Assembly (NCBI RefSeq): GCF_000786105.1
Contig: NZ_JTEV01000023.1
Span: 1 to 45,450 of the forward strand
Length of the DNA: 45,450 nucleotides
Source of the DNA: Bdellovibrio sp. ArHS
GTDB taxonomy: Bacteria > Bdellovibrionota > Bdellovibrionia > Bdellovibrionales > Bdellovibrionaceae
Reading direction: 5' to 3'
Positions within the stretch are counted from its first letter, which is position 1, and each line of letters starts with the position of its first letter. The translations under genes were made by a program, and so were the position numbers. Positions 1 to 45,450 of this stretch are shown one piece after another. The notes beneath the pieces were generated by a model. It worked only from the letters and a program-made list of their open reading frames with translations. It had not been told where the DNA came from and ran no database searches.

Positions 1-62
1 ACCAAATCCCCCGCGCTACAACCAGACTCCTGGATCAGTTTCAAGATGTCAGGGGCTTTTCA

Positions 63-1145
63 TCAGCGGTATTTTTCGAAATAAGTGTTGAAGGCGCCTT
101 GGCGATTTTTAAGTTGGCCTGACAGCTCGTTGATAAAACGAGCATAGCCTTCAAATTCTTTGGCGTCTTCCTGTTGCAGGATATAGGCAGCAACAGCCAA
201 GGTTTCCAACGTCTCTGTGCGACGTGCTTCAATTGCGCCGACCTCAACCACGGATGTTGTCGGCTCAACCGAAAACTTCACGCGCACGCCAAAGTGATCG
301 GACCAGGGTTTTCGTGGTGTGCCTCGCATATTCACTTCACCTTCAAGCGCCTTTAAAGTCGTGCCTGAACTGCCCACATTCGAAAAGAATATATAATCGA
401 AGGTGTGGTCACTCAACATCCAACCTAAAGGGTTGCCTGTGCAGTAGGTACAAAAAGATTCGGGGTATGCGCCACCGAACGAGTCTTCCATGGCATCGTG
501 AGCTCCCAAAGTCAGCATAAGCAACTTTCTTTCCACGCTGTCGAGATCAGCATTGAAGTCACCGGATAAAATCAATTTTTCATCTTGGTGAGCTAAGCGC
601 CAACGCAAAATATCCAAAATCTGCGTCAAACGAACCGCGGAAGATGTTGGGTGAAGATGTGTGTTTAAGAAAAGGAAATCTTCGTCAATGCCGAAAAAAC
701 CGGCCCGCACGACGTGATATGCCTTCTTCACATTGAAAGCGACACGTACTGAATCTAAAACGCCGCCTTCATTATTCACCTGGAAGTCTTCGGTGTGACT
801 GCCTTTGATATCTGTCATAAATAAAGACATTAAACCGATTCGGGCCTTCTTGTTTGGCGCACTGATGGCGTACTGATGCTTCAAGTTTCTTTCGATCTGC
901 TCGATATGCCCTTCATTCCACACTTCCTGCAAATGAACCACCTCACACTTAGGCATGCCTTGTAAAAAACCAGTCATTCGTTCTGTGCGTTCTGCCACTT
1001 TCGAAGCATAGATCGGACCATACGCATTGAAGTTTTGCAGACAAAATTTGGGAGGACTGGGATCCGCCGAAAAATACATTTCGGCTTGCGCACTCTGCGC
1101 ACCTAGCAAAAGAAGACCCACGGCTAACATTCTTGAAAGAGTCAT
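63..1145 (-). CDS. Secreted endonuclease/exonuclease/phosphatase (EEP) family protein
   Basis: The protein has about 360 residues. An N-terminal signal peptide ends near AQSAQA, so it is probably exported. The EEP motif set is complete and in order: a QE pair in HLQEVW, NTHLHP, SGDFNAD (catalytic Asp and Asn), FDYIFF and a C-terminal SDHFGV. Family members are Mg-dependent phosphodiesterases that cut DNA, sphingomyelin or phosphoinositides; the sequence alone does not say which. Secretion and the layout resemble bacterial neutral sphingomyelinase-like proteins, so a lipid or nucleic acid substrate outside the cytoplasm is plausible. The ATG at 1145 is preferred over a GTG one codon upstream because a GAGG ribosome site lies 5 nt before it. 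The gene appears monocistronic. Confidence 0.85.
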   Translation of the reverse strand: MTLSRMLAVGLLLLGAQSAQAEMYFSADPSPPKFCLQNFNAYGPIYASKVAERTERMTGFLQGMPKCEVVHLQEVWNEGHIEQIERNLKHQYAISAPNKKARIGLMSLFMTDIKGSHTEDFQVNNEGGVLDSVRVAFNVKKAYHVVRAGFFGIDEDFLFLNTHLHPTSSAVRLTQILDILRWRLAHQDEKLILSGDFNADLDSVERKLLMLTLGAHDAMEDSFGGAYPESFCTYCTGNPLGWMLSDHTFDYIFFSNVGSSGTTLKALEGEVNMRGTPRKPWSDHFGVRVKFSVEPTTSVVEVGAIEARRTETLETLAVAAYILQQEDAKEFEGYARFINELSGQLKNRQGAFNTYFEKYR

Positions 1146-1389
1146 CACGTCCTCACCTTCAAAGTGGCTATGTCCCTCTTTTCAATTTCCATACAAAGCC
1201 GAGGACGTTTCTATTTGAGAACGGCTGTTTAACTTTGCGACAGGGTCGCATTCTGCGCGAGACAAGCCCGCCAGCCGAAGGGCTGATATAGGGTCCTGGA
1301 CACCTTGGACATCTTCTTTGCAAGAAAAAGCAATTTAAAAGAATATATAAAACATTGATTTTAATGGAATTTAGGTAATTTATATAGAA

Positions 1390-1449
1390 ATTATTATCTA
1401 CTATAAAATATTATAAACAATGATAATAATCCATTATAATATATCATTG
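1390..1449. promoter_or_regulatory. AT-rich promoter region with overlapping inverted repeats
   Basis: The 332-bp gap 1149-1481 holds no gene. Its right half (about 1320-1481) is very AT-rich, unlike the rest of the window. Two perfect inverted repeats are visible: ATTATTATC (1390-1398) with GATAATAAT (1422-1430), and CAATGATA (1418-1425) with TATCATTG (1442-1449). They lie 30-90 bp before the XRE gene and are candidate operators for autoregulation by that protein. A small hairpin, CAGCC-GAAG-GGCTG, sits at 1272-1285 in the left half. Confidence 0.45.
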
Positions 1450-1481
1450 ATAACCTTAATAATCTTGTTTAATATATAAAA

Positions 1482-1955
1482 ATGAAAACAAGCAAGGCCC
1501 TTATCAAAACTCAACGCAAAAGCCTCGATGAAAAAGCCAAAGCTTTCGCGAAGGCTCGCACTGTCATCATTCCCAAAGCGGGCTGGGTGCGCGCCATCCG
1601 TGAAGCTCTGGGAATGACAACGTCGCAGTTGGCGGAGCGCATGCAGATTCAGCAATCCGGTGTGACCATGCTTGAGCAGCGAGAAGTTGCGAAGACAGTA
1701 ACCTTGGAAACTCTGCAAAGAGCGGCTCGCGCCATGAATTGCGAACTGGTTTATGCGCTTGTGCCCAAGGAAAGCTTGGAAAAAACCGTGGATGATCAAG
1801 CTCAGAAAGCGGCACAACAACTGCTTCGTCGCACGACTCACACGATGGATCTGGAAATGCAATCCGTGGGCGCCAGCGAAACCCAGCTTCACGAAAAAGA
1901 ATTGGCCATGGACATTAAAAGCAAAATGGATCGCCGTCTGTGGAGTTCACGATGA
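1482..1955 (+). CDS. XRE-family HTH protein, mobile mystery protein A type
   Basis: This is a 157-residue DNA-binding protein. A helix-turn-helix spans roughly residues 35-70 (LGMTTSQLAERM, then QQSGVTMLEQRE), followed by an ETLQRAARAMNCELVYALVP segment typical of this family. It overlaps the following Fic gene by 4 bp (ATGA). This A-B arrangement is the 'mobile mystery' pair seen in genomic islands and mobile regions of many bacteria. No ribosome site precedes the ATG, and the upstream 150 bp is strongly AT-rich with palindromes. The likely role is repression of its own operon and possibly neutralisation of the Fic partner; that role is inferred. Confidence 0.8.
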   Translation: MKTSKALIKTQRKSLDEKAKAFAKARTVIIPKAGWVRAIREALGMTTSQLAERMQIQQSGVTMLEQREVAKTVTLETLQRAARAMNCELVYALVPKESLEKTVDDQAQKAAQQLLRRTTHTMDLEMQSVGASETQLHEKELAMDIKSKMDRRLWSSR

Positions 1956-2554
1956 GTGACTTTAAATTGGAATATCCGCCAGGAGCAACGCCCCTCAACC
2001 CGAACGAGATTGCGGGGCTTAAGTTAAGCTATATTTCAACTCAGCGTGAACTCAACGCCGCAGAACAAGACAATATTTTGCGAGGGGAAAAATGGGCTTT
2101 TGCCAAAAAAAGAAAAGACTTTTTATCTGAAAGATTCATGCGCGATTTGCACAAGCAGATGTTCGGCCATGTCTGGCGCTGGGCGGGAACCTATCGCAAC
2201 TCTGATAAATCCATTGGCACAGCCTGGTATCAGATTCCTGCGGAAATGAATAAGCTGATCAACGATGTGCGGTACTGGATCACTTATGAAACTTATCCGT
2301 TGGATGAAATCGCCGCGCGCTTTCATCACCGCCTGGTATGGATTCACCCCTTCCCTAATGGCAACGGCCGCTGGGCTCGGACGATGGCCGACACGCTGCT
2401 TTTTAATTTAGATAAGGAACGCTTCTCTTGGGGAGCCAAAGCCAACACAGGCACATTGGGAGAACACAGCGAAACACGTTCTCGCTACATCCGCTCTTTA
2501 CAATTGGCCGACACCAAGAAATACGGCGAACTGCTGGAATTTGTACGCTCTTAA
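1952..2554 (+). CDS. Fic-domain protein, mobile mystery protein B type
   Basis: This is a 200-residue Fic/DOC protein. The Fic active-site loop HPFPNGNGRWAR is intact, with catalytic His near residue 132. The usual acidic residue in HxFx(D/E)GNGR is Asn here, which I recall as common in the mobile mystery B family. Fic enzymes transfer AMP or other nucleotide parts to hydroxyl side chains, and some are toxins. The N-terminal part has no obvious inhibitory (S/T)xxxE(G/N) helix, so control may come from the paired XRE protein. The ATG at 1952 overlaps the upstream stop and has GGAG 7 nt before it; an in-frame ATG at 1940 is less likely. Its stop overlaps the stop of the opposing gene by 4 bp. 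Confidence 0.85.
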   Translation: MSDFKLEYPPGATPLNPNEIAGLKLSYISTQRELNAAEQDNILRGEKWAFAKKRKDFLSERFMRDLHKQMFGHVWRWAGTYRNSDKSIGTAWYQIPAEMNKLINDVRYWITYETYPLDEIAARFHHRLVWIHPFPNGNGRWARTMADTLLFNLDKERFSWGAKANTGTLGEHSETRSRYIRSLQLADTKKYGELLEFVRS

Positions 2555-3198
2555 GGAAGGATCAGGCTGTAACCTGATGTTAGATAATCAATTTTTATCT
2601 GCTGCAGACGACTTGCCGAGGCCAAGGTCACACCCACCCAGGACCGGGCCTCTTCCAGGAAAGACTCTGAGTTCTTCGCGGCAGCCGTCTTTAATAATTT
2701 AAAACCTTCGTGCCGATAGTCATCTAGATTAACTCCGTCCCGACTGTCGTGTTCCCAAAGAAAACAGACTTTCAAAAGTTCAAATCTATTTCCAACCGGC
2801 AAAGATTCAAGATAGTGCTCATAGGTAAACTGGGTTTGCAACAGGGTTTGGGTTGCCTTCCAGGAAAAGCCCCAGTGACGCTCTTCTCGAAATGAAAGAC
2901 TTTGCAAAACAGCCTTTTCGGCGTGCGCCCGTTGACTTAAAAAATCACGGGCTTCTTCAAGCACTGTGGACCAAACCGGATTTAATACTTCCGTTTCGGC
3001 GACCCACACTTTTGCTTCCAAATGAGCTTTAAGTTCAAGCAACCATTGATCTACTGAGACGAGATTGACCGACATTCCCGAAAGAGGATTTATCGGCGCA
3101 TAAAAACCCGCAGACACATAAAACAAGAAACCCCGTCGCGTCGACAGGGCTCCTTCAAGGACTATATTAAGAGACGTTTCACGAACAAAACTAAGCAT
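2551..3198 (-). CDS. Hypothetical protein coupled to the SurA_N-like gene
   Basis: I do not recognise this 215-residue protein. It has no signal peptide, transmembrane segment or obvious metal motif. The stretch YAPINPLSGMSVNL followed by a long amphipathic helix faintly recalls the 6-pyruvoyl-tetrahydropterin synthase fold (tGMvvdf then helix), but the family's zinc histidines are not evident, so this is only a suggestion. Its ATG overlaps the upstream stop as TAATG, which indicates translational coupling and joint expression with the chaperone-like gene. Upstream in-frame starts would lie inside that gene and are rejected. Confidence 0.7.
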   Translation of the reverse strand: MLSFVRETSLNIVLEGALSTRRGFLFYVSAGFYAPINPLSGMSVNLVSVDQWLLELKAHLEAKVWVAETEVLNPVWSTVLEEARDFLSQRAHAEKAVLQSLSFREERHWGFSWKATQTLLQTQFTYEHYLESLPVGNRFELLKVCFLWEHDSRDGVNLDDYRHEGFKLLKTAAAKNSESFLEEARSWVGVTLASASRLQQIKIDYLTSGYSLILP

Positions 3199-4235
3199 TA
3201 GTTCAGTTGCAATGCTTGCGTGTTCATCGTGACATGTGACTTCGCGCGGAACTGATTGACCCACGCTTCAAACATTCCATCACCACGACGCTTTTGCAGC
3301 ATTTCTGGAGCCATCGGCTCAAGAGCGGATACTTGTTCCACTTTCGTTTCTTTGAGCTTCAATACATACTTGGCATTTCCGTCACGAACCAGGCGCTTCA
3401 ACAACGGCTCTGTCTTCGTCAGTTCGAAAATAGCTTCAGTTGCGACACCGCTAGTTATTTTCGGGAAATTCTCGGCATTCAGCTCAACAAATCCCGTCTC
3501 TTCCCAATTTGCATTCAAGGCTTTCAATTGTACATTCACGGCCGCTTCATCACCTTTTGCCAAGGCTTCATCCAAAGCCTTCACCGCAGCTTCGGCCTTT
3601 TCTTTGGTCATCGCCTTTGTCGCCGCCTCGGAATCTACTTTTGCAAATAGGATGTTGATCTTTTGGGATTTCAATTCTTTGATTTTTTGAATCTCAACAG
3701 CTGTGGGCTTAGACACCAACTCAAACATCTGACGCGTTCGCACATTCGCAATGTCTTTACGAACTTTATTTTCAAAGTCACCCGGTGAAGAACGAGTCGA
3801 CTCTAGATAGCGGCTATAGAATTCTCGCTGAAACTGACCGTTTTGTTGGAAGAAAGGAATGTCCTTCACAATGAAGTTAGCCACTTCCGCGTCTGTCGTA
3901 AGAATGCCGTTTTTCTGAGCAGCCTGGGATACCAATTCCATGCGAACCAGATTTTCCAAGGCCTGCTGGCGAAGCAGTTGACGCTGAGAGCTAAAGTCCA
4001 TCTGACTGCCGAAGAGGTTTTGATAGTATTGTTGAATGCGATTTTCCTCTTGTTGGAAGTCCGCGACCGAAATCAGGCTGTTGTTCACGCGCGCTACGGA
4101 ACCAACCCCCGCACCCAAGCGACCTGGCAAACCGAAAAATACGAATACCAGAATGATCGCGCCGAAGAGAACGATAGCGGTCACACTCTTCGCAGAGAGT
4201 TGTCTCTTCATTTTATCAGCCATATTTTCGCTCAT
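3198..4235 (-). CDS. Membrane-anchored SurA_N/PpiD-like periplasmic chaperone without PPIase domain
   Basis: The protein has about 345 residues. A short basic cytoplasmic start precedes one transmembrane segment (residues ~17-38, VTAIVLFGAIILVFVFFG). The periplasmic part opens with VARVNNSLISVADFQQE and a helical region LLRQQALENLVRMELVSQAA, the SurA_N/PpiD chaperone fold. PpiD normally runs to about 620 residues with a parvulin rotamase domain. Here that domain is missing and the remainder is an Ala/Lys/Glu-rich stretch ending in MFEAWVNQFRAK. The protein probably helps exported proteins fold or leave the translocon. The start at 4235 follows AAGGAAGGA. It is transcribed divergently from mreC. 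Confidence 0.75.
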   Translation of the reverse strand: MSENMADKMKRQLSAKSVTAIVLFGAIILVFVFFGLPGRLGAGVGSVARVNNSLISVADFQQEENRIQQYYQNLFGSQMDFSSQRQLLRQQALENLVRMELVSQAAQKNGILTTDAEVANFIVKDIPFFQQNGQFQREFYSRYLESTRSSPGDFENKVRKDIANVRTRQMFELVSKPTAVEIQKIKELKSQKINILFAKVDSEAATKAMTKEKAEAAVKALDEALAKGDEAAVNVQLKALNANWEETGFVELNAENFPKITSGVATEAIFELTKTEPLLKRLVRDGNAKYVLKLKETKVEQVSALEPMAPEMLQKRRGDGMFEAWVNQFRAKSHVTMNTQALQLN

Positions 4236-4334
4236 AATTTTATCCTTCCTTAAACAAGCTCTTCCAAGAGCGGTTCCATTACCTAACGAAATTCGCATTT
4301 TTTCAAGGGGAAATTGTTGAAATAATTGGTTCTT

Positions 4335-4363
4335 TTGACTAGCGTTTGAGTATTACATACACA
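4335..4363 (+). promoter_or_regulatory. Possible promoter for the mre/rod operon
   Basis: A TTGACT -35-like element (4335-4340) is followed after 17 bp by a weak TACACA -10-like element (4358-4363), just upstream of the mreC ribosome site. The -10 match is poor, so this is tentative. Confidence 0.3.
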
Positions 4364-4379
4364 GCATAGAGGGGAACCT

Positions 4380-5423
4380 TTGAACTTTTTCAACTTTGAT
4401 CTCAAGAAACTTGTGATGATCGGGATCGTTTTGGCCTTGCCATTGATCTCTATCAACATGCAGCAAAGACCTCAGGAATCAAACTGGCTTTCGAAACCTT
4501 TTACGATGTTGGCTAGCGCCGTGTCGGAAACTTTTTATGGCTTCAGTCATGGCGTGACAGATACCACCGCCCTGTATGTCAATCTTATCAATATCAAAAA
4601 GCACAGCGAAGATTTGCAAAGCACGAACAACGAGCTGCAAGCGCGCTTAGAAAAAATGAACGAGTTGCTTCTTGAAAACGATCGCCTGCGCGGATTGTTG
4701 ACATTCAAAGAGCAGACGAAAATGAACTTGATGGCCGCCCAAGTGATTGGCCGCGATCTGGTCATTGACCACAACACCATCACGATCAATAAAGGTCTGA
4801 ATGACGGACTGAAATCAGGCCAAGCTGTTATCACGACTGGCGGGGTTCTAGGTTACATCTTTAAACCCGAACCTTTCACTTCCCATGTCATGCTGATCAC
4901 CGATCGTTATGCCGTGGTCGATGGTCTTATTCAAAGAACCCGCGCTCGTGGTATTGTCGAAGGTAAAAGTCAGTACGCAAGCACGCTGCAACTGAAGTAC
5001 GTGGAACGCACTGAAGACGTGCAAGAAGGCGACATGGTTGTCACCGGGGGCTTGGACAATATCTTCCCTAAAGGTTTTCCTGTGGCCGTCGTCGAATCAG
5101 TGGAAAAGAAAACTTTCAGCGTCAGTTTGAAAGTTGATTTGCGCCCCGTCGTAGATCCATACAAAGTGGAAGAGGTTTTCGTCGTTCTTTCCGCGGCAGC
5201 GGAAGATTTCGGCGACAAATACGCCCCGCAAGCGGCCACCGACACCGTTTCAGAAGATGGCAAGCCGGCAGCAGCAACACCGACCGCCGCTTCTACCGTC
5301 AATCCGACGGCAACGCCCAAACCAGCGCCCACGGCGACGCCCGCGGTAAAACCTGCAGCAACCCCTGCGGCAAAACCTTCTGCGCCACAAACTCCGAAAA
5401 AACCTGAGGAGAAACCACAGTGA
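4380..5423 (+). CDS. mreC: Rod shape-determining protein MreC
   Basis: MreC, 347 residues, is a periplasmic scaffold of the elongasome that activates PBP2-RodA cell-wall synthesis. A membrane anchor lies at residues ~10-27, a coiled coil at ~60-105 (HSEDLQSTNNELQARLEKMNE...), and the two beta-barrel domains at ~110-275 contain DGLKSGQAVITTGGVLGYI and VQEGDMVVTGGLD. The last ~70 residues are an Ala/Pro/Thr/Lys low-complexity tail not usual in MreC. The start is TTG, preceded by AGGGGA. The stop overlaps the mreD GTG start by 4 bp. No mreB lies upstream; the neighbour there is a divergent chaperone-like gene. Confidence 0.95.
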   Translation: MNFFNFDLKKLVMIGIVLALPLISINMQQRPQESNWLSKPFTMLASAVSETFYGFSHGVTDTTALYVNLINIKKHSEDLQSTNNELQARLEKMNELLLENDRLRGLLTFKEQTKMNLMAAQVIGRDLVIDHNTITINKGLNDGLKSGQAVITTGGVLGYIFKPEPFTSHVMLITDRYAVVDGLIQRTRARGIVEGKSQYASTLQLKYVERTEDVQEGDMVVTGGLDNIFPKGFPVAVVESVEKKTFSVSLKVDLRPVVDPYKVEEVFVVLSAAAEDFGDKYAPQAATDTVSEDGKPAAATPTAASTVNPTATPKPAPTATPAVKPAATPAAKPSAPQTPKKPEEKPQ

Positions 5424-5956
5424 AGATCCGCTGGAATGCTATTCTGAATTTTCTCGTATTGTTTGCGGTTTTGATTTTGGTAGCAGGCTTACAGACAACT
5501 TTTTGGTTCCAACTTTTCGGGAATGTCCCTTCGCCCCTACTTTGGTTGAATCTGATTGTTTATGTGATCCTTTATCGCAAACAGTTTCCGGCGATCCTGA
5601 CGGTTTACGCCATGGGCTTCATTTTGCTGTCGTTTACAGCGATGCCTTTGAAAATGATGTGGATTAGTTTATTGATCCTCTTCACTTTAGTCTATGCGAT
5701 CAAAACACGCGTCTTTTGGAGCGGCTCAGGATATTATACAATCATGTGTGGATTCTCGGCCGTGGCCTATCACCTGATTTATTTCTTTTCTTCTATGGTG
5801 TTAGAAAAAAATCCCGCGAGTTTTGAAATTGTCGATCGCTTGGTACAAATCGTTCTTACTCCTTCATTTGCCTTCCCGATGTACTGGATCTTAGCAAAAA
5901 TCGACAAGATCACTCAGGATGAATTGATGCACGAGCCTGGGGGATTGGAGTTATGA
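5420..5956 (+). CDS. mreD: Rod shape-determining protein MreD
   Basis: This is a 178-residue integral membrane protein with about five hydrophobic helices, of normal size for MreD. It works with MreC and RodZ in the cell-elongation machinery. Identification rests on position between mreC and mrdA and on the hydrophobic profile, since MreD has few sequence motifs. It begins with GTG inside the mreC stop (GTGA) and ends with ATGA shared with mrdA, so the three proteins are translationally coupled and probably made in fixed proportion. Confidence 0.88.
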   Translation: MKIRWNAILNFLVLFAVLILVAGLQTTFWFQLFGNVPSPLLWLNLIVYVILYRKQFPAILTVYAMGFILLSFTAMPLKMMWISLLILFTLVYAIKTRVFWSGSGYYTIMCGFSAVAYHLIYFFSSMVLEKNPASFEIVDRLVQIVLTPSFAFPMYWILAKIDKITQDELMHEPGGLEL

Positions 5957-7944
5957 GTACTTACGTCAGCAATCCGGATGAGGCTAAGGAATACCAAAGC
6001 CGTTATAAAATCTTTTACATCGCGATCGCTTTTGCGCTCACCGTTTTTTCGATTCGTCTGTGGTATCTACAGGTGATTTCGGGGAATGAATTGCGTGAGT
6101 TCTCGGAAAAAAACCGGATCAAACAAAATAAGATCACGGCCCCGCGTGGATTGATGTTAGATCGCGACGGCAAAGTTCTCGTGGAGAATCTGCCTGGTTT
6201 TGAAGCCATCTTGTCTCCGCAATACATTGAGAACTTAGACGAACTGGCAAAAACAGTGGGTCCTGTACTAGGCATGGAACCGGACAAAGTGGTCTTAAAG
6301 GTCACCAAGAGCCGTCGCCAAAATGGCCCGTTTGCCCAGATCCGCCTGAAAGAGAACCTCAGTCGCGAAGAAGTTTTCAGATTGAAACGCATGCGCTTAG
6401 ATACGCCCGGACTTGAGATCCGCGAATCTATCGTTCGCTACTATCCGCTTAAAGATAATGGCGCTCAGCTTTTTGGCTACGTCGGTGAGATTTCCAAGCG
6501 ACAACTTCCCGTCCTGAACGAGCTTTACAAAGGCACCCTGTTGTTCGAACAAGGTGACATTATCGGAAAAAGCGGATTGGAAGAAACTCTGGAAAAAGAC
6601 ATTCGCGGCGCAGATGGCGTAAGCTTCATCCAAGTGGATGCCCACGGTCGTGAAACGGTGACTCAAACTCCGAATATCTATGGCGAGCAAATCAAAGACC
6701 TCACTCCCATTCATGGTAACAATGCGGTTTTAACCATTGACCGTGACATTCAGGAAGCCGCTTTCAAATCCTTTATGGCTTTGAATCGCATTGGCGCCGT
6801 GGTGGCGATGCGAACCAACGGCGAAATCTTAGCCTGGGTCAGCACACCGTCTTTTGATCCGAATGAGTTTTCAACAGGGATTTCCGCGCAGACGTGGTCA
6901 CGCTTGATCAACGATCCGTTCAAACCCCTCCGCAATAAAGTGATTCAGGATCATAACTCTCCGGGTTCGACCTTCAAACCTTTGGTGGCTGTGCCGGCTC
7001 TGCAGGAAAAAGTCATCACACCAACGACCATCGTCAGTGCTCCGGGCGTTTTCTATTTCGGCCGACGTCCTTACCATGACCACTTAAAAGGTGGTCACGG
7101 GAACATCACTGTTTATGAAGCATTGGAAAGATCTTCCAATGTGTTCTTCTATAAAATGGGTATCGCATTGGGCGTGGATAAGATGTACGACTACATCAGT
7201 CTACTGGGCATCGGCCAAAAAACCGGCATCGAGCTTTCTCGTGAGGTTTCTGGAACCATGCCTAATTCTGCCTGGAAGAAGGCCACTGTGGGTGAAGAAT
7301 GGCAACCCGGTGAAAATTTAAGTACTGCCATCGGTCAGGGTTTCGTCAACGTGACACCTCTTTCTATGGCCATTGCTTACAATGCCATCGGGACCGAAGG
7401 GAAAGTGGTCAAACCTTTCCTGGTCCGCAAGGTCATTGATCAGGACGGCAAGGTCTTGCGAGAAAACTTCCCGCAAGTCGTTCGTGATCTGCAGCAAACG
7501 CAAGCCAATGGCGTGCATATTTCACCAGAGACTTTCAAAGTCGTGAAGGAAGGCATGAGACGCGTTGCCAACGGCGATCGCGGAACTGCAAAACACTGGA
7601 AAGTTCCAGGCGTGCAGATGGCCGGCAAAACAGGGACAGCTCAGGTCATGGGTTTTTCTGCCGACCAGATCTATGCAAAGTGCGAAAGCCGTCCTATGCA
7701 TATGCGCCACCACGGTTGGTTCGTTGCTTTTGCCCCTGCAGACAATCCTGAGATCACCATCGCTGCTTTGGCGGAACATTCCTGCCACGGAAGCACAGGA
7801 GCCGCGCCGATCGTACGCGACATTGTCCAAGCCTATTTTGAAAAATACCATCCTGAGGTGATTGAAGCCGCACTCAAAGCCAAAGGGCTGAAGCGCGCTC
7901 AGGCTCCCACAGGCCCCATCCCTGAACCTGCAGAAGGAGAATAA
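5953..7944 (+). CDS. mrdA: Penicillin-binding protein 2, elongasome transpeptidase
   Basis: PBP2, 663 residues, cross-links peptidoglycan during lateral growth. One transmembrane anchor (residues ~22-42) is followed by the pedestal domain (NRIKQNKITAPRGLMLDRDG) and the transpeptidase domain. The SxxK motif is STFK, with catalytic Ser near residue 339 in SPGSTFKPL; the SxN motif is SSN in ERSSNVFFYKMG; and the KTG motif is in AGKTGTAQVMG. All three are intact. It overlaps mreD by 4 bp and is followed after 2 bp by rodA, its SEDS glycosyltransferase partner. The C-terminal tail is Ala/Pro-rich. Confidence 0.95.
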   Translation: MSTYVSNPDEAKEYQSRYKIFYIAIAFALTVFSIRLWYLQVISGNELREFSEKNRIKQNKITAPRGLMLDRDGKVLVENLPGFEAILSPQYIENLDELAKTVGPVLGMEPDKVVLKVTKSRRQNGPFAQIRLKENLSREEVFRLKRMRLDTPGLEIRESIVRYYPLKDNGAQLFGYVGEISKRQLPVLNELYKGTLLFEQGDIIGKSGLEETLEKDIRGADGVSFIQVDAHGRETVTQTPNIYGEQIKDLTPIHGNNAVLTIDRDIQEAAFKSFMALNRIGAVVAMRTNGEILAWVSTPSFDPNEFSTGISAQTWSRLINDPFKPLRNKVIQDHNSPGSTFKPLVAVPALQEKVITPTTIVSAPGVFYFGRRPYHDHLKGGHGNITVYEALERSSNVFFYKMGIALGVDKMYDYISLLGIGQKTGIELSREVSGTMPNSAWKKATVGEEWQPGENLSTAIGQGFVNVTPLSMAIAYNAIGTEGKVVKPFLVRKVIDQDGKVLRENFPQVVRDLQQTQANGVHISPETFKVVKEGMRRVANGDRGTAKHWKVPGVQMAGKTGTAQVMGFSADQIYAKCESRPMHMRHHGWFVAFAPADNPEITIAALAEHSCHGSTGAAPIVRDIVQAYFEKYHPEVIEAALKAKGLKRAQAPTGPIPEPAEGE

Positions 7945-7946
7945 GG

Positions 7947-9071
7947 GTGTTTACCTCGTTACACGTTGAAGAGAGAACTCTTTTCAAAAAATTAGATATC
8001 AACTTGATCATCGTCATCCTGGCGCTGAACGTGATCGGACTTATCAATCTGTACAGCGCCACACATGGTCCAACGACAGTCGACGTGGCTTCACTCTTTA
8101 TTTCCCAGATCATGTGGTTGGCTGTGGGCTGGACGGTGTTCCTCGTTGTCACTTTGTTGGATTATTCGATCGTCAGTCGTATCGCCCTGGTCGTCTATGT
8201 CCTGAATTTAGGTGCCATTCTTTATGTGACCTTCTTTGGTAAAGTCGCTCTGGGCGCGCAACGTTGGATTGATCTTGGCTTCTTCCGCTACCAACCTTCG
8301 GAAACCATGAAGCTGGCCCTGATTATGTTAATGGCAAAAATCTTGGCCACCAGAAACACCCATGGACCTGGAATGGGAATCAAGGAGCTGATCGGGCCTC
8401 TTCTGGCCCTTTTAATTCCGTTCGGTCTGGTCGTTGAACAACCTGACTTGGGAACCGCCATGATGTTAGCTGCGATTGGTGGATCGATGCTGATCTTTGC
8501 CAAGATCAAACGCGTGATCCTGGCGACGATCATTGCCTTGGGAATCATAGCCCTGCCCATTGCCTGGAAGTTTGTCCTTCACGACTATCAAAAGAACCGC
8601 ATCTTTACGTTTCTTTCACCAGCCAGCGATCCCCGAGGAACAGGTTACAACAGCATCCAATCCAAAATCGCGGTGGGCTCTGGACGATTCTTCGGCAAAG
8701 GCTTCATGAAAGGAACGCAATCACAGCTTGAGTTCCTGCCGGAACGCCACACAGACTTTATTTATTCAGTCCTTAGTGAAGAACATGGTTTCGTGGGCAG
8801 CATCGCGGTCATCGGCCTTTTTGCCTTCCTCTTCATCACCGGAATTCGCATCGCCAGCAACGCCCGCGACAAATTCGGCGCTCTGCTCACCGTCGGAGTT
8901 CTGTGTTACATCTTCTGGCACATGTTCGTAAACATCGGCATGGTCATCGGCCTTCTGCCGATCGTGGGGGTCCCGTTACCACTACTCAGCTACGGAGGTT
9001 CCTCCATGCTCACCACCATGGCCGGCCTGGGTATAGTCAGCAGCGTCGCCTACCGCAGATACTTATTCTAA
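7947..9071 (+). CDS. rodA: Rod shape-determining SEDS glycosyltransferase RodA
   Basis: RodA, 374 residues and about ten transmembrane helices, polymerises lipid II into glycan strands with PBP2. SEDS signatures are present: LGAQRWIDLGFFRYQPSE with KLALIM, VEQPDLGTA, and the C-terminal GVPLPLLSYGGSSML. The start is GTG, two bases after the mrdA stop, and an AGAAGGAGA ribosome site lies within the end of mrdA. A strong hairpin terminator follows at once, so rodA closes the operon. Confidence 0.95.
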   Translation: MFTSLHVEERTLFKKLDINLIIVILALNVIGLINLYSATHGPTTVDVASLFISQIMWLAVGWTVFLVVTLLDYSIVSRIALVVYVLNLGAILYVTFFGKVALGAQRWIDLGFFRYQPSETMKLALIMLMAKILATRNTHGPGMGIKELIGPLLALLIPFGLVVEQPDLGTAMMLAAIGGSMLIFAKIKRVILATIIALGIIALPIAWKFVLHDYQKNRIFTFLSPASDPRGTGYNSIQSKIAVGSGRFFGKGFMKGTQSQLEFLPERHTDFIYSVLSEEHGFVGSIAVIGLFAFLFITGIRIASNARDKFGALLTVGVLCYIFWHMFVNIGMVIGLLPIVGVPLPLLSYGGSSMLTTMAGLGIVSSVAYRRYLF

Positions 9072-9075
9072 AAAA

Positions 9076-9109
9076 CAAAAAAAGCCCTTCACCAAGAAGG
9101 GCTTTTTTA
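9076..9109 (+). terminator. Rho-independent terminator after rodA
   Basis: A perfect stem AGCCCTTC/GAAGGGCT with loop ACCAA (9083-9103) is flanked by an A-run and followed by TTTTTT. It starts a few bases after the rodA stop. Confidence 0.92.
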
Positions 9110-9199
9110 TTTCCCAAAAACCGATCCAAACACAACCATCGAAGCAAGCGCATAAGCATCAGCACTCCCGAGTCTCACAAAGACCGTATCAAAAAGAGA

Positions 9200-9250
9200 A
9201 GTCGTCTTATTCCGACTAACCAATGAACAGACACCGTCTACACATTGGTT
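9200..9250 (+). other. Two adjacent perfect hairpins in the transglycosylase leader
   Basis: The 272-bp gap 9110-9381 has no gene but contains two abutting inverted repeats. The first is AGTCG/CGACT (9200-9204/9213-9217). The second is AACCAATG/CATTGGTT (9218-9225/9243-9250), and inside it AGAC/GTCT (9229-9232/9236-9239) is separated by a symmetric 3x3 internal loop. No T-run follows, so this is not a terminator. It could be an operator, a processed leader or a small RNA; direction is unknown. Confidence 0.4.
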
Positions 9251-9381
9251 GACACCCTCACCTGCCAGCTCAAACCAATGCCTTCTTAAACTTGCTTCAT
9301 TCTAAGAACTCAACAATTCCAAAAACTTGCGACTTCGGCACGACCCTTGAACTTACCTACTTACAACAGGAGGTCGCGGAT

Positions 9382-10101
9382 ATGAAAACGAAACATCTCA
9401 ATACAGGACTAGTTCTAGCAGCCGCAACGCTCACGTCAGTTCTTTTTACTAACTTTGATTTCGTACAATGGCCCGTCGTGAACAAGATCGGCATTGAAAG
9501 CGTGAATGAAGCTTCGCGTATTTCTCACGCAAAAGAACTTTTAGGTTCTGATTATAAAGGCAGTGGCGCCCAAAAAGTGGAAGGCACTGTGACTTTGAAT
9601 GAAATGATTTACGATAAGGTGCAGAACTCTTTGGCGCCCCGCTGGAAAGGTCAAGCACGCAATATCTCTCGTACAGTGATCACTGAAGCTGCAAAGCATG
9701 GCTTAGACCCTGTCTTTGTTCTTGCGGTGATCAAAACTGAAAGTAAATTTAATCCATTGGCTTTAGGTCGCTTTGGCGAAATTGGTTTGATGCAAATCAA
9801 GCCGGACACCGCAGAATGGATTGCAAAAAAATTCAAACTTCCTTGGAACGGGAAAAAGACTTTGGAAAATCCTTCAGCGAACATCCGCATCGGTCTTGCT
9901 TACATGAGTTATCTGCGTGGCAAGTTTGACAAAAAGGCTGTGAAGTACGTGAGTGCTTACAATATGGGCCCCCTAAACGTACGCAGACTTCTGGCTAAAA
10001 ATATGAAACCTGCAGAGTACAACTCTCGCGTAATGAAAAACTATGGCGAGATCTATGCGAAAATTTCGAATAGCGCTAACATGGTGGTCGCATCTAACTA
10101 G
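9382..10101 (+). CDS. Lytic transglycosylase, SLT family
   Basis: This is a 239-residue exported protein with an N-terminal hydrophobic segment (residues ~8-24, NTGLVLAAATLTSVLF). The SLT/lysozyme-like domain has catalytic Glu near residue 120 in KTESKFNPLALG, then GEIGLMQIKPDTAEWIA, NPSANIRIGLAYMSYL and the C-terminal AYNMGP motif. It cleaves glycan strands of peptidoglycan, and its position behind the mre/rod operon fits a role in wall remodelling. The start at 9382 is chosen because ACAGGAGG lies 8 nt upstream and a signal segment follows directly; the longer reading from 9292 lacks both. A strong terminator follows. Confidence 0.9.
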   Translation: MKTKHLNTGLVLAAATLTSVLFTNFDFVQWPVVNKIGIESVNEASRISHAKELLGSDYKGSGAQKVEGTVTLNEMIYDKVQNSLAPRWKGQARNISRTVITEAAKHGLDPVFVLAVIKTESKFNPLALGRFGEIGLMQIKPDTAEWIAKKFKLPWNGKKTLENPSANIRIGLAYMSYLRGKFDKKAVKYVSAYNMGPLNVRRLLAKNMKPAEYNSRVMKNYGEIYAKISNSANMVVASN

Positions 10102-10139
10102 TGTTCTGTGTTTAGAGACCAAAAGCCTTCTACAATGTT

Positions 10140-10180
10140 TCCTAGGAGAACAAAACACTTTATTCTCCTAGGATTTTTTT
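10140..10180 (+). terminator. Rho-independent terminator after the transglycosylase gene
   Basis: An 11-bp perfect stem TCCTAGGAGAA/TTCTCCTAGGA (10140-10150/10163-10173) is followed directly by seven Ts. Confidence 0.92.
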
Positions 10181-10308
10181 GAAATTTCCCCTTTTCATAC
10201 GCACCAATAGAGTCCGGAAAAATTAAATTTTTAAACTGTACCAAATTTACCCTTAAACTTCTCGAAGAACCTCCGAAAAGCTTGTGTCGCAAAATTTTGG
10301 GGGAATAC

Positions 10309-10983
10309 ATGAAGTATCAGTACTATCTGTTCAGTCCGCGCATTCTGACGGACGAAACAGCTAAGCTTACCAATCAAGTCTACGAAACATGGAAGCAAGT
10401 CTACGACGGAATTTTTGAGTCCTTACACACTGATGATTTCTATCGCAACGAAGTGATCACGTGCTTGAAGGATCTAGAGACAGATCAAGTGCTGGCTTTC
10501 CATATGTACAGCGTTTTCGATGATCGTGCGAAGGCCCATCTGGAACACCGATACATGGAGCCATTCGCCCCTGAACTGGTAAAACGATTCCAGGCGGAAG
10601 GCGCGCACACCTATATGTCTTTGGAATACTTAGGTGTGAATACGGCTTATCAATTCAGCAAACCGGGATTTAAAGTCGCCGATATCATCAGCGCTTTAAG
10701 CATGAAGGCCTTCGAGGCCTCCCCTTGGGACGGTCTTTTGGCTGTCGCTCGCATGGACTATAAGGTGCATGAAAAGGCCCAAAGGTTCGGTATGCGCCCG
10801 ATGGGCGAAATCATGCGCGCTCAATATCCTTGTCAGCTACTTTTCCTTAAAAAGAACGAAACGAAAGAGCTCGCAGATCCATTTTTAGCCAATATGGTCA
10901 ACGAACTGTGGAATACCAAAATCAACCACACGACCCTGATCAGTGATCAGCCAGCCCAACCACGCCATTTAAAAATCGCTTAA
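10309..10983 (+). CDS. GNAT-fold acyltransferase, N-acyl amino acid synthase-like
   Basis: The protein has 224 residues and is cytosolic. The central part looks like a GNAT fold: TYMSLEYLGVNTAYQ as the core strand, a following helix with KVADIISALSMKAFEAS, then a strand and helix VARMDYKVHEKAQRFGMRP that matches the end of acyl-CoA/ACP acyltransferases. FeeM-type N-acyl amino acid synthases and AHL-synthase-like proteins share this organisation, but the substrate cannot be read from the sequence. The start at 10309 follows a G-rich site (TTGGGGGAA); a TTG nine codons upstream is less likely. It lies 23 bp before a heme-oxygenase-like diiron gene, so the two probably act in one small-molecule pathway. 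Confidence 0.55.
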   Translation: MKYQYYLFSPRILTDETAKLTNQVYETWKQVYDGIFESLHTDDFYRNEVITCLKDLETDQVLAFHMYSVFDDRAKAHLEHRYMEPFAPELVKRFQAEGAHTYMSLEYLGVNTAYQFSKPGFKVADIISALSMKAFEASPWDGLLAVARMDYKVHEKAQRFGMRPMGEIMRAQYPCQLLFLKKNETKELADPFLANMVNELWNTKINHTTLISDQPAQPRHLKIA

Positions 10984-11006
10984 TAAAACTAACGAAAGAA
11001 GGACGT

Positions 11007-11651
11007 ATGGAGAAAAAACAATTAGCAACAATTATGGATCGCGAGATCAAAGCTTTGGGTGATAAAATTATGGACTGCCCATGGGAAAATCCAGAATTTT
11101 ATAAAGGTTGGTTGGCTCAGACCTACTACCTCATCCGTCACACCACGAAGTTTTTGGCGCTGTCGGCGGCTCGCCTGCCCGTCGACGATCGCGATCATCA
11201 CTATGCCATGATTCATCATATTCAAGAGGAACTTAACCATGACTTCATGCCCTTGAAGGATTTGGAAAATTTAGGAGGAACTTTAGAGCAATATCCAGAG
11301 TTGCCAGAAACAGAAATGCTTCGTCAATTGCAGTACTACTGGATCGAGTTTGAAAATCCACTTTCTTTGTGTGGATATGCCTTTCTTCTGGAAGGCGCAG
11401 CGAAGTTCCATGGCCCTCGCCTGCTGGAAGTTTTAGAGCAACACTACGGAAAGAAGGCGACCGTTCATCTTAGAGTGCACTCTGTCGTCGATCAGGACCA
11501 TTACGAGGAAGGCAAAAAATTCTTAGAAACACTTTCAGAAAAAGATTGTGATTATATCGCCAAGAATCTGTTACAGGCTTCCGTGCTTTACACTCGGCTT
11601 GTCGAAAGACTCGCAGAACAGTGTAAAAACAAACATCGCAAAGCCGCTTAA
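11007..11651 (+). CDS. Heme-oxygenase-like diiron protein (HDO/iron-containing redox enzyme family)
   Basis: This is a 214-residue, all-helical protein. Spaced ligand residues fit the HDO scaffold: E75 and H78 in QEELNHDFMPLKDL, E129 in FLLEGAA, then H158, D162 and H165 in HLRVHSVVDQDH. Relatives on this fold include TenA-like proteins and diiron oxidases such as UndA and BesC, which oxidise fatty acids or amino acids. With the acyltransferase 23 bp upstream and a good GAAGGA site before the ATG, the pair looks like a two-step biosynthetic operon. Whether iron is bound and what is oxidised is unknown. A bidirectional terminator follows. Confidence 0.68.
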   Translation: MEKKQLATIMDREIKALGDKIMDCPWENPEFYKGWLAQTYYLIRHTTKFLALSAARLPVDDRDHHYAMIHHIQEELNHDFMPLKDLENLGGTLEQYPELPETEMLRQLQYYWIEFENPLSLCGYAFLLEGAAKFHGPRLLEVLEQHYGKKATVHLRVHSVVDQDHYEEGKKFLETLSEKDCDYIAKNLLQASVLYTRLVERLAEQCKNKHRKAA

Positions 11652-11660
11652 GAAAAGACA

Positions 11661-11690
11661 AAAAAAAGGCACCCCTCGGGTGCCTTTTTT
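11661..11690. terminator. Bidirectional terminator between convergent genes
   Basis: The stem GGCACCC/GGGTGCC (11668-11674/11678-11684), loop CTC, is flanked by seven As and six Ts. It can end both the diiron operon (+) and the PAS-like gene (-). Confidence 0.9.
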
Positions 11691-11697
11691 CTAAGAA

Positions 11698-12369
11698 TTA
11701 ATTCAGAATTTGTTCTGCCGTTTCAATCACTAGCAAACCTTCAACTCGTTTATTACGCTTCAAAGGGCTGATCAACTTCACTTGTTGCATAAAGGACTGT
11801 CCGTCTTCTTTCACTTCTTTGAGAAGTGCCGGTTCGATTCCGGGAATATAGCTGTCCGCGATCTCGCCCGTAGCGACCTTCATCCCCGCGGCAAAAATCT
11901 TCATCGTTACATCCGCATTTCTTTCGTACAGATTCCACCACTCAACCGAATAAAGCTCTTCAAGAGTGTAAGAACAGCACTCGAAAAATCTGAAGTTACG
12001 ATAAAGCTGTTTATTATCAACCGAGTATATTTCAACCAGGTCCTCGTCCGTCATATGATTAAAAACATCCGCGCGGGGAACGAAATCCAATTTACGGAAA
12101 GCTCGCCACACAAAACTGGAATTGTCTTTTAACTTATAACCCTCGGCAATTTGCTCTTCGCACAACTCTTTAAAGAAAGTGATACTTGTGACCACCTCTG
12201 CCATTTTCTCGTAAGACAGAGCTCGGAAATGAGGCAACCCCTCAAGATAGGGTTTTCTATAGACACCTTCCGTCGAAAACATCATGCAAATTTTTTGCGA
12301 TGCTAACTTAAACTTTTCAACAAGCATGGCCACATCCTGATGGCTTACTTTTACAACTTCGATAGACAT
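11698..12369 (-). CDS. PAS-like protein, paralogue of the gene at 43243-43899
   Basis: This is a 223-residue cytosolic protein with no close family I can name. Residues ~1-115 look helical. The C-terminal half reads like a PAS fold: QLYRNFRFFECCSYTLEEL resembles the 'n.af....GYt.eEl' core, then WWNLYERNADVTMKIF and VATGE resemble the 'l.hpdD...v......GE' segment, and KEDGQSFMQQVKL with EGLLVIETAEQIL resembles the terminal strands. There is no output domain. Similarity to the 43243-43899 protein runs through most of the length, and both end in ILN. The start at 12369 follows AGGGG; an upstream start at 12390 is possible. Confidence 0.72.
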   Translation of the reverse strand: MSIEVVKVSHQDVAMLVEKFKLASQKICMMFSTEGVYRKPYLEGLPHFRALSYEKMAEVVTSITFFKELCEEQIAEGYKLKDNSSFVWRAFRKLDFVPRADVFNHMTDEDLVEIYSVDNKQLYRNFRFFECCSYTLEELYSVEWWNLYERNADVTMKIFAAGMKVATGEIADSYIPGIEPALLKEVKEDGQSFMQQVKLISPLKRNKRVEGLLVIETAEQILN

Positions 12370-12430
12370 TTTCGACCCCTGCAAACTCACCTTTCGCGAG
12401 TAAGCTAAAGATAACCAGCATTTTGCTTTT

Positions 12431-12458
12431 TGTCTATTTTGACTTCAAAACTTGTCAA
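12431..12458 (-). promoter_or_regulatory. Sigma70-like promoter of the PAS-like gene
   Basis: On the minus strand a perfect TTGACA -35 (12453-12458) is followed after 16 bp by TAGACA (12431-12436) as a weaker -10. It sits about 60 bp before the start codon. The -35 lies in an inverted repeat TTGAC/GTCAA. Confidence 0.4.
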
Positions 12459-12515
12459 TTCTTACGAAGTTGCAACATTAGCGGGGACAAATCTAAATTG
12501 AATGGGTTTTTGACA

Positions 12516-12551
12516 TAAAAAAACCCCGCTTTTTTACAAGCAGGGTTTTTG
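12516..12551 (-). terminator. Terminator after the thioredoxin gene
   Basis: The stem AAAAACCCCGC/GCAGGGTTTTT has a single C-A mismatch. On the minus strand it is followed by seven Ts. It lies 25 bp beyond the trxA stop. Confidence 0.85.
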
Positions 12552-12575
12552 TTTAGCTCACTCTGCGAGCGAGTG

Positions 12576-12902
12576 TTAAACATTTTTGTTCAAAAAATCC
12601 AAAATCGCATCTTTTGGGTGATTGCCGACAAGTTGACCCACTTCGCTGCCGCCTTTGAAAAGCAACATCGCTGGGATACCACGAATACCGTATTTACCCG
12701 GAGTTCCTGGATTCTCATCAACGTTCACTTTTACGATCTTAACTTTTTGTCCCAATTCTTGCGCCACTTCTTCAAGCTTAGGAGCCAATGCGCGGCAAGG
12801 TCCGCACCATTCAGCCCAAAAATCCACGAGGACAGGCGTTGAGGAGTTGAGTACTTCTGTTTCAAATGAGCTGTCTGTGACAGGTTTCGTAAATGTGCCC
12901 AT
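12576..12902 (-). CDS. trxA: Thioredoxin
   Basis: This is a 108-residue classical thioredoxin, the general cytosolic disulfide reductant. The active site WCGPC lies in VDFWAEWCGPCRALAP; the cis-Pro loop RGIPAMLLF and the VNVDENP segment are standard. The start at 12902 gives a normal-length protein and has GGAGG 7 nt upstream; a longer reading from 12974 would add a basic extension foreign to the family. It is downstream of the pseudo-receiver gene with a 72-bp gap and ends in its own terminator. Confidence 0.96.
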   Translation of the reverse strand: MGTFTKPVTDSSFETEVLNSSTPVLVDFWAEWCGPCRALAPKLEEVAQELGQKVKIVKVNVDENPGTPGKYGIRGIPAMLLFKGGSEVGQLVGNHPKDAILDFLNKNV

Positions 12903-12974
12903 GAATGGCCTCCGTAATAGTCTCTTATTAATTTGAACATCAAATGGTCTATCGTCAAGGTGTGCGCAGGGCAA

Positions 12975-14027
12975 TTACTTTTTAAACAAGGCTTTGGCAA
13001 ATTCCTGGCGTAACTTATCAAGATCGCTTAGGTTTTGACCGTCCCAATGGGCCGCAAGCTCTCTTTGACGTCGACGCGCCTCAACTCGGGTGATGGTGCT
13101 TTTGGGAGCTACTTTCACATCTGCCACCAAATTGCTGTATTTTGCGACACGTTCTTTCAGCTGCTCTTGGGCTCTTTGAACTTCCGCCCTTGCCTTCGCC
13201 TGAGTCTCGGGCTCTAGAGCCGACAGATCCCCCTGCACTGCAATCGCAGATTCTTGTGCCGACACATCTTCTAGGACTTCGACACGTTCAACTTCTGGAG
13301 CTCCGCCGCCCAACAATTCGCGCTCCAAAGCTTTTAAATCCACGTCGGGAAAAGCGGACTCTTCGCTCTGACTTTGCGCCTTCTCGGAAGTCGCTGCTGA
13401 CATGCGATCCCCAAACTTAAAGGCCATCTTTCCCGTATCTTCTTCGGGACTTAGGGGGAATTGTTGAGAATCTTCCTGAATGCGTTCTGACTGCAACGAG
13501 GCCTCACCCGCCGAGCCCGCCTCATTCGCCTCTTCGACAGAACCTTTGATATAGATGGCTTCATTTTCCGTAGTGGCTTTACCACCTACAATGTTTCCAC
13601 CCGCTGTTTTTTGCGGGCTTTCGACATGCATGGCCTTATTCAGGCGCTCCAAAAGAACCGCCTCGTCATGCCCCAGAATCTTACCAATCACCTGCACCAA
13701 GCGCACCGGAGGCACGGGGGCCTCCAAAATCATATCAACACGAATGCGAATCAGTTCTTGAGGGTTGGGTTTGAAATTTGCGGGAAAAATAAGCACTGAC
13801 TTTCCCTGCCAGCGCGTCATCTCTTTCAGGCGTTTGCCAACACCCAAAGAACTGACTTTGCCGCCCTTCCCGTTACCGACAACAAGATCGGGATTAAATG
13901 CCAGCATCTGTTCTGCGATGGAGTACTCGCTGGATAAACCAATGACGTCGAAGCCCACTTTTTTCAAAGTCCCTTCTACAGACATCAGGTCCGCATAATC
14001 CTCATACACCAAAAGAATCTTGTTCAT
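12975..14027 (-). CDS. Pseudo-receiver domain protein with acidic low-complexity linker
   Basis: The protein has 350 residues. Residues 1-118 follow the CheY-like receiver pattern: NKILLVYED, then NPDLVV at the third strand, LIFPANFK, and DMILEAPVPPVRLVQVIGKIL. Key residues are replaced: the phosphoacceptor Asp position is N52 (in PDLVVGNG), the conserved Thr/Ser is Ala, and the conserved Lys of the KP motif is Ala. Phosphorylation is therefore unlikely. A long Glu/Ser/Ala-rich linker (~125-260) and a basic coiled-coil-like end (EVQRAQEQLKERV, EARRRQRELAAHWD) follow. The start at 14027 is set by the receiver fold; an ATG at 14054 would add nine residues. Confidence 0.7.
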   Translation of the reverse strand: MNKILLVYEDYADLMSVEGTLKKVGFDVIGLSSEYSIAEQMLAFNPDLVVGNGKGGKVSSLGVGKRLKEMTRWQGKSVLIFPANFKPNPQELIRIRVDMILEAPVPPVRLVQVIGKILGHDEAVLLERLNKAMHVESPQKTAGGNIVGGKATTENEAIYIKGSVEEANEAGSAGEASLQSERIQEDSQQFPLSPEEDTGKMAFKFGDRMSAATSEKAQSQSEESAFPDVDLKALERELLGGGAPEVERVEVLEDVSAQESAIAVQGDLSALEPETQAKARAEVQRAQEQLKERVAKYSNLVADVKVAPKSTITRVEARRRQRELAAHWDGQNLSDLDKLRQEFAKALFKK

Positions 14028-14074
14028 AGTTCTATTGTCGGATATGCAGTCCATCGGGTCAATATCACAGAGTC

Positions 14075-15271
14075 ATGTCGGGGCAACAGGCTCACGTCCT
14101 AGACGATGGACGCGATGACTCCTCGGATCGGACGGACTACAATGAGACTTCACAACGGAGACTACTTTTGAGTATCTTTCACGGGAAAAAAGCTGCGCAG
14201 TACATTTTCTTTGAAATGCTTCCCAGCTTTATTTTAGGCCTGATGGTCTTTATATCCATCATCCTCATGTTTCAAGTGCTTCGCCTGACGGAGTTTGCTC
14301 TTGTTCACGGAGTCACTTTAAAAACCATCGCAGAAATCATTGGCTATGTGGTGATTTCCCTGCTGCCCGTTCTTTTTCCAATGGCTTTGCTCTTTTCAGT
14401 CTTATTGACCTATGGACGACTCAGTCAGGATTCAGAAATCGTCGCTATGAAGGCTTCGGGCCTGCCGATGGGGACACTGCTAATGCCTGCGATTATCCTG
14501 GCTGTTTTAGTCGGCGCTATTTCCGCACAGATGTCTTTCAATATTGCCCCCTGGGGGAATCGCCAATTCGAAGTTTTGTATTCCCGCCTGGCAAACACCA
14601 AAGCCGGCGCCGTCATCAAAGAAGGCACTTTTTCCGAGGGCTTTTTTGATATGGTCGTCTATGCCAATGAAGTGAACTCTGACAAAGGCTTGCTGAAGAA
14701 TGTTTTTATTTACGATGAAAAAAGCGGCGATGTGCCTTTAACAATCATTTCGAAAGAAGGCGAAATCATTCCCGACAAGGAACGCCCCGGCCATGAGATC
14801 CTTCTGCGCCTGAAAAACGGCGAAATTCACCGCCAAGCCCAGACGCATACGAAAATCAGTTTTGACACCTATGATGTGCGCTTCTCTGAGCCCCTTAATA
14901 TCGAAGAAAAAAAGAAGTCACCACAATCACTCACCTTGAATGAAGTCCGCAATCGTTTGAAAGAAGATCTGAAGGATGAGGAATTAGAGCGCACGCTGCA
15001 TACCGAATACCATAAACGCCTGGCCATCACCTTTCTTTGCGTTGTTTTTGCCATGATCGGCGTGGGCTTGGGAACCACAACCAATCGTCGAGCCGCAAAA
15101 GCCGGAGGCATGATTCTTTGTATTGGTCTGATCATTCTTTATTGGACCTTGTATGTCGCTGCCGAAGGCATGGCACGATCCGGAGCTTTACCTGTACCAC
15201 TAGCGATCTGGACTCCGAATTTTATTTTTGCGATTTTAGGAATGGAATCTTTAAGAAGAAATTGGAACTAA
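14075..15271 (+). CDS. LptF/LptG-family permease (YjgP/YjgQ)
   Basis: This is a 398-residue inner-membrane protein of the LPS export ABC transporter LptB2FG, which lifts LPS from the inner membrane. It has the family layout: three N-terminal transmembrane helices (IFFEMLPSFILGLMVFISII, LLPVLFPMALLFSVLLTYG, LLMPAIILAVLVGAISA), a periplasmic beta-jellyroll (residues ~165-280), and three C-terminal helices. It stands alone rather than as an lptF-lptG pair, so F and G cannot be told apart by eye. The first 28 residues are polar and the ribosome site is weak, so the true start may be a little downstream. It is divergent from the pseudo-receiver gene with a 47-bp gap. Confidence 0.88.
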   Translation: MSGQQAHVLDDGRDDSSDRTDYNETSQRRLLLSIFHGKKAAQYIFFEMLPSFILGLMVFISIILMFQVLRLTEFALVHGVTLKTIAEIIGYVVISLLPVLFPMALLFSVLLTYGRLSQDSEIVAMKASGLPMGTLLMPAIILAVLVGAISAQMSFNIAPWGNRQFEVLYSRLANTKAGAVIKEGTFSEGFFDMVVYANEVNSDKGLLKNVFIYDEKSGDVPLTIISKEGEIIPDKERPGHEILLRLKNGEIHRQAQTHTKISFDTYDVRFSEPLNIEEKKKSPQSLTLNEVRNRLKEDLKDEELERTLHTEYHKRLAITFLCVVFAMIGVGLGTTTNRRAAKAGGMILCIGLIILYWTLYVAAEGMARSGALPVPLAIWTPNFIFAILGMESLRRNWN

Positions 15272-15275
15272 GAGT

Positions 15276-15395
15276 GCGGTCGAAAATTAGAGCGATGCAG
15301 TAGCATCCATACTACCACGGTCATCCTTGACCACATCGCCCCTCCCTTACATCAAATGGTAGGGGCATTCCCTCGACCTTGCAAAAGATTTTTTT
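15276..15395 (+). ncRNA. Candidate structured RNA between the LptF/G-type gene and dprA
   Basis: This gap holds a nested set of inverted repeats. An outer stem GGTCGA/TCGACC (15278-15283/15373-15378) can be extended by GC/GC over a TT bulge. Inside it are GCGATG/CATCGC (15292-15297/15334-15339), which encloses GTAG/CTAC (15300-15303/15312-15315) and GGTCA/TGACC (15319-15323/15328-15332), then CCCT/AGGG (15340-15343/15361-15364) with two more pairs beyond one mismatch. A seven-T run follows at 15389-15395. It may be a small RNA or the 3' structure of the preceding mRNA. I match it to no known RNA family, and short stems can arise by chance. Confidence 0.3.
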
Positions 15396-15443
15396 AGATC
15401 ATTTCATTTTTTTCCGAGCAATTTTGGCAACTTAGACGACATA

Positions 15444-16391
15444 CTACCGGTAGTGGTGGCCATTTTCAGGGCTACCTATTGGTGCTACTTGCAAGCCCAA
15501 GTTCGCAAATTCTACGGCAAAGTGCATGGATAAATCCTGAGCATCGCGGACTAACAATGCACCGTCCATTAACAATTCCAGACTGCCGGAAAAATGCGGA
15601 TCCAACGGGTGTCCCGGAACCACCCACACGGGGCGCCCTAGCTGCAGGGATTGTTGGGCCGTAATCAGGGTTCCACTGCGCTTTTTGGCCTCAACTAATA
15701 AGCTGGCCTTCCCAAGTGCTGCGATCAAGCGGTTGCGATGATGAAAGAGGTGCTTATGCATTTTTTGTTCATACGCATACTCGCTTAAAAAGCAACCTCC
15801 ACCATTCAGAATGGGCACCATCCATTCTTGCAAGTTCGCGGGATACAGATGCCCCAACCCCGATGGCAAAACGACAATGGTCGTTGTGTCCTTGCGCAAA
15901 GCCGTTGCATGAGACTTCTGATCAATTCCTCGCGCGCCACCACTGACGACACAGGGCTTTTCTTTTTCGCAAAACAACGCAAATTCTTTTTCCATCCACT
16001 GCATGGATTCAAATGTGGGTTCGCGACTGCCCACCACAGCAAGCGTTCTTTCGGTCAACCAGGCTGCGGACCCTAGGTAGGTTAAAGTCAAAGGCGGCTC
16101 TTCCATCCAATAGCAGGAAGAGGGGTAAAGGGCTTCCCCATAACACAGCATCTGCACCCCTTGAAGTCTTAATCGAACCGTTTCTTCGTAATGCGTTTTA
16201 AAAAGCGCGTGATTCTTCTGCAAAGCTGCAAAAAGATCAGGAACACTTTGTTTTAATTCCGCCAAGAGCGCTTCTGTCGACAGCAGACCCAAACCACCCA
16301 AGGTGCGATAAAGATGCAAAAGTTTTTCTTTATGTGCAGAGTACAAAGGATGAGACTTGATAAGTTGTGATAAAGAATAAAGATCATTCAT
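15444..16391 (-). CDS. dprA: DNA-processing protein DprA (Smf)
   Basis: DprA, 315 residues, loads RecA on incoming single-stranded DNA during natural transformation. The Rossmann-like core is clear: LAVVGSREP, VSGGARGIDQKSHATAL, VVLPSGLGHLYP, FHHRNRLIAALG (FxxRNR motif), LVEAKKRSGTLITAQQSL and VWVVPGHPLD. An N-terminal helical region precedes it. The ATG at 16391 is used; a TTG two codons upstream is less likely. No good ribosome site is seen because the start codon follows within a few bases of the upstream terminator's T-run. With comEC about 3 kb away it supports a DNA-uptake capacity. Confidence 0.93.
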   Translation of the reverse strand: MNDLYSLSQLIKSHPLYSAHKEKLLHLYRTLGGLGLLSTEALLAELKQSVPDLFAALQKNHALFKTHYEETVRLRLQGVQMLCYGEALYPSSCYWMEEPPLTLTYLGSAAWLTERTLAVVGSREPTFESMQWMEKEFALFCEKEKPCVVSGGARGIDQKSHATALRKDTTTIVVLPSGLGHLYPANLQEWMVPILNGGGCFLSEYAYEQKMHKHLFHHRNRLIAALGKASLLVEAKKRSGTLITAQQSLQLGRPVWVVPGHPLDPHFSGSLELLMDGALLVRDAQDLSMHFAVEFANLGLQVAPIGSPENGHHYR

Positions 16392-16393
16392 AA

Positions 16394-16424
16394 ACAAAAA
16401 AACCCTGCAATTCGCAGGGTCCTT
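16394..16424 (-). terminator. Terminator between the LysM gene and dprA
   Basis: The stem ACCCTGC/GCAGGGT (16402-16408/16414-16420), loop AATTC, is followed on the minus strand by seven Ts. Its T-run ends only a few bases before the dprA ATG. Confidence 0.85.
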
Positions 16425-16435
16425 TTGTTTTCCGT

Positions 16436-18019
16436 TTATAATTCAAGATCCAAGTCTTCACTTCCGGATTCCGGTGAACTCCCCGAAGGCGCCGCGGGGG
16501 CTTCCTCAAAATCTTTTTCAAAATCCTGCTCGATGGCGGGCGTTGCCTGGCTGGGCGCCGAAGAGGGCGTCATATTGGTCGCATGGACCGTCGCACTTCC
16601 AACGTAGTCGCCAAGAAGAATATCTTCCGTAGCCCGCGTGATATACGCCGTCGCAAAATTTCCGGATACTTTCACGATCTTCGCAGCACCGATCACACGG
16701 TCATTCATCACCGCTTCATTTTTTTTATTACGAATGCGTTCGTCTGCGTGAATGGCCAGAACCTGCCCCTCCTGCAAACCCTGATTTGTGCCCGCATCTA
16801 AAAATACCAGCGAGTTAGAACCAAAAAGTTTTCGCTTCGCCTCGAAGTGGCCACCCATAATCTTTGCGCCCACGCCGCCGCTAATGGGGCCCGCTGAAGG
16901 ATCAATCATCGGCAACTTACCGGGCGTCAAAACAGCACCGACTTGCACGGGCTGCAGGGACTTTTTAACCATCGCGCGATAGATGTTTTTCTGGCTGTTC
17001 ACTCGTTCCAGAATTTGGATTTCACCTTGAACCTCAACCATAAAACCGCTGCGACCTTTTTGCGCCGGGTCCGGAACCGTGCCGACATTCTTTTGCGCGA
17101 CATATTCCTGACCTGCACTGCCGTTATCCAACTGAACAAAAACATACTGGTATTCGCCGGCGGTTTTCATTTCAAGCTCGGCCGCTGTCACCACACCCGC
17201 TCCGTACGCGGGCGTATCCTGAATATAGTATTCAAGGTATTCCATGGCGGTCGGAAACTTTGTTTTAGGAAGCTCTACTTGCAACTGTACTTTCGTTTCC
17301 GCCAAAGTTCCCATGCGATACATCGGCAAACTGTTGGGCAGTGTCTTTAAAAGAGGAACGCGTTTTCGTCCCCGCGGAATCGAAGCTCCCGCCGTGGACG
17401 CAGCCGTCTCGTCTTTGTCCTTTTCGGCTTTTTGATTGATCAGAGCGGTTTCTCCGACGTCCAAAGTTGGCGCATCATCCATGCTTCCTGGAAAAAACTG
17501 GACGCTCATTCCCGGGTCAATCTCATGGGGATTTAAAATCTGGCCTTTATTCAAAGACCAAATCTTTGGCCAAAACAAAGGGTCACCGAAAAAGGTCGTT
17601 GAAATGCCTGACAGCGTGTCGCCCTTTTGCACCTGATAGGTTTCGGATTCACGCGCGCCCACAGCCTTTTCCCAGGCTTCAACCGGAGTGGGCTGCTCAT
17701 TGTAGGTTTTGTAAATTCGATGAAATTCCGCCTCGCGAGAATAATCGGGCTCATTGCCACCAAAGGCCGTCGGAGCCGTGTCTGTCGCCGCCGGAGGTAC
17801 ATCCACTGTCGCCGGAGGTGGCGCATCCAGGGATTCCTGTCCTGGCTCCGGGATCTCTTTAAACTCTGGCACGGAGGGCTCGACCGTTTGTTGTGGCGCC
17901 TGAGGCTCAAGCACATCCAAAGGATCAGACTCCCAAGCTGCGTCAGGGGGTGTGTCCTGCGCCTGAGCAACAAGAGCACAAAAAATCATGGTTAAAAGAA
18001 CAGAGAACTTTTTCTTCAT
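16436..18019 (-). CDS. Secreted LysM-domain protein
   Basis: This is a 527-residue exported protein. The signal peptide ends near ALVAQAQ. A Pro/Glu/Asp-rich linker covers ~20-110. One LysM peptidoglycan-binding domain (~130-180) reads ETYQVQKGDTLSGISTTFFG and WPKIWSLNKG with a GMSVQFFPG end. The long C-terminal region (~215-510) has beta-rich repeats and an acidic tail rich in Ser, Glu and Asp; I do not recognise it. It likely binds the cell wall and links it to other envelope parts. The ATG at 18019 follows AAGGATG; a GTG lies one codon upstream. It is in an operon with the TPR gene (28 bp upstream). Confidence 0.85.
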   Translation of the reverse strand: MKKKFSVLLTMIFCALVAQAQDTPPDAAWESDPLDVLEPQAPQQTVEPSVPEFKEIPEPGQESLDAPPPATVDVPPAATDTAPTAFGGNEPDYSREAEFHRIYKTYNEQPTPVEAWEKAVGARESETYQVQKGDTLSGISTTFFGDPLFWPKIWSLNKGQILNPHEIDPGMSVQFFPGSMDDAPTLDVGETALINQKAEKDKDETAASTAGASIPRGRKRVPLLKTLPNSLPMYRMGTLAETKVQLQVELPKTKFPTAMEYLEYYIQDTPAYGAGVVTAAELEMKTAGEYQYVFVQLDNGSAGQEYVAQKNVGTVPDPAQKGRSGFMVEVQGEIQILERVNSQKNIYRAMVKKSLQPVQVGAVLTPGKLPMIDPSAGPISGGVGAKIMGGHFEAKRKLFGSNSLVFLDAGTNQGLQEGQVLAIHADERIRNKKNEAVMNDRVIGAAKIVKVSGNFATAYITRATEDILLGDYVGSATVHATNMTPSSAPSQATPAIEQDFEKDFEEAPAAPSGSSPESGSEDLDLEL

Positions 18020-18047
18020 CACTTATGCATCCTTGCGAAGTGAATTC

Positions 18048-18575
18048 TTATTTCGTCATTCTGATTTCAGCATCGGCACGGAACGACTCCGGACTGCCGG
18101 GGTATTTGGTGCGTACTTCCTTCAGCGTCAACAGTGCGTATTCGGGAAGATTCATGCGTTTATACGTCATGGCCTTAGCGAACTTCGCGGCAACGACCTT
18201 ATTACTCAAGGGATATTCTTTTTCGATGCGCGCAAAATACTTTATCGCTTCGGCAAAGTTGTTATGATCCACCGCCATGCGCCCCGCTAAAAACAGCGCG
18301 TTGTCAGCGTAGGAACTTTGTGGAAAACGAGACAGCAAACTTTGCAGCCGACTCTTAAATGCAATTTCATCATCGTTCTGATATGCGCTTACCATTTCAG
18401 CATAGAGTGTGATGTCATTTTCTTTAGAAATGTCTTTTCCTGTCAGCTCGACAAGCAAAGACTCTTGCTGCAAATCTTTGGCGGACATTTTTTGGGAAGA
18501 CGCTCCAGGCTTTGCAAATACCGTCAATGGCAGGGTCACAAGCACCGTTGCTGCTAATCGTCTAAGTTGCTTCAT
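18048..18575 (-). CDS. Secreted TPR-repeat protein, YbgF/BamD-like
   Basis: The protein has 175 residues with a signal peptide (MKQLRRLAATVLVTLPLTVFA). The mature part has TPR-like helical pairs: SSYADNALFLAGRMAVDHNNF, AEAIKYFARIEKEYPLSNK and YALLTLKEVRTKYPGSPE, the pattern of CpoB/YbgF and BamD-type periplasmic adaptors. It has no lipobox Cys, so it is probably soluble in the periplasm. Start 18575 follows GAGG; a start five codons upstream is possible. It precedes the LysM gene by 28 bp, and the two products likely work together at the cell wall. Confidence 0.75.
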   Translation of the reverse strand: MKQLRRLAATVLVTLPLTVFAKPGASSQKMSAKDLQQESLLVELTGKDISKENDITLYAEMVSAYQNDDEIAFKSRLQSLLSRFPQSSYADNALFLAGRMAVDHNNFAEAIKYFARIEKEYPLSNKVVAAKFAKAMTYKRMNLPEYALLTLKEVRTKYPGSPESFRADAEIRMTK

Positions 18576-18721
18576 CTCTCGACACCTCATGATCTTTGCT
18601 CAGTATGACACGCAATGAGAAGTGCAAACAAGCAGGAGTTATCCACATAAAATGTTGAGTTATTGTAATGCTAGACCTTAGACCTGTTCATTTTCAAGGG
18701 TTTCAGCGAAATGCATATTCC

Positions 18722-18796
18722 TTAAGCATAGCTTAAACATTTGTTTTTACTTACAAAAATGAAATTACAGCGACGTAATTAAGCTGTCAAATTTCA
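18722..18796 (+). promoter_or_regulatory. Inverted repeats in the 315-bp region upstream of comEC
   Basis: The gap 18576-18890 contains no gene. It holds a perfect TTAAGC/GCTTAA repeat (18722-18727/18731-18736). It also holds two mutually exclusive hairpins: AATTAC/GTAATT (18763-18768/18775-18780), and a longer one pairing TGAAATTACAGC (18760-18771) with GCTGT-CA-AATTTCA (18783-18796) over a 2-nt bulge. A TTATCCACA sequence at 18639-18647 matches a DnaA box, but only one copy is present. These may regulate comEC or the divergent TPR operon. Confidence 0.35.
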
Positions 18797-18890
18797 GATC
18801 TTAAAATCCGACCTCAGGAGACGCGCGGACCTCATGACAGAATATTTTAGAAATTAGGTGCGTCATTAAATTTGCTAACTATTTGGAACC

Positions 18891-19793
18891 ATGATTGTTC
18901 TTCTTCTCTTTGCACTGAGCTTAAGCACACCCGCTTCTCCTAATTTGCTGATAAACACATCAATTTTCAGTCAGAAAATTCAGACAAAATGTTCACAACA
19001 TCTGCCAAAAGAGTCTCACCATGTTGAAGCTTTAAACTCTTTAGTTTGTGGTGAAAAAATCACAGATAAAAATTTGCGCGAAAATCTGCAAAAAACATCG
19101 CTGATTCATATCTTCGTGGTGTCTGGTTCGCATCTTCTTTTGCTTGATGAACTCTTAGGCATTTTACGAATTCCATTCTATGTAAGATTTTTCTTTATGA
19201 GTTTTTACTCTATACTGATCGGATGGCAGGCGCCGGCGGTACGCGCACTTCTGGGGTTAGGCCTGCGCCGAGTCTTTAAACACTCACGCCTGTTCTTTCC
19301 TAGGGATCTCAGTGTGCTTCTGACAGGAGCTGCGGCTCTGATTCTGTTTCCCGCCTGGTGGTCGTCGTGGTCCTTTCTTATGAGCTGGTGCGCGGCTTTA
19401 GCTTTAACCACACCCGATGTCTTGCGCATCAAAAGTTCTTGGACACGAGGATTTTTAACACAGTTTTCGATTTTCTTTTTGATGTGTGCGCCGCTGTGGG
19501 GAATCGGAAGTCTGCATCCGCTGAGCATCGTCTATAATTTATTTTTGGCCCCGGCCATCTCGTACATACTTTTACCATTAAGCTTTCTGACGGTGCTCTG
19601 CCCTGATCTTGTCCCGGCCTTCGATTTCGTGATGGAACTTTTTGCGAAATCTCTGCCGGTGCTTTCTGAGCCCATCTCGCTCACCGTTCGCCCGCCGCCG
19701 ACAATTCCACTGCTCTGGGGGTGGCTTTTGTTCTGGCACTTATGTTTTCATTTTTTGCGCCTGCATTTATGGCAGGGAAAAGACTTAAGATGA
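18891..19793 (+). CDS. comEC: ComEC/Rec2 competence channel domain (separate gene)
   Basis: This 300-residue membrane protein corresponds to the central Competence domain of ComEC, the inner-membrane channel for transforming DNA. The signature HIFVVSGSHLLLL (usually HLLAVSGLH) lies near residue 75, followed by about seven hydrophobic helices and an APAISYILLPLSF segment typical of the family. The usual N-terminal DUF4131/OB part is short or absent, and the C-terminal metallo-beta-lactamase domain is a separate gene overlapping by 4 bp (ATGA). Full-length ComEC proteins are about 700-800 residues in one chain. GGAA precedes the ATG. Confidence 0.85.
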   Translation: MIVLLLFALSLSTPASPNLLINTSIFSQKIQTKCSQHLPKESHHVEALNSLVCGEKITDKNLRENLQKTSLIHIFVVSGSHLLLLDELLGILRIPFYVRFFFMSFYSILIGWQAPAVRALLGLGLRRVFKHSRLFFPRDLSVLLTGAAALILFPAWWSSWSFLMSWCAALALTTPDVLRIKSSWTRGFLTQFSIFFLMCAPLWGIGSLHPLSIVYNLFLAPAISYILLPLSFLTVLCPDLVPAFDFVMELFAKSLPVLSEPISLTVRPPPTIPLLWGWLLFWHLCFHFLRLHLWQGKDLR

Positions 19794-20506
19794 AGTACCT
19801 GGTTTTTCTGTTGGTGTTTGCCAGCCCCAGTCTGAATCGGGATATTCCCGCGCGATCTTATTTTGTTGTCTGGAACGTGGGACAAGGGCAATGGCTCACG
19901 GCCATCACACCCGCAAGTTGCCATCACTTTGACATGGGCGGCGAATTTTTCCCCTGGCAAAAAATCATCTTCCAGTGTGCGCAGAAAGAAAACTTTGTTT
20001 TTCTTAGTCACTGGGATTGGGATCACATCGGCGCTTTGAACCAATTCAAAAACATGACTCGTTTGCAGAAATTATGTATTCAATTGCGTCCCCGTGGCAA
20101 AACCTCGGGGCGAAAGGCCCGCTTATTAAGTTCCTATTTAGACTGCCCGGTGCAGTTCAAAGGGGCTGTGTGGTCGACTCAAAGCCCGCGCAACACTAAC
20201 GAACAGAGTCATGTGATAGCCTTTAACAGCTACCTCATTCCCGGCGACTCCACCTCGGCACAGGAAAAAAAGTGGAGCACCCTCAGCGCTTTTCGGCAAG
20301 CTCGCGTCCTGATTCTAGGTCATCACGGCAGTCAAACCTCGACGTCGAAAGAACTTTTAGACTCTTTACCCGCACTTCGCATGAGCGTCGCTTCCGCACG
20401 ATGGGCACGTTATCGACATCCCCACAGTCAAGTTCAGTGGCGCCTGCAAAAGAAAAAGGTTCCCCTGCTACGCACAGAGGACTGGGGTAACATTTGGTTC
20501 GAATAG
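19790..20506 (+). CDS. ComEC-type metallo-beta-lactamase domain protein (separate gene)
   Basis: This 238-residue protein is the C-terminal half of ComEC as its own gene. After a signal-like start (MKYLVFLLVFASPS) it has WNVGQGQ, the ComEC 'DVGQGd' motif, HHFDMGG, the metal-binding LSHWDWDHIG (H74, D76, D78, H79), PGDS and LGHHGSQTSTS. The domain is thought to degrade the non-transforming DNA strand. The ATG overlaps the upstream TGA, so the two parts are coupled. The hydrophobic start suggests export or membrane anchoring, matching the topology of the domain in fused ComEC. It is convergent with the esterase gene, 3 bp apart. Confidence 0.85.
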   Translation: MKYLVFLLVFASPSLNRDIPARSYFVVWNVGQGQWLTAITPASCHHFDMGGEFFPWQKIIFQCAQKENFVFLSHWDWDHIGALNQFKNMTRLQKLCIQLRPRGKTSGRKARLLSSYLDCPVQFKGAVWSTQSPRNTNEQSHVIAFNSYLIPGDSTSAQEKKWSTLSAFRQARVLILGHHGSQTSTSKELLDSLPALRMSVASARWARYRHPHSQVQWRLQKKKVPLLRTEDWGNIWFE

Positions 20507-20509
20507 CGT

Positions 20510-21508
20510 TTAAGGAGCGATGATGGTCTGAAGCATTTTTTTAATGGCGTGCATCTGTTTTCCTGATTGGGTCATGTAATCAGGCCCGGTAAAACCGAAC
20601 CAATCCCAACACGCATAGGGGTTGTCCTTGGAAATTTTGGCGGACTGAGGATAAAGAATGATGATGTTGTTCGTTTCCGCCCATTCGTTATAGCCCGCCA
20701 AGGACACAAACTTATCTTGAATAAAGTCAGGATTCATTTGGCAGCCATGCAGCGCTATGTGCAATCGGCATTTCGCGCCTTGCGCGCAAGCAGCGGGGAC
20801 GTACACCCAGCCCTCACCGTAAAGAGGTGTATTTTCATCGCCAAAATCTTTTTGGTTAAACTTTATTAAATGCGAAGATTGAGCAAAGCCGCGAGCCTGA
20901 AGTTGGCCATAAGCCGCTTGAAGAATATCCCCAGCAAGATCAAAGTTACATTTCAACAGCCAGGGCAAAAAGCCCATCTGACAAGGATTTCCAGCATTCA
21001 AAGTGGGAAAGCCATGCGCGGCTTCAATGGATTTTTCGGTGAAAACTTGCGCAGAAGGAACAAATTGCCGATAAAATTCTTCCAGTTTTTCACCATTTCC
21101 AGGATGAATCACACCGTCCTTGGGACTGGCGAAGATATAGATATTTTGACGCTGCAAATGCGCGACGGAATCAATAGCTCCAACCTGTGCCAATCGTTTG
21201 ACTTCTTCCACTTGCACCAGAGTGTTGATATTTTCCGGCTGCTTCATGCACCAAGTTTGCGCTTTTTGCGAGTCCCCTTCGGCGCACCAATAAATACCGC
21301 CAGCCACACTCGCGACCGCGACAAAATCCCGAGAATAGGCAACCCCCATCTGCACCGCCATAAATCCCCCCGAAGACACTCCAGAGATGCTGACGGCCTG
21401 CTTATCAATATTGTAAGCCTGCAAAGGCTCGACCTGAGCTGTCGGTGGCTCCGCGCCCTGAAAAGCGAAAGCGAAGGAAATAAAAAGAACGGCCAGAGAT
21501 GAGTTCAT
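20510..21508 (-). CDS. Secreted PHB depolymerase-like esterase
   Basis: The protein has 332 residues. A signal peptide (MNSSLAVLFISFAFAFQGAE) precedes an alpha/beta hydrolase domain. The lipase box is SGVSSGG with nucleophile Ser45; IFASPKDGVI likely carries the acid and AAHGFPT the catalytic His. LHGCQM and a final CWDWFG segment are typical of the PHB depolymerase/feruloyl esterase family. It probably hydrolyses extracellular polyhydroxyalkanoate or similar esters, for example polymer taken from other bacteria; the substrate is inferred. The start follows AAGGGG. Confidence 0.87.
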   Translation of the reverse strand: MNSSLAVLFISFAFAFQGAEPPTAQVEPLQAYNIDKQAVSISGVSSGGFMAVQMGVAYSRDFVAVASVAGGIYWCAEGDSQKAQTWCMKQPENINTLVQVEEVKRLAQVGAIDSVAHLQRQNIYIFASPKDGVIHPGNGEKLEEFYRQFVPSAQVFTEKSIEAAHGFPTLNAGNPCQMGFLPWLLKCNFDLAGDILQAAYGQLQARGFAQSSHLIKFNQKDFGDENTPLYGEGWVYVPAACAQGAKCRLHIALHGCQMNPDFIQDKFVSLAGYNEWAETNNIIILYPQSAKISKDNPYACWDWFGFTGPDYMTQSGKQMHAIKKMLQTIIAP

Positions 21509-21644
21509 AATTCAACCCCTTGAACTCTTAAAGTCTTGGTGTTCCGCGAGATGTTGTCAACGATACTACGGGATGTTTGCTCACAAGATGTGTCACTTTC
21601 CTTTCCTCTTTGCATGGCTTCGTGTTGAAAAGACGGCTTAAGAG

Positions 21645-21666
21645 AACTTGAGTAAGGACTCAAGTT
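21645..21666 (+). promoter_or_regulatory. Perfect 9-bp hairpin upstream of a small secreted protein
   Basis: AACTTGAGT and ACTCAAGTT are separated by AAGG and end 37 nt before the ATG at 21704. No T-run follows, so it is not a simple terminator. It may be a 5' UTR stabiliser or an operator. Confidence 0.4.
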
Positions 21667-21703
21667 TGCAAGAGACAACTGTAACGTTTTTCAGGAGGAA
21701 CAA

Positions 21704-22048
21704 ATGAAAGCTTTATTAATGGTTCTGACGCTGACCCTGGCCGTGCCCTCGGCTTTCGCAGATGGAACTATTTTTTGCACGGGTCTAAGCCCAGACGACG
21801 GACAACGCCACGATATTCTTCGGATCGAACCGGAGGATATTTATCTCCTGACCGTCACAGGACAGGAGCGTTTCCTGACTTCGCGAAAGGAAACCACGAA
21901 CGAATGGATCTTTGGAAACTCGAAGTACCTGGTTACACTCAATCACCCCCGAAAAAACTTCACTCAGGAAGAGCGCGCCACGGGCAACCAAAAAGTCTAC
22001 ACAGACACCCGTTGCCGTTATAATGGCGAGCCTGATGAGGGATGGTAG
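21704..22048 (+). CDS. Small secreted protein of unknown function
   Basis: The protein has 114 residues with a clear signal peptide (MKALLMVLTLTLAVPSAFA). The mature protein of ~95 residues has two Cys (in TIFCTG and TRCRYN) that may form a disulfide, and a beta-rich composition (DIYLLTVTGQERFLT). I do not recognise a family. It has an excellent ribosome site (CAGGAGGA), a hairpin leader and a terminator right after it, so it is a well-delimited single gene. Confidence 0.8.
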   Translation: MKALLMVLTLTLAVPSAFADGTIFCTGLSPDDGQRHDILRIEPEDIYLLTVTGQERFLTSRKETTNEWIFGNSKYLVTLNHPRKNFTQEERATGNQKVYTDTRCRYNGEPDEGW

Positions 22049-22055
22049 AAATAAA

Positions 22056-22081
22056 AAAAGCCCGGTTTCCACCGGGCTTTT
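22056..22081. terminator. Bidirectional terminator
   Basis: The stem GCCCGGT/ACCGGGC (22060-22066/22071-22077), loop TTCC, has Ts after it on both strands (four on plus, seven on minus). It separates the small secreted protein gene from ald. Confidence 0.9.
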
Positions 22082-22105
22082 ACTGTCTTTATTTAAAACT
22101 TAGAA

Positions 22106-23212
22106 TTAACCGCGATAAGGTTTGTATTCCATGTGCAGATCTTTAGCGACCGGCTCATAACAAACGTGACCGCCGTATGTGTTAAGACCTTTCAACAACG
22201 CCGGAGATTTCGCAACAGCGTCTTCAACACCCATCGCCGCCAACATCGAACCGTAACGAGACGTCACATTCGTAAGAGCGTAAGTGGACGTTCTAGGCAC
22301 CACACCTGGCATGTTTGGCACGCAGTAATGGATGACACCATCAACTTCGTAAGTTGGGTTTTGATGAGACGTCGGACGGCAAGTTTCGATACAACCACCT
22401 TGGTCCACAGCCACGTCAACGACCACAGAACCTTTAGACATAGAAGAGATCATGTCTTTAGAAACAAGAGTCGGAGCTTTGTGACCTGTGATCAAAACGC
22501 CACCGATAACTAGATCAGAGTCTTTCACTGAATCTTCGATGTTTTTTGCATTCGAGAACAAAGTCATGCAACGACCTTGGAAGATATCATCAAGGTATTC
22601 AAGGCGAGCAGTATTTACGTCAAGGATCGTGACAGAAGCCCCTAGACCCACCGCCATTTTCGCCGCGTTCGTACCAACAACGCCACCACCAATGATCGTG
22701 ACTTTAGCAGGTTTAACACCGGTCACGCCGCCAAGAAGAATCCCTTTGCCGCCATGATCTTTTTGCAAATAGAAAGCACCGATTTGCGTCGCCATACGAC
22801 CGGCAACTTCAGACATAGGTGTCAACAACGGCAAAGAGCCATTATCCAACTGGATTGTTTCGTAAGCGATCGCTTTGACTTTGCGTTCAACAAGAACTTT
22901 CGTCAATTTAGGTTCCGCCGCCAAGTGCAGATAAGTGTAAAGAATTTGATTTTCCTTCATCAACTCGTATTCGTCTGGAAGTGGCTCTTTCACTTTTTGG
23001 ATCATGTCCGCTTTCGCGTACACTTCTTTTTTAGTGTCGATGATTTTCGCGCCGGCTTTTTCGTATTGTTCGTTTGAAATACCAGAACCAACACCCGCGT
23101 CTTTTTCAACGATGACAGTGTGGCCTTCTTTCACGTACTGGCGTACGCCTGCTTCTGTGATACCTACACGGTTCTCAGAAATTTTAATTTCCTTCGGAAT
23201 ACCGATAATCAT
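22106..23212 (-). CDS. ald: Alanine dehydrogenase
   Basis: Ald, 368 residues, catalyses NAD-linked interconversion of alanine with pyruvate and ammonia. Motifs: [17 protein letters not shown] start, [35 protein letters not shown] (catalytic His), the Rossmann site [16 protein letters not shown], and [12 protein letters not shown]. Length and sequence are normal. In a proteolytic, amino-acid-consuming bacterium it would feed alanine into central metabolism. AGGAG precedes the ATG. Upstream on the minus strand TTGCAT and CATAGT spaced by 16 bp are a weak possible promoter. Confidence 0.95.
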
Positions 23213-23347
23213 ATTTGCTCCTGTAAGGTGACATCAAAATCACCTCATTTTTGTCTTTTGTGATGACTCCGGAACTATGCCAGAAAGACCATAAAATGCA
23301 AGTCGACCAGGCATCGCTTTAGCTGTCACGTTGCGTAAAGAACTTCG

Positions 23348-23447
23348 ACAGCAACTCCTGCCATTTTACGGCCTTTTTTCCTTACGAGCGTCGCCAAATC
23401 GAATAAATCCGATTTAGCGCCTAAAAAAGTGGCAAAGGAGTTGCTGT
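23348..23447. repeat. Long imperfect hairpin / inverted repeat
   Basis: ACAGCAACTCC (23348-23358) pairs perfectly with GGAGTTGCTGT (23437-23447). The stem continues after an AA bulge with TGCCATTTT (23359-23367) against AAAGTGGCA (23426-23434), one G-T wobble, giving about 20 bp in all. Inside lies a second hairpin, AAATCG/CGATTT (23396-23401/23410-23415). It sits between the divergent ald and the secreted NlpC/P60-like gene. It could be a structured leader, an operator or a MITE-like insertion. Confidence 0.55.
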
Positions 23448-23489
23448 AGTACATTCGTGCAAAAAACAACGGATGTATTGGAGAAATTT

Positions 23490-25151
23490 ATGAAGTTTTC
23501 CGGAGCCTTCCTGCTAGTTCTTTTCGGCTCACTCACTGGCCAGGCGCAATCCACTTCAAGCAGTGTTCCTTGGCGCATCACTCAGCCGGTGTGGACGGAA
23601 ACCCATGAACGTCAATTCGGAGAGTTTGTCACCCGCATTGGCGATGCCGTTGAAAAAAGACAGTGCTGGAAGGTCGACACCTGCTTGCAAAGCACGGCGA
23701 ACCCCTATCTGGGCTCGGACCCCGCTGGCTTGAAATATTACGCCGATTGTGCGGATCTCCCCTACTATTTGCGCGCTTACTTTTCGTTGAAAAACGGATT
23801 GCCGTTTGCAATGGCCAGTGAGGTGAAACCGAACCCAAGCCCTCAGGATGACCCGACCAAAAAAGTCGACGCGCGCTATTCTGGTTTAGGAAACTACGTC
23901 ACCAAGCGCTTTGATGTCGCCGCCAAGAGCGGATTATTTAAGAACACCTATACAAACGCGTTGGATGTTTTAAACAATCTTGTCCCCGGCCTGACCTTCT
24001 CGGGCTCGTTCCGAATGCTGGGCGATAACGACTCGGAATTTTTCAGCGACTTCTATCCTGTGAAAATCAATCGCGACGCCATCCGTCCGGGAACGGTGAT
24101 CTATGATCCCAATGGGCACGTGGCGATCGTGTATCGCGTGGCCGACGACGGTCGAGTTTTTTACATCGACGCACACCCTGACAATTCTTTGACTATGGGA
24201 ATGTACACACCGAAATTTGTGCGCAGCAACCCGGCGCAAGGGGCCGGGTTTAAAAACTTCCGCCCTCTTTCTTTAGTGGATGCGAAAGTAGACTCCTCCG
24301 GCAGCTACGTCGGCGGCAAGATCATTGGCGCCGCGAACTCTCAGTTACGACACTATGGCTTGGAACAGTTTTACGGGACCGAACCCGATTCTTCGAGCTG
24401 GAGCAAAGGCAAATTTTCCGTTCAAGGCCAACAGGTTCCTTACTATGATTTCGTGCGCATGCGCTTAATGCAGGGTGAGGTTCACATTGATCCTTTAAAA
24501 GACATGGCGCAACTGACGGATGATATTTGCGTGAGCCTGAAAGACCGGGTCGAAGCTGTCGAAGCGGCCCGCACGTCGGGCGTTTATCTGAAACCACATC
24601 CAGAAAAATTGCCTTTGAATATCTATGGCTCTGAAGGCGAATGGGAAAATTACGCCACCCCTTCCCGCGACGCGCGTTTAAAAGTGGCGTTCGCAGACCT
24701 GCTGCTTTCAACCAAGGCCAATATCGAACGCTACAAAAAGCGGGACCCGGCAATCAAGTATAATGGTGGAAATCTCGCCGCCGATCTTTTTTCGATTTAT
24801 GCGCAAAAAGCTCAAGCCTGCCAGTTTACATATACAACAACCAACGGTCTGATCGTAAAAATGAATTTGGAAGCCGCTCGCCAACGACTGTTTAATATGA
24901 GTTTTGATCCCTATCACTGCATCGAGCATCGCTGGGGGGCCCGTCTTGACCAAGAGCTGGCGGCCTGCACGGATGATGAGAATAAACGCGCGTGGTATGA
25001 AGCGCAAAAATGGCTTCGCTATCAATCGGAACGTCGTTACGACGCTCGCATGGATTACACCTTGGAGCAACTGACGGGTCCTCTGCCCGGAGCCGGCATT
25101 GCCGCCCCCGCAGATGTCGATATCGTGGGATATCTGAAATCGCAGCGCTAA
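23490..25151 (+). CDS. Secreted NlpC/P60-like cysteine hydrolase candidate
   Basis: This is a 553-residue exported protein (signal MKFSGAFLLVLFGSLTGQAQ). I know no close family, but a papain-like NlpC/P60 active-site pattern is visible: C87 in YYADCADLPYYLRAYF (compare DCSGLV), then H210 in GTVIYDPNGHVAIVYRV (compare GHVGIY) and FYIDAHPDNS as the third polar site. The C-terminal ~300 residues are helical and Arg/Lys-rich, with a few Cys. The likely target is peptidoglycan or a peptide bond in the envelope, which is inferred. The ATG at 23490 follows GGAG; an in-frame GTG at 23457 would spoil the signal peptide. Confidence 0.65.
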   Translation: MKFSGAFLLVLFGSLTGQAQSTSSSVPWRITQPVWTETHERQFGEFVTRIGDAVEKRQCWKVDTCLQSTANPYLGSDPAGLKYYADCADLPYYLRAYFSLKNGLPFAMASEVKPNPSPQDDPTKKVDARYSGLGNYVTKRFDVAAKSGLFKNTYTNALDVLNNLVPGLTFSGSFRMLGDNDSEFFSDFYPVKINRDAIRPGTVIYDPNGHVAIVYRVADDGRVFYIDAHPDNSLTMGMYTPKFVRSNPAQGAGFKNFRPLSLVDAKVDSSGSYVGGKIIGAANSQLRHYGLEQFYGTEPDSSSWSKGKFSVQGQQVPYYDFVRMRLMQGEVHIDPLKDMAQLTDDICVSLKDRVEAVEAARTSGVYLKPHPEKLPLNIYGSEGEWENYATPSRDARLKVAFADLLLSTKANIERYKKRDPAIKYNGGNLAADLFSIYAQKAQACQFTYTTTNGLIVKMNLEAARQRLFNMSFDPYHCIEHRWGARLDQELAACTDDENKRAWYEAQKWLRYQSERRYDARMDYTLEQLTGPLPGAGIAAPADVDIVGYLKSQR

Positions 25152-25201
25152 CTAAGAAGTGGCGCTTTGCGAGGTGACAGACCGTTGAATCAACTGCAGT
25201 T

Positions 25202-25237
25202 CCGCACAGTTTAAGGAATTGCGTTGTGCGGTTTTTA
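25202..25237 (+). terminator. Rho-independent terminator
   Basis: The stem CCGCACA/TGTGCGG (25202-25208/25225-25231) has a 16-nt loop and is followed by TTTTT. A perfect palindrome AACTGCAGTT lies at 25192-25201. It lies 50 bp after the NlpC/P60-like gene. Confidence 0.65.
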
Positions 25238-25289
25238 GGTTGCTTGGAAAATAGGGACAGGACGTACTTTTTTGAAAGGTGGTTCTTCC

Positions 25290-25700
25290 ATGTTGAAAGT
25301 GATCGCAGAAAACTCCCAGCATAAATATATAGAAATCCTGGTTGACGGAGATATTAACAAAGACTCGGTGACAGCACTCTTAAGTTTGATGCAACAGCGG
25401 ATTTCTGAATGGGGCGAAGTCAATATCCTGGAGGACGTACGCGATATCGGCAAGGTGGAACTGGCGGCGTTCTGGAAAGACCTTCGCTTCGGGATCAAGA
25501 ATATGGACAAATTTCCTCGCGCCGCCATTGTCACGGACATTCACTGGGTGAAGAACATTTCCAACTTTTTAGATCCGATTGTTTCTATGGACATCGAAGT
25601 GTTCGCGCGAAAAGATCTGGAGCAGGCCCGCAACTGGTTATCCGGTCTTGAACCCGTGAAGCTCTCATCGTCACCTGAAGATTTGCCGCCGTCTCCTTAG
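25290..25700 (+). CDS. SpoIIAA-like (STAS-fold) protein
   Basis: The protein has 136 residues and is cytosolic. The layout, with YIEILVDGDINKDSVTALL at the start, a helix MQQRISEWG, VNILEDVRDIG, FWKDLRFGIKN, RAAIVTDIHWVKN and MDIEVFARKDLEQARNWL, matches the SpoIIAA-like family (DUF3478), small STAS-fold proteins often linked to stress or lipid binding. No phosphorylatable Ser of the classical anti-anti-sigma type is evident. The start at 25290 has AAAGGTGG upstream; a TTG at 25272 is unlikely. It is convergent with the lipoprotein gene 6 bp away. Confidence 0.8.
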   Translation: MLKVIAENSQHKYIEILVDGDINKDSVTALLSLMQQRISEWGEVNILEDVRDIGKVELAAFWKDLRFGIKNMDKFPRAAIVTDIHWVKNISNFLDPIVSMDIEVFARKDLEQARNWLSGLEPVKLSSSPEDLPPSP

Positions 25701-25706
25701 AAAATA

Positions 25707-26447
25707 TCAATATTGATAAGTCACGGAAGTTCCACAACGGTTGGTCGCATGGACAATCAGATTCAGCGAGGCCCAATTTGCAGGCCACGCTGCAGAGTTT
25801 AAACAGTCCACCGTGGTGTAGCCACTGGAGCTATCGCCAAAACTGCAGGAGACACTCCCCACCCCGGCGCCATTGTCGAAAATGGTCAAGGCCGCGGCGG
25901 CCAACTTCTTCGTTCGGTCAAACAAAAAAGTGGGCGTATAAGCGCTCCAGAAGTTGCAGACTTCGGCCTGCGCATCAGCGCTGTAAGGCGATGTCTCGGC
26001 GGGATTCAATTGAAAACTCAGACCCGTACTATCAAAATAGCTATACGTCGCTGTATCCAAGAAATAGACGCGCAGACTTTTGACCGAAGTGTAGGAGGAA
26101 CGAACGCTTAAAGAAACATACAGATAGCCATCATTTTCAACCAACAGGCCATAAGAGGAAACCAAAGAGCTCTCATCGGATAAGACATACCAAATATAAT
26201 CACTGGCGTACACCATGGCGGATGGCTTCTGTATTTTAAGCGTGATATTTTGCCCCGGCACCAAGGTCACGATCTGGGCTGTCGACGGATAAGCCAGAGC
26301 ACTCACGACATTTGAAGACGTGTCCGTAACAAGGGCGCTCGCCGCAGAAGAGTCCGGTGTGTTTGCGCAGTTCTGAAAACTCAACGTGGACACCGCCAAT
26401 AATATGACCGCTAAAACACGGCTCGCTATTTGCCTCCGCTTCAACAT
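25707..26447 (-). CDS. Putative lipoprotein of unknown function
   Basis: The protein has 246 residues. A lipoprotein signal ends in LSFQNC, with Cys27 as the lipidation site; an FQNC-type lipobox is, from memory, common in Bdellovibrio. The mature part is Ser/Tyr/Thr-rich and beta-like (VTLVPGQNITLKIQKPSA, SYGLLVENDGYLYVSLSV), with several Cys towards the C-terminus (EVCNFW, SVSCSFG, VDCLN, NRCGTS) that may form disulfides. No catalytic motif is seen. A surface or periplasmic role is likely. A strong GGGGGGAAG site precedes the ATG. Confidence 0.78.
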   Translation of the reverse strand: MLKRRQIASRVLAVILLAVSTLSFQNCANTPDSSAASALVTDTSSNVVSALAYPSTAQIVTLVPGQNITLKIQKPSAMVYASDYIWYVLSDESSLVSSYGLLVENDGYLYVSLSVRSSYTSVKSLRVYFLDTATYSYFDSTGLSFQLNPAETSPYSADAQAEVCNFWSAYTPTFLFDRTKKLAAAALTIFDNGAGVGSVSCSFGDSSSGYTTVDCLNSAAWPANWASLNLIVHATNRCGTSVTYQY

Positions 26448-26513
26448 GCTTCCCCCCTTTTTTTGGACAACTGGGCTTATTGTGAGGAGGAAATGTTGCC
26501 TGAATATGGAAAT

Positions 26514-29500
26514 CTATGCGGATTGTTCTTTTATGAGACGGCGAAGGGCATTGACCAACTTCATGGATTCAATCGGCTTGGGCACATACATTTCAAATCC
26601 GGCATCCAAGGCTTTGGTTTCGGTTTGTTGCGAAGTAAAGGCGGTCAGCGCCATCGCCGGAATGTGCTCTTCCGGCTTCTCGCGCCCGCGCACGGATCTA
26701 ATAAACTCGATCCCACTTTTTCCGGGCAGCCCGATATCACTGACAATAACATCCGGTTTCATCTGCTTCAGCAGTTCCTGGGCTTGATCGGCATTTTCTG
26801 CGGCCACGACTTCGACACCGTACTTCTTCAAGATGAGCTTGATCATTCTGACCGCTTCGGGCTCGTCTTCCACAACCAGGATCTTGCGTCCTCGTAGATC
26901 GCGCACATCAAAAGAATCCGTCGATGTTTCGTTTCTCAGATCCCGCCCCTGGTACATCGGGAACTTGAGCGTCACCGTCGTGCCCTGCCCTTCTCCGGCG
27001 CTGTGAATCTTCACTTCGCCGCCATGCAGATCAACCAGATGTTTGACAATCGAAAGGCCCAACCCCAGCCCGCCGTACTTCCGGGTAAAACTGCCATCTT
27101 GCTGGCGGAAACGCTCAAAGACGTAGGGCAAAAACTCGGGCTTGATGCCCACGCCACTGTCCTTGATATCAACATAAAGATGATGTTCATCCTTTTGCGC
27201 CGCCACATCGATTTGACCTTTTTCGGGAGTGAACTTCACCGCATTTGATAGAATGTTCCACAGAACTTGCGTCATTCTGACCGGGTCCGCCCACAGCGAG
27301 GCTTCTACAAGTTGTGCCCTGACTTTAATTCCTTTCGCGTGTGCTATATTTTCAATCGACTGCAACGCATCTTTTAGCAAGTCGGAAAATTCAACATGCT
27401 GAGAATCCAACGAAATTTTCCCCGTGATGCTTTTCGAAAGATTCACAAGGTCTTCCACCAAACGCAATTGCACCGCCGCATTTCTTTGAATGGCAGAAAG
27501 AGCCTGCTCCGTCGTTTCATTCGTTCGCTCCAGCTCTTCAGACAGGATTTCGGCATAACCATAAATAATGCTGATGGGCGTGCGCAGCTCGTGCGAAAGT
27601 GTGGCCAGAAATTCATCCTTCAAGCGGCTGAGTTCTTGCAACTCGACGTTTTTATCGGCAAGTTGTTTCGCTATTTTGTCAAGATCCTGCCCTTTGCTTT
27701 GCAAAGCCTGCTCGATGACCTGGCGAGCCCGAGAGGCCCGGGCGTGATTGCGAACGCGCGCTAACAGCTCTTCAGATTGAAAAGGCTTGGTGAGATAGTC
27801 TTGAACACCTTTGTTCAAAAGCTTTGCCCGCAGAACATCATCCGCTTTGGCCGTCAGTATAATGACAGGAATCGATTGCACTGAGGGATCAGCCATCACC
27901 TGTTCAACCAGGTATTCACCACTGTACAATGGCATCATCAAATCACTCAAAATCAGATCTGGCTTATGCTGTCGAGCTTTTTCATACCCGTCTTTTCCGT
28001 CAGCCGCGGTTAGACAACGAAACTCCTCTGACAGGATCTCGACGATAAATTTTTGTAAATCCGGACTGTCCTCGACGATCAAAACAACCGGAGCCTCGGG
28101 GGGAGCCGCGTCCTGCGACTTCCTTTGAGCAGATGCCTCTGTGCCGCTGGCCATTTGGTCCTGCAAAGTTTGGGAAAGAACTTGAATACTTTTATGGTCA
28201 ATTTGCGAAACAGCCACTTCGACATTGTCCGGCGCATGTTGTGGTAACAACACTTCGAAGAGAGCGCCCCCTTCGGGAGCCGATCGGACCTCGACCGTTC
28301 CTTTCATAAGCTCCACAAAATCTTTGACGATGGAAAGTCCCAGACCGGTGCCGCCTTTTTCCCGATTCATGCTATCTTGGACTTGAAAGAAGCGTTCGAA
28401 AATATTCTTGCGCATATTTTCAGGAACACCCGGGCCACTGTCGGCCACCTGCAACTTCACATACGGACGCTCTTGATCTTGCAGCAAAGAAAGACTGCAA
28501 CGAATCAGCCCCTGGTTCGGAGTAAATTTAAAAGCATTGCCTAACAGATTCAGCAGAATTCGCAAAAACTTTTCGGGATCGGTCTCTATGGGTAGCACTG
28601 CGGGAGTTTCAATTGCAAAATGATAGCCCTTTTCTTCGGCCAACGCGGAAAAATTATCCGTGCTTTGTTTGACCAGGGAAGCCGCATCCACGGCCGCATA
28701 ACGGGCCGTCATTTGGTGCGCATCAAACTTCGCGACATCCAAAAGGTCATTCACCTGGCGCAGCAAAAGCTGGCCGTTTCTTCTGACAAGCTGCAAATAG
28801 TTTTTCTGGGCGTCTGTCAAATTGGTATCTTTCAGCAGCTTTTCCACAGGACCGAGAATCAGCGATACAGGTGTGCGCAACTCGTGACTGACATTAGCAA
28901 AAAAATGGGTGCGCTGTTTATCTAGGATCGCCAGTTGATTGTTCGCTTCTTGCAGCTCTTTTTCTCTGAGCTCCAAAGCTCTATTCAGCGCTTCCAACTT
29001 CTTATTGGTGAGCTGAATTTCCTGGGCGCGTTCCAGCACGTCGGACTCCATCAACCCCACCTTGTTTTTCAACTCTTTATTGATCTTACTTTGTTCCTGT
29101 TCGTGTTTGCGCAGTCTTACAAACTCGGTGACGTCTTCAACTTTATGAATGATATAAAGCAACTTTCCATCTTGACCGAAGAAAGGCACGTTGATGGGAC
29201 TCCAGTAGCGTTCTTCATAAACTCCATCAGGTCGACGGATATCATATTTTTGCACGGCCATTGTGGACGGCTGCAACGTGTCCACGACCTGTTGCAGGGA
29301 AGAACGAACATTGTCTTTGCCGGTGGCTGCAGAATCCTGCGGGTTTTCCGGAAAAACATCGAACATGTATTTACCTAGAACTTTATCGCGCTCTAAAAAA
29401 GTCGACTGAGCATAGGCATCGCTCATCGCGACCATGTGAAAATCAGGCGACAGGATCAGATAGAGACCGGGGATTCCCTCAAAGAGTGCTCGAAAATCGG

Positions 29501-29519
29501 GTTCATTTTTCTTTTTCAT
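26514..29519 (-). CDS. Tandem hybrid sensor histidine kinase (PAS-HK-REC-HK-REC)
   Basis: The protein has 1001 residues and no membrane segments, so it is cytosolic. Domains in order: PAS (~5-130), coiled coil (~135-205), HisKA with H212 in NVSHELRTPVSL, ATPase with NLLGNAFKFTPNQG and GGTGLGLSIVKDF, receiver 1 with D526 in LILSDLMMP, coiled coil, second HisKA with H643 in TLSHELRTPISII, ATPase with NILSNAVKFTP and GGLGLGLSIVKHL, receiver 2 with D928 in VIVSDIGLPG. All phosphotransfer residues are intact, so two complete kinase-receiver modules lie in one chain. There is no DNA-binding output. The start at 29519 is likelier than 29534. Confidence 0.93.
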   Translation of the reverse strand: MKKKNEPDFRALFEGIPGLYLILSPDFHMVAMSDAYAQSTFLERDKVLGKYMFDVFPENPQDSAATGKDNVRSSLQQVVDTLQPSTMAVQKYDIRRPDGVYEERYWSPINVPFFGQDGKLLYIIHKVEDVTEFVRLRKHEQEQSKINKELKNKVGLMESDVLERAQEIQLTNKKLEALNRALELREKELQEANNQLAILDKQRTHFFANVSHELRTPVSLILGPVEKLLKDTNLTDAQKNYLQLVRRNGQLLLRQVNDLLDVAKFDAHQMTARYAAVDAASLVKQSTDNFSALAEEKGYHFAIETPAVLPIETDPEKFLRILLNLLGNAFKFTPNQGLIRCSLSLLQDQERPYVKLQVADSGPGVPENMRKNIFERFFQVQDSMNREKGGTGLGLSIVKDFVELMKGTVEVRSAPEGGALFEVLLPQHAPDNVEVAVSQIDHKSIQVLSQTLQDQMASGTEASAQRKSQDAAPPEAPVVLIVEDSPDLQKFIVEILSEEFRCLTAADGKDGYEKARQHKPDLILSDLMMPLYSGEYLVEQVMADPSVQSIPVIILTAKADDVLRAKLLNKGVQDYLTKPFQSEELLARVRNHARASRARQVIEQALQSKGQDLDKIAKQLADKNVELQELSRLKDEFLATLSHELRTPISIIYGYAEILSEELERTNETTEQALSAIQRNAAVQLRLVEDLVNLSKSITGKISLDSQHVEFSDLLKDALQSIENIAHAKGIKVRAQLVEASLWADPVRMTQVLWNILSNAVKFTPEKGQIDVAAQKDEHHLYVDIKDSGVGIKPEFLPYVFERFRQQDGSFTRKYGGLGLGLSIVKHLVDLHGGEVKIHSAGEGQGTTVTLKFPMYQGRDLRNETSTDSFDVRDLRGRKILVVEDEPEAVRMIKLILKKYGVEVVAAENADQAQELLKQMKPDVIVSDIGLPGKSGIEFIRSVRGREKPEEHIPAMALTAFTSQQTETKALDAGFEMYVPKPIESMKLVNALRRLIKEQSA

Positions 29520-29628
29520 CGGAACACCCCACATAGACTCGCGAAGAACAAAAAACTGTTTGCTACTTCAAGTCTAATGCGAGGACAATGAGGGATAATT
29601 AAATTATCAGGTAATGTGTAATCTTACA

Positions 29629-30537
29629 TTAAAGCGGAACAGTCCACCCTGTATAACGCTGAACCTCCTCAGAGATATCAGCACCTAATTCAACGTGGCG
29701 ATAGCTGGAGGGAGAGTCCCACACTTTTTTGACCAGCTTGTTCATGATATCGTGACCCGCTTTATAAAGAACAACGTGTCCCATTAAAGGCATTTCTAAA
29801 GTAACCAGATCACCCAAAGCATCCAAAGCTTTATGGCGCACGAATTCATCATCCCAACGCAGGCCTTCGGGGTTGATGATTTCTAATTGATCCAAGACGA
29901 TGCAGTTATCCAGGCTTCCACCCTTTGCCAGGCCCCGGGCTTTTAAGGCTTCCACATCTTTCATAAAGCCAAACGTGCGGGCGTGCGCGACATCGCGTCC
30001 GAAGGATTGTTCGTTGATATCAATATCAATCGTCTGTTTGCCGATTTTAGGATGAGGAAAATCAATGGTCACAGTCAATCGCAGACCATGATAAGGAACC
30101 ACGTAGGCGTGTTTTTCGCCTTCGCTGAAATAAATGGGCTCTGTGATATAACAATATTTGCGCGGCTGATCCTGCTCGACAATTCCTACCGCCAAAAGCG
30201 CCTGAAGAAAATCACGAGCGCTGCCATCGCCGATGGGAATTTCCGGTCCGTCCAATTCAATAAATAAATTATCAATGCGCAAAGCTGAAAGTGCCGAAAG
30301 GCAGTGTTCAATTGTGGCGACAGAAAAAGCCGGGCCACCAATCGTGGTTTGATGCGACGTCGCTTGGACATTGCGAGCTGTCACTTTCAAAGACGGACTG
30401 CCGGGCAGATCCGTACGAATAAAGTAAACGCCCGTATCCGGTGGTGCCGGTCTGAAAGTCAATGTGCAAGGATCCCCTGAATGAATCCCGATTCCCTGTA
30501 CCACCGTTTTTTTACGAATCGTTTTTTGTAAGAACAT
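29629..30537 (-). CDS. lpxC: UDP-3-O-acyl-N-acetylglucosamine deacetylase LpxC
   Basis: LpxC, 302 residues, is the Zn-dependent committed step of lipid A synthesis. Zinc ligands are present: H78 in ATIEHCLSAL, and FVRHKALDALGDL (His and Asp), with the catalytic His in GHDIMNKLV. The N-terminus (KTIRKKTVVQGIGIHSG) aligns with the usual LpxC start, so the ATG at 30537 is secure. There is no clear ribosome site; instead the ATG is enclosed in a 16-bp hairpin that also holds the stop codon of the asparaginase gene. The gap to the kinase gene (29520-29628) contains two AT hairpins and no gene. Confidence 0.96.
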   Translation of the reverse strand: MFLQKTIRKKTVVQGIGIHSGDPCTLTFRPAPPDTGVYFIRTDLPGSPSLKVTARNVQATSHQTTIGGPAFSVATIEHCLSALSALRIDNLFIELDGPEIPIGDGSARDFLQALLAVGIVEQDQPRKYCYITEPIYFSEGEKHAYVVPYHGLRLTVTIDFPHPKIGKQTIDIDINEQSFGRDVAHARTFGFMKDVEALKARGLAKGGSLDNCIVLDQLEIINPEGLRWDDEFVRHKALDALGDLVTLEMPLMGHVVLYKAGHDIMNKLVKKVWDSPSSYRHVELGADISEEVQRYTGWTVPL

Positions 30538-30570
30538 ACTAGTTAGACATTACTCTAACTAGCTGTTCTT
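30530..30570 (-). promoter_or_regulatory. Hairpin enclosing the lpxC start codon and the asparaginase stop codon
   Basis: CTAGTTAGA (30539-30547) pairs perfectly with TCTAACTAG (30554-30562), loop of six. After a 2x1 internal loop the stem continues with AAGAACA (30530-30536) and TGTTCTT (30564-30570). The lpxC ATG (30537-30535) and the asparaginase TAG (30561-30559) both lie in the stem. In the mRNA this would hide the start until a ribosome finishing the upstream gene melts it. Confidence 0.6.
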
Positions 30571-31563
30571 CGCAATGCGGATTTGGCCGACAATATCGCC
30601 CTTCCAATTGGTGACTGGAGCCAGTGTGTATTTTGCTAAGGCTTTGAATTCCGCCTCGTTCAACCCGCCAAGCTGCAACAACAGAGAAGCCGTGGCCGCC
30701 TGAGCGGCGCGAGCCGCGCCGTCTAAAGCCTTTACCGCAAAAGCGAGACGCTTTTCAGGAAGGACACCGCAAAAAACTCCTTCAGCACCACTCTTCACAA
30801 TCGCACGCCCTTGTGACTTTTCAATCACAGCTGTGGCGAAATTGTCACTGCCAGAAAGATAGAAAGGAAAATTCTTAACCGCTCGCAAAATGCGCTCTGC
30901 CGCGGCTTTGCGGGCCGGTGTTTCTTTGGGGTTGATCAAAGCCGACATTCCCACCGCGATAGACTGCAAGGGCACAGCGTAGGTTGGAATACCACACCCA
31001 TCCACGCCGTGCGGGACTTTGGCGTGATCGATCTTCATAGTCTCAGTTAAAACTTTGCGCAGACGTTTTTGCGCGTTGTGCTCGTAGTTTTCATAACCTG
31101 TGGGATCTTCCCCCAGATGCAGGCAGGTTGTGATGATCCCGGAATGTTTGCCCGCGCAGTTGTTGCATAAAACCGTGGGCTTTTGCCCTCGACGAGTCAA
31201 CTCATTCGCGGACGCTTCGTCATAAGGCATGTGCGGGGCACAGATATACGCACCCTCTTTGATTTGCACTTTCTCCATCCATTGACTTAAAGCTGCCAGA
31301 TGATCTTTTTCCCCGCGATGAGAAGCGCAGGCCAGGGCAATGTGTTTATCTTCAAGTTCATATTTATCAGCGGCGCCAGATTCTATAAGAGGCAAAGCCT
31401 GAAGCATTTTAATCGCACTACGGGGCATCGTTAAGAACTGCGGATTGCCCCAATAATTTGTGACACTGCCAATCTCGTTTGTGACAACGATCATCACTTG
31501 GTGCAAGCTTTCCACGACAGGACCTCTTAACACCTCAACCACTAAAGGTTGTCTTAACGCCAT
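30559..31563 (-). CDS. L-asparaginase, Rhizobium etli type II-like (ReAII family)
   Basis: This 334-residue protein belongs to the Asparaginase_II family, which hydrolyses asparagine to aspartate and ammonia and is unrelated to the E. coli enzymes. Motifs: ACASHRGEKDHLA, CNNCAGKHSGI (metal-binding Cys and Ser-Lys site), PHGVDGCGIPTYAVPL and FYLSGSDNFATAV. No signal peptide is seen, so it is cytosolic. The start lies 2 bp after the ruvB stop, with GGAG in the end of ruvB. Lying between ruvB and lpxC is unusual; its last codons form the left arm of the lpxC hairpin. Confidence 0.92.
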   Translation of the reverse strand: MALRQPLVVEVLRGPVVESLHQVMIVVTNEIGSVTNYWGNPQFLTMPRSAIKMLQALPLIESGAADKYELEDKHIALACASHRGEKDHLAALSQWMEKVQIKEGAYICAPHMPYDEASANELTRRGQKPTVLCNNCAGKHSGIITTCLHLGEDPTGYENYEHNAQKRLRKVLTETMKIDHAKVPHGVDGCGIPTYAVPLQSIAVGMSALINPKETPARKAAAERILRAVKNFPFYLSGSDNFATAVIEKSQGRAIVKSGAEGVFCGVLPEKRLAFAVKALDGAARAAQAATASLLLQLGGLNEAEFKALAKYTLAPVTNWKGDIVGQIRIAKNS

Positions 31564-31565
31564 AG

Positions 31566-32555
31566 CTACTTCTCCGATAATACCGAATTCTTTGCATACT
31601 CTGTGATCACGCGACCACGAGGAGTTTTCTGAATGAATCCTTCTTGGATCAAGAAAGGTTCATAGACCTCTTCCAGAGTGTCTCGCTCTTCACTGAGCGC
31701 CGCAGCCATTGTATCAATTCCTACGGGTCCCCCGTTATACTTTTCTTGGATCAGGCTCAAAATACGACGGTCCATAAGGTCCAGTCCAAATTGATCCACT
31801 CCCAACTGATTCAAAGCGTAGACCGCGATATCTCTGGAAATCGTGCCATTACCTTTGACCTGGGCGTAGTCACGAACACGCTTTAAAAGACGATTCGCCA
31901 CACGCGGCGTCCCCCGCGAACGACGAGCGATCTCCTCCGCTCCTTCCTCGTCAATTTTCACTTTGAGAATTTCTGCGGATCGAATCAAAATTTTCTGAAG
32001 CGCATTTTTATCATAAAACTGCAGACGTTCGACAATTCCGAATCGATCTCGGAATGGCGGATTCAAAAGCCCTGCTCGCGTTGTCGCTCCCACCAAAGTG
32101 AACGGCGCCAACTGAAACTTCATCGAACGCGCACCCAATCCCTCGCCCGTCACGATGTCGATGTAATAGTCTTCCATGGCGGTATAAAGATACTCTTCCA
32201 CGTGTCGGCTCAAACGATGGATCTCATCGATGAAAAGCACGGAGTGCGGCTTGAGCGACGTCAAAACCGCCGCTAGGTCGCCTTTCTTATCGATCGCCGG
32301 GGCCGAGGTCATTTTGATTTCGGCCCCCATGTCATTGGCAATAATTTTTGACAGAGTGGTCTTTCCCAATCCCGGAGGGCCACACAACAACACGTGATCC
32401 AAAGATTCGCCGCGATGTTTGGCCGCCGCGACGAAGACTTTTAATTTTTCTTTGACGTCCTCTTGCCCTGGAAAATCTTCGAAGTGCTGGGGCCGTAATT
32501 CATTTTCCCAGCTCTTTTCACCTTCGACCGGATCGCCTTCAAGGATGCGACTCAT
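31566..32555 (-). CDS. ruvB: Holliday junction branch-migration ATPase RuvB
   Basis: RuvB, 329 residues, is the AAA+ motor of the RuvABC resolvasome. [12 protein letters not shown] start, Walker [10 protein letters not shown], Walker B FIDEIHRL, sensor GATTRAGLL, the arginine-finger segment [11 protein letters not shown] and the C-terminal winged helix ([20 protein letters not shown], then [10 protein letters not shown]) are all present. It overlaps ruvA by 4 bp. Confidence 0.97.
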
Positions 32556-33133
32556 GATAGACTCCCCGACAAGGTTTGCAGACCCTTACGAACGCCGTCT
32601 TCCAAAGAAATATCGTTAGGCAGAGAAGAAACAAATTGATCCACCAACTGAGATTTGTAACCCAAATTCAACAGCGCAGAAGTGATCTGCGTGTGACTTT
32701 CGGATTTGCCTTTGATGGTCTCTTCGATAGAAACAAGCTTGCCCTTTAAAGTCAGGATGATCTGCTCGGCGGTTTTTTTACCTACCTTGGGCAGACCCGA
32801 TAAAGCCTTGGCATTCCCCGCCTCAATCATTTCCTGAATCTGCGCCGGGCGTCCGCCAGAAAGAATACTTAAAGCCATCTTCGGCCCGACGCCATTGACC
32901 TTCAACAGAGACAAGAAAAGATTTTTTTCATCTTTAGAGTGAAAGCCGAAAAGCTGCAATGCATCTTCCCGGACGTGGGTGTGCACCCAAATGATGATGT
33001 CTTTCCCCAAAAGTGTCTGCAAATCCCCTAAGGTGTTTGCCGATGCATGAACTTCGTAACCCACTCCCTGAACATCAATCAAAGCGGCGTCACTTAAGAC
33101 TTCAATAATTTTTCCACGTAAATAACCGATCAT
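32552..33133 (-). CDS. ruvA: Holliday junction DNA-binding protein RuvA
   Basis: RuvA, 193 residues, binds four-way junctions and loads RuvB. The OB-fold start [13 protein letters not shown], the helix-hairpin-helix pair [16 protein letters not shown] and [16 protein letters not shown], and the small C-terminal domain (TSALLNLGY) are normal. It overlaps ruvC upstream and ruvB downstream, 4 bp each. Confidence 0.97.
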
Positions 33134-33636
33134 AAACTCACCGCTCTTTGCAGGATGGATTTCTTTTTAATTTCAAATGCATGATGACAAGCCATCGCCA
33201 AAGCATCTGAGGCGTCGATGCGATTGATCACTTTCAGATTCAAAATGGCTTTTAAAATCGCCTGCACGTCTTCTTTGCTGGCCGCCCCGGTCCCCGTGAC
33301 ACCTTTTTTTACGACCCGGGTCGCGTATTCAAAAACATCCGAACCGCCCAAACCCGCTTCGTACATAACAACGCCCCGGGCATGTCCCAGCTTGAAGGCA
33401 CTGTCCGCATTTTTTCCCAGAAAGATTTTTTCAATCACAACCTGGTGCGGTTGGTATTTGGTCATGACTTCGCGAAAGGCGGCGCCCAGCTCTTTCATCC
33501 GAAAAGGAAAGGACTGTTCGGCATCCAGTAAAATCACGCCGTGATTGATGTGCTCAATCCGTCCATTTTCCACTCGGATGACTCCGAATCCTGTAATGCG
33601 AGATCCCGGATCCACTCCGAGAATTGTCACTGACAT
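33130..33636 (-). CDS. ruvC: Holliday junction resolvase RuvC
   Basis: RuvC, 168 residues, cuts Holliday junctions. The four acidic catalytic positions are seen in ILGVDPGSRITGFG, VVIEKIFLGKN and RIDASDALAMACHHA. The start at 33636 has GGTGG about 5 nt upstream; the ATG at 33648 is less likely. First gene of the ruvC-ruvA-ruvB-asparaginase-lpxC run. Confidence 0.96.
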   Translation of the reverse strand: MSVTILGVDPGSRITGFGVIRVENGRIEHINHGVILLDAEQSFPFRMKELGAAFREVMTKYQPHQVVIEKIFLGKNADSAFKLGHARGVVMYEAGLGGSDVFEYATRVVKKGVTGTGAASKEDVQAILKAILNLKVINRIDASDALAMACHHAFEIKKKSILQRAVSL

Positions 33637-33702
33637 TTCTACCACCAATTATTTTTAGGACACTTTATTCTTTGAACAATAGATTCGTGCACTTACTAGA
33701 GG

Positions 33703-33730
33703 ATTTTAGTGAGAAGTATTGCTTAGTCAA
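33703..33730 (-). promoter_or_regulatory. Sigma70-like promoter of the ruvCAB operon
   Basis: On the minus strand TTGACT (33725-33730) and TAAAAT (33703-33708) are spaced by 16 bp, about 67 bp before the ruvC start. No LexA-type site was recognised. Confidence 0.5.
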
Positions 33731-33747
33731 TAAATCTGAAATACTAT
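33719..33747 (+). promoter_or_regulatory. Sigma70-like promoter of the TPR gene at 33806
   Basis: TTGCTT (33719-33724) and TACTAT (33742-33747) are spaced by 17 bp, 58 bp before the start codon. Its -35 region overlaps the divergent ruvC promoter, so the two may compete. Confidence 0.42.
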
Positions 33748-33805
33748 TTCCATAGAGCATTTAAAAACTCAGTCGCAGACGCGATACCAGGAGCACCGGG
33801 CATTG

Positions 33806-34615
33806 ATGAAAATAGATGCAAGCACCATTGAAAAGTACCAGCAGATTCTTGAGAAAGATCCTAATTCTCAGGTTTTCGCTCCGCTGGCCGAGGCTTATCG
33901 CGAAATGGGCTTGCTTCCGGAAGCTAAAAAAACCGTGACTGCGGGCGTTCAACGCCATCCGCAATTTGTGGGCGGTCTAGTCACCTACACAAAAGTGATG
34001 CGCGACCTGGGCGAGCTGAGTAAGGCTCTGGACGCGGCAAAGCGGGCCACTTCTTTATCTCCAGAAAACATTTTGGCGCATCAACTTCTGGCGGAAGTGC
34101 AACTTGCCAGCAAGAACCCGAAGGAGGCTCTGAAAGCCTTCAAGATGGTCTTGTTTCTTAATCCCAACTCGAAATCCGCGCAAAAAGCGGTGCAGAAGTT
34201 AGAGTCCTTGACGGCCGATGAATATGACGAAGAAGTCTTCGCAATGACGAAGCTTCCAGAAGTCCGCCTGAATGAAGGCCCGGCGCCAACACCGAAGAAG
34301 GACGACGTGATGGTCGCAAGACCCGTCACTCCTTCCTCACCAAATAAGGCGATGGAGCGCATGCTGTCTTTGATCGATGCCTTTATTGTGCGCAACGATC
34401 TTGAAAAAGCTCACGCCCTTTTGAAAGACACGCGCCTGGAGTATGGTGATCATCCGGAAATTCAAAGACGAATGAAAACGCTTCAAGTTCGCTATAACGA
34501 TTCTGACGAAGCGACCCCCTTAAAACCTTTGGTGCATCGAGAACAGTTGATTCGCGAGCGTAAGCTGGAAGTTCTGCAAATGATGCTTCGCAAAATTGAA
34601 GAGTATCGCCTTTAA
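33806..34615 (+). CDS. TPR-repeat protein
   Basis: This 269-residue cytosolic protein has at least three tetratricopeptide repeats in residues ~1-135 (FAPLAEAYREMGLLPEAKKT, KVMRDLGELSKALDAAKRA, HQLLAEVQLASKNPKEALKA). A linker rich in Pro and Lys and a helical C-terminal region (MERMLSLIDAFIVRNDLEKA) follow. The TPR set serves as a protein-binding scaffold; the partner is unknown. The ATG at 33806 follows AGGAG; a TTG lies one codon upstream. No gene occupies 34616-34791. Confidence 0.8.
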   Translation: MKIDASTIEKYQQILEKDPNSQVFAPLAEAYREMGLLPEAKKTVTAGVQRHPQFVGGLVTYTKVMRDLGELSKALDAAKRATSLSPENILAHQLLAEVQLASKNPKEALKAFKMVLFLNPNSKSAQKAVQKLESLTADEYDEEVFAMTKLPEVRLNEGPAPTPKKDDVMVARPVTPSSPNKAMERMLSLIDAFIVRNDLEKAHALLKDTRLEYGDHPEIQRRMKTLQVRYNDSDEATPLKPLVHREQLIRERKLEVLQMMLRKIEEYRL

Positions 34616-34791
34616 TTCTACGCAGTCACGACAACAAGGCTCCGCAAGCCTCAGCGGCGCGCTCTTGACGCACAAAGACCTCTCGCTAAAAAATGAGGCT
34701 AGCCTTTCATTTCCCAGGTGCGACTGTTGACCAAATACAGCCATTTGGGCGAATATAGCTCCTCTGCATTTACAATTTAAAAGGATTAAAC

Positions 34792-35358
34792 ATGTACGAA
34801 ACGTCCGATTTTAAAAAAGGTCTTAAAATCATGATCGAGGGGAAACCCTATGTGGTTGTTGATTTCCAACACGTCAAACCTGGAAAAGGAAATCAGTTCA
34901 CACGCACGAAATTGCGTAACATGCTGACCGGCCAAAACCTGGAGTCTACTTTCAAATCTGGAGAGAAATTCGAAGTTCCTAACGTTGAAAATAAAGAAAT
35001 GACGTTCCTTTATAAAGACGACTCGGGTTACAACTTCATGTCTCCTGAATCCTATGAGCAAATCGCGATGTCTGAAGAAGACTTGGGCGACTCTAAGTAC
35101 TACCTGACTGAGAATTTGAAAGTTGTGATCTTGTTCTACAACGAAAAAGCTGTGGCTTGCGATGTCCCTAAAGCGGTTAATCTGATGGTGGCTAAAGCGG
35201 ACCCAGGTATCAAAGGCGACCGCGTAACTGGCGCGACCAAACCTGCGGTGATGGAAACCGGCCTTTCCGTGAATGTTCCCTTGCACATCAATGAGGGCGA
35301 CATTCTTCGTATTGACACCGCTTCCGGCGATTACGTCGAGCGCGTCAGCCAAAAATAA
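34792..35358 (+). CDS. efp: Translation elongation factor P
   Basis: EF-P, 188 residues, rescues ribosomes stalled at polyproline. It has the three beta-barrel layout: the loop QHVKPGKGNQFTRTKLRNM with K32 at the tip where lysine is modified in many bacteria, a middle domain (MTFLYKDDSGYNFMSPESY), and the C-terminal GDRVTGATKPAVMETG and INEGDILRIDTASGDYVERV. No epmA, epmB or earP is in the window. It may help with the Pro-rich envelope proteins encoded nearby. Upstream, TTGACC (34727) and TATAGC (34754) are too far apart to be a convincing promoter pair. AAAGGA precedes the ATG. Confidence 0.96.
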   Translation: MYETSDFKKGLKIMIEGKPYVVVDFQHVKPGKGNQFTRTKLRNMLTGQNLESTFKSGEKFEVPNVENKEMTFLYKDDSGYNFMSPESYEQIAMSEEDLGDSKYYLTENLKVVILFYNEKAVACDVPKAVNLMVAKADPGIKGDRVTGATKPAVMETGLSVNVPLHINEGDILRIDTASGDYVERVSQK

Positions 35359-35377
35359 CTAACGCCTAGTATTAAGT

Positions 35378-35428
35378 CTCCGCAACCACTCGTTTTTATC
35401 GCAAAATAAGAAGGATTTGGTCGCGGAG
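35378..35428 (+). promoter_or_regulatory. Leader hairpin that can hide the ribosome site of the 35437 gene
   Basis: CTCCGC-A-ACCA (35378-35388) pairs with TGGT-C-GCGGAG (35418-35428), ten pairs around one mismatch, with a 29-nt loop. The right arm overlaps the GGAGG ribosome site (35425-35429) that serves the TTG start at 35437. Confidence 0.4.
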
Positions 35429-35436
35429 GCTTTTCT

Positions 35437-36486
35437 TTGTCCACATATGTTGAATTAGAAATTCAGAATTTGCTCGATGAAGGCACGGACCTACCAAAAG
35501 TGGCCGAGCAACTGATTCAAAATTTAGAATCCTCCGCCGAGGGACTTACTCTCGACAATATCACCTCCTTAGCAAAATTTTTAATTCAAGCACAACAACC
35601 GCATCTGCTGATCGAATTTATTTTACGCCACATCGACAACGAATCCTTCCCCATCCCCTGGCCTTATTTTCTGGAAGCCCTGGGCGCCGTGAGCTCCGAA
35701 TTGGACGAAAAAACCGTCAAGGCGTTATTGGAAGGAATTTCCGAAGACAGCGCGGAATCAGAAGCGGGTCGTTCCCTAGCTTTACAAGGCGCGATCCCTG
35801 AATTGGGCGAGTGGCGCGGCAATCGCAAATATAAAATTCACAAGGACTACTTAAACAACAAACGCCAACTTCTGGATCAGTTGATCACACTGCGCACGCA
35901 ACAGCTTTACGAGCAAGAAAAACACCTTTTACAAAGACTGCAAAAACTTTATCCCGGTGATGCGGAAATTCGTGCGGAAGTAAATGAGCACAAACAAAGA
36001 TACGCGCTTGAGATTTTACAGCGTCGCACGCCGAAAGCTCGTCAGTCCAAACCTGAGGACTTCACGCCGAAAGATCCCGAAGTGGAAAAGGCCATGTCGG
36101 CCTTAATGCAAAGTCTGCATGAACATGCGGCGGAAAATCCGGATATGGCTTTTGATTTTGCCGTGGCCGCTTTTATGATGGAAAATTATGAAGCCTCGTT
36201 GTCTTTGCTTTCCATGAGTGAAGAAACCGATGCTTTAATATGGTTCCGTTTGGAAGTGTTGTTGAAGTGTCGTCGTTTTGTCGAGCTTTTGAACGAACTG
36301 ACTCAGGCTGAAATCATTTTTGCGCATGAACCGGAGACTTTTTTCGCCACGGCTTATCTGCGTGCCCAAGCTCTTTGGGGGTTGGGGCAAAAACACACGG
36401 CAATAGAAGTGATGGAAGGTCTGATGGCCTCTCGCCCCCACTACCGAGCCGCAAGTGCTCTTTTGAGCATCTGGAGCGGTCAGTGA
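35437..36486 (+). CDS. TPR-like helical protein preceding tamB
   Basis: This 349-residue, largely helical cytosolic protein has repeats reminiscent of TPR units (NLESSAEGLTLDNITSLAKF, MAFDFAVAAFMMENYEASLS, ALWGLGQKHTAIEVMEG). No catalytic motif is seen. The start is TTG with a GGAGG site 7 nt before it; there is no better ATG in frame nearby. The GTG of tamB overlaps its TGA, so its product is made together with TamB and TamA and may assist envelope assembly or simply be co-regulated. Confidence 0.75.
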   Translation: MSTYVELEIQNLLDEGTDLPKVAEQLIQNLESSAEGLTLDNITSLAKFLIQAQQPHLLIEFILRHIDNESFPIPWPYFLEALGAVSSELDEKTVKALLEGISEDSAESEAGRSLALQGAIPELGEWRGNRKYKIHKDYLNNKRQLLDQLITLRTQQLYEQEKHLLQRLQKLYPGDAEIRAEVNEHKQRYALEILQRRTPKARQSKPEDFTPKDPEVEKAMSALMQSLHEHAAENPDMAFDFAVAAFMMENYEASLSLLSMSEETDALIWFRLEVLLKCRRFVELLNELTQAEIIFAHEPETFFATAYLRAQALWGLGQKHTAIEVMEGLMASRPHYRAASALLSIWSGQ

Positions 36487-39400
36487 AAAGAGCGTTTTGG
36501 ATTTTGATCACGCCCCTGGCAGGTTTTTTGGTTTTATGGCTGATCGGCTCAATGCTTATTGCGCCGAAACTGGAAGCCTGGGCTCTTGACAAAATTCAGA
36601 CTTATTCAGACACCTCGTTGCCCGTCAAAATTCGTGCGGAAAAACTACAACTGAAACTTTTCAAGCCGTCTTTGGCTGTGGAAGGAATTCGGGTCGAGGC
36701 GAAAGACGAACTGGCCGAAACACTGAAACCGATCCGCGTCGGCAGCGTTCGGGTCTTCGTTGATTTCTTTCATCTTCTGAGCGGCAGGGTCACCTTGTCG
36801 GCCGTCGTCGTCGAGTCCCCCGACGTCGAGGTGAACATTGATCCTTTCATCAAGAGCAAAACGCCTCCGAAAGAACTTCCTTTGGATGCTTTGTTCAATC
36901 AGTTGGAACAACTTCCGCTCAATCGTCTGTTTGTGCAGAATCTTCACCTCCGCATCACTTCCAAAGAACTCAAGCTTCAAGGCGAAATTCAAAGTGGCGA
37001 TCTGATTACGACCAATATGGGGAAACATCTGACGGCCAAAGCCAATGTTCCTCAATTGAATCTGCATCTTGAAAAACTTGGACATTTTCAAGGCTCACTG
37101 GACACCCATCTGTATTTGACTCGACAAAGTTTACGCATCATTCAGTTAGGACTGCGTCTGGATGAATCTGAAGTTCTGGTGCGGGGCGAACTGACGCGCT
37201 TTCAGCGTGTCACCATCAAACCTTCGGGTCTTTTGGATGTGTCTGCCCGCATTCATCTAAGTGATCTCCATACAGAGCTTACAAAAATTCGACCTGATTT
37301 GAAAATCCCCCCTTTTGCGGGCGAAGTCAGTTTGGATGCGGAAGCCCGTTTTGATGGTTTAGATGATGTGCGCGGAAAGGCTGACATCAACACCCGCGCC
37401 TTGACGGTGGATCAATTCCAATTGGGGGATGCTCGCATCCAGGGGGAATATCGCGATAGAAAGATTTCTCTTTCAGAAATGCGCGTCCAACATCCCGCCG
37501 GCGAAGCGGTGATGACGAAGTCCCAAATCACCGTGGGTCAGAACTTCGACTTTAAGACCCGCATTGCTGTGCAAGATTTGGATCTGCAAAAACTGTTTGT
37601 CAGTCTGAATCTCAGTGACATCCCCGTGGGTGTCGGCCTTCAGGGTGAACTGCCCTGCGAAGGACATCTTCAGCCAAGCTTTGAAGTCGTTTGTACTGAG
37701 GCTAACCTGAAGGCGGAAAAACTTTGGGTGAAAGCGTCTTTGGCCCCGAAAGCCACTGAAATTCTGGACGTCGACAGCTTGAGTGCTCAGGGCCAAGTCA
37801 AAGTCACCACTGCCGCGGTCTCATATGCCGCGATCCTCAAAGTGGGCGACAGTGTCGGCACCACCGATGGCGTCATTGATTTTGCCAATGGCTTCAAAAT
37901 TAATTTTAAAACTGACAAACTAGATTTTAAGAATGTGAAAAATCTGGCGCACCTGAAAATGGAAGGTGTCGCCAGCATGGAAGGCAGCACTTCCGGAGAT
38001 TCCCATGCGGCGGTCTTCGATATGAAGGTCAATGCCCGCGAATTCACTTTCGAAGATTTTTACCTAGGCAATTTGCTGTCCCAATTGAAATACCGCAACG
38101 GCCGTCTGATCTTTGAAGATTTGGCTGGAGCCATTCGCAAAACCCAGTATTTGGGCGATCTTGAAGTCAATCTGGATAAAAACACTTTGCACGGAGAATT
38201 TAGCATCCCCACCGCAGAACTTCCGGATGTGGCTTCGGTCTTCACGCGCATTTATAAATTCCCCATTGATGTGCAAGGACAAGGCTCGGCCAAAGCCAAA
38301 GTTCACGGACCGCTTAATTTCTGGAAGATGAATTATGAAGTCCAATCCGCTTTTAAAAACGTCAGCGTCGGTCCTGAAACCTTCGATAGCTTGAACTTCA
38401 ACGTCAGCGCCCTTGACGGCAACATCCACGCTGACAAAGTATCCCTGCAACGCGCAGGCTCGACTGTGACGGTCCAAGGTGGTATCAGCTCGACCCAGAT
38501 TTTAAATCTGAATGCGGACGGAAAGAACTTCAAACTGGAAGAGTCCGACACCATCAGCAGAATCAATTCTAGCATCGCGGGTAATCTTAATTTTGCTGCG
38601 GAGTTAGCGGGACCAGTTAAAAATCCCCAGGTGCTTTTAAAGGGAGCTGTCACAGATTCTTTCTTTGAAGACCAGGAAATCCCTAATTCCAATTTCATCG
38701 TCCGTCTTAACCGCGACACTCTTTTTACGCAACTGAGCCTTTTTGGCGGCAAAGTCCAAGGTGAATTCCAACTGCCCTTTGAAAAAGGTCGCGCGCCTTT
38801 GATGGTAAAAATGCAAACCCGCGACTGGAACTATTCCACCCTCTTGGGATTAATCGGTGGCGCCAACCTTGCCAGTGAATACCACTCGTCGCTCACCTCT
38901 ACCGTGGATCTGCGTTCAGAGAGTGGCGACATCTTTAAGTCGACGGGAAAAGTGCACATCGACACTCTGGAGCTTCGCCGTGGCACTTTGAGTTTAAAAA
39001 ATCCTCAGCCCGTGGATATTTCGACCGACAATGGCACCGTGGTTATTCGCAACTTCCGGCTGGAGGGACCAAATACCGAGATGGCCATTCGTGGTGAAAA
39101 CTTCAACGCGCAAAACATGAATATTGCCGTCAGTATGAATTCGGATCTGCGCCTGATGCATATCTTTATGCCTTTCCTGGAAGACCTGGGCGGCCCGATC
39201 AAACTTTCCACGAAGCTGACCGGCTCTGTAACCAAACCGCAAATCCTGGGAACTCTGAACGCCAACAACACCTATCTAAAAATAAAAGGTTTTCCGCATC
39301 CGCTGGAGCGTTTGAACGTGGACGTCGTGTTTTCCCAAAGTCGTGTGATGGTGAACTCGATTCGGGGAACCATTGCGGGTGGGATTTTGACAGGCGACGG

Positions 39401-40448
39401 TGGTATCGTGATCAATGAAATCAAAGATATTCCGACGACCATTCGCCTGCGCTTGGAAAATGTCACCATGAATGTTCCGGAAAAAGTGCGCACCAACGGC
39501 AATGCCGATCTGGTTTTTTCGGGACGATGGTTCCCCTTCACCCTATCGGGAACTTACGTCGTCAACAGCGCCTTGGTTGAAAAAGAATTCACCGAAGAAA
39601 GTGGCGGCGCCACGGGCGTCAAACAAAGTTATTATCTTCCCAAAGTGATCCGCGAAAGCCGCTTCGAACCGGTTCTTTTAGATATCAGTATCGTCATGAA
39701 TCGCAATATCACTGTTAAGAACTCTCTTTTAGATGGAGCGGTCAGCGGGAATCTGCAAGTCAAAGGCCCGCCCACCAATCCTGTGCTTTTAGGTCGCATT
39801 AACGCCGAAAAGAACACCAAGCTGATTTTCAAAGATAAAATTTTTCAGATCAAAAACGGGACTATTGATTTCACGGACCCCGAGGAAATCAATCCCAGTC
39901 TTTACATTTCCGCCGAATCGCGAATCAATGAGTACGACATCACACTACTCGCACAGGGAACCGCCAAAAACCTGACAATTCATCTGAATAGCATTCCCCC
40001 GCTACAAGAGCAGGATATTATTTCTTTGATTGCCTTAGGGGTGACGACCTCGGCAATGGACCAGAATGTCCAGTCGCGAGAACAAGCACAACAATTAGGC
40101 GCAGAGATTGGCGGCGCCGTGCTGGCCAAACCTATTAATAAAACGATCGAGGCCACCGGCTTCAGTTTAGCGGTGACATCGGAATACGATTCCACTCGTA
40201 ACATCAGCGTTCCGAAAATCACCTTAAGCCGCAGTCTTTCCAACCGTGTGAAGGTTTCTGGCAGCCGTCCGGTGGGGAACTCACAATCCTATGATTTAAA
40301 ACTGGAATACCTCATCAACAGCAACTTCACCGCCGTGGGATCTTTTGAAAGTCGCGGCAATGAGGATGATACGACTTTGCAAACAACGCAGCCGGCGACT
40401 CAGAGTATTTTTGGTCTGGATCTAGAGTTCAAAAGGGAGTTCAAATAA
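36483..40448 (+). CDS. tamB: TamB-like translocation and assembly protein (DUF490/AsmA-like)
   Basis: The protein has about 1321 residues. One N-terminal membrane anchor (FWILITPLAGFLVLWLIGSML) is followed by an AsmA-like region and a very long beta-rich periplasmic body that would form the hydrophobic groove of TamB/YhdP bridge proteins, thought to carry phospholipids to the outer membrane. The conserved C-terminal DUF490 part includes VKGPPTNPVLLGRINAEKN, GTIDFTDPEEINPSLYISAE, IHLNSIPPLQEQDIISLIAL and TLSRSLSNRVKVSG. The GTG start at 36483 overlaps the previous stop; the reading from 36375 would run through the upstream gene. It overlaps the tamA-like gene by 1 bp. Confidence 0.93.
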   Translation: MKRAFWILITPLAGFLVLWLIGSMLIAPKLEAWALDKIQTYSDTSLPVKIRAEKLQLKLFKPSLAVEGIRVEAKDELAETLKPIRVGSVRVFVDFFHLLSGRVTLSAVVVESPDVEVNIDPFIKSKTPPKELPLDALFNQLEQLPLNRLFVQNLHLRITSKELKLQGEIQSGDLITTNMGKHLTAKANVPQLNLHLEKLGHFQGSLDTHLYLTRQSLRIIQLGLRLDESEVLVRGELTRFQRVTIKPSGLLDVSARIHLSDLHTELTKIRPDLKIPPFAGEVSLDAEARFDGLDDVRGKADINTRALTVDQFQLGDARIQGEYRDRKISLSEMRVQHPAGEAVMTKSQITVGQNFDFKTRIAVQDLDLQKLFVSLNLSDIPVGVGLQGELPCEGHLQPSFEVVCTEANLKAEKLWVKASLAPKATEILDVDSLSAQGQVKVTTAAVSYAAILKVGDSVGTTDGVIDFANGFKINFKTDKLDFKNVKNLAHLKMEGVASMEGSTSGDSHAAVFDMKVNAREFTFEDFYLGNLLSQLKYRNGRLIFEDLAGAIRKTQYLGDLEVNLDKNTLHGEFSIPTAELPDVASVFTRIYKFPIDVQGQGSAKAKVHGPLNFWKMNYEVQSAFKNVSVGPETFDSLNFNVSALDGNIHADKVSLQRAGSTVTVQGGISSTQILNLNADGKNFKLEESDTISRINSSIAGNLNFAAELAGPVKNPQVLLKGAVTDSFFEDQEIPNSNFIVRLNRDTLFTQLSLFGGKVQGEFQLPFEKGRAPLMVKMQTRDWNYSTLLGLIGGANLASEYHSSLTSTVDLRSESGDIFKSTGKVHIDTLELRRGTLSLKNPQPVDISTDNGTVVIRNFRLEGPNTEMAIRGENFNAQNMNIAVSMNSDLRLMHIFMPFLEDLGGPIKLSTKLTGSVTKPQILGTLNANNTYLKIKGFPHPLERLNVDVVFSQSRVMVNSIRGTIAGGILTGDGGIVINEIKDIPTTIRLRLENVTMNVPEKVRTNGNADLVFSGRWFPFTLSGTYVVNSALVEKEFTEESGGATGVKQSYYLPKVIRESRFEPVLLDISIVMNRNITVKNSLLDGAVSGNLQVKGPPTNPVLLGRINAEKNTKLIFKDKIFQIKNGTIDFTDPEEINPSLYISAESRINEYDITLLAQGTAKNLTIHLNSIPPLQEQDIISLIALGVTTSAMDQNVQSREQAQQLGAEIGGAVLAKPINKTIEATGFSLAVTSEYDSTRNISVPKITLSRSLSNRVKVSGSRPVGNSQSYDLKLEYLINSNFTAVGSFESRGNEDDTTLQTTQPATQSIFGLDLEFKREFK

Positions 40449-43246
40449 TGCTTCCGCAAAAAACTCTTCTGTCCCTTTTGCTATTTGTTTTTCTGACGAC
40501 CGGGGCGCAGGCGCAACCTAAAAAAATGTTGCGTTATGAAACCTTGCCAACAGAGGTGCAAACCGATCTGGTCAAAAGATTTCCGCAGATCGAAAAAGAG
40601 CCCCTCAGTCTGGATCAGCTTGATGATATTATCCGTTATCTTCAATTGAAGCCCGAATTCGAAAATGTGCGGGTGCTGGATGACGGCAATAGTTCTCCGT
40701 TCCGGTTGGATTTTCAGCGCACGCGAACGATTTCAAAGATCACCATCGAGGGAATCTCAAGTATTTCTGAAAATGAAGCCGGAAGTGTTTTCGGCGTGAA
40801 GGCCGGGGATGTTTTTGATCAGCAAAATCTGATTGAAGGCGGCGAAAAGATTCGTCAGCTTTATGCCGAACGTGGTTATCTGAATGCGGTGGTTGACATC
40901 GCGATGCCGGCCGAGTCCGCAGATAAAGTCTCGGTGGAAATCAAGGTCACGGAAAACAAGCAGACGCGCGTACGCAATATTGTTCTGCAAAGCGCGAATG
41001 AAGCCCTGAACCGCGATCTGGGCAAACAACTGAAGGGCTTTTTAAAAGATCCTTACACAGAAGCGACGCTGAATGAGCTGCAAAAAGACGCCCGGGAATT
41101 CTTAAAAGAAAAGCGCTATGTCCGCGCGGATTTAACGGGCCCGACGACTGATTTCAGTCCTGACGAATCGGAAGTGACACTTATTTATCGCGTGGAAAAG
41201 ACGGAACGCTACACTTTCGAATACGAGGGAGTTCGTCTTTTGCGCGTGCGCGACATCGAAAATGCTCTGGATCTGGATAACTACTATTCGGCCAGCCCGA
41301 CGATTGGCTCTGAATTGGCACAGAAGATCCGCGGCTATTATCTGGGCAAGGGACATGCCCGCGCCGAAGTGCGAGCGGAAGAACACGAAGGGCGCGATCC
41401 CTTCCATCGTCGTATTGTTTTTAAAATAGATGAAGGACCGCAAATCAAAATTCAGGCCGTCAATATTACGGGTCGCATCAGCAAACGTCCCCGCTATTAC
41501 GTGAATTTTATTGAAGAACACAGCTCTAAAATCGTCGACAAAGGTCTTTATAATAAAGAGGACTTCGACACCGGCGTTCAGAATCTGATTCTGGAACTGC
41601 AAAACAATGGCTATCTGCAGGCCAAACTGATTTCCACCCGCACGCAATACAACCGCGAACGCGACGCCGTCACTTTGCACGTTAATTTGGATGAAGGCCC
41701 GCTGACCCAGGTGGAAGAGGTGGAGTTCAGCGGCAATAAGGACTTTTCAGATACCGAGCTGCTTGCGGTGACGGGCTTGCGTCCCGGAGCTTTGCGCCTG
41801 GGGCAGATTGAACTGGCGATCACCCGACTCAAAGAATTTTATCATGAGCGTGGTTATATCGAAATGCTGCTTTTGAATGAAAAGCAGGATTTGGTGACTT
41901 ACGACCAAAGCAACACCAAGGCCTCTTTGCACTTTAAAATTTTGGAAGGACCGCAGGTGCGCGTAGCCTCCATCGTGCTTGAAGGAAACTCTTTCACCCG
42001 AGATTCCGTTCTGTTGAAGGAACTGGAATTTAGTGAAGGTGATTTGGTGACGCCTTATAAAGTTCAGGAATCCATTGCCCGTCTGCAAAGAACTGGATTT
42101 TTCAGCACGGTAGAAATTCACACTTTGGAAGAAAAAACCAACGTCGCCAATCGCACCGTCGTCGTGAACGTGTCAGAGCGAGACCCCGGCCTTTTGACAT
42201 TTGGTGCGGGAGCCACGAATGAAAGAAAGCTGACCCTGCGTGGATACGCAGGTATCGCCTATCGCAACATTATGGGCACCGGGCGCGGAGCTTCGTTGCG
42301 GGTGGAAGGAAATTATAACATCGCGGATTTAAAGTATCTGGAGCACAAAATCGTTTTCGGATATTTAGAACCCTATCTTTTAGGCTCGCGTTTGCGCGGT
42401 CGTATTAATATCACCCGTTCTACGACTGTGACTGATTATGAAATCCATCAGGCCTCTGAGGTCAACTCTACGACGTATTCGGTGGAAAAGGACTTCACCT
42501 CGCACGTTTTAGGGGTTTGGGATGTCTGGTCACTGGCGACCATTCGTGACTTTGGTATCGACAACGTCTATCCGTTCCCGGAAGATGAACAGAACATCGC
42601 CACAACCGGTCCGACGTTGGATTTGGATTTCCGTGACAATCCTTTCAATCCAACGAAAGGAAACTTCACTCGTTGGAACGCCGAATACTCAGCTCCTTTC
42701 TTGGGAAGCACAGGAACCATCGAATACTGGAAAACCACACTGAGCTTTACGCACTACACGTCGCTGTTCAATATTCAAAAACAACCGGTCGTGTGGGCAA
42801 ACCAGGTGCGCGGTGGTTATCTTCAAAACCTGAGCAGTCGCAATGATGGTGGCGTACCTTGGGATAAAAAAGGATTTACTTTAGGGGGCCAATCCACTTT
42901 GCGTGGTTATGAAGCCGGGACTCAGGAAGTCTTTCCGAATCGTGACGACTTGGGACTTTCTGATAACGAAAAAACCTACTACCTGAAAACAGAAGCCGTG
43001 ATGTATTTGGTGAAGTCAGAGTTCCGCTTCCCCGTTTACGGCAATCTAGGCGGAGCCGTCTTCTATGATGGCGGCTACGTCAAAATTAAAGATTTGGATT
43101 TTGCCGACTACTATCGCGACTCTGTCGGGTTTGGTATTCGCTATAACACGCCGGTCGGTCCTTTAAGTCTGGAGTGGGCATGGAAACTGGATGCTCGCCC
43201 TAATGAAGAACCTTGGCGCTTCCATCTTTCAATCGGTACCTTTTAA
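40448..43246 (+). CDS. tamA: TamA/BamA-family outer membrane protein with extended POTRA region
   Basis: The protein has 932 residues with a signal peptide ending in TGAQAQ. About 570 residues of POTRA repeats follow; recurring LYAERGYLNAVV, YYLGKGHARAEV, LQNNGYLQAKLI, FYHERGYIEMLL and LQRTGFFSTVEI helix-strand units mark five to seven of them. The C-terminal ~340-residue Omp85 barrel has the lid motif GGQSTLRGYE (compare VRGF) and ends in aromatic Phe. E. coli TamA has three POTRAs in 577 residues and BamA five in ~800. Adjacency to tamB (TAATG overlap) supports the Tam pairing, though a BamA-like role cannot be excluded. Its stop overlaps that of the opposing gene. Confidence 0.88.
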   Translation: MLPQKTLLSLLLFVFLTTGAQAQPKKMLRYETLPTEVQTDLVKRFPQIEKEPLSLDQLDDIIRYLQLKPEFENVRVLDDGNSSPFRLDFQRTRTISKITIEGISSISENEAGSVFGVKAGDVFDQQNLIEGGEKIRQLYAERGYLNAVVDIAMPAESADKVSVEIKVTENKQTRVRNIVLQSANEALNRDLGKQLKGFLKDPYTEATLNELQKDAREFLKEKRYVRADLTGPTTDFSPDESEVTLIYRVEKTERYTFEYEGVRLLRVRDIENALDLDNYYSASPTIGSELAQKIRGYYLGKGHARAEVRAEEHEGRDPFHRRIVFKIDEGPQIKIQAVNITGRISKRPRYYVNFIEEHSSKIVDKGLYNKEDFDTGVQNLILELQNNGYLQAKLISTRTQYNRERDAVTLHVNLDEGPLTQVEEVEFSGNKDFSDTELLAVTGLRPGALRLGQIELAITRLKEFYHERGYIEMLLLNEKQDLVTYDQSNTKASLHFKILEGPQVRVASIVLEGNSFTRDSVLLKELEFSEGDLVTPYKVQESIARLQRTGFFSTVEIHTLEEKTNVANRTVVVNVSERDPGLLTFGAGATNERKLTLRGYAGIAYRNIMGTGRGASLRVEGNYNIADLKYLEHKIVFGYLEPYLLGSRLRGRINITRSTTVTDYEIHQASEVNSTTYSVEKDFTSHVLGVWDVWSLATIRDFGIDNVYPFPEDEQNIATTGPTLDLDFRDNPFNPTKGNFTRWNAEYSAPFLGSTGTIEYWKTTLSFTHYTSLFNIQKQPVVWANQVRGGYLQNLSSRNDGGVPWDKKGFTLGGQSTLRGYEAGTQEVFPNRDDLGLSDNEKTYYLKTEAVMYLVKSEFRFPVYGNLGGAVFYDGGYVKIKDLDFADYYRDSVGFGIRYNTPVGPLSLEWAWKLDARPNEEPWRFHLSIGTF

Positions 43247-43899
43247 TTAAGAATCGGTTTGCAACGGGCAATGACTAGATAAGCTGCGGTCTTGCCCTCT
43301 TTCAACAAGGGCATTGCATACAACACACGCACACTCACAGCCAGTCTTTCCAAGGAAGCCTTTTCAATCAGAAGATGCTCTTCCACATCAATCTCTAAGG
43401 TCTTCTTTTCACCCGTGATTATCGACGTTAAAGTTGCAACCAGCTTGGCCGTCACCTCTGGATCTCGCTCATAAAGATGAATCCAGGGCCGCGTATAGAT
43501 GTCTTCGATAGTGTAGCTCGCATATTGAAAATAACTGAAACTTCTAAAAAGCTGAATATTGGACAGATTATAAATCTCGGTCAGATATTCGTTCTGCACG
43601 AGTTCTAAAATCTTTGGGTCGTATTGGTATCCATAAAACTGGAGCGCCTTACGGACAAATAGTGAGGCATCCTTGATTTCGCCCCCCACGTCATGAACGG
43701 ACTTGCAGATTCTGATATAGTTCTCAAGGTTTTCCACGGCATGGAGCTGTTCGGTTTCAGAAAGCTGCCGGAAATAAGGCAAAGAATCCTGACTGTAAGG
43801 ACGAACGACAAACCCCTCTTGTTCGATCACTTCACAAAGCTCTTCACTGAACGTTTTGAATTTGGCGATCGCCGAAGATGCGACTTGTAATGAATCCAT
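43243..43899 (-). CDS. PAS-like protein, paralogue of the gene at 11698-12369
   Basis: This 218-residue cytosolic protein matches the 11698-12369 protein along most of its length. Shared blocks are LPYFRQLSETEQ, YNLSNIQLFRSFSYFQYASYT, then WIHLYERDPEVTAK and TGE, and the ILN end. The N-terminal ~115 residues are helical and the rest fits a PAS fold without an output domain. No ribosome site is visible before the ATG at 43899. It is tail-to-tail with the tamA-like gene, sharing TTAA bases of both stops. The function is unknown; a small sensor or adaptor is inferred. Confidence 0.72.
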   Translation of the reverse strand: MDSLQVASSAIAKFKTFSEELCEVIEQEGFVVRPYSQDSLPYFRQLSETEQLHAVENLENYIRICKSVHDVGGEIKDASLFVRKALQFYGYQYDPKILELVQNEYLTEIYNLSNIQLFRSFSYFQYASYTIEDIYTRPWIHLYERDPEVTAKLVATLTSIITGEKKTLEIDVEEHLLIEKASLERLAVSVRVLYAMPLLKEGKTAAYLVIARCKPILN

Positions 43900-43933
43900 A
43901 AAACACGAACCAGATTTCGCGACGATTTAAAAA

Positions 43934-43963
43934 GAAAAGACCCCTTTTGTGAGGGGTCTTTTA
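43934..43963 (-). terminator. Terminator after the XRE gene
   Basis: The stem AAAAGACCCCT/AGGGGTCTTTT (43935-43945/43952-43962), loop of six, is followed on the minus strand by TTTTCTTTTT. Confidence 0.85.
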
Positions 43964-43987
43964 ATATTACAAAATTCTAAAAAACAA

Positions 43988-44266
43988 TTAGCGCGCTTTA
44001 CTGCCCGCGAATTTACGACGCAAATCTTGCGTCACTTCCTGGATTGTAGCGTTCAACGTGACTTCGAATAAATCATCCGCTGACACCTTATAAAGTTCAC
44101 CCAGCTTTTTAAGAGCGTTGATCGGCGGGTGAGAAACACCACGTTCCCAGTTAGAGATAAATTGAGGAGTAGAATAACCCAATTTATCAGCTACGTCTCT
44201 TTGAGAAAGCCCTGCCGATACACGTTTTTGTTTTAGAAAGTCTGCAAGCATATTTTTTTGTCTCAT
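43988..44266 (-). CDS. Small XRE-family transcriptional regulator
   Basis: This 92-residue protein is almost entirely an XRE helix-turn-helix (residues ~8-68): LADFLKQKRVSAGLSQRDVADKLGYSTPQFISNWERG with HPPINALKKLGELYKVSADDLFE. A short basic tail follows. The start at 44266 follows AGGTGG; the ATG five codons later is less likely. It is divergent from the thioesterase-like gene, and palindromes lie in the shared region, so it may repress both. Confidence 0.9.
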   Translation of the reverse strand: MRQKNMLADFLKQKRVSAGLSQRDVADKLGYSTPQFISNWERGVSHPPINALKKLGELYKVSADDLFEVTLNATIQEVTQDLRRKFAGSKAR

Positions 44267-44306
44267 GTGATTCCACCTACGATATCGTTAGCTTAAACAC
44301 AAAGGA

Positions 44307-44350
44307 TATACTGTGACAAGTATATTTAGTCCGTAAACAAATACAGTATA
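44307..44350. promoter_or_regulatory. Candidate operator between the XRE and thioesterase genes
   Basis: TATACTGT (44307-44314) recurs inverted as ACAGTATA (44343-44350), about 36 bp apart, and each copy lies in a local imperfect palindrome (ATATACT/AAGTATAT; GTATAC). The position 40-100 bp from both start codons suits an XRE autoregulatory site. Confidence 0.4.
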
Positions 44351-44451
44351 CATTGTCGGAAGTAAATTACTTGGTGTTTTTTTACAAAATCTTCCTTTGA
44401 GATCAAAGTAATTTCATGTTTTCATTCCATCATGCACAGGAAATGACCGCC

Positions 44452-45225
44452 ATGGAAAAGACGCAACATAGCCTCTGGACAGAAAAATTTCACATTACAA
44501 GTTTGCTAGTGAACCCCTTAGGTCGCTTGGGACTTTACGGAGCCCTCAACTTGCTTCAAGAAACCGCTTGGATGCATGCAGAAAAATTGGGCTTCGGTAT
44601 GAGTGACATGGATAAAGATGGCATGTTCTGGGTGCTAACGCGACAATCATTACGCATGAAAACATGGCCGCGATTTGGGGAAAACATCAGTGTGCAAACA
44701 TGGTTACGCCCTCCTGAAGGGGCCTTTGTCGCGCGCGAATTCGCCCTTCTTGACAGTCAGAACAACGAGATCGGCCTGTGTACGACCAGTTGGTTGGCGT
44801 TGGATCGGCGAACAAAAAAAATCCTGCCTTCGCAACAGTTACGTGACTGGTCTGCCCTTACACAATCCCGAGCAACAGGTCTGATCGCCGAGAAAATTCC
44901 CGTGACCGGCGAGTATGAGAAATTGGCGAAGTACCGGGTTCGAAATTCTGACCTCGATATCAACCAACACGTAAATAATACGAAGTATGCGCAGTGGATT
45001 TTGGATGCGATTCCCTATGAACTTCACAAAGCTTTGCGGTTGAAATCCTACTCGGTCAACTTTCTGGCGGAAACCCATCTTGGGGACGAAGTTCAAGTGG
45101 ACCGCAGCTGCTCCTCCACCTCGGTGGAGATTGCGTCCGAAGGCAGCACCGCGTATCGCGGGGTTCGCTTGAGTGATGGCAAAGTTTTATTCACCGCTCT
45201 TCTGGAATGGGAGAAACACTCATGA
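44452..45225 (+). CDS. Acyl-ACP thioesterase-like hotdog-fold protein
   Basis: The protein has 257 residues with two hotdog domains. The N-terminal half has LGLYGALNLLQETAWMHAEKLG and WVLTRQSLRMKTWP; the C-terminal half has YRVRNSDLDINQHVNNTKYAQW, the plant FatA/FatB-like catalytic Asn-His segment. Such enzymes release free fatty acids from acyl-ACP, which may serve lipid turnover. The ATG at 44452 has AGGAA nine nt upstream; starts at 44443 and 44416 are possible. A 4-bp overlap (ATGA) couples it to the next gene. Confidence 0.87.
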   Translation: MEKTQHSLWTEKFHITSLLVNPLGRLGLYGALNLLQETAWMHAEKLGFGMSDMDKDGMFWVLTRQSLRMKTWPRFGENISVQTWLRPPEGAFVAREFALLDSQNNEIGLCTTSWLALDRRTKKILPSQQLRDWSALTQSRATGLIAEKIPVTGEYEKLAKYRVRNSDLDINQHVNNTKYAQWILDAIPYELHKALRLKSYSVNFLAETHLGDEVQVDRSCSSTSVEIASEGSTAYRGVRLSDGKVLFTALLEWEKHS

Positions 45226-45450
45226 GAACGCTCACGCCTTTTACGGCGACGGCGCAGACGAATCTGTTTAAGATTCAAGCCGAACTTCAGGCTGTCGCTG
45301 ATAATGTTTTTCTTTTGCTCTTTGATATTCAGGGACCTGGCGAGCGCATTCTTTGGCCGACGCCTGCAATCATCGAATCGCGCCAAAATGAACTTTGGAA
45401 AACGACCTGTCTAGAGGCCTTCCTTGCCGAGGGCCCCGCCGCAACCGACC
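45222..45450 (+). CDS. DOMON-like domain protein (partial, cut by the window end)
   Basis: The reading frame opens at the ATG overlapping the thioesterase stop and stays open for 76 codons to the window edge. The segment ELWKTTCLEAFLA recalls the 'LW..TCfE.Fl' motif of DOMON-like proteins seen in proteobacteria and cyanobacteria. The N-terminus (ATAQTNLFKIQAELQAVADN) agrees with a beta-sandwich start. Function is unknown, and the family call is moderate because the end is missing. Confidence 0.6.
   Translation, partial: MRTLTPFTATAQTNLFKIQAELQAVADNVFLLLFDIQGPGERILWPTPAIIESRQNELWKTTCLEAFLAEGPAATD

Follow-up and report, generated by a model that had tools for sequence, protein, structure and literature searches.

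The window, by which we mean the whole stretch of DNA analysed (45,450 nucleotides of contig NZ_JTEV01000023.1 of Bdellovibrio sp. ArHS), contains two adjacent forward-strand genes separated by a gap of 23 bp and followed by a convergent third gene (Table 1). The first (gene 1) encodes a GNAT-fold protein, the second (gene 2) a predicted heme-oxygenase-like diiron oxidase (HDO) and the third a member of a family, here called A4, that is modelled with a PAS fold. The GNAT gene and the HDO gene are each present as a single copy in this genome. Both open reading frames, and the spacing between them, are exactly where the preliminary description had placed them, and its claim of terminators on both sides agrees with two terminator-like hairpins, which fold with the energies given in Table 1. 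A pattern scan for terminators detected the right hairpin (11662-11690) and missed the left one (10140-10180). The description had also taken the pair to be a self-contained two-gene unit. We do not retain this claim, since a third gene, the convergent one at 11698-12390 (-), recurs in the neighbourhood, at a place where a histidine kinase is found in other lineages.

Table 1. Features of the locus and of the second A4 copy in the window
Feature	Position	Strand	Remarks
Terminator-like hairpin (10140-10173) and T run	10140..10180	+	Separates the SLT transglycosylase gene upstream from the module; -18 kcal/mol, z -3.8
GNAT-fold N-acyltransferase gene (gene 1)	10309..10983	+	224 aa; predicted AHL-synthase/FeeM-like by fold and extent
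GNAT C-terminal tail K-I-A	10972..10980	+	Ala terminal in 84% of aligned GNATs
HDO gene (gene 2)	11007..11651	+	214 aa; PF14518 match, invariant predicted ligands
HDO C-terminal tail K-A-A	11640..11648	+	Terminal Ala enriched over bystanders
Hairpin with A and T runs	11662..11690	.	Probable bidirectional terminator between the HDO and PAS genes; -19 kcal/mol, z -4.7
PAS-fold gene (family A4)	11698..12369	-	223 aa from ATG at 12369; ORF reaches GTG 12390; proposed sensor, convergent to HDO
Second PAS-fold (A4) copy	43243..43899	-	A4 profile match, E 8.8e-50; away from the GNAT-HDO pair

The AlphaFold2 model of the gene 1 product (pLDDT 90.3, pTM 0.88) has GNAT topology and a low-confidence C-terminal tail. 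A Foldseek search with this model listed GNATs, including RpaI, BjaI, EsaI, LasI and TofI, and on the model the fold is settled as GNAT. The top ranks in VIA-align were RpaI (Z 15.4, 192 residues, 3.2 A) and BjaI (Z 15.1, 189 residues). FeeM (2g0b), the comparison proposed in the preliminary description, was near the top with Z 14.9 and 170 residues aligned. Ordinary GNATs were less than one Z unit behind (15.4 vs 14.8), mostly with 140-165 residues aligned, so it is the aligned extent that suggests an AHL-synthase-like or FeeM-like character for gene 1, the Z scores being tied. The earlier likening of gene 1 to N-acyl amino acid and AHL-synthase-like acyltransferases is therefore consistent with the modelled fold and its extent.

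At the level of sequence the family stands apart. A Pfam search gave no meaningful match for the GNAT or 34 relatives; PF00765 (Autoind_synth, LuxI) matched neither the window GNAT nor these relatives, PF21926 (FeeM) left the window GNAT family unmatched, and a search of the GNAT alignment against solved structures found no sequence relative. Conserved positions include W28, F44, R46, Y82, R148, G161 and W201. Two other groups of genes were seen on the way. A separate family of about 295 aa matches PF21926 in 21 of the 24 genomes of the genus (e.g. G004:C1:329373-329693), most matches being below the curated cut-off and none lying in the window's own assembly. There is also a second GNAT subfamily of the genus that has no HDO or PAS neighbour (L154, L162, L079) and that, in L154 and L162, adjoins a gene of about 1200-1330 aa.

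The gene 2 product matches Pfam PF14518 (Haem_oxygenas_2) with an E-value of 3.6e-12, above the curated gathering cut-off. A profile of 26 relatives, searched against the PDB, matched 3dde, which has a heme-oxygenase-like fold (E 1.9e-20), MboA (9ypi, E 2.7e-7) and, weakly, UndA (0.078). The preliminary description had read the ligand pattern as E75, H78, E129, H158, D162 and H165; these residues are exact, and they are invariant among the 26 aligned relatives and also among 42. Further invariant residues are Y32, Q38, D85, G123 and Y195. A set of three histidines and three carboxylates has been described for the HDO family and matches the ligands found here (PMC13108848). By sequence, then, gene 2 is predicted to encode a heme-oxygenase-like diiron protein with an intact ligand set. 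Distant HDO domains were also seen at the ends of proteins of 606-617 aa (L149 4323-6146, L150 4450-6270 and L151 3016-4869). The remainder of the L149 fusion is KAS-III-like, with DUF6999 adjoining, and in L151 there is a fatty-acid hydroxylase two genes on; this is another lipid-type HDO context.

The pair is conserved as a neighbourhood, as the preliminary description had proposed to check. Protein searches of 144 genomes of the class gave, among the matches listed and with many of the assemblies fragmentary, 64 GNAT matches within 3 kb of an HDO match, in 55 genomes. The order is GNAT-HDO in 57 of the 64 pairs and nearly all are less than 200 bp apart. One of them, a single case from an assembly with 8% estimated contamination, is a fused GNAT-HDO protein of 455 aa encoded beside a PAS gene (L152). 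An independent scan of named genomes, made with a profile from a 7-sequence HDO subset and covering records that are nearly all Bdellovibrio- or Bacteriovorax-type, found that the GNAT adjoins the HDO in 17 of 17 loci. Across the phylum, a GNAT profile found the family in 137 of the 369 genomes. The pair also occurs in Bacteriovoracia, and a plasmid of Bdellovibrio sp. HM001, pBdHM1, carries the complete three-gene module. The GNAT and the HDO show a co-divergence that is weakly above permutation (Spearman 0.21 vs a best permutation of 0.13). There are 37 HDO clusters with neither a GNAT nor a PAS partner among the matches listed; some of them do have partners when a profile of higher sensitivity is used. 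A search of the open-access literature found no paper on the GNAT-HDO pair; the preliminary description likewise knew of no described pathway with just this pair.

Clustering of the neighbours at 19 loci showed that one family, A4, recurs beside the pair, and the window member of this family is the convergent gene downstream of the HDO. Using an A4 profile, the family was found in 94 of the 144 genomes, often in several copies. Among the matches listed, an A4 gene lies within 2 kb of 59 of 122 HDOs and 43 of 84 GNATs; the arrangement is mostly GNAT> HDO> PAS<, with the A4 gene often 20-160 bp from the HDO. The model of the window protein (pLDDT 92.7) consists of N-terminal helices and a C-terminal domain in the order strand-strand-helices-three strands. 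All of the top 50 Foldseek matches are PAS/LOV-containing structures (best E 1.7e-4), and VIA-align gave modest Z scores of 5.5-7 against PAS structures, two of which are the autoinducer receptors VqmA and RpfR (~6). The Pfam PAS models do not recognise the family, apart from one member with PAS_9 at E 0.22, and no sequence relative was found when the A4 alignment was searched against solved structures. The modelled structure nevertheless identifies A4 as a PAS-fold protein, and we suggest that it is probably the sensor of the module. No output domain was recognised in the protein, and members of the family are also found apart from the GNAT-HDO pair, so it could instead sense redox, oxygen or a generic ligand. 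Several A4 genes of this kind were noted. The second copy in the window, which is flanked by an Omp85/TamB pair (36375-43246) and an acyl-ACP thioesterase-like gene (44416-45225), is possibly a receptor without its own synthase. Elsewhere there are A4 triplets without a nearby synthase (L153 4717-6863; G019:C113:88-2147).

In Bacteriovoracia A4 is often missing, and the gene adjoining the GNAT is often that of a histidine kinase (L177, L181, L182, L186, L195 and others), part of these having been tested with Pfam. Several of these GNAT-adjacent kinases have multiple hydrophobic stretches. Synthase-like and sensor-like genes are linked overall: a PAS and/or histidine-kinase gene is within 2.5 kb of 83 of 98 distinct GNAT loci, a count in which the kinase model is generic and could take in unrelated kinases and the flanks are short at some loci. 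Among the Bacteriovoracia copies, L169, L170 and L072-L076 share a stable block: a sensor kinase gene lies upstream, and the copies that were checked have a gene for a trypsin-like protease downstream.

A recognised tailoring enzyme is present within 2.5 kb in 89 of the 98 GNAT loci, and it is not always the HDO. A fatty-acid desaturase (PF00487) is found in place of or beside the HDO in L156, L158, L159, L163, L166 and L174. Other partners are a FAD_binding_4 oxidase (L176 and L192, and fused to the GNAT in L148), an acyl-CoA dehydrogenase (L165, L197), a FAD-dependent oxidoreductase (L167), a methyltransferase (L014, L160) and an AMP-ligase (L155). Because a desaturase can replace the HDO, we infer that the acyl part of the product is the site of oxidation.

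The enzymes of the module also share a C-terminal tail. Past a variable linker, the GNATs and the HDOs end in K-[AVI]-A or similar, and tails such as HVSKFAA, VKVAA, KDKAA and KKLAA are found in other partner families. A terminal alanine is present in 132 of 174 module enzymes (76%) compared with 19 of 368 bystanders (5%; Fisher p 2e-66). Two sets of genes served as background: those in 18 regions sampled from a close genome, and the bystanders at the loci themselves. In the redundancy-reduced set the terminal alanine is found in 68 of 89 GNATs, 51 of 66 HDOs and 13 of 19 desaturases, and in 3 of 66 PAS proteins. For the HDOs, 77% end in Ala and 59% in Ala-Ala, in comparison with 5% and 1.4% of bystanders; among 309 genes of the close relative the values are 6% and 0.3%. 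Only 2 of 72 GNAT-HDO pairs lack a terminal alanine in both proteins, and within pairs there is no correlation between the two tails beyond this high frequency. In the close genome G004 the PAS, GNAT and HDO genes lie at about 2.370-2.372 Mb, and a 226-aa protein that is not part of the module ends in KKAA (L094 19309-19989, -) and is a possible further user of the tail.

The GNAT tail is modelled as disordered (pLDDT 51-65). ClpX recognises C-termini, and a flexible tail ending in Ala-Ala is a plausible degron; lysine at the third-last position is not the canonical ClpX determinant. The K-A-A of the HDO matches ClpXP C-motif 1 (-AA), and the K-I-A of the GNAT, with its penultimate isoleucine, does so only in part. 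The analysis suggests that the tail acts as a common recognition tag, most likely a ClpXP-type degron and otherwise a docking tag. A docking tag, which would recruit the enzymes to one shared scaffold or membrane location and would be compatible with any reading of the pathway, is a possibility that we take seriously while leaning against it. It has to be considered because of the third-last lysine and the use of the tail in one pathway: the tail is confined to the enzymes of that pathway, including desaturases that are likely to be membrane-bound, it carries Lys or Arg at the third-last position, and it is modelled as disordered. However, there is no recurrent scaffold gene in the loci, and the terminal Ala-Ala resembles the organism's own degradation tag (the Bdellovibrio tmRNA tag is GNDYALAA).

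Taken together, the data suggest that the locus is a copy of a diversified N-acyl small-molecule module of the Bdellovibrionota that most likely serves cell-cell signalling of the autoinducer type, a reading to which we give an even chance. It is built on the folds, the ligand conservation, the gene linkage, the partner swaps and the tail enrichment described above, and we put our confidence no higher because lipid remodelling or a specialised metabolite would give a similar pattern of genes. The substrates, the order of reactions, the role of the receptor and the function of the tail are our proposals, as follows. The GNAT would take an acyl group from acyl-CoA or acyl-ACP and couple it to an amine or amino acid, and the product would then be oxidised by the diiron HDO, in a desaturation, a hydroxylation or a C-C/N oxidation. 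The preliminary description had already put forward an acyl transfer with an iron-dependent oxidation after it, and the loci with a desaturase for the HDO strengthen this proposal. In other copies the structure of the signal would differ with the partner enzyme, be it a desaturase, FAD oxidase, acyl-CoA dehydrogenase, methyltransferase or AMP-ligase. We propose the convergent PAS protein as the intracellular receptor or sensor of the product; in several Bacteriovoracia copies this place would fall to a histidine kinase, often with several membrane spans. The disordered tail, commonly K-[AVI]-A, is on the enzymes and not on the sensor, and would allow synthesis to be switched off as a whole; enzymes with the tail and a sensor without it would fit a circuit in which synthesis stops and sensing persists. 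More tentatively, and with less than an even chance of being right, we suggest that predatory bacteria use a modular signalling language of this design, composed of an N-acyl synthase core, swappable oxidative tailoring, a swappable sensor (PAS or histidine kinase) and one enzyme-only C-terminal tag for joint removal or assembly.

Of the other pathways that might account for the genes, the one that survives best is a membrane aminolipid or surfactant pathway, although we consider it unlikely. OlsB N-acylates an amino acid, and the GNAT could do the same, with the HDO or desaturase modifying the acyl chain and the PAS protein or kinase controlling membrane composition. Desaturases as swappable partners and an AMP-ligase upstream in two loci would suit such a pathway, as would the HDO that elsewhere is fused to a KAS-III-like synthase and has a fatty-acid hydroxylase gene nearby. 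However, an O-acyltransferase was not recognised next to the pair, and most loci contain nothing beyond the GNAT, a sensor and one or two oxidative enzymes. Several divergent copies in one genome (as in L155) are also a pattern more usual for signals than for bulk lipids. Slightly less probable still is a specialised metabolite, such as an N-acyl compound that acts against bacteria or binds metal and serves predation, for which the PAS protein or kinase would be only the pathway regulator. The HDO relatives include MboA of mangotoxin biosynthesis, the extra enzymes are variable and one copy is plasmid-borne, which is consistent with this, but no exporter or resistance gene recurs among the neighbours and the PAS protein is the most regular companion. 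Finally, the mreC-rodA-SLT context common to several Bdellovibrio genomes might suggest that functionally unlinked genes have stayed together by shared ancestry, but this is very unlikely because the pair is found fused and in many independent contexts, with several copies per genome, and also on a plasmid and in a second class.

There is research on Bdellovibrio and its relatives as living antibacterials, and we know of no autoinducer synthase in Bdellovibrio. If the signalling reading is correct, the module would provide testable signalling chemistry for these bacteria, across the 137 genomes of the phylum that have the GNAT. It would also be an example of a pathway-wide C-terminal tag; to our knowledge none has been described in bacteria. 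'Wolf-pack' group predation has not been seen in laboratory Bdellovibrio (PMC3189940, 2011). The HDO family has about a dozen validated members (PMC13108848), and the module, if true, would add a setting to it.

The module can be compared with several known systems. The nearest arrangement found is an operon of Gammaproteobacteria (Vibrio, Citrobacter and Pseudoalteromonas) in the order thermostable hemolysin - AMP-binding - HDO - SDR. Its HDO is related to that of the window, with about 28-31% identity, and two of the four loci have a response regulator and an ATP-binding protein. In contrast with the module described here, it has an extra ligase and SDR, no annotated PAS gene and no Ala-Ala tails. 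The hemolysin, which we take to be GNAT-like, was considered as a homologue of our GNAT and rejected, no profile similarity being detected. Because of this, and because the proteins lack the tail, we regard the operon as analogous and not as the same system. In these loci (L143-L146, in Vibrio, Pseudoalteromonas and Citrobacter plasmids) the name 'hemolysin' may hide a biosynthetic acyltransferase, and in Pseudoalteromonas a single fused protein comprises the HDO and the AMP-binding protein.

The likeness to the LuxI-family AHL synthases (RpaI, BjaI, EsaI, LasI) lies in the GNAT fold, which extends over 192 of 224 residues for RpaI, and in a gene beside a probable receptor; the LuxI systems have a LuxR partner, whereas the module has a PAS partner and an oxidative tailoring enzyme, and its GNAT has no Autoind_synth match. 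FeeM-type N-acyl amino acid synthases (2g0b) are alike in fold, but PF21926 matches other genes of the genus and not this GNAT. The HDO shares the pattern of three histidines and three carboxylates and PF14518 with UndA, BesC, SznF and MboA, with a sequence relation to MboA and weakly to UndA, and differs from them in its association with a GNAT and a PAS protein and in its C-terminal K-x-A tail. VqmA, which responds to DPO, and RpfR, which responds to a fatty acid, have the PAS fold in common with A4 (VIA Z ~6), but A4 is a stand-alone protein of about 220 aa in which no HTH or GGDEF/EAL output was recognised. Set beside these systems, the combination of enzymes, sensor and tag looks like an undescribed signalling system.
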